DNA of 50,327 nt from a bacterium. Its GTDB lineage: Bacteria > UBP14 > UBA6098 > JAFGQG01. The first letter of the stretch is position 1. The number at the start of each line of letters is the position of its first letter. Under the pieces are notes generated by a model. It saw only the letters and a program-made list of their open reading frames with translations. It searched no databases and was not told the DNA's origin. The stretch covers positions 1 through 50,327 of the forward strand of contig JAFGQG010000124.1 in the NCBI GenBank assembly GCA_016935765.1, given 5' to 3'. This document shows positions 1 through 50,327 of the stretch, in pieces. A program made the translations under genes and the position numbers.

Positions 1-31
1 CGGCTCGGTGATTTTGCTACCGGAATTTCTA

Positions 32-53
32 AGTCAAGTCTTTCGCCTTGACT
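32..53. repeat. Short palindrome downstream of the C39-like lipoprotein gene
   Basis: A perfect 7-bp inverted repeat, AGTCAAG (32-38) and CTTGACT (47-53), surrounds an 8-nt loop. It lies just past the stop of the minus-strand gene at 63-2621. It could be a weak terminator for that gene, but no T-run follows on the minus strand. It may instead be another of the small dispersed hairpins seen in this window. Confidence 0.4.
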
Positions 54-62
54 CAGTTCTTC

Positions 63-2621
63 CTACTCTCTTCCTTCAATCTTGAAATCCCCCGCGCCTA
101 TCCAGGGAGTAACATTCGGACGGGTAGTATCTGCCGATTCGGCAATAACTCTATCCGAGAATGATGAATCCACCCGTACCCACCTGTCAGTAGTATCATT
201 GTACCACCAGTAGATGTCCCGGCATTCATCAATCTTTATGTGAAATTCATCAGCTTCTGAATATATGCAGTCACCTTCTTCGAACCACATCGCTACCGAA
301 CAACTATCAAGCCATGGGCAGCCAACGCCGATCCGTACTGGACCACTGAAGGTGACATGATTTTGGGAGAGTGAATCCATCAAGTACCATAGTTGCTCGT
401 CATGCTCCTCCTCTGATTCAACAGGGTCATGCATATCTAAACCAATGACATGGAGGAAAGTCTGGAGCTCTCCAGTTAAATCGCATCCGTTGACTGTTAC
501 ATTCACGTGCCGGCTGTAGGTATATTCAAGGATATAGTCACCGGGAGGCAATTCCTCCAGGTAGGCGCTCATCGTGTCATCAAACATGCTGTCCCGGTAG
601 GTGGTATCGTAGCTGAAGCTGAACGAGTTTGAGCCTACAGTTATTGGTCGGAAGAACTCAGAATATGAATCAAGATCGACTTCGAGTTCAGGGTTATCGT
701 AGAAATCCCATGCGCTGGTCAAACCACCGGTAAAATTCAGGGGGATGGTCTTGACTTCGTAGATATCAACCAGGCATCCCCAATAGTCTTCGAAGATAAA
801 GATGAGTTCGTGGCTGGAACCGGGACAGATCCCGTGCTCGAATTCGTCCAGAAAGCAGCCGTCAATAGAAACTGGAGCTACGGAATCGGGCATTAAAAGG
901 GCGAAACCAAGGTAGTTTTCGATGCCTGTAGTATCGTCAAGGTATATCTCCATGCTGATCCAGCATTCTCCAGGGATTGCTCTGGGAGTCACTTCGAAAT
1001 TGACATCCTGTCCGTAACCGACGTTGATAGTGCTCGGGCTAATCAACACATCGAATTCAGAATCGGTGATGATGGTATCCACCACAAATAAGATGTTGAG
1101 TTGGTCATGGTGGTCGAGCATGGTCTCGCCGTAGAGGTCCACTTTGAGTTCATACTCACCAGGTTGTGTAATTATTCCATCCAATACAAGAGTATCGTTA
1201 ATATCCTCGATCCAGCTTTTTGCGGGGACGGTTATCGGTTTATAATTTGAACCTGTCAGCCGGGTTGAATTTTGGTATATTGATGAGTGAAGCTGGAGGT
1301 TACGATCTGTTTCATTGGCGTTATAGACTCTCACCCATGGGTGGAGGTTATGTTCGTTCGATATTGTAGGCAGGACTCCTCCTGAAATCCCAACCCAGCG
1401 GTATCCCTTTTCGCCGCCTTGAGTTACGTCTATCTCGAGTTTTGCTGCTGCCCGGCGCAGACCTAGTTCTCTTGAAGAAGTATCAGGATCGAGATGGGTA
1501 CCGTAGGGTTCCGTCCCGGGGTATCCGATGGATAGCGTTGCGGTTTTGCGCGCTTCACTTTCTGCTTTTGGAACGACCACTGCCATATAATAGTTTCTAA
1601 AGCTGCCTGCATAGGAGATATCGCCGTAGTCATGGGCGTTAGTGATTAACTCGTGCCAGTAGATCTGCTTGTACATCCCGTTTTCTACTTCTGAGGGGTC
1701 GTGTATTATCAGGATTTCGTTGGATTCACCGGGATTGGCTATCCCGACGACCAGCACCATGTGCGCGTCGGGACCTTCGTAGGAGTCCATAAACAAGCCC
1801 ACTACCCTGTCATTGTCTATCACCTGGGTATGCAGGTATTTTCTCAAGCTGCTCGGGAACCACGGGACATAGATATAGGGATCTACTCCCACCTGGGCGC
1901 TTACGAAATTAGAGTAAGCCCACCCGAGTCTCATACTGAATGTATTAGTGCCGTCAGCCCAGCCTAACCTTCCCGCGACTTCCCAGAACTTGGTGGATAT
2001 CCAGGCTTCCGGGAGGTTGTAATAATAGTGATCGAGCATTGCGGTTACAGCCGCCCAGCAGTGGGGTGTACTGTATTGCTCGTAGTAAGGGATATCTTCA
2101 AGGGTTACATCGGTGAGTGAAGTGTTGTTTTTTCGCGCCTGGTCCTGCCAGGGCCATGCCAGCTCGATATATTGCGCGAAGCCTCCGACGATCGCGGTGA
2201 AAGTACCACCCGCGATGCTAGGTTCGACTACATTGACAGTACCCACATGGCATTCCCAGATCACTACCAGCGATTCCTGCACAGCGTTAGATGGTATTGG
2301 TCCCGATATCAGCATCGAATCCGGATGATTATCTGATAGGAATTGGTAGAATACCTTGTCCGGTACCGGGTCGCGTTCGCTGATATCGAGTTTCATGAAA
2401 ACTGTCAAGCCGCTGGAACCGTAAACGGTGAGTTCAGTGCCATCGATGAGGGTGAGTATGCCCTGCCCTGATACGTCCGCGCTGTCAGCGGAGGTGACTT
2501 CGAAAGGGTCGGTCCTGGTAGGATATTCGTTGGGCTGGTCATTTTCATCGTCCTTAGAGCAGCAGAGCGTAATAAGCAATATGCTTATAGCGAGCAAAAG
2601 TAAGGTTTTATAGAATTTCAT
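63..2621 (-). CDS. Secreted lipoprotein with C39-like papain-fold peptidase domain
   Basis: 852 residues. The N-terminus is a short basic stretch and a hydrophobic core ending in a Cys pair (Cys20/Cys21) followed by an acidic linker. This looks like a lipoprotein signal, though the lipobox is not canonical. Around residues 175-320 is a peptidase C39-like (Peptidase_C39_2) domain: Cys188 in STPHCWAA, His287 in DAHMVLVVG and Asp308 in IHDPSE are placed as a Cys-His-Asp triad. The remaining 500 residues are beta-rich, probably Ig-like modules, and carry no YPNPFN sorting domain, so it is probably lipid-anchored rather than a T9SS cargo. The start is supported by GGAG about 8 bases upstream. It likely cleaves or binds peptides at the cell surface; the substrate is unknown. 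The peptidase call is firmer than activity. Confidence 0.75.
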   Translation of the reverse strand: MKFYKTLLLLAISILLITLCCSKDDENDQPNEYPTRTDPFEVTSADSADVSGQGILTLIDGTELTVYGSSGLTVFMKLDISERDPVPDKVFYQFLSDNHPDSMLISGPIPSNAVQESLVVIWECHVGTVNVVEPSIAGGTFTAIVGGFAQYIELAWPWQDQARKNNTSLTDVTLEDIPYYEQYSTPHCWAAVTAMLDHYYYNLPEAWISTKFWEVAGRLGWADGTNTFSMRLGWAYSNFVSAQVGVDPYIYVPWFPSSLRKYLHTQVIDNDRVVGLFMDSYEGPDAHMVLVVGIANPGESNEILIIHDPSEVENGMYKQIYWHELITNAHDYGDISYAGSFRNYYMAVVVPKAESEARKTATLSIGYPGTEPYGTHLDPDTSSRELGLRRAAAKLEIDVTQGGEKGYRWVGISGGVLPTISNEHNLHPWVRVYNANETDRNLQLHSSIYQNSTRLTGSNYKPITVPAKSWIEDINDTLVLDGIITQPGEYELKVDLYGETMLDHHDQLNILFVVDTIITDSEFDVLISPSTINVGYGQDVNFEVTPRAIPGECWISMEIYLDDTTGIENYLGFALLMPDSVAPVSIDGCFLDEFEHGICPGSSHELIFIFEDYWGCLVDIYEVKTIPLNFTGGLTSAWDFYDNPELEVDLDSYSEFFRPITVGSNSFSFSYDTTYRDSMFDDTMSAYLEELPPGDYILEYTYSRHVNVTVNGCDLTGELQTFLHVIGLDMHDPVESEEEHDEQLWYLMDSLSQNHVTFSGPVRIGVGCPWLDSCSVAMWFEEGDCIYSEADEFHIKIDECRDIYWWYNDTTDRWVRVDSSFSDRVIAESADTTRPNVTPWIGAGDFKIEGRE

Positions 2622-2885
2622 ATTTTTTCTCCTTCGAATTTAGAAATAGTTTTTAATAAGGTAATAATGCTCGAATTAAAGGCAAGGAGAAAAAAAACTT
2701 CACAAACATCTTTTCTAGTTAATTAGCAACTCAGGTGCACAATATTATTAAAAATTCAATATGAGTATTAAAGATTGTTAGGTTGCAGTATGGTATCCAC
2801 TTCGCTAATTAAACATAACAAGAAATACTGCCGTTGGGCTACGAGGGACGGGTTCCACTTCGTTGAAACTACGAGGGATAAATGA

Positions 2886-3020
2886 TACTCAGGGACGTTC
2901 AGAGCAGTTGAACAAAATGAATATGAGCAAGTTTATACAGAATATATGCTCAACTCAACTACTATTGAAGAAATACAAAAAATGAACGATGAAAAACCCG
3001 CAGAGTATATTTGTTATTGA
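2886..3020 (+). pseudogene. Possible remnant of a small protein gene
   Basis: After an in-frame stop, this frame stays open for 44 codons. It encodes a polar, acidic, protein-like sequence (VEQNEYEQVYTEYMLNS..., EEIQKMNDEKPAEY) ending at TGA. It has no ribosome site or credible start at its beginning; an internal ATG lies at about codon 20. The composition looks more like real protein than the surrounding spacer, so it may be the 3' end of a decayed gene. I cannot assign a family. Confidence 0.2.
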
Positions 3021-3093
3021 CTATTACCGTTAATTCATTTAATATCAATACTACGGAAAAACGAATTTCAAATGGTGAAGGTAAATCGAGGTC

Positions 3094-3133
3094 TGCCACT
3101 AAATCACCAAAACACTAATTTCCACCAAAAAAG
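3094..3133 (+). repeat. GCCAC-type dispersed repeat, solo copy
   Basis: Begins TGCCACTAAATCACC and continues with spaced CAC/CCAC triplets. It resembles the outer ends of the GxxExxY element at 10764-11216 and the copy at 37719-37760. It is judged by eye only. Confidence 0.4.
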
Positions 3134-3451
3134 GATTGAAGTATTTAGTTTGAAATGCATTCTACATGTATGGTTGTTAACCAGAGGAGCCCAGACAAAG
3201 CCCCATGAATACCAAGTTTGGGATACTAAATATAAGTAACCATTTCACAAGAAAGCTGTTTAATTATTTTAAGTAGAAAAAAATATAATATTCCTTGACT
3301 AAAATGATGATTATATTAATTTAGTTTAGCTTTTTTTAAGAAGAGAGAATTGTGGAAAACATAATTGAAATCGAACTCATTAGTAATTTTGAAAACTATC
3401 AAATAATATATTATACAAGGTTTAATAACAGTTTATAAGGAGGTTATAACC

Positions 3452-3823
3452 ATGAAAATTGTGGGTTATACAGAGGGAGTGGACTCTTTATTTTTGACTC
3501 ACCTGGCATGCAGGGGTTACGGCACCATACCTTTAGGAAACGGTGTTGATAACCACGGCAAATTTATTAAACTCATCACGAAGAGCGATGATATTTCGCT
3601 GGTGATAACGTATTTTCACAAGATACTGGGAGTTCCGACGTACAATATTACTTGTGAGGATCTGCTTTATCCGTGCCAATCTCTGAATATTCCTGCTATA
3701 ATAATTGTGCCGAAGGAACATTTCGACCGCGCGAGAGATATCCTGTGTGGTTTGGAGGATCATATTGTACTGGTTGATCCGGATGATATGTTGGATAAGG
3801 CTGTAGAAATATTAGAATCATAA
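3452..3823 (+). CDS. Hypothetical protein in operon with glutamate dehydrogenase
   Basis: 123 residues, preceded by AAGGAGG at good spacing. I do not recognise the family. The sequence has no signal peptide or membrane segment. It reads as a small alpha/beta protein with alternating hydrophobic strands (AIIIVPKEHF, IVLVDPDDML), four cysteines and an N-terminal GYTEGVD / GYGTIPLGNGVDNHGKF segment. The stop is 30 bases before the gdh start with no terminator between, so the two are probably co-transcribed. That suggests a role tied to glutamate dehydrogenase, such as allosteric control, assembly or ligand sensing, but this is inference from position only. Confidence 0.7.
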   Translation: MKIVGYTEGVDSLFLTHLACRGYGTIPLGNGVDNHGKFIKLITKSDDISLVITYFHKILGVPTYNITCEDLLYPCQSLNIPAIIIVPKEHFDRARDILCGLEDHIVLVDPDDMLDKAVEILES

Positions 3824-3853
3824 ACCCAAAAAATATACTGTAGGGAGGAAATA

Positions 3854-5149
3854 ATGGAGAAGTTCAATCCCTTTAAGATGGCTCAGCAGCAGTTCGATGC
3901 GGTTGCAGAGAAGTTGGGTCTTGATGGTGGTACGCGTGCATTGTTGAGAGTGCCCGAGAGGGAGATGCATTTTACCATTCCGGTGAGAATGGATGATGGA
4001 ACTGTCAAGGTTTTCCAGGGATTTAGAGTTCAACATAACACATCTCGTGGACCCGGAAAGGGTGGGATTCGTTTTCACCCTGAGGAGACAGTTGATACTG
4101 TCCGCGCGCTGGCGACCTGGATGACCTGGAAATGCGCTGTTGTCGATATTCCACTGGGTGGCTCGAAGGGTGGAGCTATCTGCGACCCTCGCGAGATGAG
4201 CATGCTTGAGCAGGAGAGACTTTGCCGCGGCTGGATTCGTAAGGTTTACGATATTATTGGACCCGAGATGGATGTTCCGGCTCCTGACGTCATGACTACA
4301 GGGCAGCACATGCTCTGGATGATGGATGAGTACGAGACAATAGCTCGCGCAAAGAAACCGGGTGTGATAACCGGGAAGATGCTTGGCGCTGGCGGCTCAC
4401 TCGGAAGGACGGAAGCTACTGGATATGGAGTTATCTACACTGTCAGGGAAGCCTTCAAGGACTTCGGTATGCAGATACAGAACGCAACAGCTTCCATCCA
4501 GGGAGCTGGAAACGTGGCTCAATATGCGTGCGAGTTGTTCACGGAAATCGGCGGTAAAGTAGTTGCAATGTCCTGCTGGGATAATAATGAGAAGAAACCT
4601 TACACCTATAGCTGCGATGATGGCATAGATCCCAAGTACATCATCTCTAATTCCCCCGATAGAATTACGGACAAGTTCGGCACAATCGATCCCCAGAAAG
4701 CAGCAGACTTGGGTTGGAAAAAGGAAGATGGCGATGCGTGGTTGTCCAAGGATGTGACGGTGCTTCTGCCTTCCGCGAAAGAGAACGAAATTCGAATCGA
4801 TAATGTGAACGATATAGCCAGCACGGTCAAGATCATTGCTTCAGGTGCGAATGGACCAATTACCCCTGAAGCAGACGAAGTTATCAAAAAAAGAAATATT
4901 TTCCTTATCCCTGATTTCCTTGCTAATGCTGGCGGCGTAACTTGTTCCTATTTCGAGCAGGTTCAGAACAACATGAATTACTACTGGCCAAAGGAAGAAG
5001 TTCTGCAGAAATTAGACCAGAAAATGTCCAGCGCTTACAGAGCGGTTGCGGACCTTTCGAAGGAAAAGGGAGTTTACATGCGTGATGCTGCCTACATGAT
5101 CGCTATTGAGAGAGTGGCGCTTGCTTGTAAGTTGAGAGGACTGGTATAG
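3854..5149 (+). CDS. gdhA: Glutamate dehydrogenase (Glu/Leu/Phe/Val dehydrogenase family)
   Basis: 431 residues, the usual length of the hexameric bacterial/archaeal enzyme. It catalyses reversible oxidative deamination of glutamate to 2-oxoglutarate and ammonia in the cytoplasm. Visible landmarks are the substrate loop GGIRFHPEET, the catalytic-lysine motif PLGGSKGG (about residue 100), the catalytic aspartate in PAPDVMT, and the Rossmann dinucleotide-binding motif QGAGNVAQ in the second domain, followed by a short C-terminal helix. A GGAGG site precedes the ATG. A strong intrinsic terminator follows at 5195. Cofactor preference (NAD or NADP) cannot be read with confidence. Confidence 0.95.
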   Translation: MEKFNPFKMAQQQFDAVAEKLGLDGGTRALLRVPEREMHFTIPVRMDDGTVKVFQGFRVQHNTSRGPGKGGIRFHPEETVDTVRALATWMTWKCAVVDIPLGGSKGGAICDPREMSMLEQERLCRGWIRKVYDIIGPEMDVPAPDVMTTGQHMLWMMDEYETIARAKKPGVITGKMLGAGGSLGRTEATGYGVIYTVREAFKDFGMQIQNATASIQGAGNVAQYACELFTEIGGKVVAMSCWDNNEKKPYTYSCDDGIDPKYIISNSPDRITDKFGTIDPQKAADLGWKKEDGDAWLSKDVTVLLPSAKENEIRIDNVNDIASTVKIIASGANGPITPEADEVIKKRNIFLIPDFLANAGGVTCSYFEQVQNNMNYYWPKEEVLQKLDQKMSSAYRAVADLSKEKGVYMRDAAYMIAIERVALACKLRGLV

Positions 5150-5194
5150 AATAGGAAATTATTCAAAAATAAACTGGATAATTTAATAATAAAG

Positions 5195-5231
5195 GGGTAG
5201 TTCCTTAATTGAAAGGAGCTGCCCTTTTTTT
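5195..5231 (+). terminator. Rho-independent terminator of the gdh operon
   Basis: A 12-bp stem (5195-5206 with 5213-5224, two G-U pairs) with a 6-nt loop is followed directly by seven T residues (5225-5231). It lies 45 bases after the gdhA stop. Confidence 0.88.
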
Positions 5232-5250
5232 ATTGGTAAAAAAACGGAAA

Positions 5251-5419
5251 TGCCGCGAATGCACTAATATAAGGATATACACGAATGAATAAAAAATTAG
5301 CACACAGAAAACGCTGATTAAGCGGAATAACATGGATTTTGATATATGAGATAATAACAAAATTGGAGTTTTTTTTCTTATCTGCTGGAATCTGCACAAT
5401 CCGTGTAATCCGTGTGCTA
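5251..5419. mobile_element. ORF-less element with ends like those of the GxxExxY element
   Basis: The left end reads TGCCGCGAATGCACTAAT followed by CACGAATGAAT. The right end, on the minus strand, reads AGCACACGGATTACACGG followed by a GCAGATT block. These resemble, respectively, the right end (reversed) and left end of the GxxExxY element at 10764-11216, with AGCAC/TGCC-type outer boundaries. The interior is about 100 bp of AT-rich sequence, too short for the gene. I read it as a non-autonomous, internally deleted relative in opposite orientation. The 64-codon minus-strand ORF here is an artefact of the repeat. Confidence 0.5.
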
Positions 5420-5489
5420 TGGTAGTGGGATTGGGTGGTTATTATCGTTTTATTACACTGTTTTATGTTAGTCGGTATAGTGAAGAGGG

Positions 5490-5885
5490 TTAAAAAATGT
5501 GGTACGAATCGTAGAATTTCTTAAGTTCATGGTCCAGGTCTTCGAATTCCACGAGGTGCCTTTTGCACCCAACCCTCGAACAGACCTGCACGGTTCCGCC
5601 GCCTTCCAAATCCATGGCAACCATCGGCGCGCCGCATCTCTCGCAAACCCTCGTCGAAGTTAACTCGGTATTACAGTGTGTGCAACTGAACTTACCTACC
5701 TCTCCCTCAGGGGGCATTACGTCGCTTTCCTTGATATAACTGCCATATAACGAGCTTAGATATATCATGCCGTTCTTTTCACTATGAGATATCCCGATTT
5801 TTACGCAGGGATATCCATCTATCTCTCTTTCATCATCCATGAGACTTTTACCGCAATGGGGACACTTAACGTGTAATTGGATCAT
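5490..5885 (-). CDS. Zinc-ribbon protein, hypothetical
   Basis: 131 residues from the ATG at 5885. A CTGGAGG ribosome site lies 6 bases before this ATG; the upstream ATG at 5903 would put that site inside the gene, so I prefer the later start. There are three Cys-X2-Cys pairs: CPHC near the N-terminus, CTHC (after EVGKFSC) and CERC, plus CSRVGC after it, which together would bind one or two zinc ions. The middle is beta-rich (YPCVKIGISHS, GMIYLSSLYGSY). No membrane segment or catalytic motif is seen. It may be a nucleic-acid or protein-binding adaptor. It stands alone on the minus strand between two plus-strand operons. Confidence 0.75.
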   Translation of the reverse strand: MIQLHVKCPHCGKSLMDDEREIDGYPCVKIGISHSEKNGMIYLSSLYGSYIKESDVMPPEGEVGKFSCTHCNTELTSTRVCERCGAPMVAMDLEGGGTVQVCSRVGCKRHLVEFEDLDHELKKFYDSYHIF

Positions 5886-6091
5886 TATATACCTCCAGAT
5901 CAATTAATTTTCTTAGCAACCAACATATAAGTTATAAATAGTATAATTTCCCGTGCTAGTCAAGTTTTTATCATAGATATTTTCAGATTTTGATTTTCAC
6001 AATGTATTAAGGTATAATATTCATACTTGACTTTTAAGTGATGTAATATATTTTCATTTAATTGGAAAAAAACCGAAAATAAAATTGACAA

Positions 6092-7567
6092 ATGGATAAG
6101 ATACATGATATAATAATTATTGGTGCGGGTGTTGTCGGTTGCGCTCTCGCGAGGGCGTTATCCCGTTACAAGCTGGATGTGCTTGTTCTCGAGAAGGAGG
6201 ATGATGTTGCCGGTTCGACCTCGAAGGCGAACAGTGGGGTGATACACGCAGGTTATCACAAGAAACCCGGGTCGCTGAAGGCGACCTTGAATGTTGCCGG
6301 GCATTCATACTTTCAGAGACTTTCAGATGAGTTGGACTTCCCTGTGAAGTTCATTGGAAAGTTGGTGGTGGCAAAGAAAGAGAATGAGATCGAAGACTTA
6401 CGAAAGCTAATGGACCGTGGATTTAAGAATGGAGTCAAGGGGCTGGAACTTATTGATGGAAAACAAATTAAGCATTTTGAGCCCAATGTCAATGGGTTTG
6501 CAGCCATGCATTCTCCGGTGTCTGGGATCACATCTCCATACCTTATGTGTATAGCTTTAGCGGAGAATGCGCATCTGAATGGTGTGGATTTCGTTTTCGA
6601 CACTGAAGTGACCGGGATTTCTAAAGAGAAGGAGATTTTTGTCGTTCAGGTTTCAAATGGAAGCATATACCGGAGTCGCTGGTTGATAAACAGCGCTGGT
6701 TTAAATTCAGCGAGGGTGTCTCAGATGATCTGCGAAAATGATCACAGGATGTATCCCTGCCGTGGTGAATATTATATCACGGATAAGGTTGACACGTTAA
6801 TAAAAAGACTGATATATCCTACGCCGAGTAAGGATGGAGTCACTCTCGGGATTCACATTACTCCGACCCTCGATGGCAATATTCTCATTGGTCCTTCAGC
6901 GGAATATATAGAGAGACTGGACGATACCGCGAGTACCCGGGAGGTCATGGACAAACTGAAGAGGGAATCGTCGCAGTTTTTGCCCCCTATTAAGGAGGCG
7001 AAATTTATACGGAATTACGCGGGTATCAGGGCGAAATTGTTCCACCCGAGCAGCGGTGTGAAGGACGCAGATTTTGTGATTGAAGAGGATGAGAGTATCA
7101 AGCGGATGATAAACCTTATCGGTATTGAGTCGCCCGGCTTGACCGCTGCTCCAGCAATAGCGGAAAAGGTTGTTGGCATCATTGGAGAAAAGGAAGCTCT
7201 TGTCGATGATGAGAAATTCAATCCCGAGCGAAAAGCGCCGGTAGTTTTTGAACATTTATCCGACGATGAGAAGGCAAGATTGATTGAGCAGGATCCCGAT
7301 TATGGCGAAATTGTATGCCGGTGCGAGACTATCACGAAGAAGGAAGTATTAGCGGCGTTGAACAATCCGCTTGGAGTGAGAACACTTGATGGAGTGAAGA
7401 AGAGATGCAGGGCAGGAATGGGGAGATGCCAGGGAGGTTTCTGCACACCGAGAATAGTGGAGATAATGACCGATGAGTACGGCATTTCGCCTGAAGAAAT
7501 TTACAAGAACAATGAATCGTCCAACATGTTTTTCGGTAAAGTGAAAGATGATAGAGAAGAAGGTTGA
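6092..7567 (+). CDS. GlpA-like FAD-dependent glycerol-3-phosphate dehydrogenase with BFD-like [2Fe-2S] domain
   Basis: 491 residues. The N-terminus holds an FAD-binding Rossmann motif (GAGVVGCALA) followed by the DAO-fold oxidase domain to about residue 380. The C-terminus is a BFD-like iron-sulfur domain with the cysteine pattern CRC ... CRAGMGRCQGGFC. This architecture matches the GlpA/type-2 glycerol-3-phosphate dehydrogenase group of anaerobes, which oxidises glycerol-3-phosphate to dihydroxyacetone phosphate; related L-2-hydroxyglutarate oxidases are an alternative for the N-terminal domain alone. The gene overlaps the next by 20 bp and is first in a three-gene operon with a second flavoprotein and a DUF1667 protein, a known arrangement. 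No clear Shine-Dalgarno precedes the ATG. Confidence 0.85.
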   Translation: MDKIHDIIIIGAGVVGCALARALSRYKLDVLVLEKEDDVAGSTSKANSGVIHAGYHKKPGSLKATLNVAGHSYFQRLSDELDFPVKFIGKLVVAKKENEIEDLRKLMDRGFKNGVKGLELIDGKQIKHFEPNVNGFAAMHSPVSGITSPYLMCIALAENAHLNGVDFVFDTEVTGISKEKEIFVVQVSNGSIYRSRWLINSAGLNSARVSQMICENDHRMYPCRGEYYITDKVDTLIKRLIYPTPSKDGVTLGIHITPTLDGNILIGPSAEYIERLDDTASTREVMDKLKRESSQFLPPIKEAKFIRNYAGIRAKLFHPSSGVKDADFVIEEDESIKRMINLIGIESPGLTAAPAIAEKVVGIIGEKEALVDDEKFNPERKAPVVFEHLSDDEKARLIEQDPDYGEIVCRCETITKKEVLAALNNPLGVRTLDGVKKRCRAGMGRCQGGFCTPRIVEIMTDEYGISPEEIYKNNESSNMFFGKVKDDREEG

Positions 7568-8801
7568 CATAGCGGTTATTGGCGCGGGACCTGGGGGTCT
7601 TGCTGCAGCGGTTTCTGCAAAGGAGAGTGGCGCTGATGTCCTGCTGATTGAACGGAATCCTTTCCTTGGTGGAATTTTGATACAGTGCATACATGATGGA
7701 TTTGGTCTTCATCTCTTTGACAAGAATTATACAGGACCAGAGTACGCTGAGGAGATGGTTAACCGGTTAGAAAATGCTGGGGTACCGTATTTAACTAACT
7801 GCATGGTAATAGACCTGAATGAGAAAAAAGAGCTTACAGTAGTAACTTCCAAGGGTTTGATGAAACTGATCGCGAAGGCGGTTATCCTTGCTATGGGCTG
7901 CAGGGAGCGAACGAGGGGCGCGCTTGAGATTCCGGGAACGCGCCCGGCAGGGATTTATACGGCTGGTGTCGCGCAGAACCTTGTTAATATACAGAACCTG
8001 CGAATCGGTAACGATGTGGTGATACTTGGCTCCGGGGACGTCGGCTTGATAATGGCGAGAAGGCTCAAGATAGAGGGCTTGAACGTGATAAGGGTGATTG
8101 AAATTCTGCCGTACTGCAGTGGCTTGGTGCGGAACCGAGTACAGTGTCTGGAGGATTACGGGATTCCTCTCACACTTTCATCGACTGTGATAGATATACA
8201 TGGCAAAGACAGGCTTGAAGCCGTTACAATGGCAAAAGTAGATCGTGATTTCAATGTTGACCACGATACGACTGAGAAAATTGATTGTGATACTCTGCTG
8301 CTCTCGGTCGGGCTTATTCCGGAGAATGAGCTGTCAAAGAAAGCGGGTGTTAACCTTGATAACCGGACTTCAGGAGCGCTGGTGGATAATTTTTACGAAA
8401 CCAGTACCGAGGGCATCTTCTCTTGTGGAAATGTACTCCACATTCATGATGTTGCGGATTATGCCAGCAATGAAGGATTCTTCGTTGGAGAGAAGGCAGC
8501 AGAATATGCCAAGGGTAAATGGAAGCATTCGGGGGGGAAGCCGGTTAAGATAGGAAACGGTATAAGTTATGTTGTTCCACAGTACATCAGGAATGATTGC
8601 AATGAGGTCGAGTTGAAATTCCGTGTTACTCAGCCGTTTGAGAATGTGCGTATTATTGTGAAAAATGGTGATGATGTTGTATTTAAAAAGCGGGTTTTAA
8701 AAGTCATTCCATCGGAGATGAACATCCTGAAATTGAAATCGATAGATCCGGAGAAGGATGTTGAAGTTAAGATAGTAATAATTGACAAAAATATAAATTG
8801 A
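7548..8801 (+). CDS. FAD/NAD(P)-dependent oxidoreductase of the glycerol-3-phosphate operon
   Basis: 417 residues of the pyridine-nucleotide-disulfide oxidoreductase fold. It has an FAD motif GAGPGGLAAA near the start, a conserved CIHDGFGLH segment, a second NAD(P)-binding motif GSGDVGLIMA (about residue 165), and the final FAD contact FSCGNVLHIHDVADY. In operons of this type it is thought to pass electrons from the GlpA-like dehydrogenase to NAD or another carrier. It starts within the end of the preceding gene (20-bp overlap), implying translational coupling, and is followed after 12 bases by the DUF1667 gene. Substrate assignment rests on context. Confidence 0.85.
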   Translation: MIEKKVDIAVIGAGPGGLAAAVSAKESGADVLLIERNPFLGGILIQCIHDGFGLHLFDKNYTGPEYAEEMVNRLENAGVPYLTNCMVIDLNEKKELTVVTSKGLMKLIAKAVILAMGCRERTRGALEIPGTRPAGIYTAGVAQNLVNIQNLRIGNDVVILGSGDVGLIMARRLKIEGLNVIRVIEILPYCSGLVRNRVQCLEDYGIPLTLSSTVIDIHGKDRLEAVTMAKVDRDFNVDHDTTEKIDCDTLLLSVGLIPENELSKKAGVNLDNRTSGALVDNFYETSTEGIFSCGNVLHIHDVADYASNEGFFVGEKAAEYAKGKWKHSGGKPVKIGNGISYVVPQYIRNDCNEVELKFRVTQPFENVRIIVKNGDDVVFKKRVLKVIPSEMNILKLKSIDPEKDVEVKIVIIDKNIN

Positions 8802-8813
8802 TGATATAATATA

Positions 8814-9179
8814 ATGGCGCAGGAAAGAAAAATAATCTGTATTTTATGTCCGAACTGCTGTGAGCTGGATGTTTCCTATGAAGGAAAGGAGATATTGAGC
8901 ATCGAGAATGATCGCTGTCCAAGGGGTTTGGAGTACGCGAGTGAAGAGCTATTCAATCCTGCCCGGACGCTTATAACAACGGTTCCGATCAAATCGAGGA
9001 ATTGGAAGACGGTGAGTGTAAGGACGACGAAGCCGGTACCGAAATCGCGGATTTTTGATGTGTATGATGAAGTTAAGAAAATACGATTAAGAGCTCCAAT
9101 CAATCGGGGGGATATCATTATCGAGAATGTTCTTGGTTTTGGGGCGGATGTCATTGCTACCCGGACGGTAAAAGAATAA
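8814..9179 (+). CDS. DUF1667 domain-containing protein
   Basis: 121 residues with four N-terminal cysteines in CILCPNCCEL and DRCPRG, followed by a basic beta-rich region (TTVPIKSRNWKTVSVRT). This matches the DUF1667 family, small proteins repeatedly found beside glycerol-3-phosphate dehydrogenase/flavoprotein pairs. The cysteines suggest a metal or iron-sulfur site, perhaps for electron transfer between the two upstream flavoproteins. It is the last gene of the operon. An ACAGAGACAC-type repeat begins 15 bases after its stop. Confidence 0.85.
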   Translation: MAQERKIICILCPNCCELDVSYEGKEILSIENDRCPRGLEYASEELFNPARTLITTVPIKSRNWKTVSVRTTKPVPKSRIFDVYDEVKKIRLRAPINRGDIIIENVLGFGADVIATRTVKE

Positions 9180-9193
9180 CAAAAAATGGGTAA

Positions 9194-9220
9194 CCACAGA
9201 GACACAGAGACACAGAGAAA
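9194..9220 (+). repeat. ACAGAGACAC repeat, solo copy
   Basis: Three near-tandem units of CCACAGAGACACAGAGAC lie in the gap between the DUF1667 gene and tldD. Other copies are at 13353-13380 (reverse) and 36958-36985. Confidence 0.7.
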
Positions 9221-9317
9221 AAGAATAGTATAGGCTATGGACTAAAAAAAATGTAGTCAAAGAATTAAATGTTTGTATATTATTACGATTATTGAAAATT
9301 CAAATCAAGGAGATAAG

Positions 9318-10763
9318 ATGAAAGAATTTACAGATCATGCTTTGAATGTGGCAGAGCATAACAATGCGACTTATGCTGACATTAGGATTCTCAAGGAAAA
9401 GAACGAGTTTATCATGACCAAGAACGGTCAGATAGGGAAGTGTGATGAATCGGAGAGTTACGGTTTTGGTGTGAGAGTGATAGTAGATGGTTCGTGGGGG
9501 TTTGCCTCATCGGGCGAGGTTTCGAAAGCGGAGATCGAGCGGGTTACGGAGCTTGCTTGCCGAATTGCGAAATCTTCAGCAAAGTTATCTCATGAGCCGG
9601 TGGTTCTCGCTCCGGAAGATGTGTACGTTGACAGGTGGTACTCACATTTCCTGATAGATCCTTTTGCGGTTCCATTTGAGAAGAAGCTGGAGCTGCTTTT
9701 CGAGATTGACAAGATATTGCGTAAATCTCCAAAGATAAACATAGCTGAAGCAACTATGGGTTTTGAGCAGGAGCACCAGTATTTTGCATCGTCTGAGGGG
9801 AGTTTCATCGAGCAGAAGATACTGCAGTCGGGTGTAGGGTATTCAGCGACCGCAGTTGAAGGCAGTGAGGTACAGAGAAGATCGTATCCGACTTCGTTCG
9901 GGCGGCAGAACATGCAGTGCGGTTATGAACTTGTGGAATCCCTTGAATTAGTAGAGAATGCGGAGCGCATCAGGGAAGAGGCGGTCGGTTTACTAACCGC
10001 GAGGCAGTGCCCATCCGGGAGGATGGATTTGATACTGGAGGGCTCGCAGTTAGCGCTGCAGATCCACGAGTCATGTGGGCATCCTTCAGAGCTTGATCGC
10101 GTAATTGGCATGGAGGCTAACTACGCCGGAACGAGTTTCCTTACTACGGAAAAATATCGTACCTTTAAATATGGTTCGCCTATCGTGAATATAGTTGCGG
10201 ATGGCACGATTCCGGGCGGTTTGGCAACTGTAGGTTATGACGACGACGGTGTCCGCTCCCAGCGGTGGTTCCTCGTGAATCAGGGCATTACGTGGGGTTA
10301 TCTCACCAACCGTGAGCTGGCTCATATCGTGAATGAACCGAGGAGTAAGGGCTGCAACCGCGCGGATGGCTGGGTGCATCTACCAATGGTTCGAATGACC
10401 AACATCAGCCTCTCCCCGGGTGACTGGGAGTACGATGACCTCATCGCCGACACAAAGGATGGCATCCTGATGGAGATAAATAAGAGCTGGTCCATCGATC
10501 AGAGGCGGTTGAATTTCCAGTTCGGGTGCGAGATCGGGTGGCTGATAAAGAACGGTAAGATCACGGAGATGGTGAAGAACCCGACGTACCAGGGTATCAC
10601 ACCGGAATTCTGGGGGAATTGCGACGCGATTTCCAACGAGAAGTACTGGACGCTCTGGGGGGTGAACAACTGTGGGAAGGGTCAGCCCGGTCAGCGCGCG
10701 CAGATGTCGCACGGCGCTTCTCCAGCACGGTTCAGGAACGTTGAAGTTGGTATCGATAAATAA
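9318..10763 (+). CDS. tldD: TldD/PmbA family metallopeptidase
   Basis: 481 residues from the ATG at 9318, chosen because AAGGAGAT lies 6 bases upstream; the frame is open for 15 codons before it. The catalytic zinc motif HESCGH (HExxxH) lies in QIHESCGHPSELDR around residue 255, followed by the conserved LATVGYDDDG segment. TldD normally acts as a heterodimer with TldE/PmbA in peptide processing or quality control; no TldE partner is next to it here. The stop codon directly abuts the left repeat of the GxxExxY element, so a downstream partner could have been separated by that insertion. Cytoplasmic. Confidence 0.9.
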   Translation: MKEFTDHALNVAEHNNATYADIRILKEKNEFIMTKNGQIGKCDESESYGFGVRVIVDGSWGFASSGEVSKAEIERVTELACRIAKSSAKLSHEPVVLAPEDVYVDRWYSHFLIDPFAVPFEKKLELLFEIDKILRKSPKINIAEATMGFEQEHQYFASSEGSFIEQKILQSGVGYSATAVEGSEVQRRSYPTSFGRQNMQCGYELVESLELVENAERIREEAVGLLTARQCPSGRMDLILEGSQLALQIHESCGHPSELDRVIGMEANYAGTSFLTTEKYRTFKYGSPIVNIVADGTIPGGLATVGYDDDGVRSQRWFLVNQGITWGYLTNRELAHIVNEPRSKGCNRADGWVHLPMVRMTNISLSPGDWEYDDLIADTKDGILMEINKSWSIDQRRLNFQFGCEIGWLIKNGKITEMVKNPTYQGITPEFWGNCDAISNEKYWTLWGVNNCGKGQPGQRAQMSHGASPARFRNVEVGIDK

Positions 10764-11216
10764 AGCCACAGATTTACGCAGATTAACACAAATGGTTAAG
10801 AAAGAACAAATATTAATCTACAGCGAACTGTCTTATAAGATTATCGGTTTGGCAATGGAGGTTCATCGGAAATTAGGCCATGGTTACCTGGAAAAAGTTT
10901 ATGAAAATTCGCTAATGGTGCTTTTTCGAAGGGAAAGTATTAAGGCTGAGCAGCAAGTACCTATAAAAGTATATTTCGAAGGTGAGATTGTTAGGGATTA
11001 TCGTGCTGATATTCCCGTTGAGGAGAAGGTGATTTTAGAATTAAGATCTGCAAGTGAAATAACTGATGCTGATAGGGCACAGTCTTTAAACTACTTAAAA
11101 TCAACCGGCAAGAAATTATTGATCCTTATTAATTTTGGAAGAGAGTCGTTGGAATTTGAGAGATTTGTTTGGTGGTTATTAAAGACAATTAGTGAAAATT
11201 CGTGTAATTAGTGGCA
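10764..11216 (+). mobile_element. GxxExxY gene bracketed by inverted GCCAC-type repeats
   Basis: The left end is AGCCACAGATTTACGCAG (from 10764), immediately after the tldD stop. The right end, read on the minus strand from 11216, is TGCCACTAATTACACGAATT. Both begin with GCCAC facing outward, so the unit has terminal-inverted-repeat-like boundaries. The interior is almost entirely one gene. The unit fills the space between two plus-strand genes with no spare bases. The mobile nature is an inference from structure and from solo and ORF-less relatives elsewhere in the window. Confidence 0.5.
10792..11211 (+). CDS. GxxExxY protein (PD-(D/E)XK nuclease superfamily)
   Basis: 139 residues from the ATG at 10792. 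The open frame runs 40 codons further upstream, but that part lies inside tldD and the repeat. The family signature GxxExxY is present as GHGYLEKVY, in KIIGLAMEVHRKLGHGYLE. The core carries DYRADI and then VILELRS, where family members usually have an E-x-K; here the lysine position is arginine (AGA), a one-base change from a lysine codon. That could lower or abolish nuclease activity if the fold is catalytic. The start and the last codons lie within the flanking repeats. The biochemical role of the family is not established. Confidence 0.85.
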   Translation: MVKKEQILIYSELSYKIIGLAMEVHRKLGHGYLEKVYENSLMVLFRRESIKAEQQVPIKVYFEGEIVRDYRADIPVEEKVILELRSASEITDADRAQSLNYLKSTGKKLLILINFGRESLEFERFVWWLLKTISENSCN

Positions 11217-11217
11217 A

Positions 11218-13236
11218 ATGAAAATCAATCAGATAAAAGTTATTCTCAAGAAGGAATTCAAGGAGACTCTTCGCGATAAGAGAACCCTGTTCATCACTAT
11301 TATTTTACCCATTATTCTCTATCCGGTTTTGATTATTGGAATTTCGCAACTCTCCATATTCCAGGTGCAGAAGATACAGGAGAAGACGTTCAAGATTGAT
11401 ATTGAAGGTGAGGAGTTCGCTCCCGGATTGGTAGAGCAGATTGAGGATGATTCGCAGTTCGTGATAGTGGATGCAGAGGATCCGGTCGGAAGTATCAAGG
11501 CGGAGAAGATTCATCTAAATCTGGTGATACCTGAAGGTTTTGAGGATAGTATCGCTAACGAGAAGCAAGTAAGTGTGAAGGTATATTATGACGGCGCTGT
11601 GGAGGAGTCTGAAGCCGCCCAGAATCGCTTATCCGGAATAATAAGGGAATACCGGGTACAGCTCGTTGAGGAGTGGGTTTCAGGAAAGGGATTGAATGCC
11701 GAATTTGTGAGACCGATAGACACTGATTGGGAGAACATCGCCACGCCGAAGAAGATGGGCGCGTACTTTTTTGGGGGGATTCTCGCGTTCTTCGTGATAG
11801 TGATGGTCATAACAGGGGCTTATTACCCATCTATCGATATGTTCGCGGGGGAGAAGGAGCGCGGCACCCTCGAGACCCTGTTGGTGAGTCCTGCAGGAAG
11901 GCTTGAGATAGTGGTTGGAAAATATCTCACCGTATTCATCCTGGCGATGATAACAGCGGTGCTGAACCTTGCAAGCATGGGGATTACGCTCACCCACGGT
12001 ATGTTCCTGATGGAAAAGGCTGCGGATATTAAATTCTCTATCGATATTACGAGTTTACTTTCAATTTTTGTAATACTTGTGCCACTTGCTGCACTGTTCT
12101 CTGCGATATTCATATCGCTATCAGCTTTCGCGAAAAGTTACAAGGAAGCGCAGAGCTACCTGACACCCTTATTCATAATTTCCGAGCTTCCCGCGATGAT
12201 CGTACTCCTTCCCGGAATGCAGCTAACAAATGCTGTTGCTTTCATACCGGTTGTAAATGTGGCTTTATTATTCAAGGAAATGCTGATGGGGAAATTTATC
12301 GCTGCCCATGTGATTTTCGTGTTTCTGTCCATGTCGATTTACGCTGCTCTCGCGCTGAAATGGGCTTCCAAATTGCTGCGTAAAGAGGATGTTCTCGTTG
12401 GTGATAAGCTGGAATCACCGTTTAAATACCTTTTTAGAAAACGTACAATAATTATAGCGGATTACCCTAATATGGGGGATAGCATATTTCTATTCATTTT
12501 TTGCCTTCTGCTTCTATGGTTTATCGGGCAGCCGCTTCAATTGAACAATATTATAACCGGTTTGATCATTACGGAATTAGCGCTGGTGTTTCTTCCTTCT
12601 CTGATTCTATGTAAAAAATATGGGATAACGCCTTCTAAATTAGGATTGAGTTTGCCATCTCTACGTAACTTTTTGCTCATAATCCCTTTAGCAGTTGCCG
12701 GATTTGTCGTGGGCAGCCAGACGCAGGTTTTCTCAAGCTGGATTTTTCCACCGCCGACAGATTATATAGGGAGATTTACTGAGATGCTGGGAGACCTTGG
12801 AGATATTGGATTGTGGAATGGGCTGCTGGTGATCTCGATTCTCCCGGGGATATGCGAGGAATTCCTGTTCCGCGGGTACATACAAACCGGGCTGGTAAAG
12901 AAATGGGGCAAGGTCTGGGGTGTCTTGGTCGCAAGCTTGTTGTTCGCAGTTTTTCACCTCGATCCGTACCGCTTCCTGGGTGTTTTTATCCTGGGCATAA
13001 TACTCGGGATAATATTCGTTTCGACGGGTTCACTTCTCCTTTCGATGCTGGCGCATGTCCTTATCAACGGAACTTCTTTTTGCTTATCATATTTTGGAAC
13101 TTTAGAGCAACTGGAACAAATACTCGAGGATAAAATACTTTTTGTTGCGTTATTTTTACTTTCAATTACATTGGTTTACATATTATTAAGATTAATTAAG
13201 GGAAACTCTGTTAACTGGATAAAGTCAAGTCGATGA
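11218..13236 (+). CDS. ABC-2 type permease fused to a CPBP intramembrane protease
   Basis: 672 residues. The first 400 or so form a NatB/ABC-2 export permease: an N-terminal cytoplasmic helix and membrane segment (TLFITIILPIILYPVLII), a large extracytoplasmic loop, then five or six membrane helices with GEKERGTLETLLVSP. The C-terminal part (about 430-672) is a CPBP/Abi-type metalloprotease domain with EEFLFRG (near residue 546), FAVFH (near 579) and AHVLING (near 611). This fusion is known in other phyla. No ATP-binding subunit (NatA) is adjacent, although the GxxExxY element ends only 2 bases before this ATG and may have split an operon. No good Shine-Dalgarno is visible, consistent with a disturbed 5' region. 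Substrate unknown. Confidence 0.85.
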   Translation: MKINQIKVILKKEFKETLRDKRTLFITIILPIILYPVLIIGISQLSIFQVQKIQEKTFKIDIEGEEFAPGLVEQIEDDSQFVIVDAEDPVGSIKAEKIHLNLVIPEGFEDSIANEKQVSVKVYYDGAVEESEAAQNRLSGIIREYRVQLVEEWVSGKGLNAEFVRPIDTDWENIATPKKMGAYFFGGILAFFVIVMVITGAYYPSIDMFAGEKERGTLETLLVSPAGRLEIVVGKYLTVFILAMITAVLNLASMGITLTHGMFLMEKAADIKFSIDITSLLSIFVILVPLAALFSAIFISLSAFAKSYKEAQSYLTPLFIISELPAMIVLLPGMQLTNAVAFIPVVNVALLFKEMLMGKFIAAHVIFVFLSMSIYAALALKWASKLLRKEDVLVGDKLESPFKYLFRKRTIIIADYPNMGDSIFLFIFCLLLLWFIGQPLQLNNIITGLIITELALVFLPSLILCKKYGITPSKLGLSLPSLRNFLLIIPLAVAGFVVGSQTQVFSSWIFPPPTDYIGRFTEMLGDLGDIGLWNGLLVISILPGICEEFLFRGYIQTGLVKKWGKVWGVLVASLLFAVFHLDPYRFLGVFILGIILGIIFVSTGSLLLSMLAHVLINGTSFCLSYFGTLEQLEQILEDKILFVALFLLSITLVYILLRLIKGNSVNWIKSSR

Positions 13237-13289
13237 CAGCAAATAAAAATCTTCGAATCCTAAGTGATGGTCGATTCCCCGGCTTCGTT

Positions 13290-13310
13290 TGCACCATCAC
13301 GGGTGGTGCA
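13290..13310. repeat. Small hairpin TGCACCA/TGGTGCA
   Basis: A perfect 7-bp inverted repeat (13290-13296 and 13304-13310) with a 7-nt loop lies between the permease and kdsC genes. There is no T-run, so it is more like a dispersed palindrome than a terminator. Confidence 0.45.
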
Positions 13311-13352
13311 CTCCAAAACTCCTCAATTTCAATTTTCCATATTCTTTCTTTT

Positions 13353-13426
13353 CTTCTCTGTGTCTCCGTGACTCTGTGGTTCAATTTTTTTTTCATCCAA
13401 TCATCCATCCCTCCAACCATCCATTT
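13353..13426. repeat. Composite repeat: reversed ACAGAGACAC block plus ATCC block
   Basis: 13353-13380 is the reverse complement of the ACCACAGAGTCACGGAGACAC repeat type. It is followed, after a T-run, by ATCC-rich units (CATCCAATCATCCATCC, 13397-13424). The same ATCC block recurs at 25621-25650 and, inside a coding sequence, at 48640-48668. The block lies just upstream of kdsC. Confidence 0.65.
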
Positions 13427-13443
13427 TTAAACCTGGATTTATA

Positions 13444-13989
13444 ATGAAAGCATACAATTTAGCAAAAAAGATCTCGAAGATTAAATACCTCATCCTGGAT
13501 GTCGATGGGGTTTTAACCCGTGGTGGAATATATTACGGTAAAAAGGACCACGAGATAAAGAGGTTCGATGTGAAGGATGGCTTATCCATATTCGTTGCGG
13601 AGAAAGTGGGTTTAAAGGTCGGGATAATTTCGGGCAAGAGTTCGGACGCTTTGAAGAGAAGGGGAGAGGAGTTGGGTGTCGCTGATCTTATCCAGGGTGT
13701 GCCTGACAAGCTGGAATCTTATGAGGAGATCAAGAAGAAGCACGGTCTCAAGGATGAGGAAATGGCGTTCATCGGGGATGATATTATCGATCTCTCGGTC
13801 CTCGTCCAGGTGGGGTTTGCAGCATGTACTCGGGATGCAATGCCAGAAGTGAAACAAGTGGTGGACTACATTGCAGTTAGGAAAGGTGGAGAAGGTGCGG
13901 TCAGAGAGGTGATAGACCTGATATTGTACCTCAAACAGATCGATATAAAAAATTTCCCCTTGCCATTTATAATTCCGGATGTAACATAG
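13444..13989 (+). CDS. kdsC: KdsC-type HAD phosphatase (KDO 8-phosphate phosphatase)
   Basis: 181 residues, typical for the tetrameric C0-type HAD phosphatase KdsC, which removes phosphate from 3-deoxy-D-manno-octulosonate 8-phosphate in LPS inner-core synthesis. It shows the HAD motif I nucleophile DVDGVLT (near residue 19), motif II IISGKSS, a lysine in VPDKLE, and motif IV FIGDDIIDL. The related YrbI-like sialic or legionaminic acid phosphatases are an alternative, since no kdsA/kdsB/kdsD gene is nearby. Its presence supports a diderm cell envelope. Confidence 0.85.
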   Translation: MKAYNLAKKISKIKYLILDVDGVLTRGGIYYGKKDHEIKRFDVKDGLSIFVAEKVGLKVGIISGKSSDALKRRGEELGVADLIQGVPDKLESYEEIKKKHGLKDEEMAFIGDDIIDLSVLVQVGFAACTRDAMPEVKQVVDYIAVRKGGEGAVREVIDLILYLKQIDIKNFPLPFIIPDVT

Positions 13990-14040
13990 AGTATATGGGC
14001 TAGAAACTACAGTTAACATTTTGTTAAGTACAATAATTTT

Positions 14041-14100
14041 GAACAGGTTATCCGGTGATCGGGAAATCCGTTTATCCGTGCATCCGGCAACCCGGGATAA
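14041..14100 (+). repeat. Degenerate ATCCG repeat
   Basis: Spaced TTATCCG/GCATCCGG units (for example CCGTTTATCCGTGCATCCGG) lie between kdsC and the broken PorV-like gene. This is a third type of dispersed intergenic repeat. Confidence 0.45.
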
Positions 14101-14186
14101 AAACAAGGAAAATGAAACCAAAGTAAAGCGTACTTAAGACCATTGCATAGACTAAACCTTCGTAGAAGGTAAATAATTGTAGAAAG

Positions 14187-15352
14187 ATGAAAACTGTTAT
14201 CTTTAATACTTATAATTTTTTTGCTATTTTCTTCAAGTATGGCTTCTTCACTTTCTCAGCAAGCGGAACAGGGCAGGTCGCAATCCGGTGTTTCTTTTCT
14301 CTTAACCTACCCAGACGCTGTCGGTTTCAGCATGGGCGGAGCAGGACTTGCCTTCGGAAACGAAGCATATACCGCTTTTTACAACCCGGGAGCTATGGTG
14401 TTACATAAAAACCGGTTTAATTTCGGGAATACTTATTCCAAATGGTTACCGAAATCCTCAGGTAATAGCCAGGAATATAGCGTATTTGCCAACTATGATT
14501 TTGGCCCAAGGAGCAAGCTGGGACGTATAGGTTTCGGGTACCTCAATAGCCACGTGGAAGATGAGCTTTGGCTTGACTCCGATGAATTGTTACTAGGTTA
14601 CTTTGACAAAAAAGAATATTTACTGATGCTTTCTTATGCTCACCCGATAATTCAAAATGAGAATCACATCTTAGGGTTTGGTACGAGTATGAAATATATA
14701 TTCGGAAAAGATAAGTAATTCTATGTTTGATGGGACAGCTATGATCGGTACTTTTGCTGCCGACTTTGGTTTTGCCTACTCTTTTCAAAATGATTATCCG
14801 AACTTTGCTTGGGATTTGAGAGCAGGAATAACACTTCAGAATATCGGTTCTGATATTTATTATGAAGAATATGACCAAGAGAGAAAATTGCCCCAAGTAC
14901 TAAGAATGGGATTAAGTTATTCATTTACAAAGAAATCTAACGATAAACCGGTTCTTAAAGTAACTCCGCAGTTTGAGTATCAAGTAGGTCTTGTAAGTAA
15001 CGGAGGCGGCGACGAATGGAGCGAGTATCCTAAGAGCATTGGAATCGATATCTCTTTCTTTGAAATTCTATCCCTGCGCGCTGGTTATCTAATGGCTTAT
15101 GACTATTATTGTGACTATTACTTTGGTACCGGTACCGATAACGATAGAAGTGAGTGGAAAAGCACTGACGATTATGCTCTGGGTTTTGGACTCAATATCT
15201 CTGAAATATTAGTAAAATTAAATGGTATCAAGGGTGAGTTTCCAGCTTCTATTATGTTGGATTTCGGATGTGTCCCTGAAAAAAACCACGTTCGAAACGG
15301 TCCTTTACCATTCTCAATTTCATTTGTTAGTTCTTTCGACTTTTCAAAGTGA
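14187..15352 (+). pseudogene. PorV/PorQ-like outer-membrane barrel gene with two A-tract frameshifts
   Basis: Read through, this encodes about 387 residues parallel to the intact gene at 15399. It has a signal peptide, then LTYPDAVGFSMGGAGLAFG and TAFYNPGAM (the PorV-like GMGGA...NPAG motif), and a beta-barrel with alternating aromatic strands to FDFSK. Two lesions split it. The ATG at 14187 is out of frame with the hydrophobic signal segment (LLSLILIIFLLFSSSMA), and the frame changes again at 14706-14709. In both places the local sequence has four A residues, and removing one A restores an uninterrupted frame (MKLLSLIL... and IFGKISNSMFDG). It is either a pseudogene, a phase-variable gene or has two base-calling errors. 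Translation might also start at CTG 14194 or TTG 14221, giving a truncated N-terminal piece. Confidence 0.75.
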
Positions 15353-15398
15353 GATTTTTCTTTCTTTTAATCAAAAATAATTATATTATGTATTAGCT

Positions 15399-16604
15399 AT
15401 GGGAAGAGAATTAAAAATTATAATCACCGGAATAGCAGCGCTGGTCCTGATACATGTTAACTTATCAGCAACGCCATTTTTTAGTGAAAATATTTTTAGT
15501 TCGAAGTACTTCTATTACGATTATGAAAGCAGTGGCGGTTCTTTACTCTCATTTCCTTACCTTGCAAGTATCCCCGACGCGGTTAATTTCGGGATTGGGA
15601 CCCCGGGTTGTATGTTCGGGAATGACGCAACCGTCGCATTTTACAATCCAGGGGCAATGATCCTCCTGGATACCAAGGTGAATTTGGGGATGTCATTCTC
15701 CAGTCGAATGCCCGGTATCTCTCCTTACGATATCGAACAATATACTATGTTCGCGAATTATAACGGGGATGATTATTTCCTGGGTGAACTCGGCAGCTTC
15801 GGAATTGGATTCCAGTCGGTGAGCAATATTTATTCTGGGGATTTGTTGACGGAGCCAGTGGGTCCGGACAGTTGGGAATTAGGTCTTCTTTTATCCTATG
15901 CTTATCCTTTAATCTATGGTATCGAGCATAAATTGGGACTGGGTTTCTCCGGGAAGTTTTTCCACTCTGATCTTGAACCAGCTTCCATTCTTATTGGTGA
16001 ATCACCAGACAGAGACGCAAGAAATGGATTCGGACTTGATCTTGGGTTAGCATACTCATACCAGAAGAAAGAACTATCCTATGCTTATGGTGTCAAAGCG
16101 GGATTGTCTTTTACCAATATCGGTCCAAAATACAAGTATTATAATTCGAATGAAAATTATCCCCTTCCTGCCACATTCAGGTTTGGTATTGGTTTCTCCT
16201 ATTCGGAGTATTACAGAAGCTTATGTATAATAAAACTTGAGCCACAGCTAGCCATTTCCAAATCCCTTATAAATATGTGGGATGATCCTGCACTGAAAGA
16301 ATGGCATGAAGCTGAGAAAACTATAGGGATCGGGGTTTCCTTACTGGAAATAATCAGGTTACATGCTGGCTATATAATCGATTATGATTATACTCTCAAG
16401 GATACCGACTATTACGGTCCGGGATCCCAGGATGATGGATATGATCCTGACTATTGGGAATCTAAGAATATTGTCATTTATGGGGTTGGGCTGGAATTCT
16501 CCAAAAAGATGTTAGAATTCATGCCTTTTACTCTCAGAATAGATTTTTCGCATGTTCTAAATGAACCTGGTGATGACTGGGCTTTGAATCTTGTGGTACA
16601 ATAG
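15399..16604 (+). CDS. PorV/PorQ-like outer-membrane beta-barrel protein
   Basis: 401 residues with an N-terminal signal peptide (MGRELKIIITGIAALVLIHV...). It has the motif block IPDAVNFGIGTPGCMFG / ATVAFYNPGAM near residues 60-90, equivalent to the GMGGA...NPAGL signature of PorV/PorQ/UPF0164 proteins, followed by amphipathic aromatic-rich strands and a C-terminal strand (LNLVVQ). PorV-type proteins bind T9SS cargo or lipids in the outer membrane, which fits a window full of CTD-bearing cargo, but a FadL-like transport role is also possible. It is a tandem paralogue of the broken gene 47 bases upstream. Confidence 0.75.
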   Translation: MGRELKIIITGIAALVLIHVNLSATPFFSENIFSSKYFYYDYESSGGSLLSFPYLASIPDAVNFGIGTPGCMFGNDATVAFYNPGAMILLDTKVNLGMSFSSRMPGISPYDIEQYTMFANYNGDDYFLGELGSFGIGFQSVSNIYSGDLLTEPVGPDSWELGLLLSYAYPLIYGIEHKLGLGFSGKFFHSDLEPASILIGESPDRDARNGFGLDLGLAYSYQKKELSYAYGVKAGLSFTNIGPKYKYYNSNENYPLPATFRFGIGFSYSEYYRSLCIIKLEPQLAISKSLINMWDDPALKEWHEAEKTIGIGVSLLEIIRLHAGYIIDYDYTLKDTDYYGPGSQDDGYDPDYWESKNIVIYGVGLEFSKKMLEFMPFTLRIDFSHVLNEPGDDWALNLVVQ

Positions 16605-17206
16605 ATGCTGAGCAGGATTCTAGTTGCGGGAATCTAATTCAAATATCAGCATTTGATAGGCCAAAGCTAGTTTTAATAAACATGCTGTACTTTGGAATAA
16701 GATACTTCATGATAATTTAGTTACTCATAATTTAAAATTAATTTAAGTAAGTTGTTGCCTTACAATTAAATATCATAATATCACTCAGCATGACAGTCTT
16801 TTTTTTTCGAAGGGAACGCACAAAAGCACCCCCAACAACAAAAAAATGAACGTGAAGTTTCTGCAAGAAACTTCCAAAATTTCAGCCTTGCTGAAATTAG
16901 TCATCAAGAAACACATTAGAACAATATACTATCTATAGAATTTTCCCCTTTTCTGTTAATCTAACTACCAAGAAAAAACAGTTGAAGGATCCTATTCCAA
17001 CACCAGCATTTGATAAGTCACAATACTATTCAGGATTAATCATTCAAACAAGTTCATTCAGGATTAGTAGTAATCAGAATTTCCCATTTCTGCTTATATT
17101 TCTCACTTGATGTTCTTAAATTATGTTCAGAAAAAAAACCTTGTCATAAATAATTTTATATATATAATATTCCATAATAATTCGCTTGTGTTTGTTTATT
17201 TGAATT
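16605..17206. other. 600-bp intergenic region with paired hairpins
   Basis: AT-rich spacer ahead of the giant Ig-repeat gene. It contains the two-hairpin element at 16854-16898, a duplicated CAGCATTTGATA motif (near 16650 and 17003) and a duplicated TTCAGGATTA (near 17031 and 17058). No ORF with protein-like composition is seen. A promoter for the 17219 gene is expected in 17120-17200 but none stands out. Confidence 0.5.
16854..16898. repeat. Bipartite hairpin element, copy 1
   Basis: Hairpin 1 is GAAGTTTCT/AGAAACTTC (9-bp perfect stem, GCA loop, 16854-16874). Hairpin 2 is AATTTCAGC/GCTGAAATT (9-bp perfect stem, CTT loop, 16878-16898). They are 3 bases apart and followed by AG. A related bipartite element lies at 36858-36895. 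Confidence 0.75.
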
Positions 17207-17218
17207 TTGAACGGCCTA

Positions 17219-20200
17219 ATGAAAATGAATTTATTTTATATATATAGAAGCATAATTTCTGCTTTAGTTTTGTGTTTGATATTATTCAGTACTTCTAATG
17301 CATTGGTCCATTTTTCCTTCACCGAGCAGAATTATGACGATTTCATCGATGGTGATGCCCATAATATTGACATTCTCACCCCGGATCCTCTTGGAGTGGG
17401 TGATGGCGCGATCCAGCAAACCGCGAATGACACTATCCGTGTTCTGCAAATCTATCCTGACGGGCACTGTGTGAATTGTATATCGAATGCAGTATATGAT
17501 CATGCGCCTTCAGGAAGCCCCCCGCTGAATTTTCACATCGATATTCTGCAGGTAAGTGTTTTCAACACAGCCACTTCGGTGACGGATTCATTCGAGGTGA
17601 TGGACCCATCAACGGGGAGATACACCAGGCATTCTATTGATGAGTACGATATCCTGATTTTTGGCGTTGCGAACGGTTTCGGCGATTACGATCTATCGTC
17701 CAATTCCGCGGCGGTAGTACGCCAGTTCGCGCAGATGGGAAGGGGTATTCTCTTTACTCACGACACCATTGGAGAGGCGAACCTGGTCAACCACGAAAAC
17801 TTTAATAGCCTGACCGATGTCAGTGGTTTGACAACGGAATGGGAGCTATATACTCCTTTGCTGCATGATTTTACGCATGTTTACAGGGTCGAAGGTGTTC
17901 CGGACGACCCGGTGCTTCACAGACCGTTCGACATCCCCGAGGATTTCCCGGTTACACTATGTCATAGATTCGGGCAAAGAAGAGCTTATGGGACAACCTG
18001 GTACGTTGGCAGACCCCTTTTCGGTTCGGATATCTACATGCACACTTTTCACAACACAACTTACAATTCGTACAGCGGGTTTTTCAGCTATGGACATGAT
18101 GAAGAAGAGCCACTCGAGTGGGAAGCGAAAGCGATGATAAACACAATGTATTATTCATATTTTGGAGGTCGTGGCACAGGTTTTTATTTTTCTAATATCT
18201 ACAACTTGGGTTGCGAAGTCGAAATGGATACCGTTACCTGGATTGAGGCTGTCCCTGGGATGAGCAGCATGACGCTTGGTCTTCGAAGTTCTTATGACAG
18301 CCTCACCTGGACGGATTGGCGCCTTCTAACAAACGGAGAGCCGCCCCCTCCTGCAGTCAGGAACGGGATATTTTTCCAATATGGCGTAGTTACTACAAGG
18401 GGTGGAACCGGTGAACTCCCGACATTAAGCAGCATTACCTTCAATTACTGGAGGGATACTCCCAGCCTGGAACTTTTGGAACCAGCTTTCAATACATTGT
18501 CTGCCTGCACCTGCCAGACGATTTCCTTTCGAGTAACAACAGATAGCGACCTCGCGCCTGAAACTGCCCGTATTATGATAGATTCACTTGTTTATGGCGG
18601 TGAGTATTTCGAATATTATCCTGGGGAAGAGCTGCTGGTTTTCGAACCGGATGGCTTTGGATGCTGGCATGATAACCAGCTTGTAACTGGGGAGATTTTC
18701 GCTCTCTCGAACACGCACGGTTGCGGTATGTTAGACACGATTGCTTTTGTTTTCAGGGCGGACTATTCCGCGCCGGTGTACTCGATGCTGGAACCCCCGC
18801 CGGATACAGTAATAAGTGATAGATACCCCAATATCTCATTTCATATTGAGGACTCGATTGGCAATGTGCATCCGAATTCGATTATTCTATCAGTTGATGG
18901 AGAGAACTTCACGCATCACTCGCCACACGTGATCTGGAGAGGAGGGGATTTCATATTTTTAACTGAAGATGTAGGGTTAGAGCTGGGAGATACTGTTGAA
19001 GTTTGCCTGCTCGATGCCGCGGATAACCCTGATTACTGTGAACCGAACCATATACGCCCATATTGCTGGGTATTCTATATAGACACTGAAGGCCCGGAAG
19101 CGGATATCATAAGTCCAACGGATAGTGGATACATCTCCTGCGAAACACTCATGGTGGAGATACTGCTTCGTGACTGGCACGGGATCGATCCCTCCTCAAT
19201 AGTGATTTATGTTGCAGGGAGGACATACAATTACCCGGATTATATGGAATTAAGCGATACTGTATTGATTTTCAATCCTCCTCTTGTATTTACTGATGGT
19301 GAGGTAGTGGATTTGATGCTTGAATCGGTGCAGGATATTCTGGGCAATCCCTCGGGACCGTTCACCTGGACTATGACTTTCGACCAGTTCCCGCCGGATG
19401 TGTTCGATGAGAGTCCCCGTAACGGGATCATCATTGGTGAGGCGTATCCTGAGATAAGCATCAGCATTGTGGATTATCTCTCGGGTGTCGATCCTTCCAG
19501 CATTGTACTAAGCATTAACGGTAGCGCTTATTATCCACCCGATGTGTTATGGGATGGTGAGGATGTATCGTTTCTGACTGCCGATCACGGCATTGAGTTT
19601 TTTGATGGTGACAGTGTTGAAGTCTGTTTAACGGTTAGTGATAACGCGCAGGTTTGCGGGGCAAATGTTCGCGAGTATTGCTGGTATTTCGAGGTGAATT
19701 TGAGTGGTCCCATCACGGAACTCCTGGAACCTGACCATAGTTCGGTCACTGCGTGCGATTCACAGGATATATACATTAGATTGATAGACCCGAACGGAGT
19801 GGTGGAATCATCCATTATTCTCTTGTATGAGGAGGAGGAATACACTACCTCCTCATCGAATCTTGAGTTTGAGGATACGGTGCTGGTTTTTCACCCGCCG
19901 GATTCGTGGGAGAATGGGGATACGGTTCATATCAGCATACTTGAGGCGGAGGATAGTCTGGGGAACCCGCTTGCCGAGGTGACTTTATGGGAGTTCGTGG
20001 TTGACCTCTCGCCGCCTGTGTTTTCGAACGAGCAGCCGCATTCGTGGGCGATAGTGGATACTACACAGCCTCTGATAGCGGTTGATATAGTTGATTCGAT
20101 CGCTGGTGTGGATACTGCCACAATCTATCTCTATGTTCACGGTGAGGTGATCCAGATTGGAGATGATGGAGTTACGTGGGATGGAGAGAGGCTGGAGTTC

Positions 20201-22279
20201 GATCCTGCGATTTATGGAGTGGATTTTGCTGATGTCGAAACACTCGAGATATGTGTTGAGGCTGCCGATGCGCCGGATTGGTGCGAACACAATGCACGGT
20301 ATTGGTGCTGGTACATTCTCATCGACCTTGCGGGTCCGCGCGCAAGGATCATTCAGCCGTTGGAGAATACGTACACAGCTTGCTCTCTCCAGGTGATAGA
20401 GATAATGCTCCAGGATCCAACCGGGATACTCGAAGCCTCTGTGGGGATGGAGATACAGGGCACAGCGCTGGACCTTGGTGATTCGAGATTGAGTTTTACA
20501 AATGATACACTCAGGTTTGTACCTGCCGTTCCATGGCAAAATGGTGATATCATCAATGTTGGATTATTTACTGCTCAGGATAGCCTGGGAAATCCCTTGA
20601 GAGATACACTTAATTGGGTATTCTACACCGATTTCCAGGGACCATTTGCCTCTAATCCCCAACCTGTAACTGGAACGGCGACATACAATTGGCAGGAGCT
20701 GGTCAGCGTTTGTCTTTTCGATTCGCTCTCAGGTGTGGATTCGAATTCGATAGTACTGCATATAAACGATAGCGCATTTTATATTGATAACAGCGCGGTT
20801 ACCTGGGACGGCGAGACCCTTTACTTCGACCCGTTTATGATAGGTTACTTCTTCCACGAACTTGATACCATTGCTGTTTCGGTTGATGCTGGAGATTCCC
20901 CGGATTACTGCGATCCGAACATGCTTGAGAATGCGCTGTTCGAATGGTGGTTTAATATTTTAGATGATGACACGATACGCCCTTCATTTTTGGGCTATGA
21001 GCCTTTGTATTGGGCTGAGGATTCCAGCTTCAATTTATATGCAGCGTTGCACGACAGTTCCGGGCTTTACAGCGCGCCAAGTACTGTGGATACTCAATGC
21101 GCTTACATTTATTGGGATAACGATGGGGAGTTGGAAATTACTCATAATACCGCTTACGCGCGGTTTGACAATAATTCAGGCGACACTGTCTGGTTCCGGA
21201 GTATAACCCAGATACCTCCGCAGACAGAGGACGCGGATTTCTTGTTCAAGGTCGTATTCTGGGATGATGATCATGATTTTTGTGTGGGTGACCGAAGGTG
21301 TAATCAAAGCGAGGAACTTAACGTGCATATTATTCCGAGGTTGAGAGCTGAGATAATCGAACCACTGCCAAACACGACTACTAGCTGCACTGACCAGGAG
21401 ATAATAATCGGGATCGAATCGCGATATACCCTTAATGAGGAGATGATCAGGCTGATGGTTAACGATTCGGTTTACAGTATTGAGCCTCCTCATTTTGAAA
21501 TTGAGGAGGATAGCCTCCTCATCTGGCGTCCTCATTATGACTTTGAGGAGGGACCGGTCGATGTGGAACTGTATGCGGTGCATGATATTTACGATATACC
21601 GCTTGCATACCCGATATCGTGGAGGTTTTACGTTGACGTTTCGCCGCCTGAGTTGCTTTCATATTACCCGGAGGATGGGGAGATGGTGCATATCTCGGAC
21701 TTCTGGTTCTCAGCAGAGATAGCGGATTTTCCATCGGGTATAGATGTCAGCTCGTTCGATATGAGAATAATGAGGCATGGGGGAGTTGGTAGCTTCGACA
21801 TTTCAAATCCCGGTGTTACGTGGACAGTTGAAGATAGCATTTCGGGCGAGTTCAGGTTCGACCCGGATGCTGCGAACTTCCCGTATTCAGACGGCGATTC
21901 TTTTACGGTATTGCTTTCAGTGCAGGATAGCGTTGATTATTGCTCCCCGAATGTAGCAGAGTGGGAGTTTTTTTTCTGGCTTGAACCTGAGTTCGAATGC
22001 CAGGAAAGTACAGACCCATTTACACCGAATTTAGATAGCTATAATGATTATGTTATATTCACCTACCCGGGATTGTTCAGTGAGAATGCGAAGTTAGAGA
22101 TATATGATATGTATGGGCATAAAGTATATTCGAGGGATATAGAGAAAGGAGTTCCGGAGTCAGTAAGGTGGGATGGAGTCGATGATAACGGCAGGAAATG
22201 CAGTGGAGGGGTGTATATGTATTTAATTAAAGTGGGTGGGGATAAGGTGTGCAAGGGAACGATAACATTAGTTAGGTAA
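17219..22279 (+). CDS. Giant secreted surface protein with paired Ig-like repeats and a FlgD-like/T9SS C-terminal domain
   Basis: About 1,686 residues from the ATG at 17219; the frame is open four codons further. The signal peptide is MKMNLFYIYRSIISALVLCL.... Residues ~60-330 form a domain with VLQIYPDGHC and MGRGILFTHDT that resembles a glutaminase/ThuA-like fold (uncertain). From about residue 420 to 1,580 there are five copies of a two-module repeat of about 210 residues. Module A ends near LEAEDSLGNP and module B near PDYCEPN...YCW, joined by FYIDTEGP-type linkers; one extra domain lies between copies four and five. The C-terminus is DPFTPNLDSYNDYVIF ... GGVYMYLIKVGG ... GTITLVR, a FlgD-Ig-like sorting/anchoring domain. 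Likely an adhesin or stalk. Confidence 0.82.
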   Translation: MKMNLFYIYRSIISALVLCLILFSTSNALVHFSFTEQNYDDFIDGDAHNIDILTPDPLGVGDGAIQQTANDTIRVLQIYPDGHCVNCISNAVYDHAPSGSPPLNFHIDILQVSVFNTATSVTDSFEVMDPSTGRYTRHSIDEYDILIFGVANGFGDYDLSSNSAAVVRQFAQMGRGILFTHDTIGEANLVNHENFNSLTDVSGLTTEWELYTPLLHDFTHVYRVEGVPDDPVLHRPFDIPEDFPVTLCHRFGQRRAYGTTWYVGRPLFGSDIYMHTFHNTTYNSYSGFFSYGHDEEEPLEWEAKAMINTMYYSYFGGRGTGFYFSNIYNLGCEVEMDTVTWIEAVPGMSSMTLGLRSSYDSLTWTDWRLLTNGEPPPPAVRNGIFFQYGVVTTRGGTGELPTLSSITFNYWRDTPSLELLEPAFNTLSACTCQTISFRVTTDSDLAPETARIMIDSLVYGGEYFEYYPGEELLVFEPDGFGCWHDNQLVTGEIFALSNTHGCGMLDTIAFVFRADYSAPVYSMLEPPPDTVISDRYPNISFHIEDSIGNVHPNSIILSVDGENFTHHSPHVIWRGGDFIFLTEDVGLELGDTVEVCLLDAADNPDYCEPNHIRPYCWVFYIDTEGPEADIISPTDSGYISCETLMVEILLRDWHGIDPSSIVIYVAGRTYNYPDYMELSDTVLIFNPPLVFTDGEVVDLMLESVQDILGNPSGPFTWTMTFDQFPPDVFDESPRNGIIIGEAYPEISISIVDYLSGVDPSSIVLSINGSAYYPPDVLWDGEDVSFLTADHGIEFFDGDSVEVCLTVSDNAQVCGANVREYCWYFEVNLSGPITELLEPDHSSVTACDSQDIYIRLIDPNGVVESSIILLYEEEEYTTSSSNLEFEDTVLVFHPPDSWENGDTVHISILEAEDSLGNPLAEVTLWEFVVDLSPPVFSNEQPHSWAIVDTTQPLIAVDIVDSIAGVDTATIYLYVHGEVIQIGDDGVTWDGERLEFDPAIYGVDFADVETLEICVEAADAPDWCEHNARYWCWYILIDLAGPRARIIQPLENTYTACSLQVIEIMLQDPTGILEASVGMEIQGTALDLGDSRLSFTNDTLRFVPAVPWQNGDIINVGLFTAQDSLGNPLRDTLNWVFYTDFQGPFASNPQPVTGTATYNWQELVSVCLFDSLSGVDSNSIVLHINDSAFYIDNSAVTWDGETLYFDPFMIGYFFHELDTIAVSVDAGDSPDYCDPNMLENALFEWWFNILDDDTIRPSFLGYEPLYWAEDSSFNLYAALHDSSGLYSAPSTVDTQCAYIYWDNDGELEITHNTAYARFDNNSGDTVWFRSITQIPPQTEDADFLFKVVFWDDDHDFCVGDRRCNQSEELNVHIIPRLRAEIIEPLPNTTTSCTDQEIIIGIESRYTLNEEMIRLMVNDSVYSIEPPHFEIEEDSLLIWRPHYDFEEGPVDVELYAVHDIYDIPLAYPISWRFYVDVSPPELLSYYPEDGEMVHISDFWFSAEIADFPSGIDVSSFDMRIMRHGGVGSFDISNPGVTWTVEDSISGEFRFDPDAANFPYSDGDSFTVLLSVQDSVDYCSPNVAEWEFFFWLEPEFECQESTDPFTPNLDSYNDYVIFTYPGLFSENAKLEIYDMYGHKVYSRDIEKGVPESVRWDGVDDNGRKCSGGVYMYLIKVGGDKVCKGTITLVR

Positions 22280-22448
22280 GAAGAGGGGATATAGAGGGAA
22301 AAACTGAATAACGAATACCGATTGCCGATTAACGATTTACAAAGTAAAAAAAAAGAATTTTGCCGAACCTAAATAAACCAGTCCGTAGGAAAACACTGAT
22401 TATAAAATCGCGAGTAAAAACCTTCGGGAAACCCAAAAAACCAGGGTA

Positions 22449-22470
22449 GGTTTGAACCTCTGTTCAAACC
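22449..22470. repeat. GGTTTGAAC hairpin, copy 1
   Basis: Perfect 9-bp inverted repeat GGTTTGAAC/GTTCAAACC with a CTCT loop. A second copy with the same loop and a longer stem is at 23330-23361. Confidence 0.65.
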
Positions 22471-22557
22471 GTGAGTGGAGGGGGATGCGATAAAACAAAT
22501 TTTAAATATTTAAAACGGGTACTTATTAAAACTACCTGAATTAATTAAATTAAATGG

Positions 22558-22585
22558 TTGCATTATTGCAAAATCATAATATATT
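22558..22585 (+). promoter_or_regulatory. Promoter with overlapping dyad for the MazF-type module
   Basis: -35 TTGCAT (22558-22563), 16-bp spacer, -10 TATATT (22580-22585), 36 bases before the antitoxin start. The dyad TTGCA-TTAT-TGCAA (22558-22571) covers the -35 box and could be the autorepression operator typical of such modules. No transcript evidence is available. Confidence 0.5.
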
Positions 22586-22621
22586 TTTATTAATAATTAA
22601 TGGAGGTGTCAGGAGATTAAA

Positions 22622-22864
22622 ATGAAAGCAAAAACGATACCTGGCCATTTTGATGGCGAGAAAATTTGCCTGGATGAACCTTATAATTTAGAACCTGACG
22701 CTAAACTAATTGTAGTAATTTTACCTAAAGACGAAACAGATACGGAACAGGATATCTGGTCACTTCTAGCAAAAAACCAATTAGCAATGGCATATAGTGA
22801 TGATGAACCGGAATACTCTTTGGATTTAATAAAAGAAGAGGAATCTGATTATGAGGAAGGGTAA
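22622..22864 (+). CDS. Probable antitoxin of a MazF/PemK-type module
   Basis: 80 residues. The N-terminal half (AKTIPGHFDGEKICLDEPYNLEPDAKLIVVILP) resembles small proteins common in cyanobacteria and other bacteria upstream of toxin genes. The C-terminal half is very acidic (DEPEYSLDLIKEEESDYEEG), as expected of a toxin-wrapping tail. It overlaps the MazF-like gene by 14 bp. A GGAGG site lies upstream. The antitoxin role is inferred from position and shape. Confidence 0.7.
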   Translation: MKAKTIPGHFDGEKICLDEPYNLEPDAKLIVVILPKDETDTEQDIWSLLAKNQLAMAYSDDEPEYSLDLIKEEESDYEEG

Positions 22865-23186
22865 TATTGTTCTTTTATCACTTCCTCAAGCGAACGGTAA
22901 AATAAAGAATCGTCCAGCATTAGTCCTAAGGGAAATGCCGGTTTATCATGATTTCCTGGTTTGTGGTATTAGTACACAATTGGACAAAAAAGTTAAGGAT
23001 TTTGATGAAATTATCTCCCCTGAAGACCAAGACTTTAAAATTAGTGGTTTGTTGGCAAAATCATTAATTAGACTGGGCTTTCTTGCTGTTTTCCATCGTG
23101 GAGATATATTAGGCACAATTGGTTTCATATCAAAAGAACGGTATCGAAGATTATTAAAAAATTTAAGTGAATATCTTATAGAATAA
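22851..23186 (+). CDS. MazF/PemK family toxin (endoribonuclease)
   Basis: 111 residues. It begins KGNIVLLSLPQANGKIKNRPALVL, matching the PemK/MazF N-terminal pattern (G-(D/N)-(I/V)-V-...-KxRPALVL), and later has SGLLAKSLIRLGFLAVFHR, the family's second conserved block. The family cleaves mRNA at specific short sequences to arrest growth. It is intact and translationally coupled to the upstream antitoxin. The module sits between the giant surface gene and an orphan piece of a similar gene's 3' end. Confidence 0.85.
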   Translation: MRKGNIVLLSLPQANGKIKNRPALVLREMPVYHDFLVCGISTQLDKKVKDFDEIISPEDQDFKISGLLAKSLIRLGFLAVFHRGDILGTIGFISKERYRRLLKNLSEYLIE

Positions 23187-23211
23187 ACCATTGTTTGAGT
23201 GTTAAATTTTA

Positions 23212-23322
23212 TGGTTCTGTTGTGATTCGAATGGAAATAAAGTTCCTAATGGGATTTATTTGTATGTTATTGAAGTTGATGGGGAGGTTGTGTGTTATGG
23301 TACGATTACACTAGTGAGATGA
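23212..23322 (+). pseudogene. Orphan remnant of a T9SS/FlgD-like C-terminal domain
   Basis: The frame ending at the TGA of 23322 encodes a short tail closely similar to the end of the giant protein at 17219: NGIYLYVIEVDGEVVCYG then TITLVR, against GVYMYLIKVGGDKVCKG then TITLVR. Upstream similarity fades before 23212 and there is no start codon or ribosome site. It therefore looks like the last 35 or so codons of a lost paralogue or a partial tandem duplication, now separated from its parent by the toxin-antitoxin pair. Confidence 0.75.
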
Positions 23323-23329
23323 TGAAGAT

Positions 23330-23361
23330 GGGTAGGTTTGAGCCTCTGCTCAAACCTACCC
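23330..23361. repeat. GGGTAGGTTTGAGC hairpin, copy 2
   Basis: Perfect 14-bp inverted repeat (23330-23343 with 23348-23361) and a CTCT loop. It lies between the CTD remnant and the convergent bat gene. It could act as a shared terminator but lacks a T-run on either side. Confidence 0.7.
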
Positions 23362-23381
23362 GAGGGTGATGGAGACTCTAC

Positions 23382-25475
23382 CTACCCGGTTTTTGGGAAA
23401 GGCTTCTGTTCTTCCTCGATGAATTCCTTCGGTTTTTTCCAGGTGGAATCCAGGGCGAGTTCCGCTATCATCAACCCAAATACTATCCAGAGGAAGGTTT
23501 TCCAGAGCTCCTTACCGTAACGCGCAGAGAAAATTACATTCTCGATCTCCTCGTCGGGATCAACCCAAACTACCTCGACGTTATCCGAAATATCGTCCCT
23601 GTTGAATGGAGTCATGTCTGATTCCTTTACGTCGGGATTTACCGCGACTACATCTATAAGCGTAGAATCCGCCCAGATCTCGTAAATCCCAGCGATATCA
23701 GGATTTTCGATTTTAATCGCAAGTTTCCCCTCTCGGTATGAAGGAGTTATATAGATCTCCTGACCATTCGGTTTTTTGAGAATGAAATTCGAAGCCACTA
23801 TTTCCTCTTCCTGAACGCAGTAAAATGATTCCCCTATTTTTCTCGGATTGTCAAATCGAGCTAAAGTTGCGGCGAGATACTGGGTTGTTCTATGAACTAA
23901 CGGAACCAGTAAGCCAGTGAGAGCAAGATTGCTCCATTCGGGAGAGAAGGATGTACTCATAAGGACCATCTTACCTTCCTCAAGACTGCTTTCAACAAGG
24001 AAAGGCGATCCATTATTGTATTCAGCAATGACACCTTTCCTGGTGATCACCGGGTATATCCGGAAGAAATTCACGTCTTCGAATCCCTTCTGGGTGTCGA
24101 ATATCTGGAAGATGGGGTGGTTGTAATCCAATTTTTCAAGCTGCAGGTATGTTTTAGTGCCAGAGTTTCCGATTCTTTCAGTAATGCTTATATCCTGGAA
24201 TTCCTTGAGAAAGTTATCTTTAAGGTTTTCTATATCACTATTTTCGCCGATTGTCAAGAAAACACCCCCTCCTTGTTTGATGAATTGAACAAGCTTTGTG
24301 AAAATTTCGGGAGGAAGTGATGGTGGATCGAGAAGAAGTATGATATCGTACTTGGTCATGAATTCCCCACCCAGGTGCTTGTAATCTATCTCCTTGATAT
24401 CGAAAAACCCGTTGCCTTCAGGATTTAGCGCCAGTTTTACGAAGAGTGTATTCTCTTCTCCAACAAGGAGTGTTTTTACTCGTTCAGGTATTTTAAATGA
24501 GAAGTAATGCTTATTGTCAGTCAATATGGCATCACCTTCTATCTCAGCATACCCCCAGTGGTTTCCGCCTTCCATTACTTCCATTTGAGCATCGATTTTA
24601 CCTGATGAGTTGGATAGCAGGTCGATATCTTTCTGAGCTACCCTGTTACCATCAAGAAATATCGATGTCAGTATTCCTCCTACGGCGTGGGGGCTGTAAT
24701 TGTGAACACTTACAGATAAGTGGATGGGTTTCTTTATTTCCAGGAGTTGGTTTGGGAAGGTGATCTGTTCTATTGCCTGGTTGTCTTTGTAGTCGCCGGC
24801 AAATGGTACTACGAATATCCTGGTTCTTTCTCCAACTTCGACCTGCGACCATTCCCGCCAGCCTGGTTCTTTATTATCAGTGAGAATGTAAAGTTCCTTA
24901 TGGAGTAGTTTGGAATCGGAGAGCATTTTAAGAGCCATTCCCAGCGCTTCATATACGTCGGTACCTTTGTCGCTGACTTCGATGGTGTCGAGGACGGATT
25001 CAAGTTGAGAGAAAAGCCTTGTAGGTTCCCGGGTTATAGGCTGTGGTTCATCGTTGAATACGATAAGAATGCATTCATCCCCCGATTTAAGAAATTCAAT
25101 TATCTGGTGGGCTTTAGCTCTTGCCTGCGTGAAGAGGTCCACGCCCTTGGATTCCTGCCCCATGCTGTACGAATTATCGAGAAGGATAGCGACCGAGGTC
25201 GGTTCATGAGCCTGAATGTCTGCAGTAAATGCGCCTTTGATCGCGGGTCTGGCGAAAGCGGCAACGATGAAAAGTATGATTAGTGTTCTAATTATGAGAA
25301 GTAAAATCTGCCGCAGCTTTATCCTGCGCATCTGGTGTTTCTGAAGCTCCTTGATAAAGCGGAGAGTGGAGAATTTTACACGTTTTATCCTTCGCCGAGA
25401 TAGTAAATGTATCAGGATAGGCAGACTGGCAGCAAGCAATATGGGCAGAAAAAAGTTATTTAAAAATGATAACAT
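23382..25475 (-). CDS. BatA-like membrane protein with von Willebrand A domain
   Basis: 697 residues. The N-terminal BatA domain has two membrane segments (about 5-25 and 56-75) separated by a basic loop (LLSRRRIKRVKFSTLRF). A VWA domain starts near 90 with an intact MIDAS motif DNSYS (Asp100-Ser102-Ser104). The large middle is extracytoplasmic and beta-rich, with a glutamine-amidotransferase-like stretch near 330-450 (YDIILLLDPPSLPPEIF, GGGVFLTIGE). The C-terminus has one more membrane helix (FLWIVFGLMIAELAL). It is the third gene of a moxR-DUF58-bat operon, a family arrangement linked to envelope stress and metal-dependent complex assembly. A 177-bp gap with an ATCC repeat separates it from the DUF58 gene, and its ribosome site is weak. 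Confidence 0.88.
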   Translation of the reverse strand: MLSFLNNFFLPILLAASLPILIHLLSRRRIKRVKFSTLRFIKELQKHQMRRIKLRQILLLIIRTLIILFIVAAFARPAIKGAFTADIQAHEPTSVAILLDNSYSMGQESKGVDLFTQARAKAHQIIEFLKSGDECILIVFNDEPQPITREPTRLFSQLESVLDTIEVSDKGTDVYEALGMALKMLSDSKLLHKELYILTDNKEPGWREWSQVEVGERTRIFVVPFAGDYKDNQAIEQITFPNQLLEIKKPIHLSVSVHNYSPHAVGGILTSIFLDGNRVAQKDIDLLSNSSGKIDAQMEVMEGGNHWGYAEIEGDAILTDNKHYFSFKIPERVKTLLVGEENTLFVKLALNPEGNGFFDIKEIDYKHLGGEFMTKYDIILLLDPPSLPPEIFTKLVQFIKQGGGVFLTIGENSDIENLKDNFLKEFQDISITERIGNSGTKTYLQLEKLDYNHPIFQIFDTQKGFEDVNFFRIYPVITRKGVIAEYNNGSPFLVESSLEEGKMVLMSTSFSPEWSNLALTGLLVPLVHRTTQYLAATLARFDNPRKIGESFYCVQEEEIVASNFILKKPNGQEIYITPSYREGKLAIKIENPDIAGIYEIWADSTLIDVVAVNPDVKESDMTPFNRDDISDNVEVVWVDPDEEIENVIFSARYGKELWKTFLWIVFGLMIAELALDSTWKKPKEFIEEEQKPFPKTG

Positions 25476-25620
25476 GATGTGAAATTCTCGATGGTTTTTT
25501 TATCCCGTACCTACGGCACTGTTAATTTTTATGGATTTATCTCTATTAATTTTTCTACAATTATTGAACATCCAGGATGTACTCCAGTTAACTGCTCTTG
25601 TGATTAATTGTTTTCCACTT

Positions 25621-25650
25621 CCATCCATCCAATCATCCAACCATCCATTT
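25621..25650. repeat. ATCC repeat within the moxR-DUF58-bat operon
   Basis: CCATCCATCCAATCATCC followed by AACCATCC lies immediately past the DUF58 stop, in the gap before the bat gene. It is nearly identical to the blocks at 13397-13424 and 48640-48668. Confidence 0.65.
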
Positions 25651-25652
25651 TT

Positions 25653-26561
25653 CTAATACATCCTTGCTCTTTTATACAAGTAAGCCAGCAGCGCTATATC
25701 GAATGACTCTGAAGTATCCATCTGGACGTAGTCTATCTGCGACTGCCGGAATTCGAATTTAAGCCGGTTTATATATTCCATGAATTTTTTCTGGTATCCT
25801 TCCCTTATCTGCCAGGGCATCGTGCGGAGTTTCTCTTCGGTTTCCAGGTCCTCAAATATTACTTCGGAGGTGAATCCTAATTTCTTCTCCTGTGGGTCGA
25901 GAATATGGAACACTATTATCTCGTTTTTTCGGTGTCTGAATAGCTTTACTGCCGGAATAAGTTTATCCGGTTCATCGAAAAGGTCGGATATGATTATGAC
26001 CAATCCGCGGCGTTTTATCTTTTCAGCGAGGTTATTGAAGACAGTAGATAGGTTGGTTTCCTCACCTGGTTTCAGTTCTCCGAGCTGCTTCAGGATTTCC
26101 ATCAGTCGAAGGCGTGTCGATGAAGGTGGCAGCCAATTCCTCGCTTGAGTGTCGAACGTAAGCAATCCGGCTGCATCCTTTTGCAGGTTCATGATATAAG
26201 CGAGTGAAGCTGCCAGGTATGAACCGTACTCCAGTTTCGTGATATCTCCGGATGTATATTCCATCGAACCGCTTTTGTCCAGGAGAATGTAGGATTTTAA
26301 ATTGGTTTCTTCCTCGAATTCCTTGATGTAGTATCGGTCTGTTTTCGCGAAGATCTTCCAATCGATGTACCTCACGGGGTCTCCGGGGTTATAGGAGCGG
26401 TACTCGGCGAATTCGACTGAGAAGCCGTGGTAGGGGGATTTGTGGAGACCTACGAGAAAGCCTTCCACCGCCAACTTCGCGCGCAGTTCCATGTTGCGCA
26501 GCTTTGAAATTATCTCAGGGCGAAGGTATTTGGTGTATTCCTGTACTGCTTTTTTTGCCAT
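25653..26561 (-). CDS. DUF58 domain-containing protein
   Basis: 302 residues, cytoplasmic, with the DUF58 signature GDPVRYIDWKIFAKTDRYYIKEFEEE followed by a VWA-like fold with a MIDAS-type motif DKSGSM. DUF58 proteins partner with MoxR ATPases and membrane VWA (Bat) proteins. Its ATG overlaps the stop of moxR (TAATG), so the two are translationally coupled. Full length and intact. Confidence 0.92.
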   Translation of the reverse strand: MAKKAVQEYTKYLRPEIISKLRNMELRAKLAVEGFLVGLHKSPYHGFSVEFAEYRSYNPGDPVRYIDWKIFAKTDRYYIKEFEEETNLKSYILLDKSGSMEYTSGDITKLEYGSYLAASLAYIMNLQKDAAGLLTFDTQARNWLPPSSTRLRLMEILKQLGELKPGEETNLSTVFNNLAEKIKRRGLVIIISDLFDEPDKLIPAVKLFRHRKNEIIVFHILDPQEKKLGFTSEVIFEDLETEEKLRTMPWQIREGYQKKFMEYINRLKFEFRQSQIDYVQMDTSESFDIALLAYLYKRARMY

Positions 26562-27559
26562 TATTCCTTGATATCTTCCAGTAGTTTTTTAATTATATCC
26601 TCGGTAGTTATACCTTCGGCTTCAGCGTGGAAGCTGGTTATGATTCTATGCCTTAACACGGGGTAAGCGACTTTGCGAATATCCTCGACTCCCGGTGAAA
26701 ATCTTCCGTTAAGGGCTGCCCAGGCTTTTGCGCCGAAGATGAGGAATTGGCTGGCTCTCGGTCCGGCTCCCCAGCGAACCCACTGCTTGATATAATCCAG
26801 GTGCGTTTTCCCGGGGCGAGTAGCTTTTACAAGTTTAACCGCGTACTCGATCACGTAATCCGAAACCGGCACTCTCCTGATAAGCTGCTGTAATTCCTTA
26901 ATCTCCTCACCGGATACCACCTTTTGAATATCTTCGATGTAAGCTGAAGTTGTATATTTTACGATCTCATTCTCTTCCATCTCCGAGGGATAATCGATGA
27001 AGATCTCGAACATGAACCTGTCTAACTGTGCTTCGGGTAGGGGGTAAGTTCCTTCTTGTTCGATGGGGTTCTGTGTAGCGAGTACGAAGAATGGTTCATC
27101 GAGCTTGTAAGTTTCATCCCCGACCGTTACTTCATGCTCCTGCATAGCCTGAAGGAGAGCTGCCTGCGTTTTGGGAGGAGTTCGGTTAATCTCATCGGCG
27201 AGGATTATGTTCGCGAATACTGGACCTTTGATGAACTTGAAGACCCGTTTGCCGGTGGTGCGATCCTCTTCCAGAACATCGGTACCGGTGATGTCCGATG
27301 GCATAAGGTCAGGAGTGAATTGAATACGTGAAAAGGTCAGGTCAAGGGCTTTGGCGAGAGTACTGATCATCATGGTTTTAGCAAGTCCTGGTACTCCTAC
27401 GATAATGCAGTGTCCGTTTGATAAAAGCGCTATCAGAACCTGGTTTATCACATCCAGTTGCCCAATTATCAGCTTCCCGATTTCTTTTCTTATCAATTCG
27501 GCGTTTTTATTTAGTTTCTCAATTGCTTGTACGTCATCTTTTGATTTATTTTCGGGCAT
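26561..27559 (-). CDS. MoxR family AAA+ ATPase
   Basis: 332 residues. Walker A is GVPGLAKTM, Walker B is ILADEINRTPPKTQ, sensor 1 is LATQNPIEQEGTYPLPEAQLDRF, with the usual helical C-terminal lid. MoxR ATPases act as chaperones that remodel or insert cofactors into partner proteins, commonly with the DUF58/VWA proteins encoded next to them. A GGAG site precedes the ATG. It is the first gene of the minus-strand operon and diverges from the nuclease gene at 27779. Confidence 0.95.
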   Translation of the reverse strand: MPENKSKDDVQAIEKLNKNAELIRKEIGKLIIGQLDVINQVLIALLSNGHCIIVGVPGLAKTMMISTLAKALDLTFSRIQFTPDLMPSDITGTDVLEEDRTTGKRVFKFIKGPVFANIILADEINRTPPKTQAALLQAMQEHEVTVGDETYKLDEPFFVLATQNPIEQEGTYPLPEAQLDRFMFEIFIDYPSEMEENEIVKYTTSAYIEDIQKVVSGEEIKELQQLIRRVPVSDYVIEYAVKLVKATRPGKTHLDYIKQWVRWGAGPRASQFLIFGAKAWAALNGRFSPGVEDIRKVAYPVLRHRIITSFHAEAEGITTEDIIKKLLEDIKE

Positions 27560-27778
27560 TTTTGCTCCTTTCAGGAATATAAATATGCGACTAGTTCATA
27601 TAACTTATCAAAACTATTTAAATTAACAGTATATATCTAATTGTCAATCTTTTTAATTATTTTAATGTTGACTTAGATTGTTTTGCCGCACATATTCGTT
27701 TATGTTTAGTTATCAAAAATGCATTGATATTTTAGATAATTATCGGACGAAAACTATAAATATAGATCGGAGGAAATC

Positions 27779-28684
27779 ATGGGAACGGATTTTAAAAACA
27801 TATTCTCCTGGTCGGCTTCCAGGAATAAGATTTTCAACACCTGCAAACGGTATTATTATTACCAATACTATGCCCATTGGGGAGGATGGAGTCGTGATGC
27901 GGATAGATTCACGCGAAAATGCTATATGCTTAAGAATATGACAAATGTTGTAATGTGGTCGGGTTCAATAGTGCATAACGTAGCAGAAAGAACGTTGAAG
28001 TACTTGAGAAATGGAAAGCTGTGGGATTATGAGTCGGTAAAGAATTACGCTCTTGCGCAGTGGGACAGCGGTTGGAAGCAATCAAAAGAACAAACCTGGA
28101 GATATGGTGATTATAAGAATAACTTAAATCTATTTGAGCATTATTACGGAAAAGAACTAAAACCCGAATATTTACAAGAAATGAAGGACCGGGTTATGTT
28201 CTGTGTGGATAAGTTTTATAACGGCGAAGTATTCAAGAAAGCTCAGGAGATCTCTTCTGCTAATTGGAAAGCCCTCGAGGAATTGTGGGATTTTCGGGTT
28301 AATGGCTATAAAGTGTTCGTGAAGATGGATTTCGGAATTCAGGAAGGTCCAATACTAAAGCTTTATGATTGGAAAACGGGACCATACAAAGAGGAAGATG
28401 TTGTTCAGCTATATTGTTATGCTCTATACGCGGTTGATCAGTGGCAGTGGAAACCCGAGAACATCGAGATAATCCTGGTTTACTTGTTTGGCGAGAGAAT
28501 GGATGTTCATAAGATAGACATTGACAAGCTTGCGCTTGCTCGAAATACTATTATTGAAAATTGTGGTGAGATGACTGCGTTGCTGGATGATCCCGCTGAG
28601 AACATAGCGTCGATAGAGAAGTTCCCACGTGTAGAGGATGAACGTATTTGTGAGCAATGTTTTTTTAAGGAAATATGTAAATAG
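27779..28684 (+). CDS. PD-(D/E)XK nuclease (RecB/Cas4-like) with a probable [4Fe-4S] cluster
   Basis: 301 residues, preceded by GGAGG. Motifs expected of RecB-family exonuclease domains are present: WSGSIVHNVAE (motif I His), VKMDFGIQ then LYDWKTG (D...D-x-K core), and VVQLYCYALYA (QxxxY motif). Cys22 together with Cys291, Cys294 and Cys300 (CEQC then FKEIC at the very end) reproduces the AddB/Cas4 cysteine layout that locks an iron-sulfur cluster. There is no helicase domain and no cas gene nearby, so this is a free-standing member, perhaps for DNA repair or processing of mobile DNA. Promoter signals are not obvious. Confidence 0.88.
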   Translation: MGTDFKNIFSWSASRNKIFNTCKRYYYYQYYAHWGGWSRDADRFTRKCYMLKNMTNVVMWSGSIVHNVAERTLKYLRNGKLWDYESVKNYALAQWDSGWKQSKEQTWRYGDYKNNLNLFEHYYGKELKPEYLQEMKDRVMFCVDKFYNGEVFKKAQEISSANWKALEELWDFRVNGYKVFVKMDFGIQEGPILKLYDWKTGPYKEEDVVQLYCYALYAVDQWQWKPENIEIILVYLFGERMDVHKIDIDKLALARNTIIENCGEMTALLDDPAENIASIEKFPRVEDERICEQCFFKEICK

Positions 28685-28782
28685 TATTTATTGTATATTG
28701 TATTATAGTATGCGATTATATTATTTACTTAAAGTTAATTATTAAGCTTATTCGATGTAATTTTAACGCATATTTATCCTTA

Positions 28783-29849
28783 ATGAAACAATCATTTGTA
28801 GCATTATTCTTCGTGTTTTCACTAATAGAATTTCTTTTTGGGCAAAACCCCGAAGATCTCGGTTCATATCAGGTGGGTTGCCGGATGAGAACCATCACAA
28901 AATTATCGGTGAGTGACTCGAGCACGCGGGAAATGAACATTTACATCTGGTATCCAGCCGATCCTGTGATAGGTTACTGGGTGGAGGAGGTGAAAGCGTA
29001 CTGGAACGCGAGACCGGTTTTGGGGGATACGGCGCGTCCGGTGCTGGTTTTTTCGCACGGAGGGTGCGGTACCTCTCTCTGGCGGGTACGTCGATGTCAA
29101 TGGCGCTCCCATAAACTGCATGGAAGACATTCGCGGGGTGGAATGCCCAACCATGCTCATGTGGGGTACTTACGATTTCAGGGTGAGTGATATGCTCGAA
29201 ACTTACGATACCCTCGATGCTCCCAAATATGGTGTAGAGATCTACCACGCTACACATTTCTCATTTGCAGATACCTGTTCGGATGAACTCGATCCCATGT
29301 GCGGCGATGATTCAGTGCTCCACTACCACATCGCGCATGATGTGATAAACCATTACGCAACAGCTTTTCTGCTAAAATATCTGATGGGTGATGACCGCTT
29401 TGAAGCTTATTTACACGATACTTCGGACACCCTTGTCGATTATGTATTTGATACAACGATTGGAAGCGGAATTCATGCATCCTCATCAATAATTCCTGAC
29501 AAATTAAATATTTTATGCTATCCTAATCCTTTCAACGCAATTTTAAAGATTGAAATTGCTGGGCTTGCCCCGTTAGATGCCGAAGGCTATCTAATCGGGG
29601 TAGAAATCTACGATATTAACGGTAGATTGGTTTACATTGACAAGCAGGGATGCCTGTCCGTACAGGGTAGCAGGGGAGAGTGGAACACCTATACCCTTAA
29701 ACCCTCAAATTCTTCAACCCTTTAACTCTCCAACGCATCTACTAATATTCACCTGGCAGCCCGGTCCCTCGACACCCTCCGGAATATACTTTATCAAATT
29801 TACTCTCGGCAATAATTCCATCTCCAAAAAAGTTGTTTATTTGAAGTAG
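28783..29849 (+). pseudogene. Broken secreted alpha/beta hydrolase with T9SS C-terminal domain
   Basis: Three frames together encode the remains of one gene. Frame 1 (28783 on) has a signal peptide (MKQSFVALFFVFSLIEFLFG), then GSYQVGCRMRTI and RPVLVFSHGGCG, the start of an alpha/beta-hydrolase. Near 29080 the reading switches frame and most of the catalytic core, including the nucleophile elbow, is missing. Frame 2 continues with the distal core (ECPTMLMWGTYD, EIYHATHFSF) and the CTD (CYPNPFNA, EIYDINGRLVY). Near 29700 it shifts again within a CCCTTTAAC-type repeat and ends in frame 3 (PSGIYFIKF, KKVVYLK). An internal deletion plus a repeat-associated frameshift make it non-functional. Confidence 0.8.
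29568..29600. repeat. Hairpin embedded in a CTD coding region
   Basis: CCCCGTTAGATGCC pairs with GGC-ATCTAA-CGGGG across a GAA loop: a 14-bp stem with two single-T bulges on the right arm. It sits between the PNPFN motif and the EIYDINGRLV strand of the broken hydrolase's sorting domain. Confidence 0.65.
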
Positions 29850-29862
29850 ATTCTTCATAACT

Positions 29863-29987
29863 TTGGTCTGGTAAACCAATATAATGACATAAAATTTGGT
29901 TTATCAAACCAAATTCGAAATGATTAATCCTGGTTTTTTCTTCTGGTACTTTGAAAAAAAGCCTTGACTTTGGTTTATTAAACCAAA
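29863..29987. promoter_or_regulatory. Three-copy palindromic operator upstream of the DUF4143 ATPase gene
   Basis: Copies are at 29863-29879 (TTGGTCT/GTAAACCAA, one mismatch), 29893-29915 (AATTTGGTTT-ATC-AAACCAAATT, perfect 10-bp arms) and 29969-29987 (TTTGGTTT-ATT-AAACCAAA, perfect 8-bp arms). The third is bracketed by a possible -35 TTGACT (29964-29969) and -10 TAAAAT (29989-29994), spacing 19. The layout suggests a repressor dimer blocking the promoter, with upstream sites helping; the regulator is not identified. Confidence 0.65.
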
Positions 29988-30018
29988 TTAAAATGATAAT
30001 TTAAATTGGAAAAGTGAT

Positions 30019-31224
30019 ATGAATACCGAACAAATGAAAGATATTTTACTTACCCAGTACGAAAAAATATCTACGCCTAAAGATTTGGTAGAACGGGAAT
30101 TACTCCATAAGATCAGGGAATTCGAGAAAACTCCATTTATAATAATTATTTCAGGAGTAAGAAGATGCGGGAAATCGTGCCTTCTAAACCAGATATGGTC
30201 TGAAAAAGCTATTTTGTCAATTTTGATGATGAACGTTTTATCGACTTTACAGTCGGTGATTTCCAAATGCTATATGAAGTACTGGTTGAATTGTTTGGAG
30301 AAAAAGACACTTTCTGTTTCGATGAAATACAGAATATACAGGGCTGGGAACGATTTGTGAGAAGATTACATGATCAAAAAAAGAAGATCTATATCACTGG
30401 TTCTAACAGCACGATGCTGAGTAAGGAATTGGGAAGTCACCTCTAAGGAGTTTCTGAAACTCAAGAAAAAAAAAGTGGATAAAATAGACGGATTGACCTC
30501 CATCGATAAAAGCAAGATTAAAAGGCTGTTCGGTGAATATTTTGAAAAAGGTGGATTCCCGGAATTCTTATTGACAGAAAAAGATGAATATTTGGTAAAC
30601 CTGTACGAAAATGTTTTATATAGGGATATAATCACGAGGTATAATATCAGGGCTGAAAAGGCGTTAAAAGTAACCTCCCATTTTGCTGCGAGTAACATTG
30701 GCAAGGAACTGAGCTTTAATAACTTAAAGAATATGACCGGACTTACAAGTGCTACTACTATCAAGGAATATTTTCAATACCTGGAGAACAGTTACCTTGT
30801 GTTTTTAATTTCCAGATTCAGCACATCACTTAAAAAGCAGATATATTATAATAAAAAAGCATATTTCATAGATTTAAAACTTGCGAATTTGGTCGGTTTC
30901 CGTTCAGGCGAGGATAAAGGAAGAATGCTGGAAAATATTGTGTTTTTGCAATTAAAAAGAAAGAATAAGGAGATATTTTTTCATAAAGCAAAAAAAGAAT
31001 GCGATTTTGTCCTCCGAAAAAACAACAGGATTAATGAAGCTATTCAGGTAACATGGAGATTAGGTTCGAAAAACGAAAAGAGAGAAATGGACGGTTTACT
31101 CGAAGCAATGGATGAATATGATCTGAATAAAGGTCTTATTCTGACTTATGAACAGGAAGAAAATTATAAAAAGAATAGTAAACAAATAAAAATCCTCCCG
31201 GTGTGGAAATGGTTTTTAATATAA
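30019..31224 (+). pseudogene. Broken AAA ATPase with DUF4143 C-terminal domain
   Basis: The intact family is a roughly 400-residue AAA_14/DUF4143 ATPase. Frame 1 gives the N-terminus and Walker A (SGVRRCGKSC). At the A-tract 30203-30207 one base is missing: adding an A would give SEKSYFVNFDDE. The sequence continues in frame 3 with Walker B (CFDEIQNIQGWERF) and YITGSNSTMLSKELGSHL. Near 30443 about a dozen residues usual in the family are deleted with a second frame change. The rest (KEFLKLKKKK, LYRDIITRYNIR, DFVLRKNN) returns to frame 1, and the 249-codon ORF from 30475 is the DUF4143 half. Non-functional as drawn, although its operator set upstream is intact. Confidence 0.8.
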
Positions 31225-31346
31225 TAAACGATTAAAAATATTTATTAGAAAGTTTTACTTGATTTCTAACTGTATATAACTAATTTAACACTGATAACTT
31301 TTTGAGAATATATTTTTTCGAATATGTTACCACATAGGGGGTCACT

Positions 31347-33065
31347 ATGAGACTTATTGTATTTTCAGCGATATTAATAGCTTTTTTATGTATATTTGCC
31401 TATGCGGAAACCCACATTCCTCCGGGTGAAGTACATGGTATCTGGGAGAGAACGGGATCACCATTCTACATCGATGGCGACATCAACATTCCAACTGACA
31501 GTATGCTTATTATCAAACCCGGATGTACAGTGATCTTTACAGGATTCTTCATGATTATAGTTGATTCTAATGCAGCATTAAGAGCTGTTGGGACAGAAGA
31601 AGCACGGATCTATTTTACAGCTTCAGATACAACTCATCCTGATTCAATAGGCGGTCTGAGTAGTATGCTGATTACTTATAGTGAAGATGTATGTTCGCTG
31701 TGTTATTGTGAGTTTAGGTATCTCAGAAGTGTCTGGGTATTAGATATTTTCAGTAGTGAACATTATATTTCGCACTGTAAAATTTCTAAGTGTCTAAATG
31801 GAATATACATGTGGGATTATTATTGGGATTGGGCTGCTTCAGTAGATAGAATATTGGATTCGTGTATAATATCTAATAATACCGGAACACCAATCTACAC
31901 AGAGTATATATGTGGAAGCATTGTTAATACAATTATTTGTGGCAATGGTGACGGTATTATATATGCGGAGGGCGCTGTCGCTTGCACTAGCTGCACAATC
32001 GAGAGAAATGGGGGCATCGGAATTGATTTTGAACATAGTGATTATAACGTTTATGACTGTATAATACGTTACAATGACGGCGCGGGAGTTCATTGTGGTG
32101 GCCGTGGTGGAAACATCGAAAATAACACCATTACAAATAATAACGGGGCAGGAGTAGCCCTTAGTGGCTGTATGTGCACAGGGAGCGCTGGTGTTTCAAG
32201 TAATATTATAGCAAATAATAGCGGGATCGGTATTACTGCACCAGGTCTGCCGTTAAGGGGAGGGGGGTTTTCTATTTACAATAACACGATCTCAAGCAAT
32301 GAAGGTGGCGCAATCTCAGTATATGAAATGCTGGAAGGCTTTTTATATATTGTAGATAATGTAATTGTTAATAATAATGGGAGTGAAGCGATTTACCTTG
32401 GGCTCTATGAAGAACCTCCTTACTATCTTACTGAAATAGAATTTGAAGGTAATATTATAGCTAATAGATGCGATGATGAACTGGAGGTGTTTCCATGTAC
32501 TACCTTTGCTATGAGTGTTACCAATAATTGCTTTATAACAATATTCGATTCTGATAGTTTTTGGTCTTCATTGATAGGTTCAGTTGCCAGCTTGACTCAT
32601 TATGGCAACAGGTTTGGTACACCGGTTTGTGCTTCATATGTATTAATTATCTCCCCCGGATGGGATTTATTCTCATATCCTTTCGCAGATACGACCGTAT
32701 TATCGGAATTCTACCCTTCACTTCTTGCCGATGGTTTTACTTATGACAATCCAGCCCGAAGATATGAACCGGTTAATCCAGTTTCAGCAGGTTATGGTTT
32801 CTGGATGTTGTCAGACATTGATACGGTTATACTTATTTCGGACAGGGATTATATCGATGTGGTCTCAGGTTATCTCTTTCCTGGCTGGAACCTTATCGGA
32901 TTACCTGCTGTTCTAATTCCCGTAACCGATCTGACTGACCTCCCAGGGGTAATTCCTCCGATATATGGCTATGATGGTGTTGAATATTTTATTGCGGATG
33001 TTCTTTATCCCGGGAAAGGATACTGGATACTGACGGAAGATACCGTTTACTATGAATTGCCTTAA
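31347..33065 (+). CDS. Secreted right-handed beta-helix protein without a YPNPFN domain
   Basis: 572 residues with a signal peptide ending near AYAE. The N-terminal module (GSPFYIDGDINIPTDSMLIIKPGCTVIFTG) is shared with the beta-helix proteins at 47037 and 49553. Residues ~120-410 are parallel beta-helix coils rich in NNTITNNNG and NIIANNSG units. The last 150 residues hold two repeats of the type GWDLFSYPF ... GYGFWML and GWNLIGLPA ... GKGYWIL and end at LP. It lacks the usual sorting domain, so anchoring is by another route or the protein is released. A GGGGTC stretch lies before the ATG; the Shine-Dalgarno is weak. Probable carbohydrate-binding or surface protein; no catalytic residues are identified. 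Confidence 0.8.
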   Translation: MRLIVFSAILIAFLCIFAYAETHIPPGEVHGIWERTGSPFYIDGDINIPTDSMLIIKPGCTVIFTGFFMIIVDSNAALRAVGTEEARIYFTASDTTHPDSIGGLSSMLITYSEDVCSLCYCEFRYLRSVWVLDIFSSEHYISHCKISKCLNGIYMWDYYWDWAASVDRILDSCIISNNTGTPIYTEYICGSIVNTIICGNGDGIIYAEGAVACTSCTIERNGGIGIDFEHSDYNVYDCIIRYNDGAGVHCGGRGGNIENNTITNNNGAGVALSGCMCTGSAGVSSNIIANNSGIGITAPGLPLRGGGFSIYNNTISSNEGGAISVYEMLEGFLYIVDNVIVNNNGSEAIYLGLYEEPPYYLTEIEFEGNIIANRCDDELEVFPCTTFAMSVTNNCFITIFDSDSFWSSLIGSVASLTHYGNRFGTPVCASYVLIISPGWDLFSYPFADTTVLSEFYPSLLADGFTYDNPARRYEPVNPVSAGYGFWMLSDIDTVILISDRDYIDVVSGYLFPGWNLIGLPAVLIPVTDLTDLPGVIPPIYGYDGVEYFIADVLYPGKGYWILTEDTVYYELP

Positions 33066-33264
33066 TTATTTAATAGTATATTTTATTATTAAACAAAGCA
33101 ATAACATATATTACTTAATGAATCACTTTAAGTATATAAATCACAGCATTTAGCTGTTTCCTCATCACTTTTTCTTTTCCCTTGCATTATATTTATTAAT
33201 GATTAAATTAATATCCTAGTAAAATAGTAGTGATTTTTAGTCAATAAAAATAAAGGAAGTTTTA

Positions 33265-34392
33265 ATGAACGCGAAAATTAATTTGATTGTTCTAATACTG
33301 ATACTTTTCGTTTCATCAAGCTGGTGTTATACAACGGTATCTACCTCAGCTGTACATGATCGCTTGGCAGCCGGCGATACATTGATTCTCCTGGATGTTC
33401 GTGAAAGGTCGGAGTATTGGACCAACCATATTGCAGAACCACCGGGGCAATTACCGCTTACTCCAGCCTGGATGCCCTGGAACAGCGGAATCCTTGCTGC
33501 CCAGTATAGTCGCTTACCAACCGACATCGACATCATTGTGTATTGCGCTTCGGGTGGAAGGAGTGCAGCAGCCTCATCCTTCCTTGAAAGCCAGGACTTC
33601 ACCAGGATATTTAATCTGAATGGCGGCTTTAGCTCATGGCCATACGAAAGCAGAAGTGGTGGATATGGAGACCACTCCGGGAAATGGATACTACCTTCGG
33701 ATTCAAGCATTGTAAATATAGAAGGTTTGATAACCTGCGACACTAGCATTATTAATTTCCAACCATCTGCTATCCCGGTCGCGGAATCGATATATATCGA
33801 ATTCCACTTTGCTTCAGGGACATTTCCAATACCTGCGGGTATCCCGGAATCCGATTGCCAGGGTCTTTTCCGATTCACAACCCTGGATCCTTTTGGACTA
33901 TCACTCTTCAATGGTGATTCGCTTGCGTTAGATGAAATAATCGATATCGAATTATTAACTGACTGTTCGGGAATTACCAGGTCTCTGCACGAATTTGTGA
34001 TTGAAGAAAATCTTACTGCTCACGTGCCTGCTGAGGGCTGGAGACCGCTATCGTTTACTCATGACGGTTGTTTGTTCTTAAGGGATGAGAGTATCCTGCG
34101 GCGCTGGTATAATGCCGAAAGTTATGAAGTCGGAATAACATCAGAACCAGTCCCACAAACTTATGATTTGAATATCTTCCCTAATCCATTCAACAGTAAA
34201 GTTCAGATAAATGTCAGTGAAAAAGCCTCGGTTGAGATTTATGATGTTACGGGAAGGCTTATCGAGAGAACTCCCAAATTCGATACCCGGTTTGTCTGGG
34301 TGCCGGAAAGCTCGATAGGCGCGGGTTTATACTTGGTCAAGGTGAATTTTCCAGATCGAATTGAAACCCGGAAAATATTGTATCTGAAGTGA
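33265..34392 (+). CDS. Secreted rhodanese-domain protein with T9SS C-terminal domain
   Basis: 375 residues. The signal peptide runs to about SSSWC. A rhodanese domain (residues 25-130) starts LLDVRERSEYWTNHI and has the active-site loop CASGGRS with Cys94, then NLNGGFSSWP. Rhodaneses transfer sulfur to thiophilic acceptors or act as redox/phosphatase-like modules. The middle region (135-290) is beta-rich and unassigned. The C-terminus is a T9SS type A domain: IFPNPFNSKVQI, EIYDVTGRLIE, GLYLVKVNF, KILYLK. The ribosome site GGAAG is weak to moderate. An extracellular rhodanese exported by T9SS is unusual but the active-site residues are intact. Confidence 0.87.
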   Translation: MNAKINLIVLILILFVSSSWCYTTVSTSAVHDRLAAGDTLILLDVRERSEYWTNHIAEPPGQLPLTPAWMPWNSGILAAQYSRLPTDIDIIVYCASGGRSAAASSFLESQDFTRIFNLNGGFSSWPYESRSGGYGDHSGKWILPSDSSIVNIEGLITCDTSIINFQPSAIPVAESIYIEFHFASGTFPIPAGIPESDCQGLFRFTTLDPFGLSLFNGDSLALDEIIDIELLTDCSGITRSLHEFVIEENLTAHVPAEGWRPLSFTHDGCLFLRDESILRRWYNAESYEVGITSEPVPQTYDLNIFPNPFNSKVQINVSEKASVEIYDVTGRLIERTPKFDTRFVWVPESSIGAGLYLVKVNFPDRIETRKILYLK

Positions 34393-34470
34393 TATAATTA
34401 TAATCGTGTAAAAAGCTGCAAAGCGATCCTCATTAAAACGTAACATTTATGGGGATAGGATAATCAAAAT

Positions 34471-34503
34471 TTGACTTGCATTTATTCCAATATTGCCTAT
34501 AAT
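34471..34503 (+). promoter_or_regulatory. Candidate promoter of the LVIVD-like propeller gene
   Basis: TATAAT at 34498-34503 with TTGCAT at 34476-34481 (spacing 16) or TTGACT at 34471-34476 (spacing 21, too long). It sits 61 bases before the start codon. Confidence 0.45.
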
Positions 34504-34564
34504 ATAAGTCAATAATTTATTTTTTATAGAGTGTTCAGAATTTTTACAATTAAAGGTTGGTGCA

Positions 34565-36820
34565 ATGAAAAAATCGTTTACGGTTTTCATTTTTCTAACA
34601 TTATGTCTGAGTTATGTTTATGGTCAGGTCGCAGAACTGGATTTTCTCGGGCAAACTCCGGGCGGAAGCTCTTATGATCTGCTCTATGACGAAGATGGGG
34701 AGAAACTCATCGTTGGGTGCGGTACGAGCATCTGGGTGTATGACATGACCGATCCGCTGGATGCTGAATTGATAGCGCTTAGACCATTTAAAGGACTGGT
34801 GAACGAGTTCATCCTGGATGGCGATATACTCTTTGCGGCAGCTACTCATGATGGTCTCTGGGCGCTGGATTATACTTCACCCACACTCGATCCTATCGCG
34901 CACGTGACCACCCTTGGCGATTCGGCTGCCTATGACCTATGGAAAACGGGCGATACTATTTACTTAGCCGACCATGTCGATATTGCCATTTACACGTTTG
35001 ACGGTTCGGAATTTACGGAAATATACAGGATCCCTGACATATTTGGAAAATCTATCTCGGTGGCGCGCCGAAATGATGTCCTCGCGGTTGCTTGGTGGAA
35101 CGTACTTAGCGGTACTATCGAGCTGTATCACACCTCCGATTTGACCACTCCATTCGCCTCCTGGCATAGCGGACAGCTTGCTAACGTTCAGAACCTGTAT
35201 TTTGCGGATAACCGGGATGATATTCTCTACGTTTGCGGTGGTACAAACAATTTTGGTCTATCCAGCAGCTTTTATGGATTGGTGATAGAGGGGGATAGCC
35301 TTCGACAGGTTGCCCGTTACGCTATTGGTGGAGTACCAGGACTGGCGAACGCCCAAATTACTAAAATGGAGTCGAGAAATGATACGATTTTTGTAGTTAC
35401 TACCGCGGGATTGAACGGTCTTGAGTCCGATATCCCTGTTCTTGACGCTACTGGGCTTCCTGCTGATACTTTCCACTTGATAGCGCATATTCGGCCCGGG
35501 CTCTGGTACTTCGATGTCGCGCTCATGGGTGGCACTCCCTACATGGCAATAGCCTCAGAGTTCTTCGGGGTGTGGATAAGCGATATCACGGGTTTGGCTC
35601 CCCTCGACACGGTCGCGGTTTACCCTACCGGCGGCTGGGCGCAGAGATGCTACCTCCGCAATGATACGATATGGGCGTGCATGCGCGGTTACGGTCTCGT
35701 ACTCTTCGATGTCGATGACCTCTACTACTCGGATGTATTCAGGTATCCAAGGGAAGTCTTACGCATCAATTCGGAATTCACGTTCGACTTCACTTTTGTG
35801 GACGACACGCTTATCTTCATTGGGCATAGCATATATTACGATGTTTATAACCTTGCTCCCTGGTACGATGGTGGTGAACCGGAATTTGTAACAAGGCTAA
35901 CCAATTCGACAGGGATCGACGGAGCGGAGTGCATGGCTTTTGTAGAAACTGATGTTGGACCCCGCGTTCTGGGGGGTGTTCACCCTGATCTAATAGAATT
36001 TTATGACCCGTATTCCGGACCGGATTATCCACTTATTGCTACCGCTGATGTTGGGGGAGACCCCACAGAATTCATCGTGTGCGGAGATACGCTTTTCGTG
36101 GGCGCGAACATCGATGCGCAACGCTCGATAGCAGCCTACCGGGTAACAGGAGACACTCTCGAGCTCCTTGCTCATGCGCCAGCAGCTAACACCATTCCCA
36201 AAATCGCGAAGGAGGGTAATATCCTTGCAGCAGCCCTGACCTCGGTCGGTTGCGCGTGGTATGCTTATGAAGGTGATAATATAAACCCGCTTGGGAGTAT
36301 AGGTGGAATTAATGCGTTAGATGTTGAATTAAATGATGGGTATCTATATGTCGCTGAGAAAAATGGTTTACTTGTGTATGATATTTCAGCTCCCCCGAAC
36401 GCTGTTCTTATAGCGAGTTGGAGGGGAACCGGCGGCTGGCAGGGGATGTTCGGCTCACAATCGGTCACCGTCGGAGATGATGGAACGATTTATCTATCCG
36501 ATTTCAATGGCGGGATATTCGTTATAGAAAGCCTGGATTCCGCTACAGGGATCATTCAACAGCACGCAACGAGTGTACCGGATCGGTTATCTATAATGAC
36601 CTATCCTAACCCATTTAATTCAATATTGAACATTAAAATTCCACAGGGGAAATATAATGTCAATATTTTCGATGTAACAGGCAGGTGCGTGAAGCAATTT
36701 GGGGGAGTTAATTCAACAGATGGCATAATAAAATGGGATGCAAGTGAAGAGTCGAGTGGGGTTTATTTTATTACGAACGAGGAAAAGGATGTAGTGGGGA
36801 AGGTTGTGTTGATGAGGTGA
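34565..36820 (+). CDS. Secreted beta-propeller (LVIVD-like) protein with T9SS C-terminal domain
   Basis: 751 residues with a signal peptide (MKKSFTVFIFLTLCLSYVYG). Residues ~25-660 are built of blades of the form DTIYLADH...IAIYTFDG and YLYVAEKNGLLVYDISAPPN, as in LVIVD/beta-propeller surface proteins. The C-terminus is a T9SS type A domain: TYPNPFNSILNI, NIFDVTGRCVKQF, GVYFITNE, GKVVLMR. Probably exported across the outer membrane and attached to the surface, with a binding or structural role. Intact, separated from the rhodanese gene by 172 bp with its own promoter candidate. Confidence 0.85.
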   Translation: MKKSFTVFIFLTLCLSYVYGQVAELDFLGQTPGGSSYDLLYDEDGEKLIVGCGTSIWVYDMTDPLDAELIALRPFKGLVNEFILDGDILFAAATHDGLWALDYTSPTLDPIAHVTTLGDSAAYDLWKTGDTIYLADHVDIAIYTFDGSEFTEIYRIPDIFGKSISVARRNDVLAVAWWNVLSGTIELYHTSDLTTPFASWHSGQLANVQNLYFADNRDDILYVCGGTNNFGLSSSFYGLVIEGDSLRQVARYAIGGVPGLANAQITKMESRNDTIFVVTTAGLNGLESDIPVLDATGLPADTFHLIAHIRPGLWYFDVALMGGTPYMAIASEFFGVWISDITGLAPLDTVAVYPTGGWAQRCYLRNDTIWACMRGYGLVLFDVDDLYYSDVFRYPREVLRINSEFTFDFTFVDDTLIFIGHSIYYDVYNLAPWYDGGEPEFVTRLTNSTGIDGAECMAFVETDVGPRVLGGVHPDLIEFYDPYSGPDYPLIATADVGGDPTEFIVCGDTLFVGANIDAQRSIAAYRVTGDTLELLAHAPAANTIPKIAKEGNILAAALTSVGCAWYAYEGDNINPLGSIGGINALDVELNDGYLYVAEKNGLLVYDISAPPNAVLIASWRGTGGWQGMFGSQSVTVGDDGTIYLSDFNGGIFVIESLDSATGIIQQHATSVPDRLSIMTYPNPFNSILNIKIPQGKYNVNIFDVTGRCVKQFGGVNSTDGIIKWDASEESSGVYFITNEEKDVVGKVVLMR

Positions 36821-36857
36821 GATGCAAAAAATTAAATATCGAATAACGATTGTGGAT

Positions 36858-36895
36858 GTTTGTGAAACAAACTCCTAAAACAAAGACGAAGTCTT
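36858..36895. repeat. Bipartite hairpin element, copy 2
   Basis: Hairpin 1 is GTTTGT/ACAAAC with a GAA loop (36858-36872). Hairpin 2 is AAGAC/GTCTT with a GAA loop (36883-36895), extended by AAC/GTT across one A-A mismatch. The first 23 bases align without gaps to 16857-16879, with a C-G to G-C change that keeps the stem. Confidence 0.65.
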
Positions 36896-36957
36896 AGTTA
36901 GCGATTAGAAGATTTATGAAGTGAGTTGTAGAAATCAAAGAATTAAAAAGCGTTATA

Positions 36958-36985
36958 AACACAGAGACACAGAGACACGGAGAAC
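36958..36985 (+). repeat. ACAGAGACAC repeat, solo copy
   Basis: AACACAGAGACACAGAGACA followed by CGGAG; same family as 9194-9220 and 13353-13380. Confidence 0.7.
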
Positions 36986-37212
36986 AAGAAAGAAAAGGAA
37001 AAAGATAAATGAAAGAAATCAAAATAATATAAAGAGTTCCGTTAGGGATGGGAAATATGTTGGATTACCTTTTCTTACAACAATACCTAAATGACGAATA
37101 TTCCCTGTTGATTTTTAATTCAATTGATGTATCTTAATTTTAGTTCGTATAAACTCAATTTCGGAGGTGTGATGTTGCTATATTTTAGTGGACATATAGT
37201 TAAGAAAGAAAT

Positions 37213-37418
37213 AATAAAACCTTATTCCGGGTCTTTAAACCTTAGTAGTAAGATAAAACCCGGGTAAATATCAACCTTATTACCTTATTAACTTTTCGAC
37301 GTTTTATAAAATATTATGCTGTTCTGCCTCAAAAAATAAGGTAATAAGCAAAAAACCTGAGGGGGATATCCGTTACTACTAAGGTTGAAAACGAAACCAA
37401 TAACAAATAAGGTTTATT
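37213..37418. repeat. Nested palindromic (MITE-like or structured RNA) element
   Basis: Three inverted-repeat pairs are nested. The outer pair is AAACCTTATT (37217-37226) with AATAAGGTTT (37406-37415). The middle pair is AACCTTAGTAGTAA (37238-37251) with TTACTACTAAGGTT (37373-37386), 14 bp perfect. The inner pair is CTTATTACCTTATT (37276-37289) with AATAAGGTAATAAG (37335-37348), 14 bp perfect. The middle-to-inner gaps are 24 bases on both sides, and the central loop is 45 bases. A competing local hairpin CCGGGT (37227-37232)/ACCCGG (37258-37263) encloses the left middle arm. Confidence 0.75.
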
Positions 37419-37718
37419 TTATGTTCATATTGTTACAGCAGATCATGCGGAAAACAAGTATTCCAAATACCAAATAACAAGTAGTGCCGTCAGGTACGAA
37501 ATAGAAAACGCAAAATAATGAGTTACCCAATTTCAATACAATTTCCTGACGTTATTTTCTTCGTTACCAACACCAATCGCTGTCATTCAGAGACACACCA
37601 GGAAGATTGGGGTATTGTATTATATGTTCAAAGTGAAAGTAAATATATTACACTTTTTAAAACTGGTCGAAGAAACTTACTCCAGAATAAAAACAACGAT
37701 AAAGAAAAACAAAAAAAC

Positions 37719-37760
37719 AGCCACCAAAACACCAAAACACGAAATTTCACGAAACAAAAA
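37719..37760 (+). repeat. GCCAC-type dispersed repeat, solo copy
   Basis: AGCCACCAAAACACCAAAAC followed by CACGAAATTTCACGAAAC. It starts with the same AGCCAC as the GxxExxY element's left end. Confidence 0.5.
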
Positions 37761-37814
37761 TTTTGATGGCGTTTTGTTAGTTGATAATACTATTTTGTGA
37801 AATATGCGTGTTAA

Positions 37815-37852
37815 AAAGCCCGAGGTTTTGCGATAACCAAACCTCGGGCTTT
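37815..37852. terminator. Bidirectional intrinsic terminator
   Basis: A perfect 14-bp stem AAAGCCCGAGGTTT (37815-37828) with AAACCTCGGGCTTT (37839-37852) and a 10-nt loop. A T-run follows on both strands. It lies 23 bases past the stop of the minus-strand fibre gene and is its terminator. Confidence 0.92.
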
Positions 37853-37875
37853 ATTTTTCATGTTTTAGAACAGTA

Positions 37876-40800
37876 TTAAGGTAGCTGGCCAGTGGTCCAA
37901 CCAGGAGTTCCAAAGTTCCATAGCATCCCATTAGAGTCAGTATTCAATGCTCCAGGTATAGGGGAAATAAGTGAGTTGTATAAATCTACAACATTATGAC
38001 TAACTACAAGATTTGAACCAGAATCGTTGAGATCAAAACCAGCGCCACCGGTATAATTGTTATAGAGATTATTATGTACCACCAGGTAATTCCCTGTATT
38101 TAATTGTATTCCATCGACCTGGTTACGGTAAATAATATTATTATCAATGGGCATTTTAGGATAGGTTGGATCATTGTTCATTCCAATTATGATTGCGCCA
38201 TAACCGTGTCGCTCGATAATGTTATCCTTTAGAGATCCGGTACAGCCGGGTTCTCCCGACATAAATACGCCCGGCGATGCAACTGGATAACTAGTTCCGT
38301 CAATATGATTGCCTATGATGTTAACCTCAAATGGAGTACTTGAATAATAAGCTTTGATAGCCGGATGTTCGATACCCATGGGATCCCCGCAATGAAGTAT
38401 GTCATTTGATAAAATGTTGACAATAGCGCTAGTGAGATTAATTGCTCCAACGTTGCAATCCACAAAGTGGTTTGCTTTTATCTCGACTTGACCGCCGGTT
38501 ATTAGGATAGCAGTATTAATACAGTAAAGAAAGAAGTTGGATTCAATATAAACGAAGTTCCCAGCAGCTATCGTTAAAAAAGCCATATAAGTGACTTTGT
38601 TTCCGTTAAAATGGACAGTAGCAGCTCCGGGTTCGATTATAATAGGGGCAAGTGCATCTATACTACCGAATTCATTATCGCTAATTTCCCATATTCCTTC
38701 ATCAGCCAAGAAGTGGGTTTGAATAAATACATGGCAATCGCTAAGTCTTCCACCAGGTCCTATTAGTGTTAAAGCATTAGTAGGACTACCCTTAAATATT
38801 GAATAATTTATTGTATTAGTAGTCTCGAGGGAAAGAGCAGGACCCAACAATACATCACATTCAAACCAGCAATAGCTAGCTCTACCTATGACATTAACAA
38901 AAGTACCATCGCCAGTGAAGTGTATTTGTGAAGCAATTCCTACAATAGTTATAGTACCGATTATATCGGTAGAATACATACCTGAGCCTCTAAGGTGAAC
39001 ATCGGGATTAATGTTTATAATAGTGCCAGCAGCGCCATAGATCCCGGGAGCTACATCGATAAGAACATCGGTCCAGCCTTTACTGTTGATAGTGTCGATA
39101 GCTTCTAACAGGTCAGTAAAGTCCGCATTGTCCTGTCCTACCGTAACCACGTATTTTGGTTCCCAATCGGTGCGGTATGGGTCGCCTACCTGAGTACCGC
39201 CACCTAATAATGAAATCCCGTTATCGATAGTTGCATCTCCATGCACGCGGATATGGTCGTCCAGTTCAATTGTATCGCCAACTGCTTGAACGCTGTCCAC
39301 GATGAGTTCCCCGTGGATTTTGAATTGTGCCATTGCGACCATAGTATCAGTGGGATCGTGGTCGATGGTCCAGAGCGTGTCGAATCCGGTGGGAGAAGTG
39401 CCGCCGGTCGGGTCAGCCCAGGCGAAATTTCCACCGCCGTCTGCGGTAAGAACCTGCCCGGCAGTACCGAAATTGTTGCCATCGTGCAAGCCGCCGGTTA
39501 TTTTTACGTTCCCATCCAGTATCGCTGCCCAGATACCTGCTGAAGGATCAGCATTAGTTGAAGCATATATGCCAATTTCTGGTCCGCCCTGGAAGCTCTG
39601 AGCAGAAAACCACCCACCGAAAGTGGTGTCGGTTGTACTATTAGTTACGAATCCTTTGGAATAAATACCGTAAGATTTATCCTGGGTAGCCATACCCACG
39701 CTATAAATGCCCATTCCAATTCCATTATTATCGTTGTACCCAATAGTATGAATACCGTATGCATTCGCTAAACCGTGATTTAAACCACTGAAATATCCGC
39801 CCGTCGCATCGTCGGCAGTGGTTTCTGCATAGGATTGGATGCCGGTTGCGGAACTAGCATCGGATTTTGCATCGATTTTTAATCCAATTGCATAGTCAGT
39901 AATTTCTACTCCCTGGTTATGTGCTTTAATGTATTCACCAAAACAACTACCACCTAAGCGATGTGTATTTATGACTTTCAAAACGGTGTCAAGAGTAGCA
40001 TCGGTAAATCTTCCGGTTCCATGAACATCAAGTTTCTGACCTGGAGTAGTAGTCCCAATCCCAACCGAATCCGAGTTGTTAAAAGTAAAAACGTAATTTC
40101 CAGTCCTGTTCCAATCGCTATCGGCGGCTGCTGTGCCCCCGGATGGCCAGTTGGGAGCCCAGATAGGACCGCTGAAGAATATCGTGTCGCCGAGATAAGG
40201 ATCGATAGAATCAGCATAAATTTGGATTAATTCGATCGGTCCGGAAATGAAGATAGTATCACCATCTCTAATTGGATCGATAGCATTGGTAAAAATTTGG
40301 TCAGTTTGAACGAATCCGGGTACTATGATAGGCGCGCTGAACCCCACAAATTCCGACATCCACGGATCGATCAGATCTACGTAAATTTGGTTGACTGCGA
40401 TTGGACCGCTGAATTTAACCGTATCATCCATCATTACAGGGTCGATCCAATCAGTGAAAATCTGGGTAGAGTAAATCGTATCGGTTCTGAACCATCGAGG
40501 AACTATGACAGGTGCTGAAAAACCAATCTGTGTTGTACCACTCCCTGGCATAGGGTCGATCATGTTAGTATAAATTTGTTCGGTTTGAACGAACCCAGGT
40601 ACTATTATCGGGGAACTGAATTCCACAAATTCTGATCTCCACGGATCGATCAGATCGGCATAAATCTGGTTAACTGCTATCGGACCGCTGAATTTAACCG
40701 TATCAAATGGTTCCCATGGGTCGATCCAGTTTACAAATAGCTGGTTGATCTGGAGAGGGTCGGGAACGAGCCCTCCGCTGCCAAGGTTCGGCGCCCATAT

Positions 40801-41412
40801 TGGACCGCTAAATTTGACAGTATCTTCCGCCGTTACAGGATCGATCCAGTTAGTGAAGATCTGGTTAGAGTAAATCGTATCGGTTCTGAACCATTGGGGA
40901 ACGATAACCGGCGCAGAAAAATTAACTGCGCTAAAACCGGGTAATGGATCGATGAAATTAACATTTAGCTGTGTTAAAGATATCGTATCCGGGAAGTTAA
41001 GAACGCTATCTGCATAAAATGCACTATAAGCAAAATCACTACTATCTGCGTATCTTGCACGAAAAGCATAAGCTTCGGTAAGCATCTGTTGTAAAGGAGC
41101 TAGCGTATCATCATCTACGATAATCTGAAGCCAATAATTTACATTAAAAGCTAGATTCAGGGGATTAATCTGACCCAATACCACATCAAATAAACCTTTG
41201 TGAACGACCACGGAGTCATGAGTCTCCGACCAAAGACTGGTGCCTCCTGTGGAATCATCCAATATGATGAATTTCATTTCGACAGTATCATTGATACCAA
41301 CACCTAAAGTATCCGTAATTTTCGCCTGAAAAGCCATCTGGTTTGGAATTGCACTTACAATAATAACAAATGCAACCATCACGAACAAACTGGTACCCCA
41401 AAATTTTGACAT
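37876..41412 (-). CDS. Large fibre-like surface protein with IDP/FSGPI repeats and a C-terminal beta-helix
   Basis: 1,178 residues, signal peptide MSKFWGTSLFVMVAFVIIVS. The N-terminal domain (25-130) has FQAKITDTLGVGINDTVEMKF and LWSETHDSVVVHKGLFDVVLG, a module common at the start of Bacteroidetes-type fibre proteins. Residues ~147-415 contain nine repeats of about 30 residues with core QIYxxxIDP...DTVKFSGPI.VP. Then come GIGTTTPGQKLDVHG (tail-fibre-like), a glycine-rich GIYSxG stretch (~520-620), VLTADGGGNFAWAD, and from ~770 a pectate-lyase-like beta-helix with NHIDG/NNLYNN coils. It ends without a YPNPFN domain. A GGGAGG site precedes the ATG. Likely an adhesive fibre. Confidence 0.82.
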   Translation of the reverse strand: MSKFWGTSLFVMVAFVIIVSAIPNQMAFQAKITDTLGVGINDTVEMKFIILDDSTGGTSLWSETHDSVVVHKGLFDVVLGQINPLNLAFNVNYWLQIIVDDDTLAPLQQMLTEAYAFRARYADSSDFAYSAFYADSVLNFPDTISLTQLNVNFIDPLPGFSAVNFSAPVIVPQWFRTDTIYSNQIFTNWIDPVTAEDTVKFSGPIWAPNLGSGGLVPDPLQINQLFVNWIDPWEPFDTVKFSGPIAVNQIYADLIDPWRSEFVEFSSPIIVPGFVQTEQIYTNMIDPMPGSGTTQIGFSAPVIVPRWFRTDTIYSTQIFTDWIDPVMMDDTVKFSGPIAVNQIYVDLIDPWMSEFVGFSAPIIVPGFVQTDQIFTNAIDPIRDGDTIFISGPIELIQIYADSIDPYLGDTIFFSGPIWAPNWPSGGTAAADSDWNRTGNYVFTFNNSDSVGIGTTTPGQKLDVHGTGRFTDATLDTVLKVINTHRLGGSCFGEYIKAHNQGVEITDYAIGLKIDAKSDASSATGIQSYAETTADDATGGYFSGLNHGLANAYGIHTIGYNDNNGIGMGIYSVGMATQDKSYGIYSKGFVTNSTTDTTFGGWFSAQSFQGGPEIGIYASTNADPSAGIWAAILDGNVKITGGLHDGNNFGTAGQVLTADGGGNFAWADPTGGTSPTGFDTLWTIDHDPTDTMVAMAQFKIHGELIVDSVQAVGDTIELDDHIRVHGDATIDNGISLLGGGTQVGDPYRTDWEPKYVVTVGQDNADFTDLLEAIDTINSKGWTDVLIDVAPGIYGAAGTIININPDVHLRGSGMYSTDIIGTITIVGIASQIHFTGDGTFVNVIGRASYCWFECDVLLGPALSLETTNTINYSIFKGSPTNALTLIGPGGRLSDCHVFIQTHFLADEGIWEISDNEFGSIDALAPIIIEPGAATVHFNGNKVTYMAFLTIAAGNFVYIESNFFLYCINTAILITGGQVEIKANHFVDCNVGAINLTSAIVNILSNDILHCGDPMGIEHPAIKAYYSSTPFEVNIIGNHIDGTSYPVASPGVFMSGEPGCTGSLKDNIIERHGYGAIIIGMNNDPTYPKMPIDNNIIYRNQVDGIQLNTGNYLVVHNNLYNNYTGGAGFDLNDSGSNLVVSHNVVDLYNSLISPIPGALNTDSNGMLWNFGTPGWTTGQLP

Positions 41413-41713
41413 CTTTTTCCTCCCTAAATTGTAATGAATTTATTTATTTTCCTTTCTCTTACCTAAGTATAAAATTTATCGAAATTCCATGTAATGTCAA
41501 GAAAAATCTAATATTAAATGCTCCCCCTATTACTAATAAAAAAGAACATTCAACAATAAAAAACTTACTATTAATCCAAATTTATTATAAGCGAATTGGA
41601 CATGTTCTACCAGGTTCTTTTTTTATATATTAAATTAACAATAAATATAAATACATTAAATTTGAGTATAAATGGCTAAAGTTATAAATAACTGAATATT
41701 CATGGAGATTTAA
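41413..41713. other. 301-bp divergent intergenic region
   Basis: AT-rich, between the minus-strand fibre gene and the plus-strand Ntn-hydrolase cluster; it should hold both promoters. A weak plus-strand candidate is TTGAGT (41662-41667) with TATAAA (41683-41688), spacing only 15. No repeats of the kinds seen elsewhere stand out. Confidence 0.35.
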
Positions 41714-43159
41714 TTGAAAAAACTTTTGATTTGCTTATTTTTATCTGTACTCTACTTAAATTCCTTTTCGAGTTGCACGATCGGGGTTGCCACTTCGGAT
41801 GCCACTTTCGATGGAAGACCTGTCATTTTCAAGAACCGGGATATTACAAGCTGGAGTATCGAATTTAAAGTTGTAACTTCTTCAGGGGCTTATGCTTACG
41901 CATGCAATACCAGTGTAGGGTCTTCGACTCCATGGATGGGAGTAAACGAGGTTGGTTTCGGGATTGTTCAGTCTGCAGCTTATAATTTAAGCTGGGAAGG
42001 CGGCAGCGGTTTAGGAAATGGGAGCCTTTTACAGCACGCGTTGAAATATTGCGAGACACTGGCTGATTTCGAATGGGTTCTCGATTCCACAAATGCTACT
42101 GGCAGGCTTACTGAAGCGAACTACGCTGTGATCGATGCTTCTGGTAACGGCGCGATCTACGAATGCGCGAACTGGGAATACGCAAAGTATGAACCGGATT
42201 CCCTGGGCTTGGTTACTCACGCTAATTTCGCATATATTGGCGACAGCGGTCGAGTTGGGCAGAACCGCATGGAAAGAGCATACGAGCTTATGGCGCAAGC
42301 GCTCGAGGGGGATTCCCTGAACGCTCATTTCATAGCTAAACACGTCGTAACGGACTTACTTTACCCGGGACAGGATCCTTATCCTTTGCCATGGACAGGT
42401 TCGTTTCCCGGAATGCCAGCTGGCTGGGTGGAAACCGGAGATTTCACAGCAGTGCAAACTATCTGTAACGCGAATTCTCACGCTGCAGGGGTGGTACAGG
42501 GAGTGGTTCCCGGAACAGACGTTGAAAATTCGTTATTATGGTGCTATCTTGGAATACCTGCGGTTTCTATACCATTTCCATTGTTTCCCGCTGCATATTC
42601 GGAACCCCCTGAAGGCATGGGCTCAACAGGGGAAATGCTGACTCTTGCAAGAGCGCACTCCGATTCAGCGTTCTCTGATCCCTCACATAAATCCTGGATG
42701 AATACCGCGCACCTTCTCGATGAATTTGGAGAAGGGATACTCAACTTCACGCTGCCAACCCTTGATTGGGCGTTCGATACCGTTAATACGCAGATAGCGG
42801 AATGGCTTGCCTCATCGCCAACTGCTGGTGAAAGGTCCGATTTCCAGGACGGGATAATGGATATAATTTACAACGCTTACCTGAACGGAACCGCTGTTGA
42901 AGTTACCGAATTCAAAGCGCCGAATGAACTTACTCTAAAAGCGTATCCTAATCCGTTCAACGCGATATGCAATATCGAATTTCCTGCAGAAGGTAAAATA
43001 AAGATTTTTGACATGACCGGAAGGCTTGTATGGAACAGCAGCGAAAGTTCAACAAGAGTTACATGGCAGCCTGCTGAGGAAACACCAAATGGAATATACC
43101 TGGTACAATACAGTTCCGGCACTCTAAAGATTTCCAAAAAACTGATCTATATGAAATAA
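41714..43159 (+). CDS. Secreted Ntn-hydrolase (C45/penicillin-acylase-like) with T9SS C-terminal domain
   Basis: 481 residues, starting at TTG with GGAGAT 7 bases upstream; no ATG in the frame fits. The signal peptide ends SFSS and is followed at once by Cys21 in CTIGVATSDATFDGRPVIFKNRD, the N-terminal nucleophile pattern of choloylglycine hydrolase/C45-like Ntn enzymes, with the arginine-aspartate of NRD. Signal cleavage would itself expose the catalytic cysteine. Further conserved blocks are WMGVNEVGFGIVQSAAYN, ANYAVIDASGNGAIYE and NSHAAGVVQGV. The C-terminus is AYPNPFNAICNIEF, KIFDMTGRLVW, NGIYLVQY, KLIYMK. Probably an extracellular amidase or acyltransferase. It is first of three adjacent Ntn-type genes. 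Confidence 0.82.
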   Translation: MKKLLICLFLSVLYLNSFSSCTIGVATSDATFDGRPVIFKNRDITSWSIEFKVVTSSGAYAYACNTSVGSSTPWMGVNEVGFGIVQSAAYNLSWEGGSGLGNGSLLQHALKYCETLADFEWVLDSTNATGRLTEANYAVIDASGNGAIYECANWEYAKYEPDSLGLVTHANFAYIGDSGRVGQNRMERAYELMAQALEGDSLNAHFIAKHVVTDLLYPGQDPYPLPWTGSFPGMPAGWVETGDFTAVQTICNANSHAAGVVQGVVPGTDVENSLLWCYLGIPAVSIPFPLFPAAYSEPPEGMGSTGEMLTLARAHSDSAFSDPSHKSWMNTAHLLDEFGEGILNFTLPTLDWAFDTVNTQIAEWLASSPTAGERSDFQDGIMDIIYNAYLNGTAVEVTEFKAPNELTLKAYPNPFNAICNIEFPAEGKIKIFDMTGRLVWNSSESSTRVTWQPAEETPNGIYLVQYSSGTLKISKKLIYMK

Positions 43160-43200
43160 ACTCGATTCGAGAATATGAATCCCGCCAGAAGGAGTAAAAC

Positions 43201-44616
43201 GTGAAAAAAATTCTAGCCACTTTTTATATTTTGTTAATTTTACTACCGGTTGTATCTGTTTCCGCTCAGGTCAACGGTGAGATAATCGAGCAAGACCTTA
43301 ATGCCTCCCGGCATGGGTATTCTATCGTGAAACTCTGGGGAGGGCATTATGAAATGGGGTATGCCTATGGCTACCTCTTCGCGGAAGATATTATCGCTGG
43401 ACTTAATGAAGGCATGGAAATGATAGAAGATTGGGGATTATCGTGGAGTATGGTTTTAATGCTGGTTAATACCTACACGTGCAAGCCGGATTGTATTGAG
43501 GATGAATTCGAGGGTATCGCGGACGGAGTGAATGATGGCGTTCCCGGAGTAGGTATCCTTCCGGTGGATATAAAAGCGATGAACCTTTTTGGCGATATTT
43601 ACTATTTCGGGACTGCATGCCGCGCGGTGTCGTCATGGGGGAGTACGGTCACAAATAGCGAATTCACAACCATATCCACGAGGAGACTGGACTACTTCGA
43701 CCTAGGTCTCGATTTCCAGTACCATCACGTGATAGCCATTTTTGAGCCCGATGACGGGTCCCCGAATTGGATAAACTTCGCCTGGCCCGGATATGTATCC
43801 TGCCTCACTGCTTTGAACGAATTCGGTACCGTGGCTTCGCTTCACGATTGGGGCAGCGGCGGATCCTCGCCATCGAGACCTCTGCCGCGAACACTCGCCT
43901 CTCGTTACGCCCTCACAATGGTTTCAAATCCCGATATCTCCACGCACCTTAGCACTGTTTTCAGCGAGTTGAACACCTACAATTGCGCCACACCCGGTTT
44001 TTTGAACTATTTCGTTCCGGATGGCTATGGAGGTGTAATTAAACATCATCGCACTTCCGGTTATTATGAAATTCGGTACCCTAATCCCGGCTGCTACGGC
44101 GGTGAAGCGATCTACACTAACAATAGCGATATCTCGGGCACATATATCGGTGATCCATGGGTGTCGTATTATTCAGGTTATGCAGCCAGCGGCGACATAA
44201 CGATGGAGGGTCAATGGGAGACCGCGGGTCCGAGTTTCCACAGGATGACCGTGGGTTTCCGCGGTCGGAACGATATGCGGATCTGGTTCGATGGACAGCT
44301 TAGCGCAGGTCACACCTCCCGTGTTGAATTCGAATGGGCGGACCTCGTTGGCATAGATGAGAGCCAGTCAGCGCAAATCAGGGATTTTGAGATACACGCT
44401 TACCCGAATCCGTTTAACAGTGTCTGTGTTATCGAAACGCCATACCGGGGGGCAGTGGAGATTTTCGATATTGCAGGGAATCTCGTTTGGGAAAATGCAG
44501 CCGACGGGAAAAGAACTACATGGGTGCCTTCGAGTGAAACTCCCGGCGGTATTTATTTGCTTAGAGTTACTTCAAATGGTAAAAGTATTGCCAATAAATT
44601 AGTGTATTTGAAATAA
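43201..44616 (+). CDS. Secreted C45-family autoproteolytic hydrolase with T9SS C-terminal domain (paralogue 1)
   Basis: 471 residues, GTG start with GGAG upstream. The signal peptide ends VSAQ. A C45/phospholipase-B-like N-terminal segment GGHYEMGYAYGYLFAEDI is followed by the probable autocleavage site at Cys140 in GTACRAVSSWGSTVT, with TRRLDY just after it; the family processes itself to expose this cysteine. WPGYVSCLTALNEFGTVASLHD and the region to 350 complete the Ntn fold. The C-terminus has AYPNPFNSVCVIE, EIFDIAGNLVW, GGIYLLRVT, KLVYLK. It lies 41 bases after the previous gene and 42 before its close paralogue, probably one operon. Substrates of this family include acylated amino acids, beta-lactam precursors and bile salts; none can be chosen here. 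Confidence 0.83.
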   Translation: MKKILATFYILLILLPVVSVSAQVNGEIIEQDLNASRHGYSIVKLWGGHYEMGYAYGYLFAEDIIAGLNEGMEMIEDWGLSWSMVLMLVNTYTCKPDCIEDEFEGIADGVNDGVPGVGILPVDIKAMNLFGDIYYFGTACRAVSSWGSTVTNSEFTTISTRRLDYFDLGLDFQYHHVIAIFEPDDGSPNWINFAWPGYVSCLTALNEFGTVASLHDWGSGGSSPSRPLPRTLASRYALTMVSNPDISTHLSTVFSELNTYNCATPGFLNYFVPDGYGGVIKHHRTSGYYEIRYPNPGCYGGEAIYTNNSDISGTYIGDPWVSYYSGYAASGDITMEGQWETAGPSFHRMTVGFRGRNDMRIWFDGQLSAGHTSRVEFEWADLVGIDESQSAQIRDFEIHAYPNPFNSVCVIETPYRGAVEIFDIAGNLVWENAADGKRTTWVPSSETPGGIYLLRVTSNGKSIANKLVYLK

Positions 44617-44658
44617 ATTAGTAATTATTGTATCGATTTGAATGATAAGGAGTTATAG

Positions 44659-46200
44659 GTGAAGAAGTGTTGTCTGGCGGTTATTGTCCTATTAGGCTGT
44701 ATAATTTGTAATTTGCCGGTCGAAGCCCAGGTGAACGGTGAGATAATCGAGCAGGACCTGGATGTTTCCCGTTACGGTTATACTATCATCAAGCTCTGGG
44801 GAAGCCATTACGATATGGGTTATGCTTACGGCTACCTCATGGGGGAGGATATCGCGACTGCAATTGAGGAGGCGAAGTTGCTTGTGGCTTCATGGGGTTA
44901 TTCGTGGAGTGAGATGATAACCCTGGTAAACTCCTACACTTACAAGCCGGATTGCATCGAGGATGAATTCGATGGACTTGCTGACGGGGTGAACGACACG
45001 GTCACTGGCGCTTCTTATACTGCCCCGGATGTCAAAGCTATCAACCTCTTCGGGGATATTGCTTATGCGATAAGCTGCAGGTCGGTATCATCGTGGGGGA
45101 GCACGGTATCGAACAGCGAATTCAGCACGATTTCGACTCGCCGGCTGGATTACTACGATGTGGGCATAGAGGCGCAGTACCACCATGTAGTAGCGAAGTT
45201 CGAGCCGGATGACGGTTCCCCGAAGTGGGTGAATTTTGCCTGGCCGGGGTACGTCGCTTGTGTTACCGGCGTGAATGAGTTCGGTACGATCGCCTCATTA
45301 CACGACTGGGGGAGTATGGGTTCATCTTCCCCGAATCCGCTCCCGCGCGTGATCGCTGCCAGGTATGCCCTCACAATGGTCACCGATTCGGACATCTCCA
45401 CGCATCTCGACTCGGTGTTTGCGGAGTTGAACACTTATGGGGCAGCGACTCCGGGATTCCTCAACTATTACGTGCCGAACGGCGGGGGAGGAGTTATTAA
45501 GCACACGTGCGAAGCTGGCTATTACGAGGTGCGGTATCCTCAACCGGGTTGCTACGGCGGCGAAGCGATATACACGAATAACAGCGATATTTCAGGCGCA
45601 ACTATTGGTGAACCGTGGGGTACATATTACGCTGATAACGCGCCGACTGGGGATATAACCATGGATGGGCAGTGGACTACTGCGGGACCGAGCTTCCACC
45701 GCGTTACGGTGGGTGTTCGGGGGCGCGATGATATGGTTATCTGGTTCGATGGTTACACTCCCACAGGTTTGACTCCCAAGCTCGAGCTGGAATGGAACGC
45801 GCTGGAGGTTGAGCAGCCTGGTACATTTAATATACCTGAGTATTATGAAATCCACGCGTATCCCAATCCGTTTTCAGAAAAAACAATTATCAGTTATCAG
45901 TTAACGGTTAACAATGGACAATCGAACACCCGCCTTTCTCCACCGACTACTGATTACCGGTTACCGGTTGCTACTCACATATACGATATTAATGGCAGGT
46001 TGGTTTACACCCCGAAAGAAGGATTGGATGATCCCTGTTCCCTGAATCCTGCTTCCTGCCAACCATTCGAAACTTCAGCTAAGAATGGTTACCTATCTTT
46101 CTCCTGGACTCCCGAACCCACCATCAACTCAGGGATTTACTTTATTCGCTCGAATATGGCTAATCAGAATGTGTGTAAGAAGATTATTTATTTGAAATAG
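44659..46200 (+). CDS. Secreted C45-family autoproteolytic hydrolase with repeat-expanded T9SS domain (paralogue 2)
   Basis: 513 residues, GTG start after AAGGAGTTATAG. It is clearly homologous to the upstream gene throughout the catalytic part: GSHYDMGYAYGYLMGEDI, Cys140 in ISCRSVSSWGSTVS, WPGYVACVTGVNEFGTIASLHD. The C-terminal domain is longer than its paralogue's. After AYPNPFSEKTIIS an insert of about 28 residues (YQLTVNNGQSNTRLSPPTTD...) precedes HIYDINGRLVYT, and another (PKEGLDDPCSLNPASCQ...) precedes WTPEPTINSGIYFIR and KIIYLK. The first insert is encoded by a GTTATCAGTTAACGGTTAAC-type repeat (45886-45970). Catalytic residues are intact, so it should be active if the sorting domain still folds. 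Confidence 0.83.
   Translation: MKKCCLAVIVLLGCIICNLPVEAQVNGEIIEQDLDVSRYGYTIIKLWGSHYDMGYAYGYLMGEDIATAIEEAKLLVASWGYSWSEMITLVNSYTYKPDCIEDEFDGLADGVNDTVTGASYTAPDVKAINLFGDIAYAISCRSVSSWGSTVSNSEFSTISTRRLDYYDVGIEAQYHHVVAKFEPDDGSPKWVNFAWPGYVACVTGVNEFGTIASLHDWGSMGSSSPNPLPRVIAARYALTMVTDSDISTHLDSVFAELNTYGAATPGFLNYYVPNGGGGVIKHTCEAGYYEVRYPQPGCYGGEAIYTNNSDISGATIGEPWGTYYADNAPTGDITMDGQWTTAGPSFHRVTVGVRGRDDMVIWFDGYTPTGLTPKLELEWNALEVEQPGTFNIPEYYEIHAYPNPFSEKTIISYQLTVNNGQSNTRLSPPTTDYRLPVATHIYDINGRLVYTPKEGLDDPCSLNPASCQPFETSAKNGYLSFSWTPEPTINSGIYFIRSNMANQNVCKKIIYLK
45886..45970 (+). repeat. Dispersed repeat inserted in frame within a T9SS sorting domain
   Basis: AATTATCAGTTATCAGTTAA, CGGTTAACAATGG and GACTACTGATTACCGG form a degenerate intergenic-type repeat. 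It is found here inside a coding sequence, lengthening the loop between the PNPF and YDINGRL strands without breaking the frame. Confidence 0.6.
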
Positions 46201-46264
46201 TGACTCAAAATATCTTGACTTGCTACATTAATATCTTATTTTATCATCAGTTAGAGGTGAAAAA

Positions 46265-46468
46265 ATGATAAAAATTAAAAGCAGGAAAATCCTCGATAAG
46301 GATGGTAGAGAAGTAGCCATTCAGTTTGAATTTGAGGATTATAAAAAGATACAAGAATACATTGAAGATATTGAGGATTCTCTGGAACTTGCACAGGCTA
46401 TTAAAGAAGCAGATGGATTTCGTTTGTGGGAGGATTTTGTTGCAGAATTCAATTCGACGCATAAATGA
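46265..46468 (+). CDS. Probable antitoxin of a RelE/ParE-type module
   Basis: 67 residues with a GAGGTG site upstream. It has a short beta-rich N-terminus (KIKSRKILDKDGREVAIQFEFEDYKKI) then a helical acidic C-terminus (YIEDIEDSLELAQAIKEADG), typical of RelB/Phd-like antitoxins that contact a RelE-type toxin. Its TGA overlaps the next gene's ATG (ATGATG). TTGACT at 46215-46220 could be the -35 box of its promoter. Intact. Confidence 0.7.
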   Translation: MIKIKSRKILDKDGREVAIQFEFEDYKKIQEYIEDIEDSLELAQAIKEADGFRLWEDFVAEFNSTHK

Positions 46469-46722
46469 TGAATTATTAAATTATTATTGAACGAAAAGCA
46501 GAGAAGGAGATCGATTCTCTTGATTATAGTATATCTGAAAGGGTTGTAAAAACAATCTCCAAACTAACCCGAGTACCCCGACCACCTGGTTCACGGAAAT
46601 TAAAAGTAAAGAATGGGTATCGGATTTTATTAGGCAAAATTCGTATCTTATATACTGTTGATGATAAGAATAAAATAGTAACGGTTTACCGGGTTTCACC
46701 ACGTGATAAAGCGTATAGATAA
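46468..46722 (+). pseudogene. RelE/ParE toxin gene interrupted by a nonsense codon at position 4
   Basis: From the ATG at 46468 the frame reads M-N-Y-stop, then continues open for 80 codons: IIIERKAEKEIDSLDYS, LTRVPRPPGSRKLK, GYRILLGKIRILYTVDD, VTVYRVSPRDKAYR. This is a complete RelE-type toxin with the usual start pattern (MNYKIIIERKA-like). The TAA at 46477-46479 is one base from AAA (Lys). No ATG, GTG or TTG occurs after the stop at a usable place, though an ATT start cannot be excluded. All later toxin residues look preserved. Confidence 0.82.
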
Positions 46723-46757
46723 AGACAATAAGTTATTTTGTGATAGTAGGACGAGAA

Positions 46758-46979
46758 ATGCAAATCACTTATGATACAAATGCGGACGCTATGTATATAA
46801 AGTTTAAAGAGGGTAAATTTGTACGCAACAAGGAAATTGAGGAAGGTATCATCATAGATATTGGTGAAGATAATAAACTTTTAGGTATTGAGATACTCGA
46901 GGTTAGTTCCCGGTTTCTGCCAGAAGAATTATCAAGAGTTGATGTTCAAATGCCCCTTCATCTTGCGAATGTTACTTAG
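46758..46979 (+). CDS. DUF2283 family protein
   Basis: 73 residues from the ATG at 46758; an in-frame GTG at 46740 is possible, but homology begins with MQITYDTNADAMYIKF. The sequence ITYDTNADAMYIKFKEG...GIIIDIGEDNKLLGIEIL is the DUF2283 pattern. These small proteins often sit beside toxin-antitoxin-type genes (for example DUF4258), and here it follows the disabled RelE toxin by 35 bases. Function not established. Confidence 0.8.
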   Translation: MQITYDTNADAMYIKFKEGKFVRNKEIEEGIIIDIGEDNKLLGIEILEVSSRFLPEELSRVDVQMPLHLANVT

Positions 46980-47036
46980 ACTAAATACCTTTTAGTAAAA
47001 TTAGTTTTGAAAGAATATGAATAGGGGGTTTAAGAT

Positions 47037-48779
47037 ATGTTAAGCAAGTTATCAATATTTATTTGTACGAGTATATTATTCTTGACAAGCGCTCTTTTTG
47101 CTGATACAACTTACGTATCGGGGGATGTATCGGGAGTTTGGGAAGCTTACGGTTCACCATATTTAGTTACTGGTGAAATTCATGTGCCGACAGATAGCAG
47201 CTTGAGAATTATGCCGGGTTGTTCTGTAATTTTCCAAGGGTATTATAAATTTTGTATAGATACCAACGCAATTTTAAAAGCGGTTGGAACAGAAATAGAT
47301 TCGATAATCTTTACAGCCCGTGATACTCTGGAAGGACATCATGGTTTACGCTTTTTTAATTCTTCGGACGAATGCACTCTTATGTACTGCAAAATTACTT
47401 TTGGAATAGCACTTGGTTTCACTTTTGATGGTCTCGGAGGTGGTATTTTTTGCAGATATTCAAATATAAATATAATAAGGTGTAAAATAGAGAAAAATGG
47501 TGCGAATGACAGAGGAGGGGGAATATGTTGTTATCACTCAAATCCAAGGATTATAAACAACGATATTGTTGGGAATATAGGCTATCTAATTGGAGGAGGA
47601 ATTGGTTGTTCTGTTTCAGACCCAATAATTATTAATAACAAAATCACAAATAATTTAGCATCTACATACGGTGGTGGAGGTATACTCTGTTCTGATTCAA
47701 ATCCAATCATTACAAATAATATTATATCCGGGAATAGTGCTGGTACTGGTGGATCTGGGGGAAGTGGTGGTGGTATTTATTGTGGCAACCACTCATCTCC
47801 AATTATTGAAAATAACCAATTATCAAATAATACTGCAGGAGCTGGAGGGGGAATTTACTGTTCCTCTGATGGATATAGAATAATAAAAAATAATAAAATT
47901 TCTAATAATCAAGCCAGTGGTTCTGGGGGTGGTATTTGCAGTACATGTAGTCTGTTATATATCGCGAACAATGTAATATCTTCAAATTTTGCAGGATTTA
48001 GAGGTGGAGGCATAAGTTGCTCATCATCTGATTTAATTATAATCAACAACACTATTTGTAATAATCAAGCTGAATCTTTTGGTGGTGGGATTGATTCAGG
48101 TACCGATGTTGATATACTAATTTTTAATACAATCTTAAATGACAATACAGCCATATATGGTAACGAAATATATGGATATTGCAGTGGTATTATTTGTTAT
48201 AGTCTGGTTAATCGAGAGGATTGTGATGTGCCATATTTTGACTGGGGTATTGGAAATGTTGATTCTGATCCATTTTTTACAGATAGTCTTTATCATTTAG
48301 GAGAGGATTCTCCGTGTATAGATGCAGGAGCAGGAACGACTTACTTTTCAATAATACATTCATTTTTTTATGCCCCAGAAGATGATTTTGAAGGCGATAG
48401 TAGACCGCTTGGATATGGCTGGGACATCGGCGCGGATGAATCACCCTACTCTTACCTCTCTGAATACAAACGAAACCTCCCTGAGAAACTGGCTATATCC
48501 GCATATCCTAATCCGTTCAATTCGACAGTAAAGATTGCTATTGGAGGGGCGTTAAATTTAACGCCCTTACTTTATGAAACGTCCGTACAATTGGAGATAT
48601 TCAACATTAATGGTAAACTAATGGAGGAATACTTCCAACCCATCCAGTCATCCATCCATCCAATCATCCATACTCCTTACTGCTGGACTCCCGAACCTTC
48701 ACTCCCCAGCGGGATATATTTTATTCGCGTGAATGTTGGTAACCAGAATATCTGCAAGAAGATTATGTATATGAAATAG
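47037..48779 (+). CDS. Secreted beta-helix protein with T9SS C-terminal domain
   Basis: 580 residues; signal peptide MLSKLSIFICTSILFLTSALFA. The N-terminal module (SGDVSGVWEAYGSPYLVTGEIHVPTDSSLRIMPGCSVIFQG) is nearly identical to that of the gene at 49553. A right-handed parallel beta-helix (130-430) has glycine-rich coils such as GGGICCYHSNPRIINNDI and GGGIYCGNHSSPIIENN. A short LamG/polymorphic-type segment (DSPCIDAGAGT...DIGADE) leads to the CTD: SAYPNPFNSTVKI, EIFNINGKLMEE, PSGIYFIRVN, KKIMYMK. Two repeats are inserted in frame in the CTD loops. Likely surface polysaccharide-binding or structural. Confidence 0.85.
   Translation: MLSKLSIFICTSILFLTSALFADTTYVSGDVSGVWEAYGSPYLVTGEIHVPTDSSLRIMPGCSVIFQGYYKFCIDTNAILKAVGTEIDSIIFTARDTLEGHHGLRFFNSSDECTLMYCKITFGIALGFTFDGLGGGIFCRYSNINIIRCKIEKNGANDRGGGICCYHSNPRIINNDIVGNIGYLIGGGIGCSVSDPIIINNKITNNLASTYGGGGILCSDSNPIITNNIISGNSAGTGGSGGSGGGIYCGNHSSPIIENNQLSNNTAGAGGGIYCSSDGYRIIKNNKISNNQASGSGGGICSTCSLLYIANNVISSNFAGFRGGGISCSSSDLIIINNTICNNQAESFGGGIDSGTDVDILIFNTILNDNTAIYGNEIYGYCSGIICYSLVNREDCDVPYFDWGIGNVDSDPFFTDSLYHLGEDSPCIDAGAGTTYFSIIHSFFYAPEDDFEGDSRPLGYGWDIGADESPYSYLSEYKRNLPEKLAISAYPNPFNSTVKIAIGGALNLTPLLYETSVQLEIFNINGKLMEEYFQPIQSSIHPIIHTPYCWTPEPSLPSGIYFIRVNVGNQNICKKIMYMK
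48547..48566. repeat. Perfect 20-bp palindrome inside a CTD coding region
   Basis: GGGCGTTAAATTTAACGCCC, self-complementary with no loop, encodes GALNLTPL in the loop between AYPNPFNSTVKI and the EIFNINGKL strand. Confidence 0.75.
48640..48668 (+). repeat. ATCC repeat inside a CTD coding region
   Basis: CCCATCCAGTCATCCATCC then ATCCAATCATCC encodes PIQSSIHPIIH between NGKLMEEYF and WTPEPSLPSGIYF. It matches the intergenic blocks at 13397 and 25621. Confidence 0.75.
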
Positions 48780-48814
48780 CCATTCAGACACTTATTGAAA
48801 GAATGATAAACTGT

Positions 48815-48843
48815 TTGACATGTCAGGCAGCTTTCATTATATT
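48815..48843 (+). promoter_or_regulatory. Sigma-70-like promoter of the TumE-like module
   Basis: -35 TTGACA (48815-48820), exact 17-bp spacer, -10 TATATT (48838-48843), 70 bases before the start at 48914. It is the best consensus promoter in the window. Confidence 0.65.
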
Positions 48844-48913
48844 AATTGAGAAGGTATTAAAATACTGGTTTCAACTACTATAAAGAATGTGAAAATTTAA
48901 AGGAGTTAGAGAT

Positions 48914-49192
48914 ATGACTGTATTGGAAAAAGTGGCAAAGGAATTAAAAATACCCCCCGAGGAATTGCTAAAAGAAAGCCTGCAGAATTATCTTAAAAGA
49001 AAACTTAAATTGGTCGAGACCGAACTCTACGTTTTAAGTAAAAAATATGGTGTAAAAAATGTTAATGATTTTGATCAAGCGATTAGTAATGGCAAATTCC
49101 ATGAAGAGAATTCTTATGAAGATTATTTTAGGTTTGATAATCTGGAAGCAGAACGCGATTCCATCCTGGCGTCATTGAAGGAAGTGAAGTGA
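48914..49192 (+). CDS. Probable antitoxin partner of a TumE/DUF6516-like protein
   Basis: 92 residues, AAGGAG upstream. It is entirely helical and charged: VLEKVAKELKIPPEELLKESLQNYLKRKLKLVETELYVLSKKYGV, and its C-terminus has EERDSILASLKE-like sequence. It overlaps the next gene by 4 bases (GTGA). I do not recognise the family by itself; position, size and coupling suggest the antitoxin of the pair. Confidence 0.65.
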   Translation: MTVLEKVAKELKIPPEELLKESLQNYLKRKLKLVETELYVLSKKYGVKNVNDFDQAISNGKFHEENSYEDYFRFDNLEAERDSILASLKEVK

Positions 49193-49545
49193 TTACTCTT
49201 CAGGAAATAGCACGAATTGCTGAGATAGAGTTCTCGGGTTTAGTGGAGTCAACGGAATATATTGGCTTCAAATTACGAATTGTTATAAAACAGGATGGTT
49301 TCATCGATGTATGGCTTTCAAGGAAGATAAAGGATAAATTCAGCTATCATTGGGAAGTAGGGGATGGTTCGTTCTACAGGTATGATAATTTCCCGGATTC
49401 GAACTGGAAGGATTTAGAAACGTTCCCTTTTCATTTTCATGACGGTTATTTTGATAATATTGGAGTTCCTCCAGGTTTTTCAAAGGATGTTGAAGGTGGA
49501 TTCAGGGATTTTATGGATTGGGTGAATAATAAACTTAGGGTCTAA
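49189..49545 (+). CDS. TumE/DUF6516-like toxin-family protein
   Basis: 118 residues, GTG start inside the upstream stop (GTGA overlap). The region DKFSYHWEVGDGSFYRYDNFPDS...TFPFHFHDG matches the YSYHWQ...RYDNAPHH...FPHHKH pattern of the TumE/DUF6516 group, proteins described as toxins of two-gene modules. The usual second histidine pair appears as HFH. Intact. It lies between two tandem beta-helix genes, 8 bases before the second. Confidence 0.65.
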   Translation: MITLQEIARIAEIEFSGLVESTEYIGFKLRIVIKQDGFIDVWLSRKIKDKFSYHWEVGDGSFYRYDNFPDSNWKDLETFPFHFHDGYFDNIGVPPGFSKDVEGGFRDFMDWVNNKLRV

Positions 49546-49552
49546 TTGTGAA

Positions 49553-50327
49553 ATGAAAAAGCTGTTTGTTTTTTCGATTATTTTAAAATTATTCTTGACA
49601 AGTATTCTATTTGCTGATACAACTTACTTATCGGGGGATGTATCGGGAGTTTGGGAAGCTTCGGGTTCTCCATATTTAGTTACTGGTGAAATTCATGTGC
49701 CGACAGATAGCAGCTTGAGAATTATGCCGGGTTGTTCTGTAATTTTTCAAGGGCGTTATAAATTATCCATTGATAATAACGCAGTTTTTAAGGCAATTGG
49801 TAATGCAGTGGATTCAATAATATTTACCCCTGCTGATACAATAATTACAGATAGTACAGGAGGTCATGGTGGGATAGAATTCAACTATGCTGCTGAAGGC
49901 TGTAGCCTAGTATATTGTAAAATAGAATATGGTGTTACTCCAGTTGGTGGTGCGATTTTTTGCGAATGGTCTAACATTTATATAATTAATTGTACTATTA
50001 TCAATAATACTGCATGGGTTTTGGGAGGAGGTCTATATTTTATGACTTACAATTCAGTGATCATTGGAAACCTAGTTATGAATAATAAAACTTGTTGGTT
50101 GGATGGAGGTGGTTTATATTTGTATGGAGGTTATCCCTCACCCGAACCTATTTTTGTACGCAATCAAGTTACATTAGTTAATAATATTATTATATTTAAT
50201 AAATCTGCTGGATGTGGTGGGGGAGTTTTTTGCGGTGGAGGTGATTTATCAATAATTAATAATACAATAATAAATAATTCTGCTGATTCATTAGGGGGTG
50301 GATTATTTAGTTGGGATTATAATTCTA
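49553..50327 (+). CDS. Secreted beta-helix protein, 3' end beyond the window
   Basis: Open from the ATG at 49553 to the window edge, at least 258 residues. The signal peptide is KKLFVFSIILKLFLTSILFA. The next ~45 codons (LSGDVSGVWEASGSPYLVTGEIHVPTDSSLRIMPGCSVIFQG) are nearly identical in DNA to the gene at 47037 and then diverge into its own glycine-rich beta-helix coils (GGGLYFMTYNSVIIGN, GCGGGVFCGGGDLSIINN). A tandem paralogue. The C-terminal sorting domain, if any, is not in view. The ATG follows the previous stop by 7 bases. Confidence 0.85.
   Translation, partial: MKKLFVFSIILKLFLTSILFADTTYLSGDVSGVWEASGSPYLVTGEIHVPTDSSLRIMPGCSVIFQGRYKLSIDNNAVFKAIGNAVDSIIFTPADTIITDSTGGHGGIEFNYAAEGCSLVYCKIEYGVTPVGGAIFCEWSNIYIINCTIINNTAWVLGGGLYFMTYNSVIIGNLVMNNKTCWLDGGGLYLYGGYPSPEPIFVRNQVTLVNNIIIFNKSAGCGGGVFCGGGDLSIINNTIINNSADSLGGGLFSWDYNS

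Follow-up and report, generated by a model that had tools for sequence, protein, structure and literature searches.

Inverted iteron arrays frame GxxExxY nuclease-fold genes across bacterial phyla and suggest a tiny mobile or domesticated element

The GxxExxY locus and its two ends

The window analyzed here, a 50,327-nucleotide stretch of bacterial DNA, contains a gene for a GxxExxY protein, with tldD and an ABC permease gene as its two neighbors and GCCAC iteron arrays facing outward on both of its sides. The tldD stop codon occupies positions 10761–10763 and is followed by these features:

10765–10793, plus strand: left end, three iterons with a period of 10, CACAGATTTA-CGCAGATTAA-CACAAAT preceded by GC; the array starts 2 nt past the tldD stop and overlaps the GxxExxY ATG
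10792–11211, plus strand: GxxExxY protein gene, 139 aa, PD-(D/E)XK fold according to the structural matches of a predicted model
11187–11215, minus strand: right end, three iterons CACTAATTA-CACGAATTTT-CACTAATT, inverted; the array takes in the last GxxExxY codons and the stop

The full left repeat is GCCACAGATTTACGCAGATTAACACAAAT, and the right repeat, read on the reverse strand, is GCCACTAATTACACGAATTTTCACTAATT. The family-consistent start of the GxxExxY gene is the ATG at 10792; a longer frame beginning with GTG at 10672 would overlap tldD. The stop codon of the gene is at 11209–11211, and the permease ATG (11218) comes just past the right repeat. In the product of the permease gene itself (11218–13236), the ABC permease is joined to a CPBP intramembrane protease (NF041647, 675 bits). 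Further along the window, an AT-rich inverted repeat cluster (AATTTGGTTTATCAAACCAAATT) at 29882–30004 has no relation to the GxxExxY unit. A first-pass annotation of this DNA had described inverted GCCAC-type ends framing the gene, and its coordinates proved correct to the base.

The left and right repeat sequences each match the window only once and have 0 matches in 100 shuffles, the patterns having been derived from these very sites. A loose three-iteron pattern found 2 matches on both strands of the 50-kb window, namely the two ends in their outward-facing orientation; the reversed window gave 0 matches, and dinucleotide shuffles averaged 0.08 (maximum 1). Because the loose pattern was drawn up after the window repeats had been seen, the family-wide test described below is the independent one. 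Compared with each other, the left and right ends of the window unit show no significant similarity (score 14, p 0.99; score 17, p 0.55 in a second run), and all they have in common is GCCAC and the period-10 layout. As expected from this lack of a significant match, the pair was not returned by a window-wide inverted repeat finder. The case for a unit at this locus therefore rests on its relatives. Among the flanks of 82 such relatives, the best matches to the right end of the window unit are those of L010 (Geobacter) and L009 (Dadabacteria), which also have the two closest proteins.

The window protein belongs to the families TIGR04256 (125.9 bits; cut-off 35) and PF13366 (116 bits; cut-off 22), which are its only profile matches. 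Its AlphaFold model is confident (pLDDT 93.4), and the first Foldseek matches to this model are DNA nucleases: Cas4 SSO0001 (E value 1.9e-4), lambda exonuclease (3.9e-4), AddAB/AdnAB and MGME1. No sequence relative of known structure was found for GxxExxY proteins, and among the PADLOC anti-phage defence models the window protein has no match and its relatives match only Cas4, weakly (E 0.001 or more). Catalytic E, D, ExK and QxxxY residues are conserved across the family. In the window protein the motif reads E34..D73..E83-L-R85..Q97..Y101, with arginine in place of the lysine. ExK is found in 97/98 GxxExxY proteins, and the window copy is the sole exception (ELR), having kept E34, D73, E83, Q97 and Y101. 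Since it is the only one of 98 with this replacement, the window protein is probably inactive; the arginine could also be a sequencing error of one base. Taken together with ends that fail to match, the absence of this lysine suggests a copy that no longer works, having decayed or been domesticated.

Iteron ends in the GxxExxY and four-helix-bundle families

Relatives of the window gene were collected as 67 loci from one genome scan, extra paralogs in 24 of those genomes, and plasmid records. The left flank of each gene was compared with the reverse complement of its right flank, and the score was calibrated on 100 dinucleotide shuffles. At p<=0.01, matched inverted flanks were detected for 82/98 distinct GxxExxY genes, which represent about a dozen phyla; the same flank test found no matched ends for the other 16. 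The control sets scored at 1–3%, with 5/149 neighboring ORFs (one of the five being itself a four-helix-bundle gene, L038) and 5/451 random spans passing. Genes fetched once the rule had been set and held out until then behaved in the same way, with inverted flanks in 12/15. The first-pass annotation had proposed looking for such ends beside other GxxExxY genes, and this check came out in its favor. The positives include isolates (Chromobacterium aquaticum, Spirosoma oryzae, Lutispora, Bernardetia and Bacteroides finegoldii), so the layout is not an artefact of metagenome-assembled genomes. Inverted ends are the rule of the GxxExxY family. The gene itself is patchily distributed (13/61 relatives), and no GxxExxY relative was found in viral contigs or phage records. 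On a Fusobacteria plasmid (CP102406; L095), the flanks of the gene look like direct copies (CAGATTTAATCCGTGTACCTAT) and not inverted ones.

Each end is an array of roughly three short iterons, spaced with a period of 8–10 (mode 9). Their sequence types vary (CACGGAANNN, CACAAAGNN, ACAGGATTN, CGCAGATGAA and others), differing among species and among paralogs within one genome. Two loci (L137 and L140) have CACGAAT/CACGAAA iterons with small GC-rich hairpins between them, for example GCGGCCTTCGCCGC. Across the family, end similarity tracks protein similarity (rho 0.22, p 0.001). This coupling persists for pairs below 70% protein identity and is gone below 55%. Cross-phylum pairs with more than 50% protein identity have a mean end score of 20.5 as against about 14 (p 0.029).

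Genes for four-helix-bundle (S23/IVP) proteins are also present in 44/50 GxxExxY genomes, and they show a parallel organization. Inverted iteron ends were found at 25/30 such genes (TIGR02436; L097–L126 and L092), with a sharp 7-bp period (values of 7 and 14). Their sequence is unrelated to that of the GxxExxY ends. The idea that the two kinds of gene have ends in common within one genome was rejected, the same-genome score being 21.4 versus 20.5 for other genomes. The intervening sequence (IVS) of Coxiella has a 28-bp terminal inverted repeat with three GACAGAT heptamers before the S23 ORF and undergoes RNase III cleavage (PMC4990558); these heptamers agree with the 7-bp period measured here. 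It is mainly the match between iteron period and protein family that suggests each protein works on the ends of its own unit.

The genome from which the window comes has five GxxExxY copies, with ends of the types CACAGATT, CACAGAG, CGCAGATG and GACAGGATT. Within the window, solo CACAGAG-type arrays of the form AACC-(CACNGAGN)3-AAAAA were found at three positions:

9193–9217, plus strand: solo array without inverted partner
13356–13380, minus strand: solo array without inverted partner
36958–36982, plus strand: solo array without inverted partner

A two-iteron CACAGAG pattern matches the whole genome 104 times, versus 48 for the reversed control, and no inverted partner was found within 700 bp of the arrays in this genome, which stand solo. 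They correspond to the end type of another paralog (C192:12987-13337). The first-pass suggestion that the window GxxExxY protein acts on the CACAGAG repeats consequently fell away, since these repeats carry the ends of a different paralog and are solo arrays. A segment of the same contig (L076, G000:C192:8500-15000) has, within 3.4 kb, a pair of GxxExxY genes and a single four-helix-bundle gene, each by its own repeat type. Another copy in this genome (L005, G000:C121:9529-9873) is broken by a TAA stop, has weak ACAGGATT-type ends and is apparently decaying.

Unit boundaries, gene-less copies and possible modes of spread

Where units lie at unrelated sites, their nucleotide homology can end within a few nt of the outer repeat edges. 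For example, the end points relative to these edges are 0/0 and +3/+3 for L057/L065, and +1/0 and +3/+4 for L041/L065. At one site in sibling genomes, the ORF is present in L059 and absent from start to stop in L061. In C. aquaticum, one gene unit is accompanied by six gene-less units with common CACGGAA ends, and the corresponding array pattern has 20 matches in this genome versus 1 for the reversed control. A metagenome-assembled genome (G112) has three near-identical gene-less units of ~80 bp whose flanks are unrelated. As single-stranded DNA, gene-less units form strong hairpins (z -7.1 and -10.5), their ends pairing into long stems. They could stem from local recombination or from another enzyme.

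An empty tldD–permease interval, which the first-pass annotation had said to look for, was found once: in the nearest relative (G001, related at the family level) the two genes are 49 bp apart and there is no GxxExxY gene. Because G001 is of another genus, its empty interval shows absence and not an exact empty site. The sibling genomes, which are rearranged around the tested units, yielded no excision, no target-site duplication and no close relative with a clean empty site. The recurrence of the layout and the gene-less hairpin copies suggest a little-known tiny mobile or domesticated element. Of the proposal that the gene forms a discrete mobile or domesticated element, the discrete unit is upheld by the inverted ends (82/98 and 12/15) and the gene-less copies, and its mobility is something we infer.

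The reading we favor, and consider probable, is that the window holds a decayed or domesticated copy of an element that is widespread, measures ~0.45–0.65 kb and is REPIN/RAYT-like, with a PD-(D/E)XK nuclease driving its spread. Such an element would encode a single-domain GxxExxY nuclease between two inverted arrays of about three 8–10 bp iterons each. The nuclease would recognize the iterons of its own ends and those of gene-less units with like ends, its substrate probably being either double-stranded repeats about one helical turn apart or a hairpin formed upon strand separation. It would nick or cut at the iterons, and host replication or repair would then copy the unit to new sites in a transposition-like process or by gene conversion, as is thought to occur when RAYTs act on REPINs. 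Binding, cleavage and protein-driven spread by GxxExxY are all inferred; that the protein would cut its own repeats is suggested by its co-variation with the ends and by its fold.

The main rival, which we regard as rather unlikely, is a homing-type process in which the nuclease cuts allelic or dispersed iteron sites, or an uninterrupted target, after which the unit is copied in through recombinational repair. Spread would then be mainly to one site or into repeats already present, and the element would have no transposition reaction of its own. What makes it the main rival is that, in 2/4 sibling pairs, identity is higher within the unit than in the flanks: the L062/L070 and L059/L061 units are 98–100% identical with flanks at 0.87–0.98 or lower, which is suggestive only, whereas L056/L058 has no identity peak. 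In addition, there are 0 synonymous differences between the genes in L062/L070 and L059/L060, several Bacteroidales genomes carry a unit at one and the same locus with conserved flanks, the PD-(D/E)XK core is that of a nuclease, and solo arrays could serve as landing sites. However, site-specific homing does not predict near-identical gene-less units in unrelated flanks.

We give little credence to an RNA-level element, in which the inverted ends would form a dsRNA stem around the ORF that is processed like a 23S rRNA IVS, the protein being RNA-acting or a passenger. The long stems formed by the ends would fit such an element, as would the membership of the parallel four-helix-bundle family in the IVS/S23 family, with the RNase III cleavage known for Coxiella (PMC4990558). 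However, the fold search gives DNA nucleases first, the GxxExxY units studied are intergenic and outside RNA genes, and the ends are iterons whose period is specific to the protein family. Equally improbable is a domesticated regulator without present mobility, whose repeats would be operators or mRNA elements for the gene and its neighbors: the protein is under strong purifying selection (dN/dS 0.02–0.21 for the four pairs whose dS was usable), in the window copy the catalytic K is absent and the ends abut tldD and the permease gene, and solo CACAGAG arrays are scattered over its genome, but the patchy occurrence of the gene (including its absence from G001), the unit-bounded homology and the dispersed gene-less copies require movement, at least in the past.

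A broader version of the favored reading may also hold, and we put it forward more tentatively: GxxExxY nucleases (8–10 bp) and four-helix-bundle S23 proteins (7 bp) would each power their own class of minute iteron-ended element and seed gene-less hairpins. Both proteins are common and multi-copy, and our literature search found no assigned function for either. Should each protein be the enzyme for the repeats that flank its gene, a single explanation would cover two protein families and many anonymous hairpin repeats. If true, this would add a third route, besides DDE and HUH enzymes, for spreading such repeats, and would account for many anonymous repeats between the genes of Verrucomicrobiota, Planctomycetota, Bacteroidota and others. 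The isolate C. aquaticum DSM 19852, with its one gene unit and six gene-less ones, would be a tractable model.

Relation to known systems

A literature search, with most subscription journals outside its coverage, found no described link between GxxExxY proteins and repeats. Several known systems nevertheless resemble the units described here. Classical IS elements and MITEs are distinguished by the lack of a transposase in the window unit and of target-site duplications at the units read. Heptamer repeats of cyanobacteria and Beggiatoaceae (PMC4679880) are likewise dispersed short-period tandem repeats in intergenic DNA, but they are described mainly as direct repeats and are not linked there to a protein family. 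Nucleases of the Cas4/lambda exonuclease/RecB type have in common with GxxExxY proteins the predicted fold and the motif order E..D..ExK..QxxxY. However, GxxExxY proteins are much shorter (about 115–140 aa), and no Fe-S cysteines, helicase, Cas1 or recombinase partner were seen in their units.

The 23S rRNA IVSs of Coxiella and Leptospira also have a small ORF (S23/IVP) within terminal inverted repeats. Their protein is unrelated and their period is another one; moreover, they lie in rRNA helices and are removed as RNA, whereas GxxExxY units are intergenic. The window unit has the layout in common with them but is not a four-helix-bundle ORF inside an rRNA gene.

The closest parallel drawn here is with the REPIN/RAYT system, in which a small nuclease-type gene is likewise associated with dispersed gene-less inverted doublets that form hairpins with variable spacers, singlets occur as remnants, and protein and repeat co-evolve (PMC8049555, PMC8266576). 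Dispersed gene-less doublets with the ends of the nuclease gene were found for the GxxExxY family but not for the window copy, whose genome has solo arrays only. RAYTs are HUH tyrosine single-strand transposases, for which the window unit has no gene, whereas GxxExxY is a PD-(D/E)XK protein. Similarly, REPs are short palindromes, whereas GxxExxY ends are arrays of 8–10 bp iterons and the gene often lies inside the unit. GxxExxY units behave like a REPIN/RAYT system without being one, since their enzyme has no relation to RAYTs and their repeats follow another construction.
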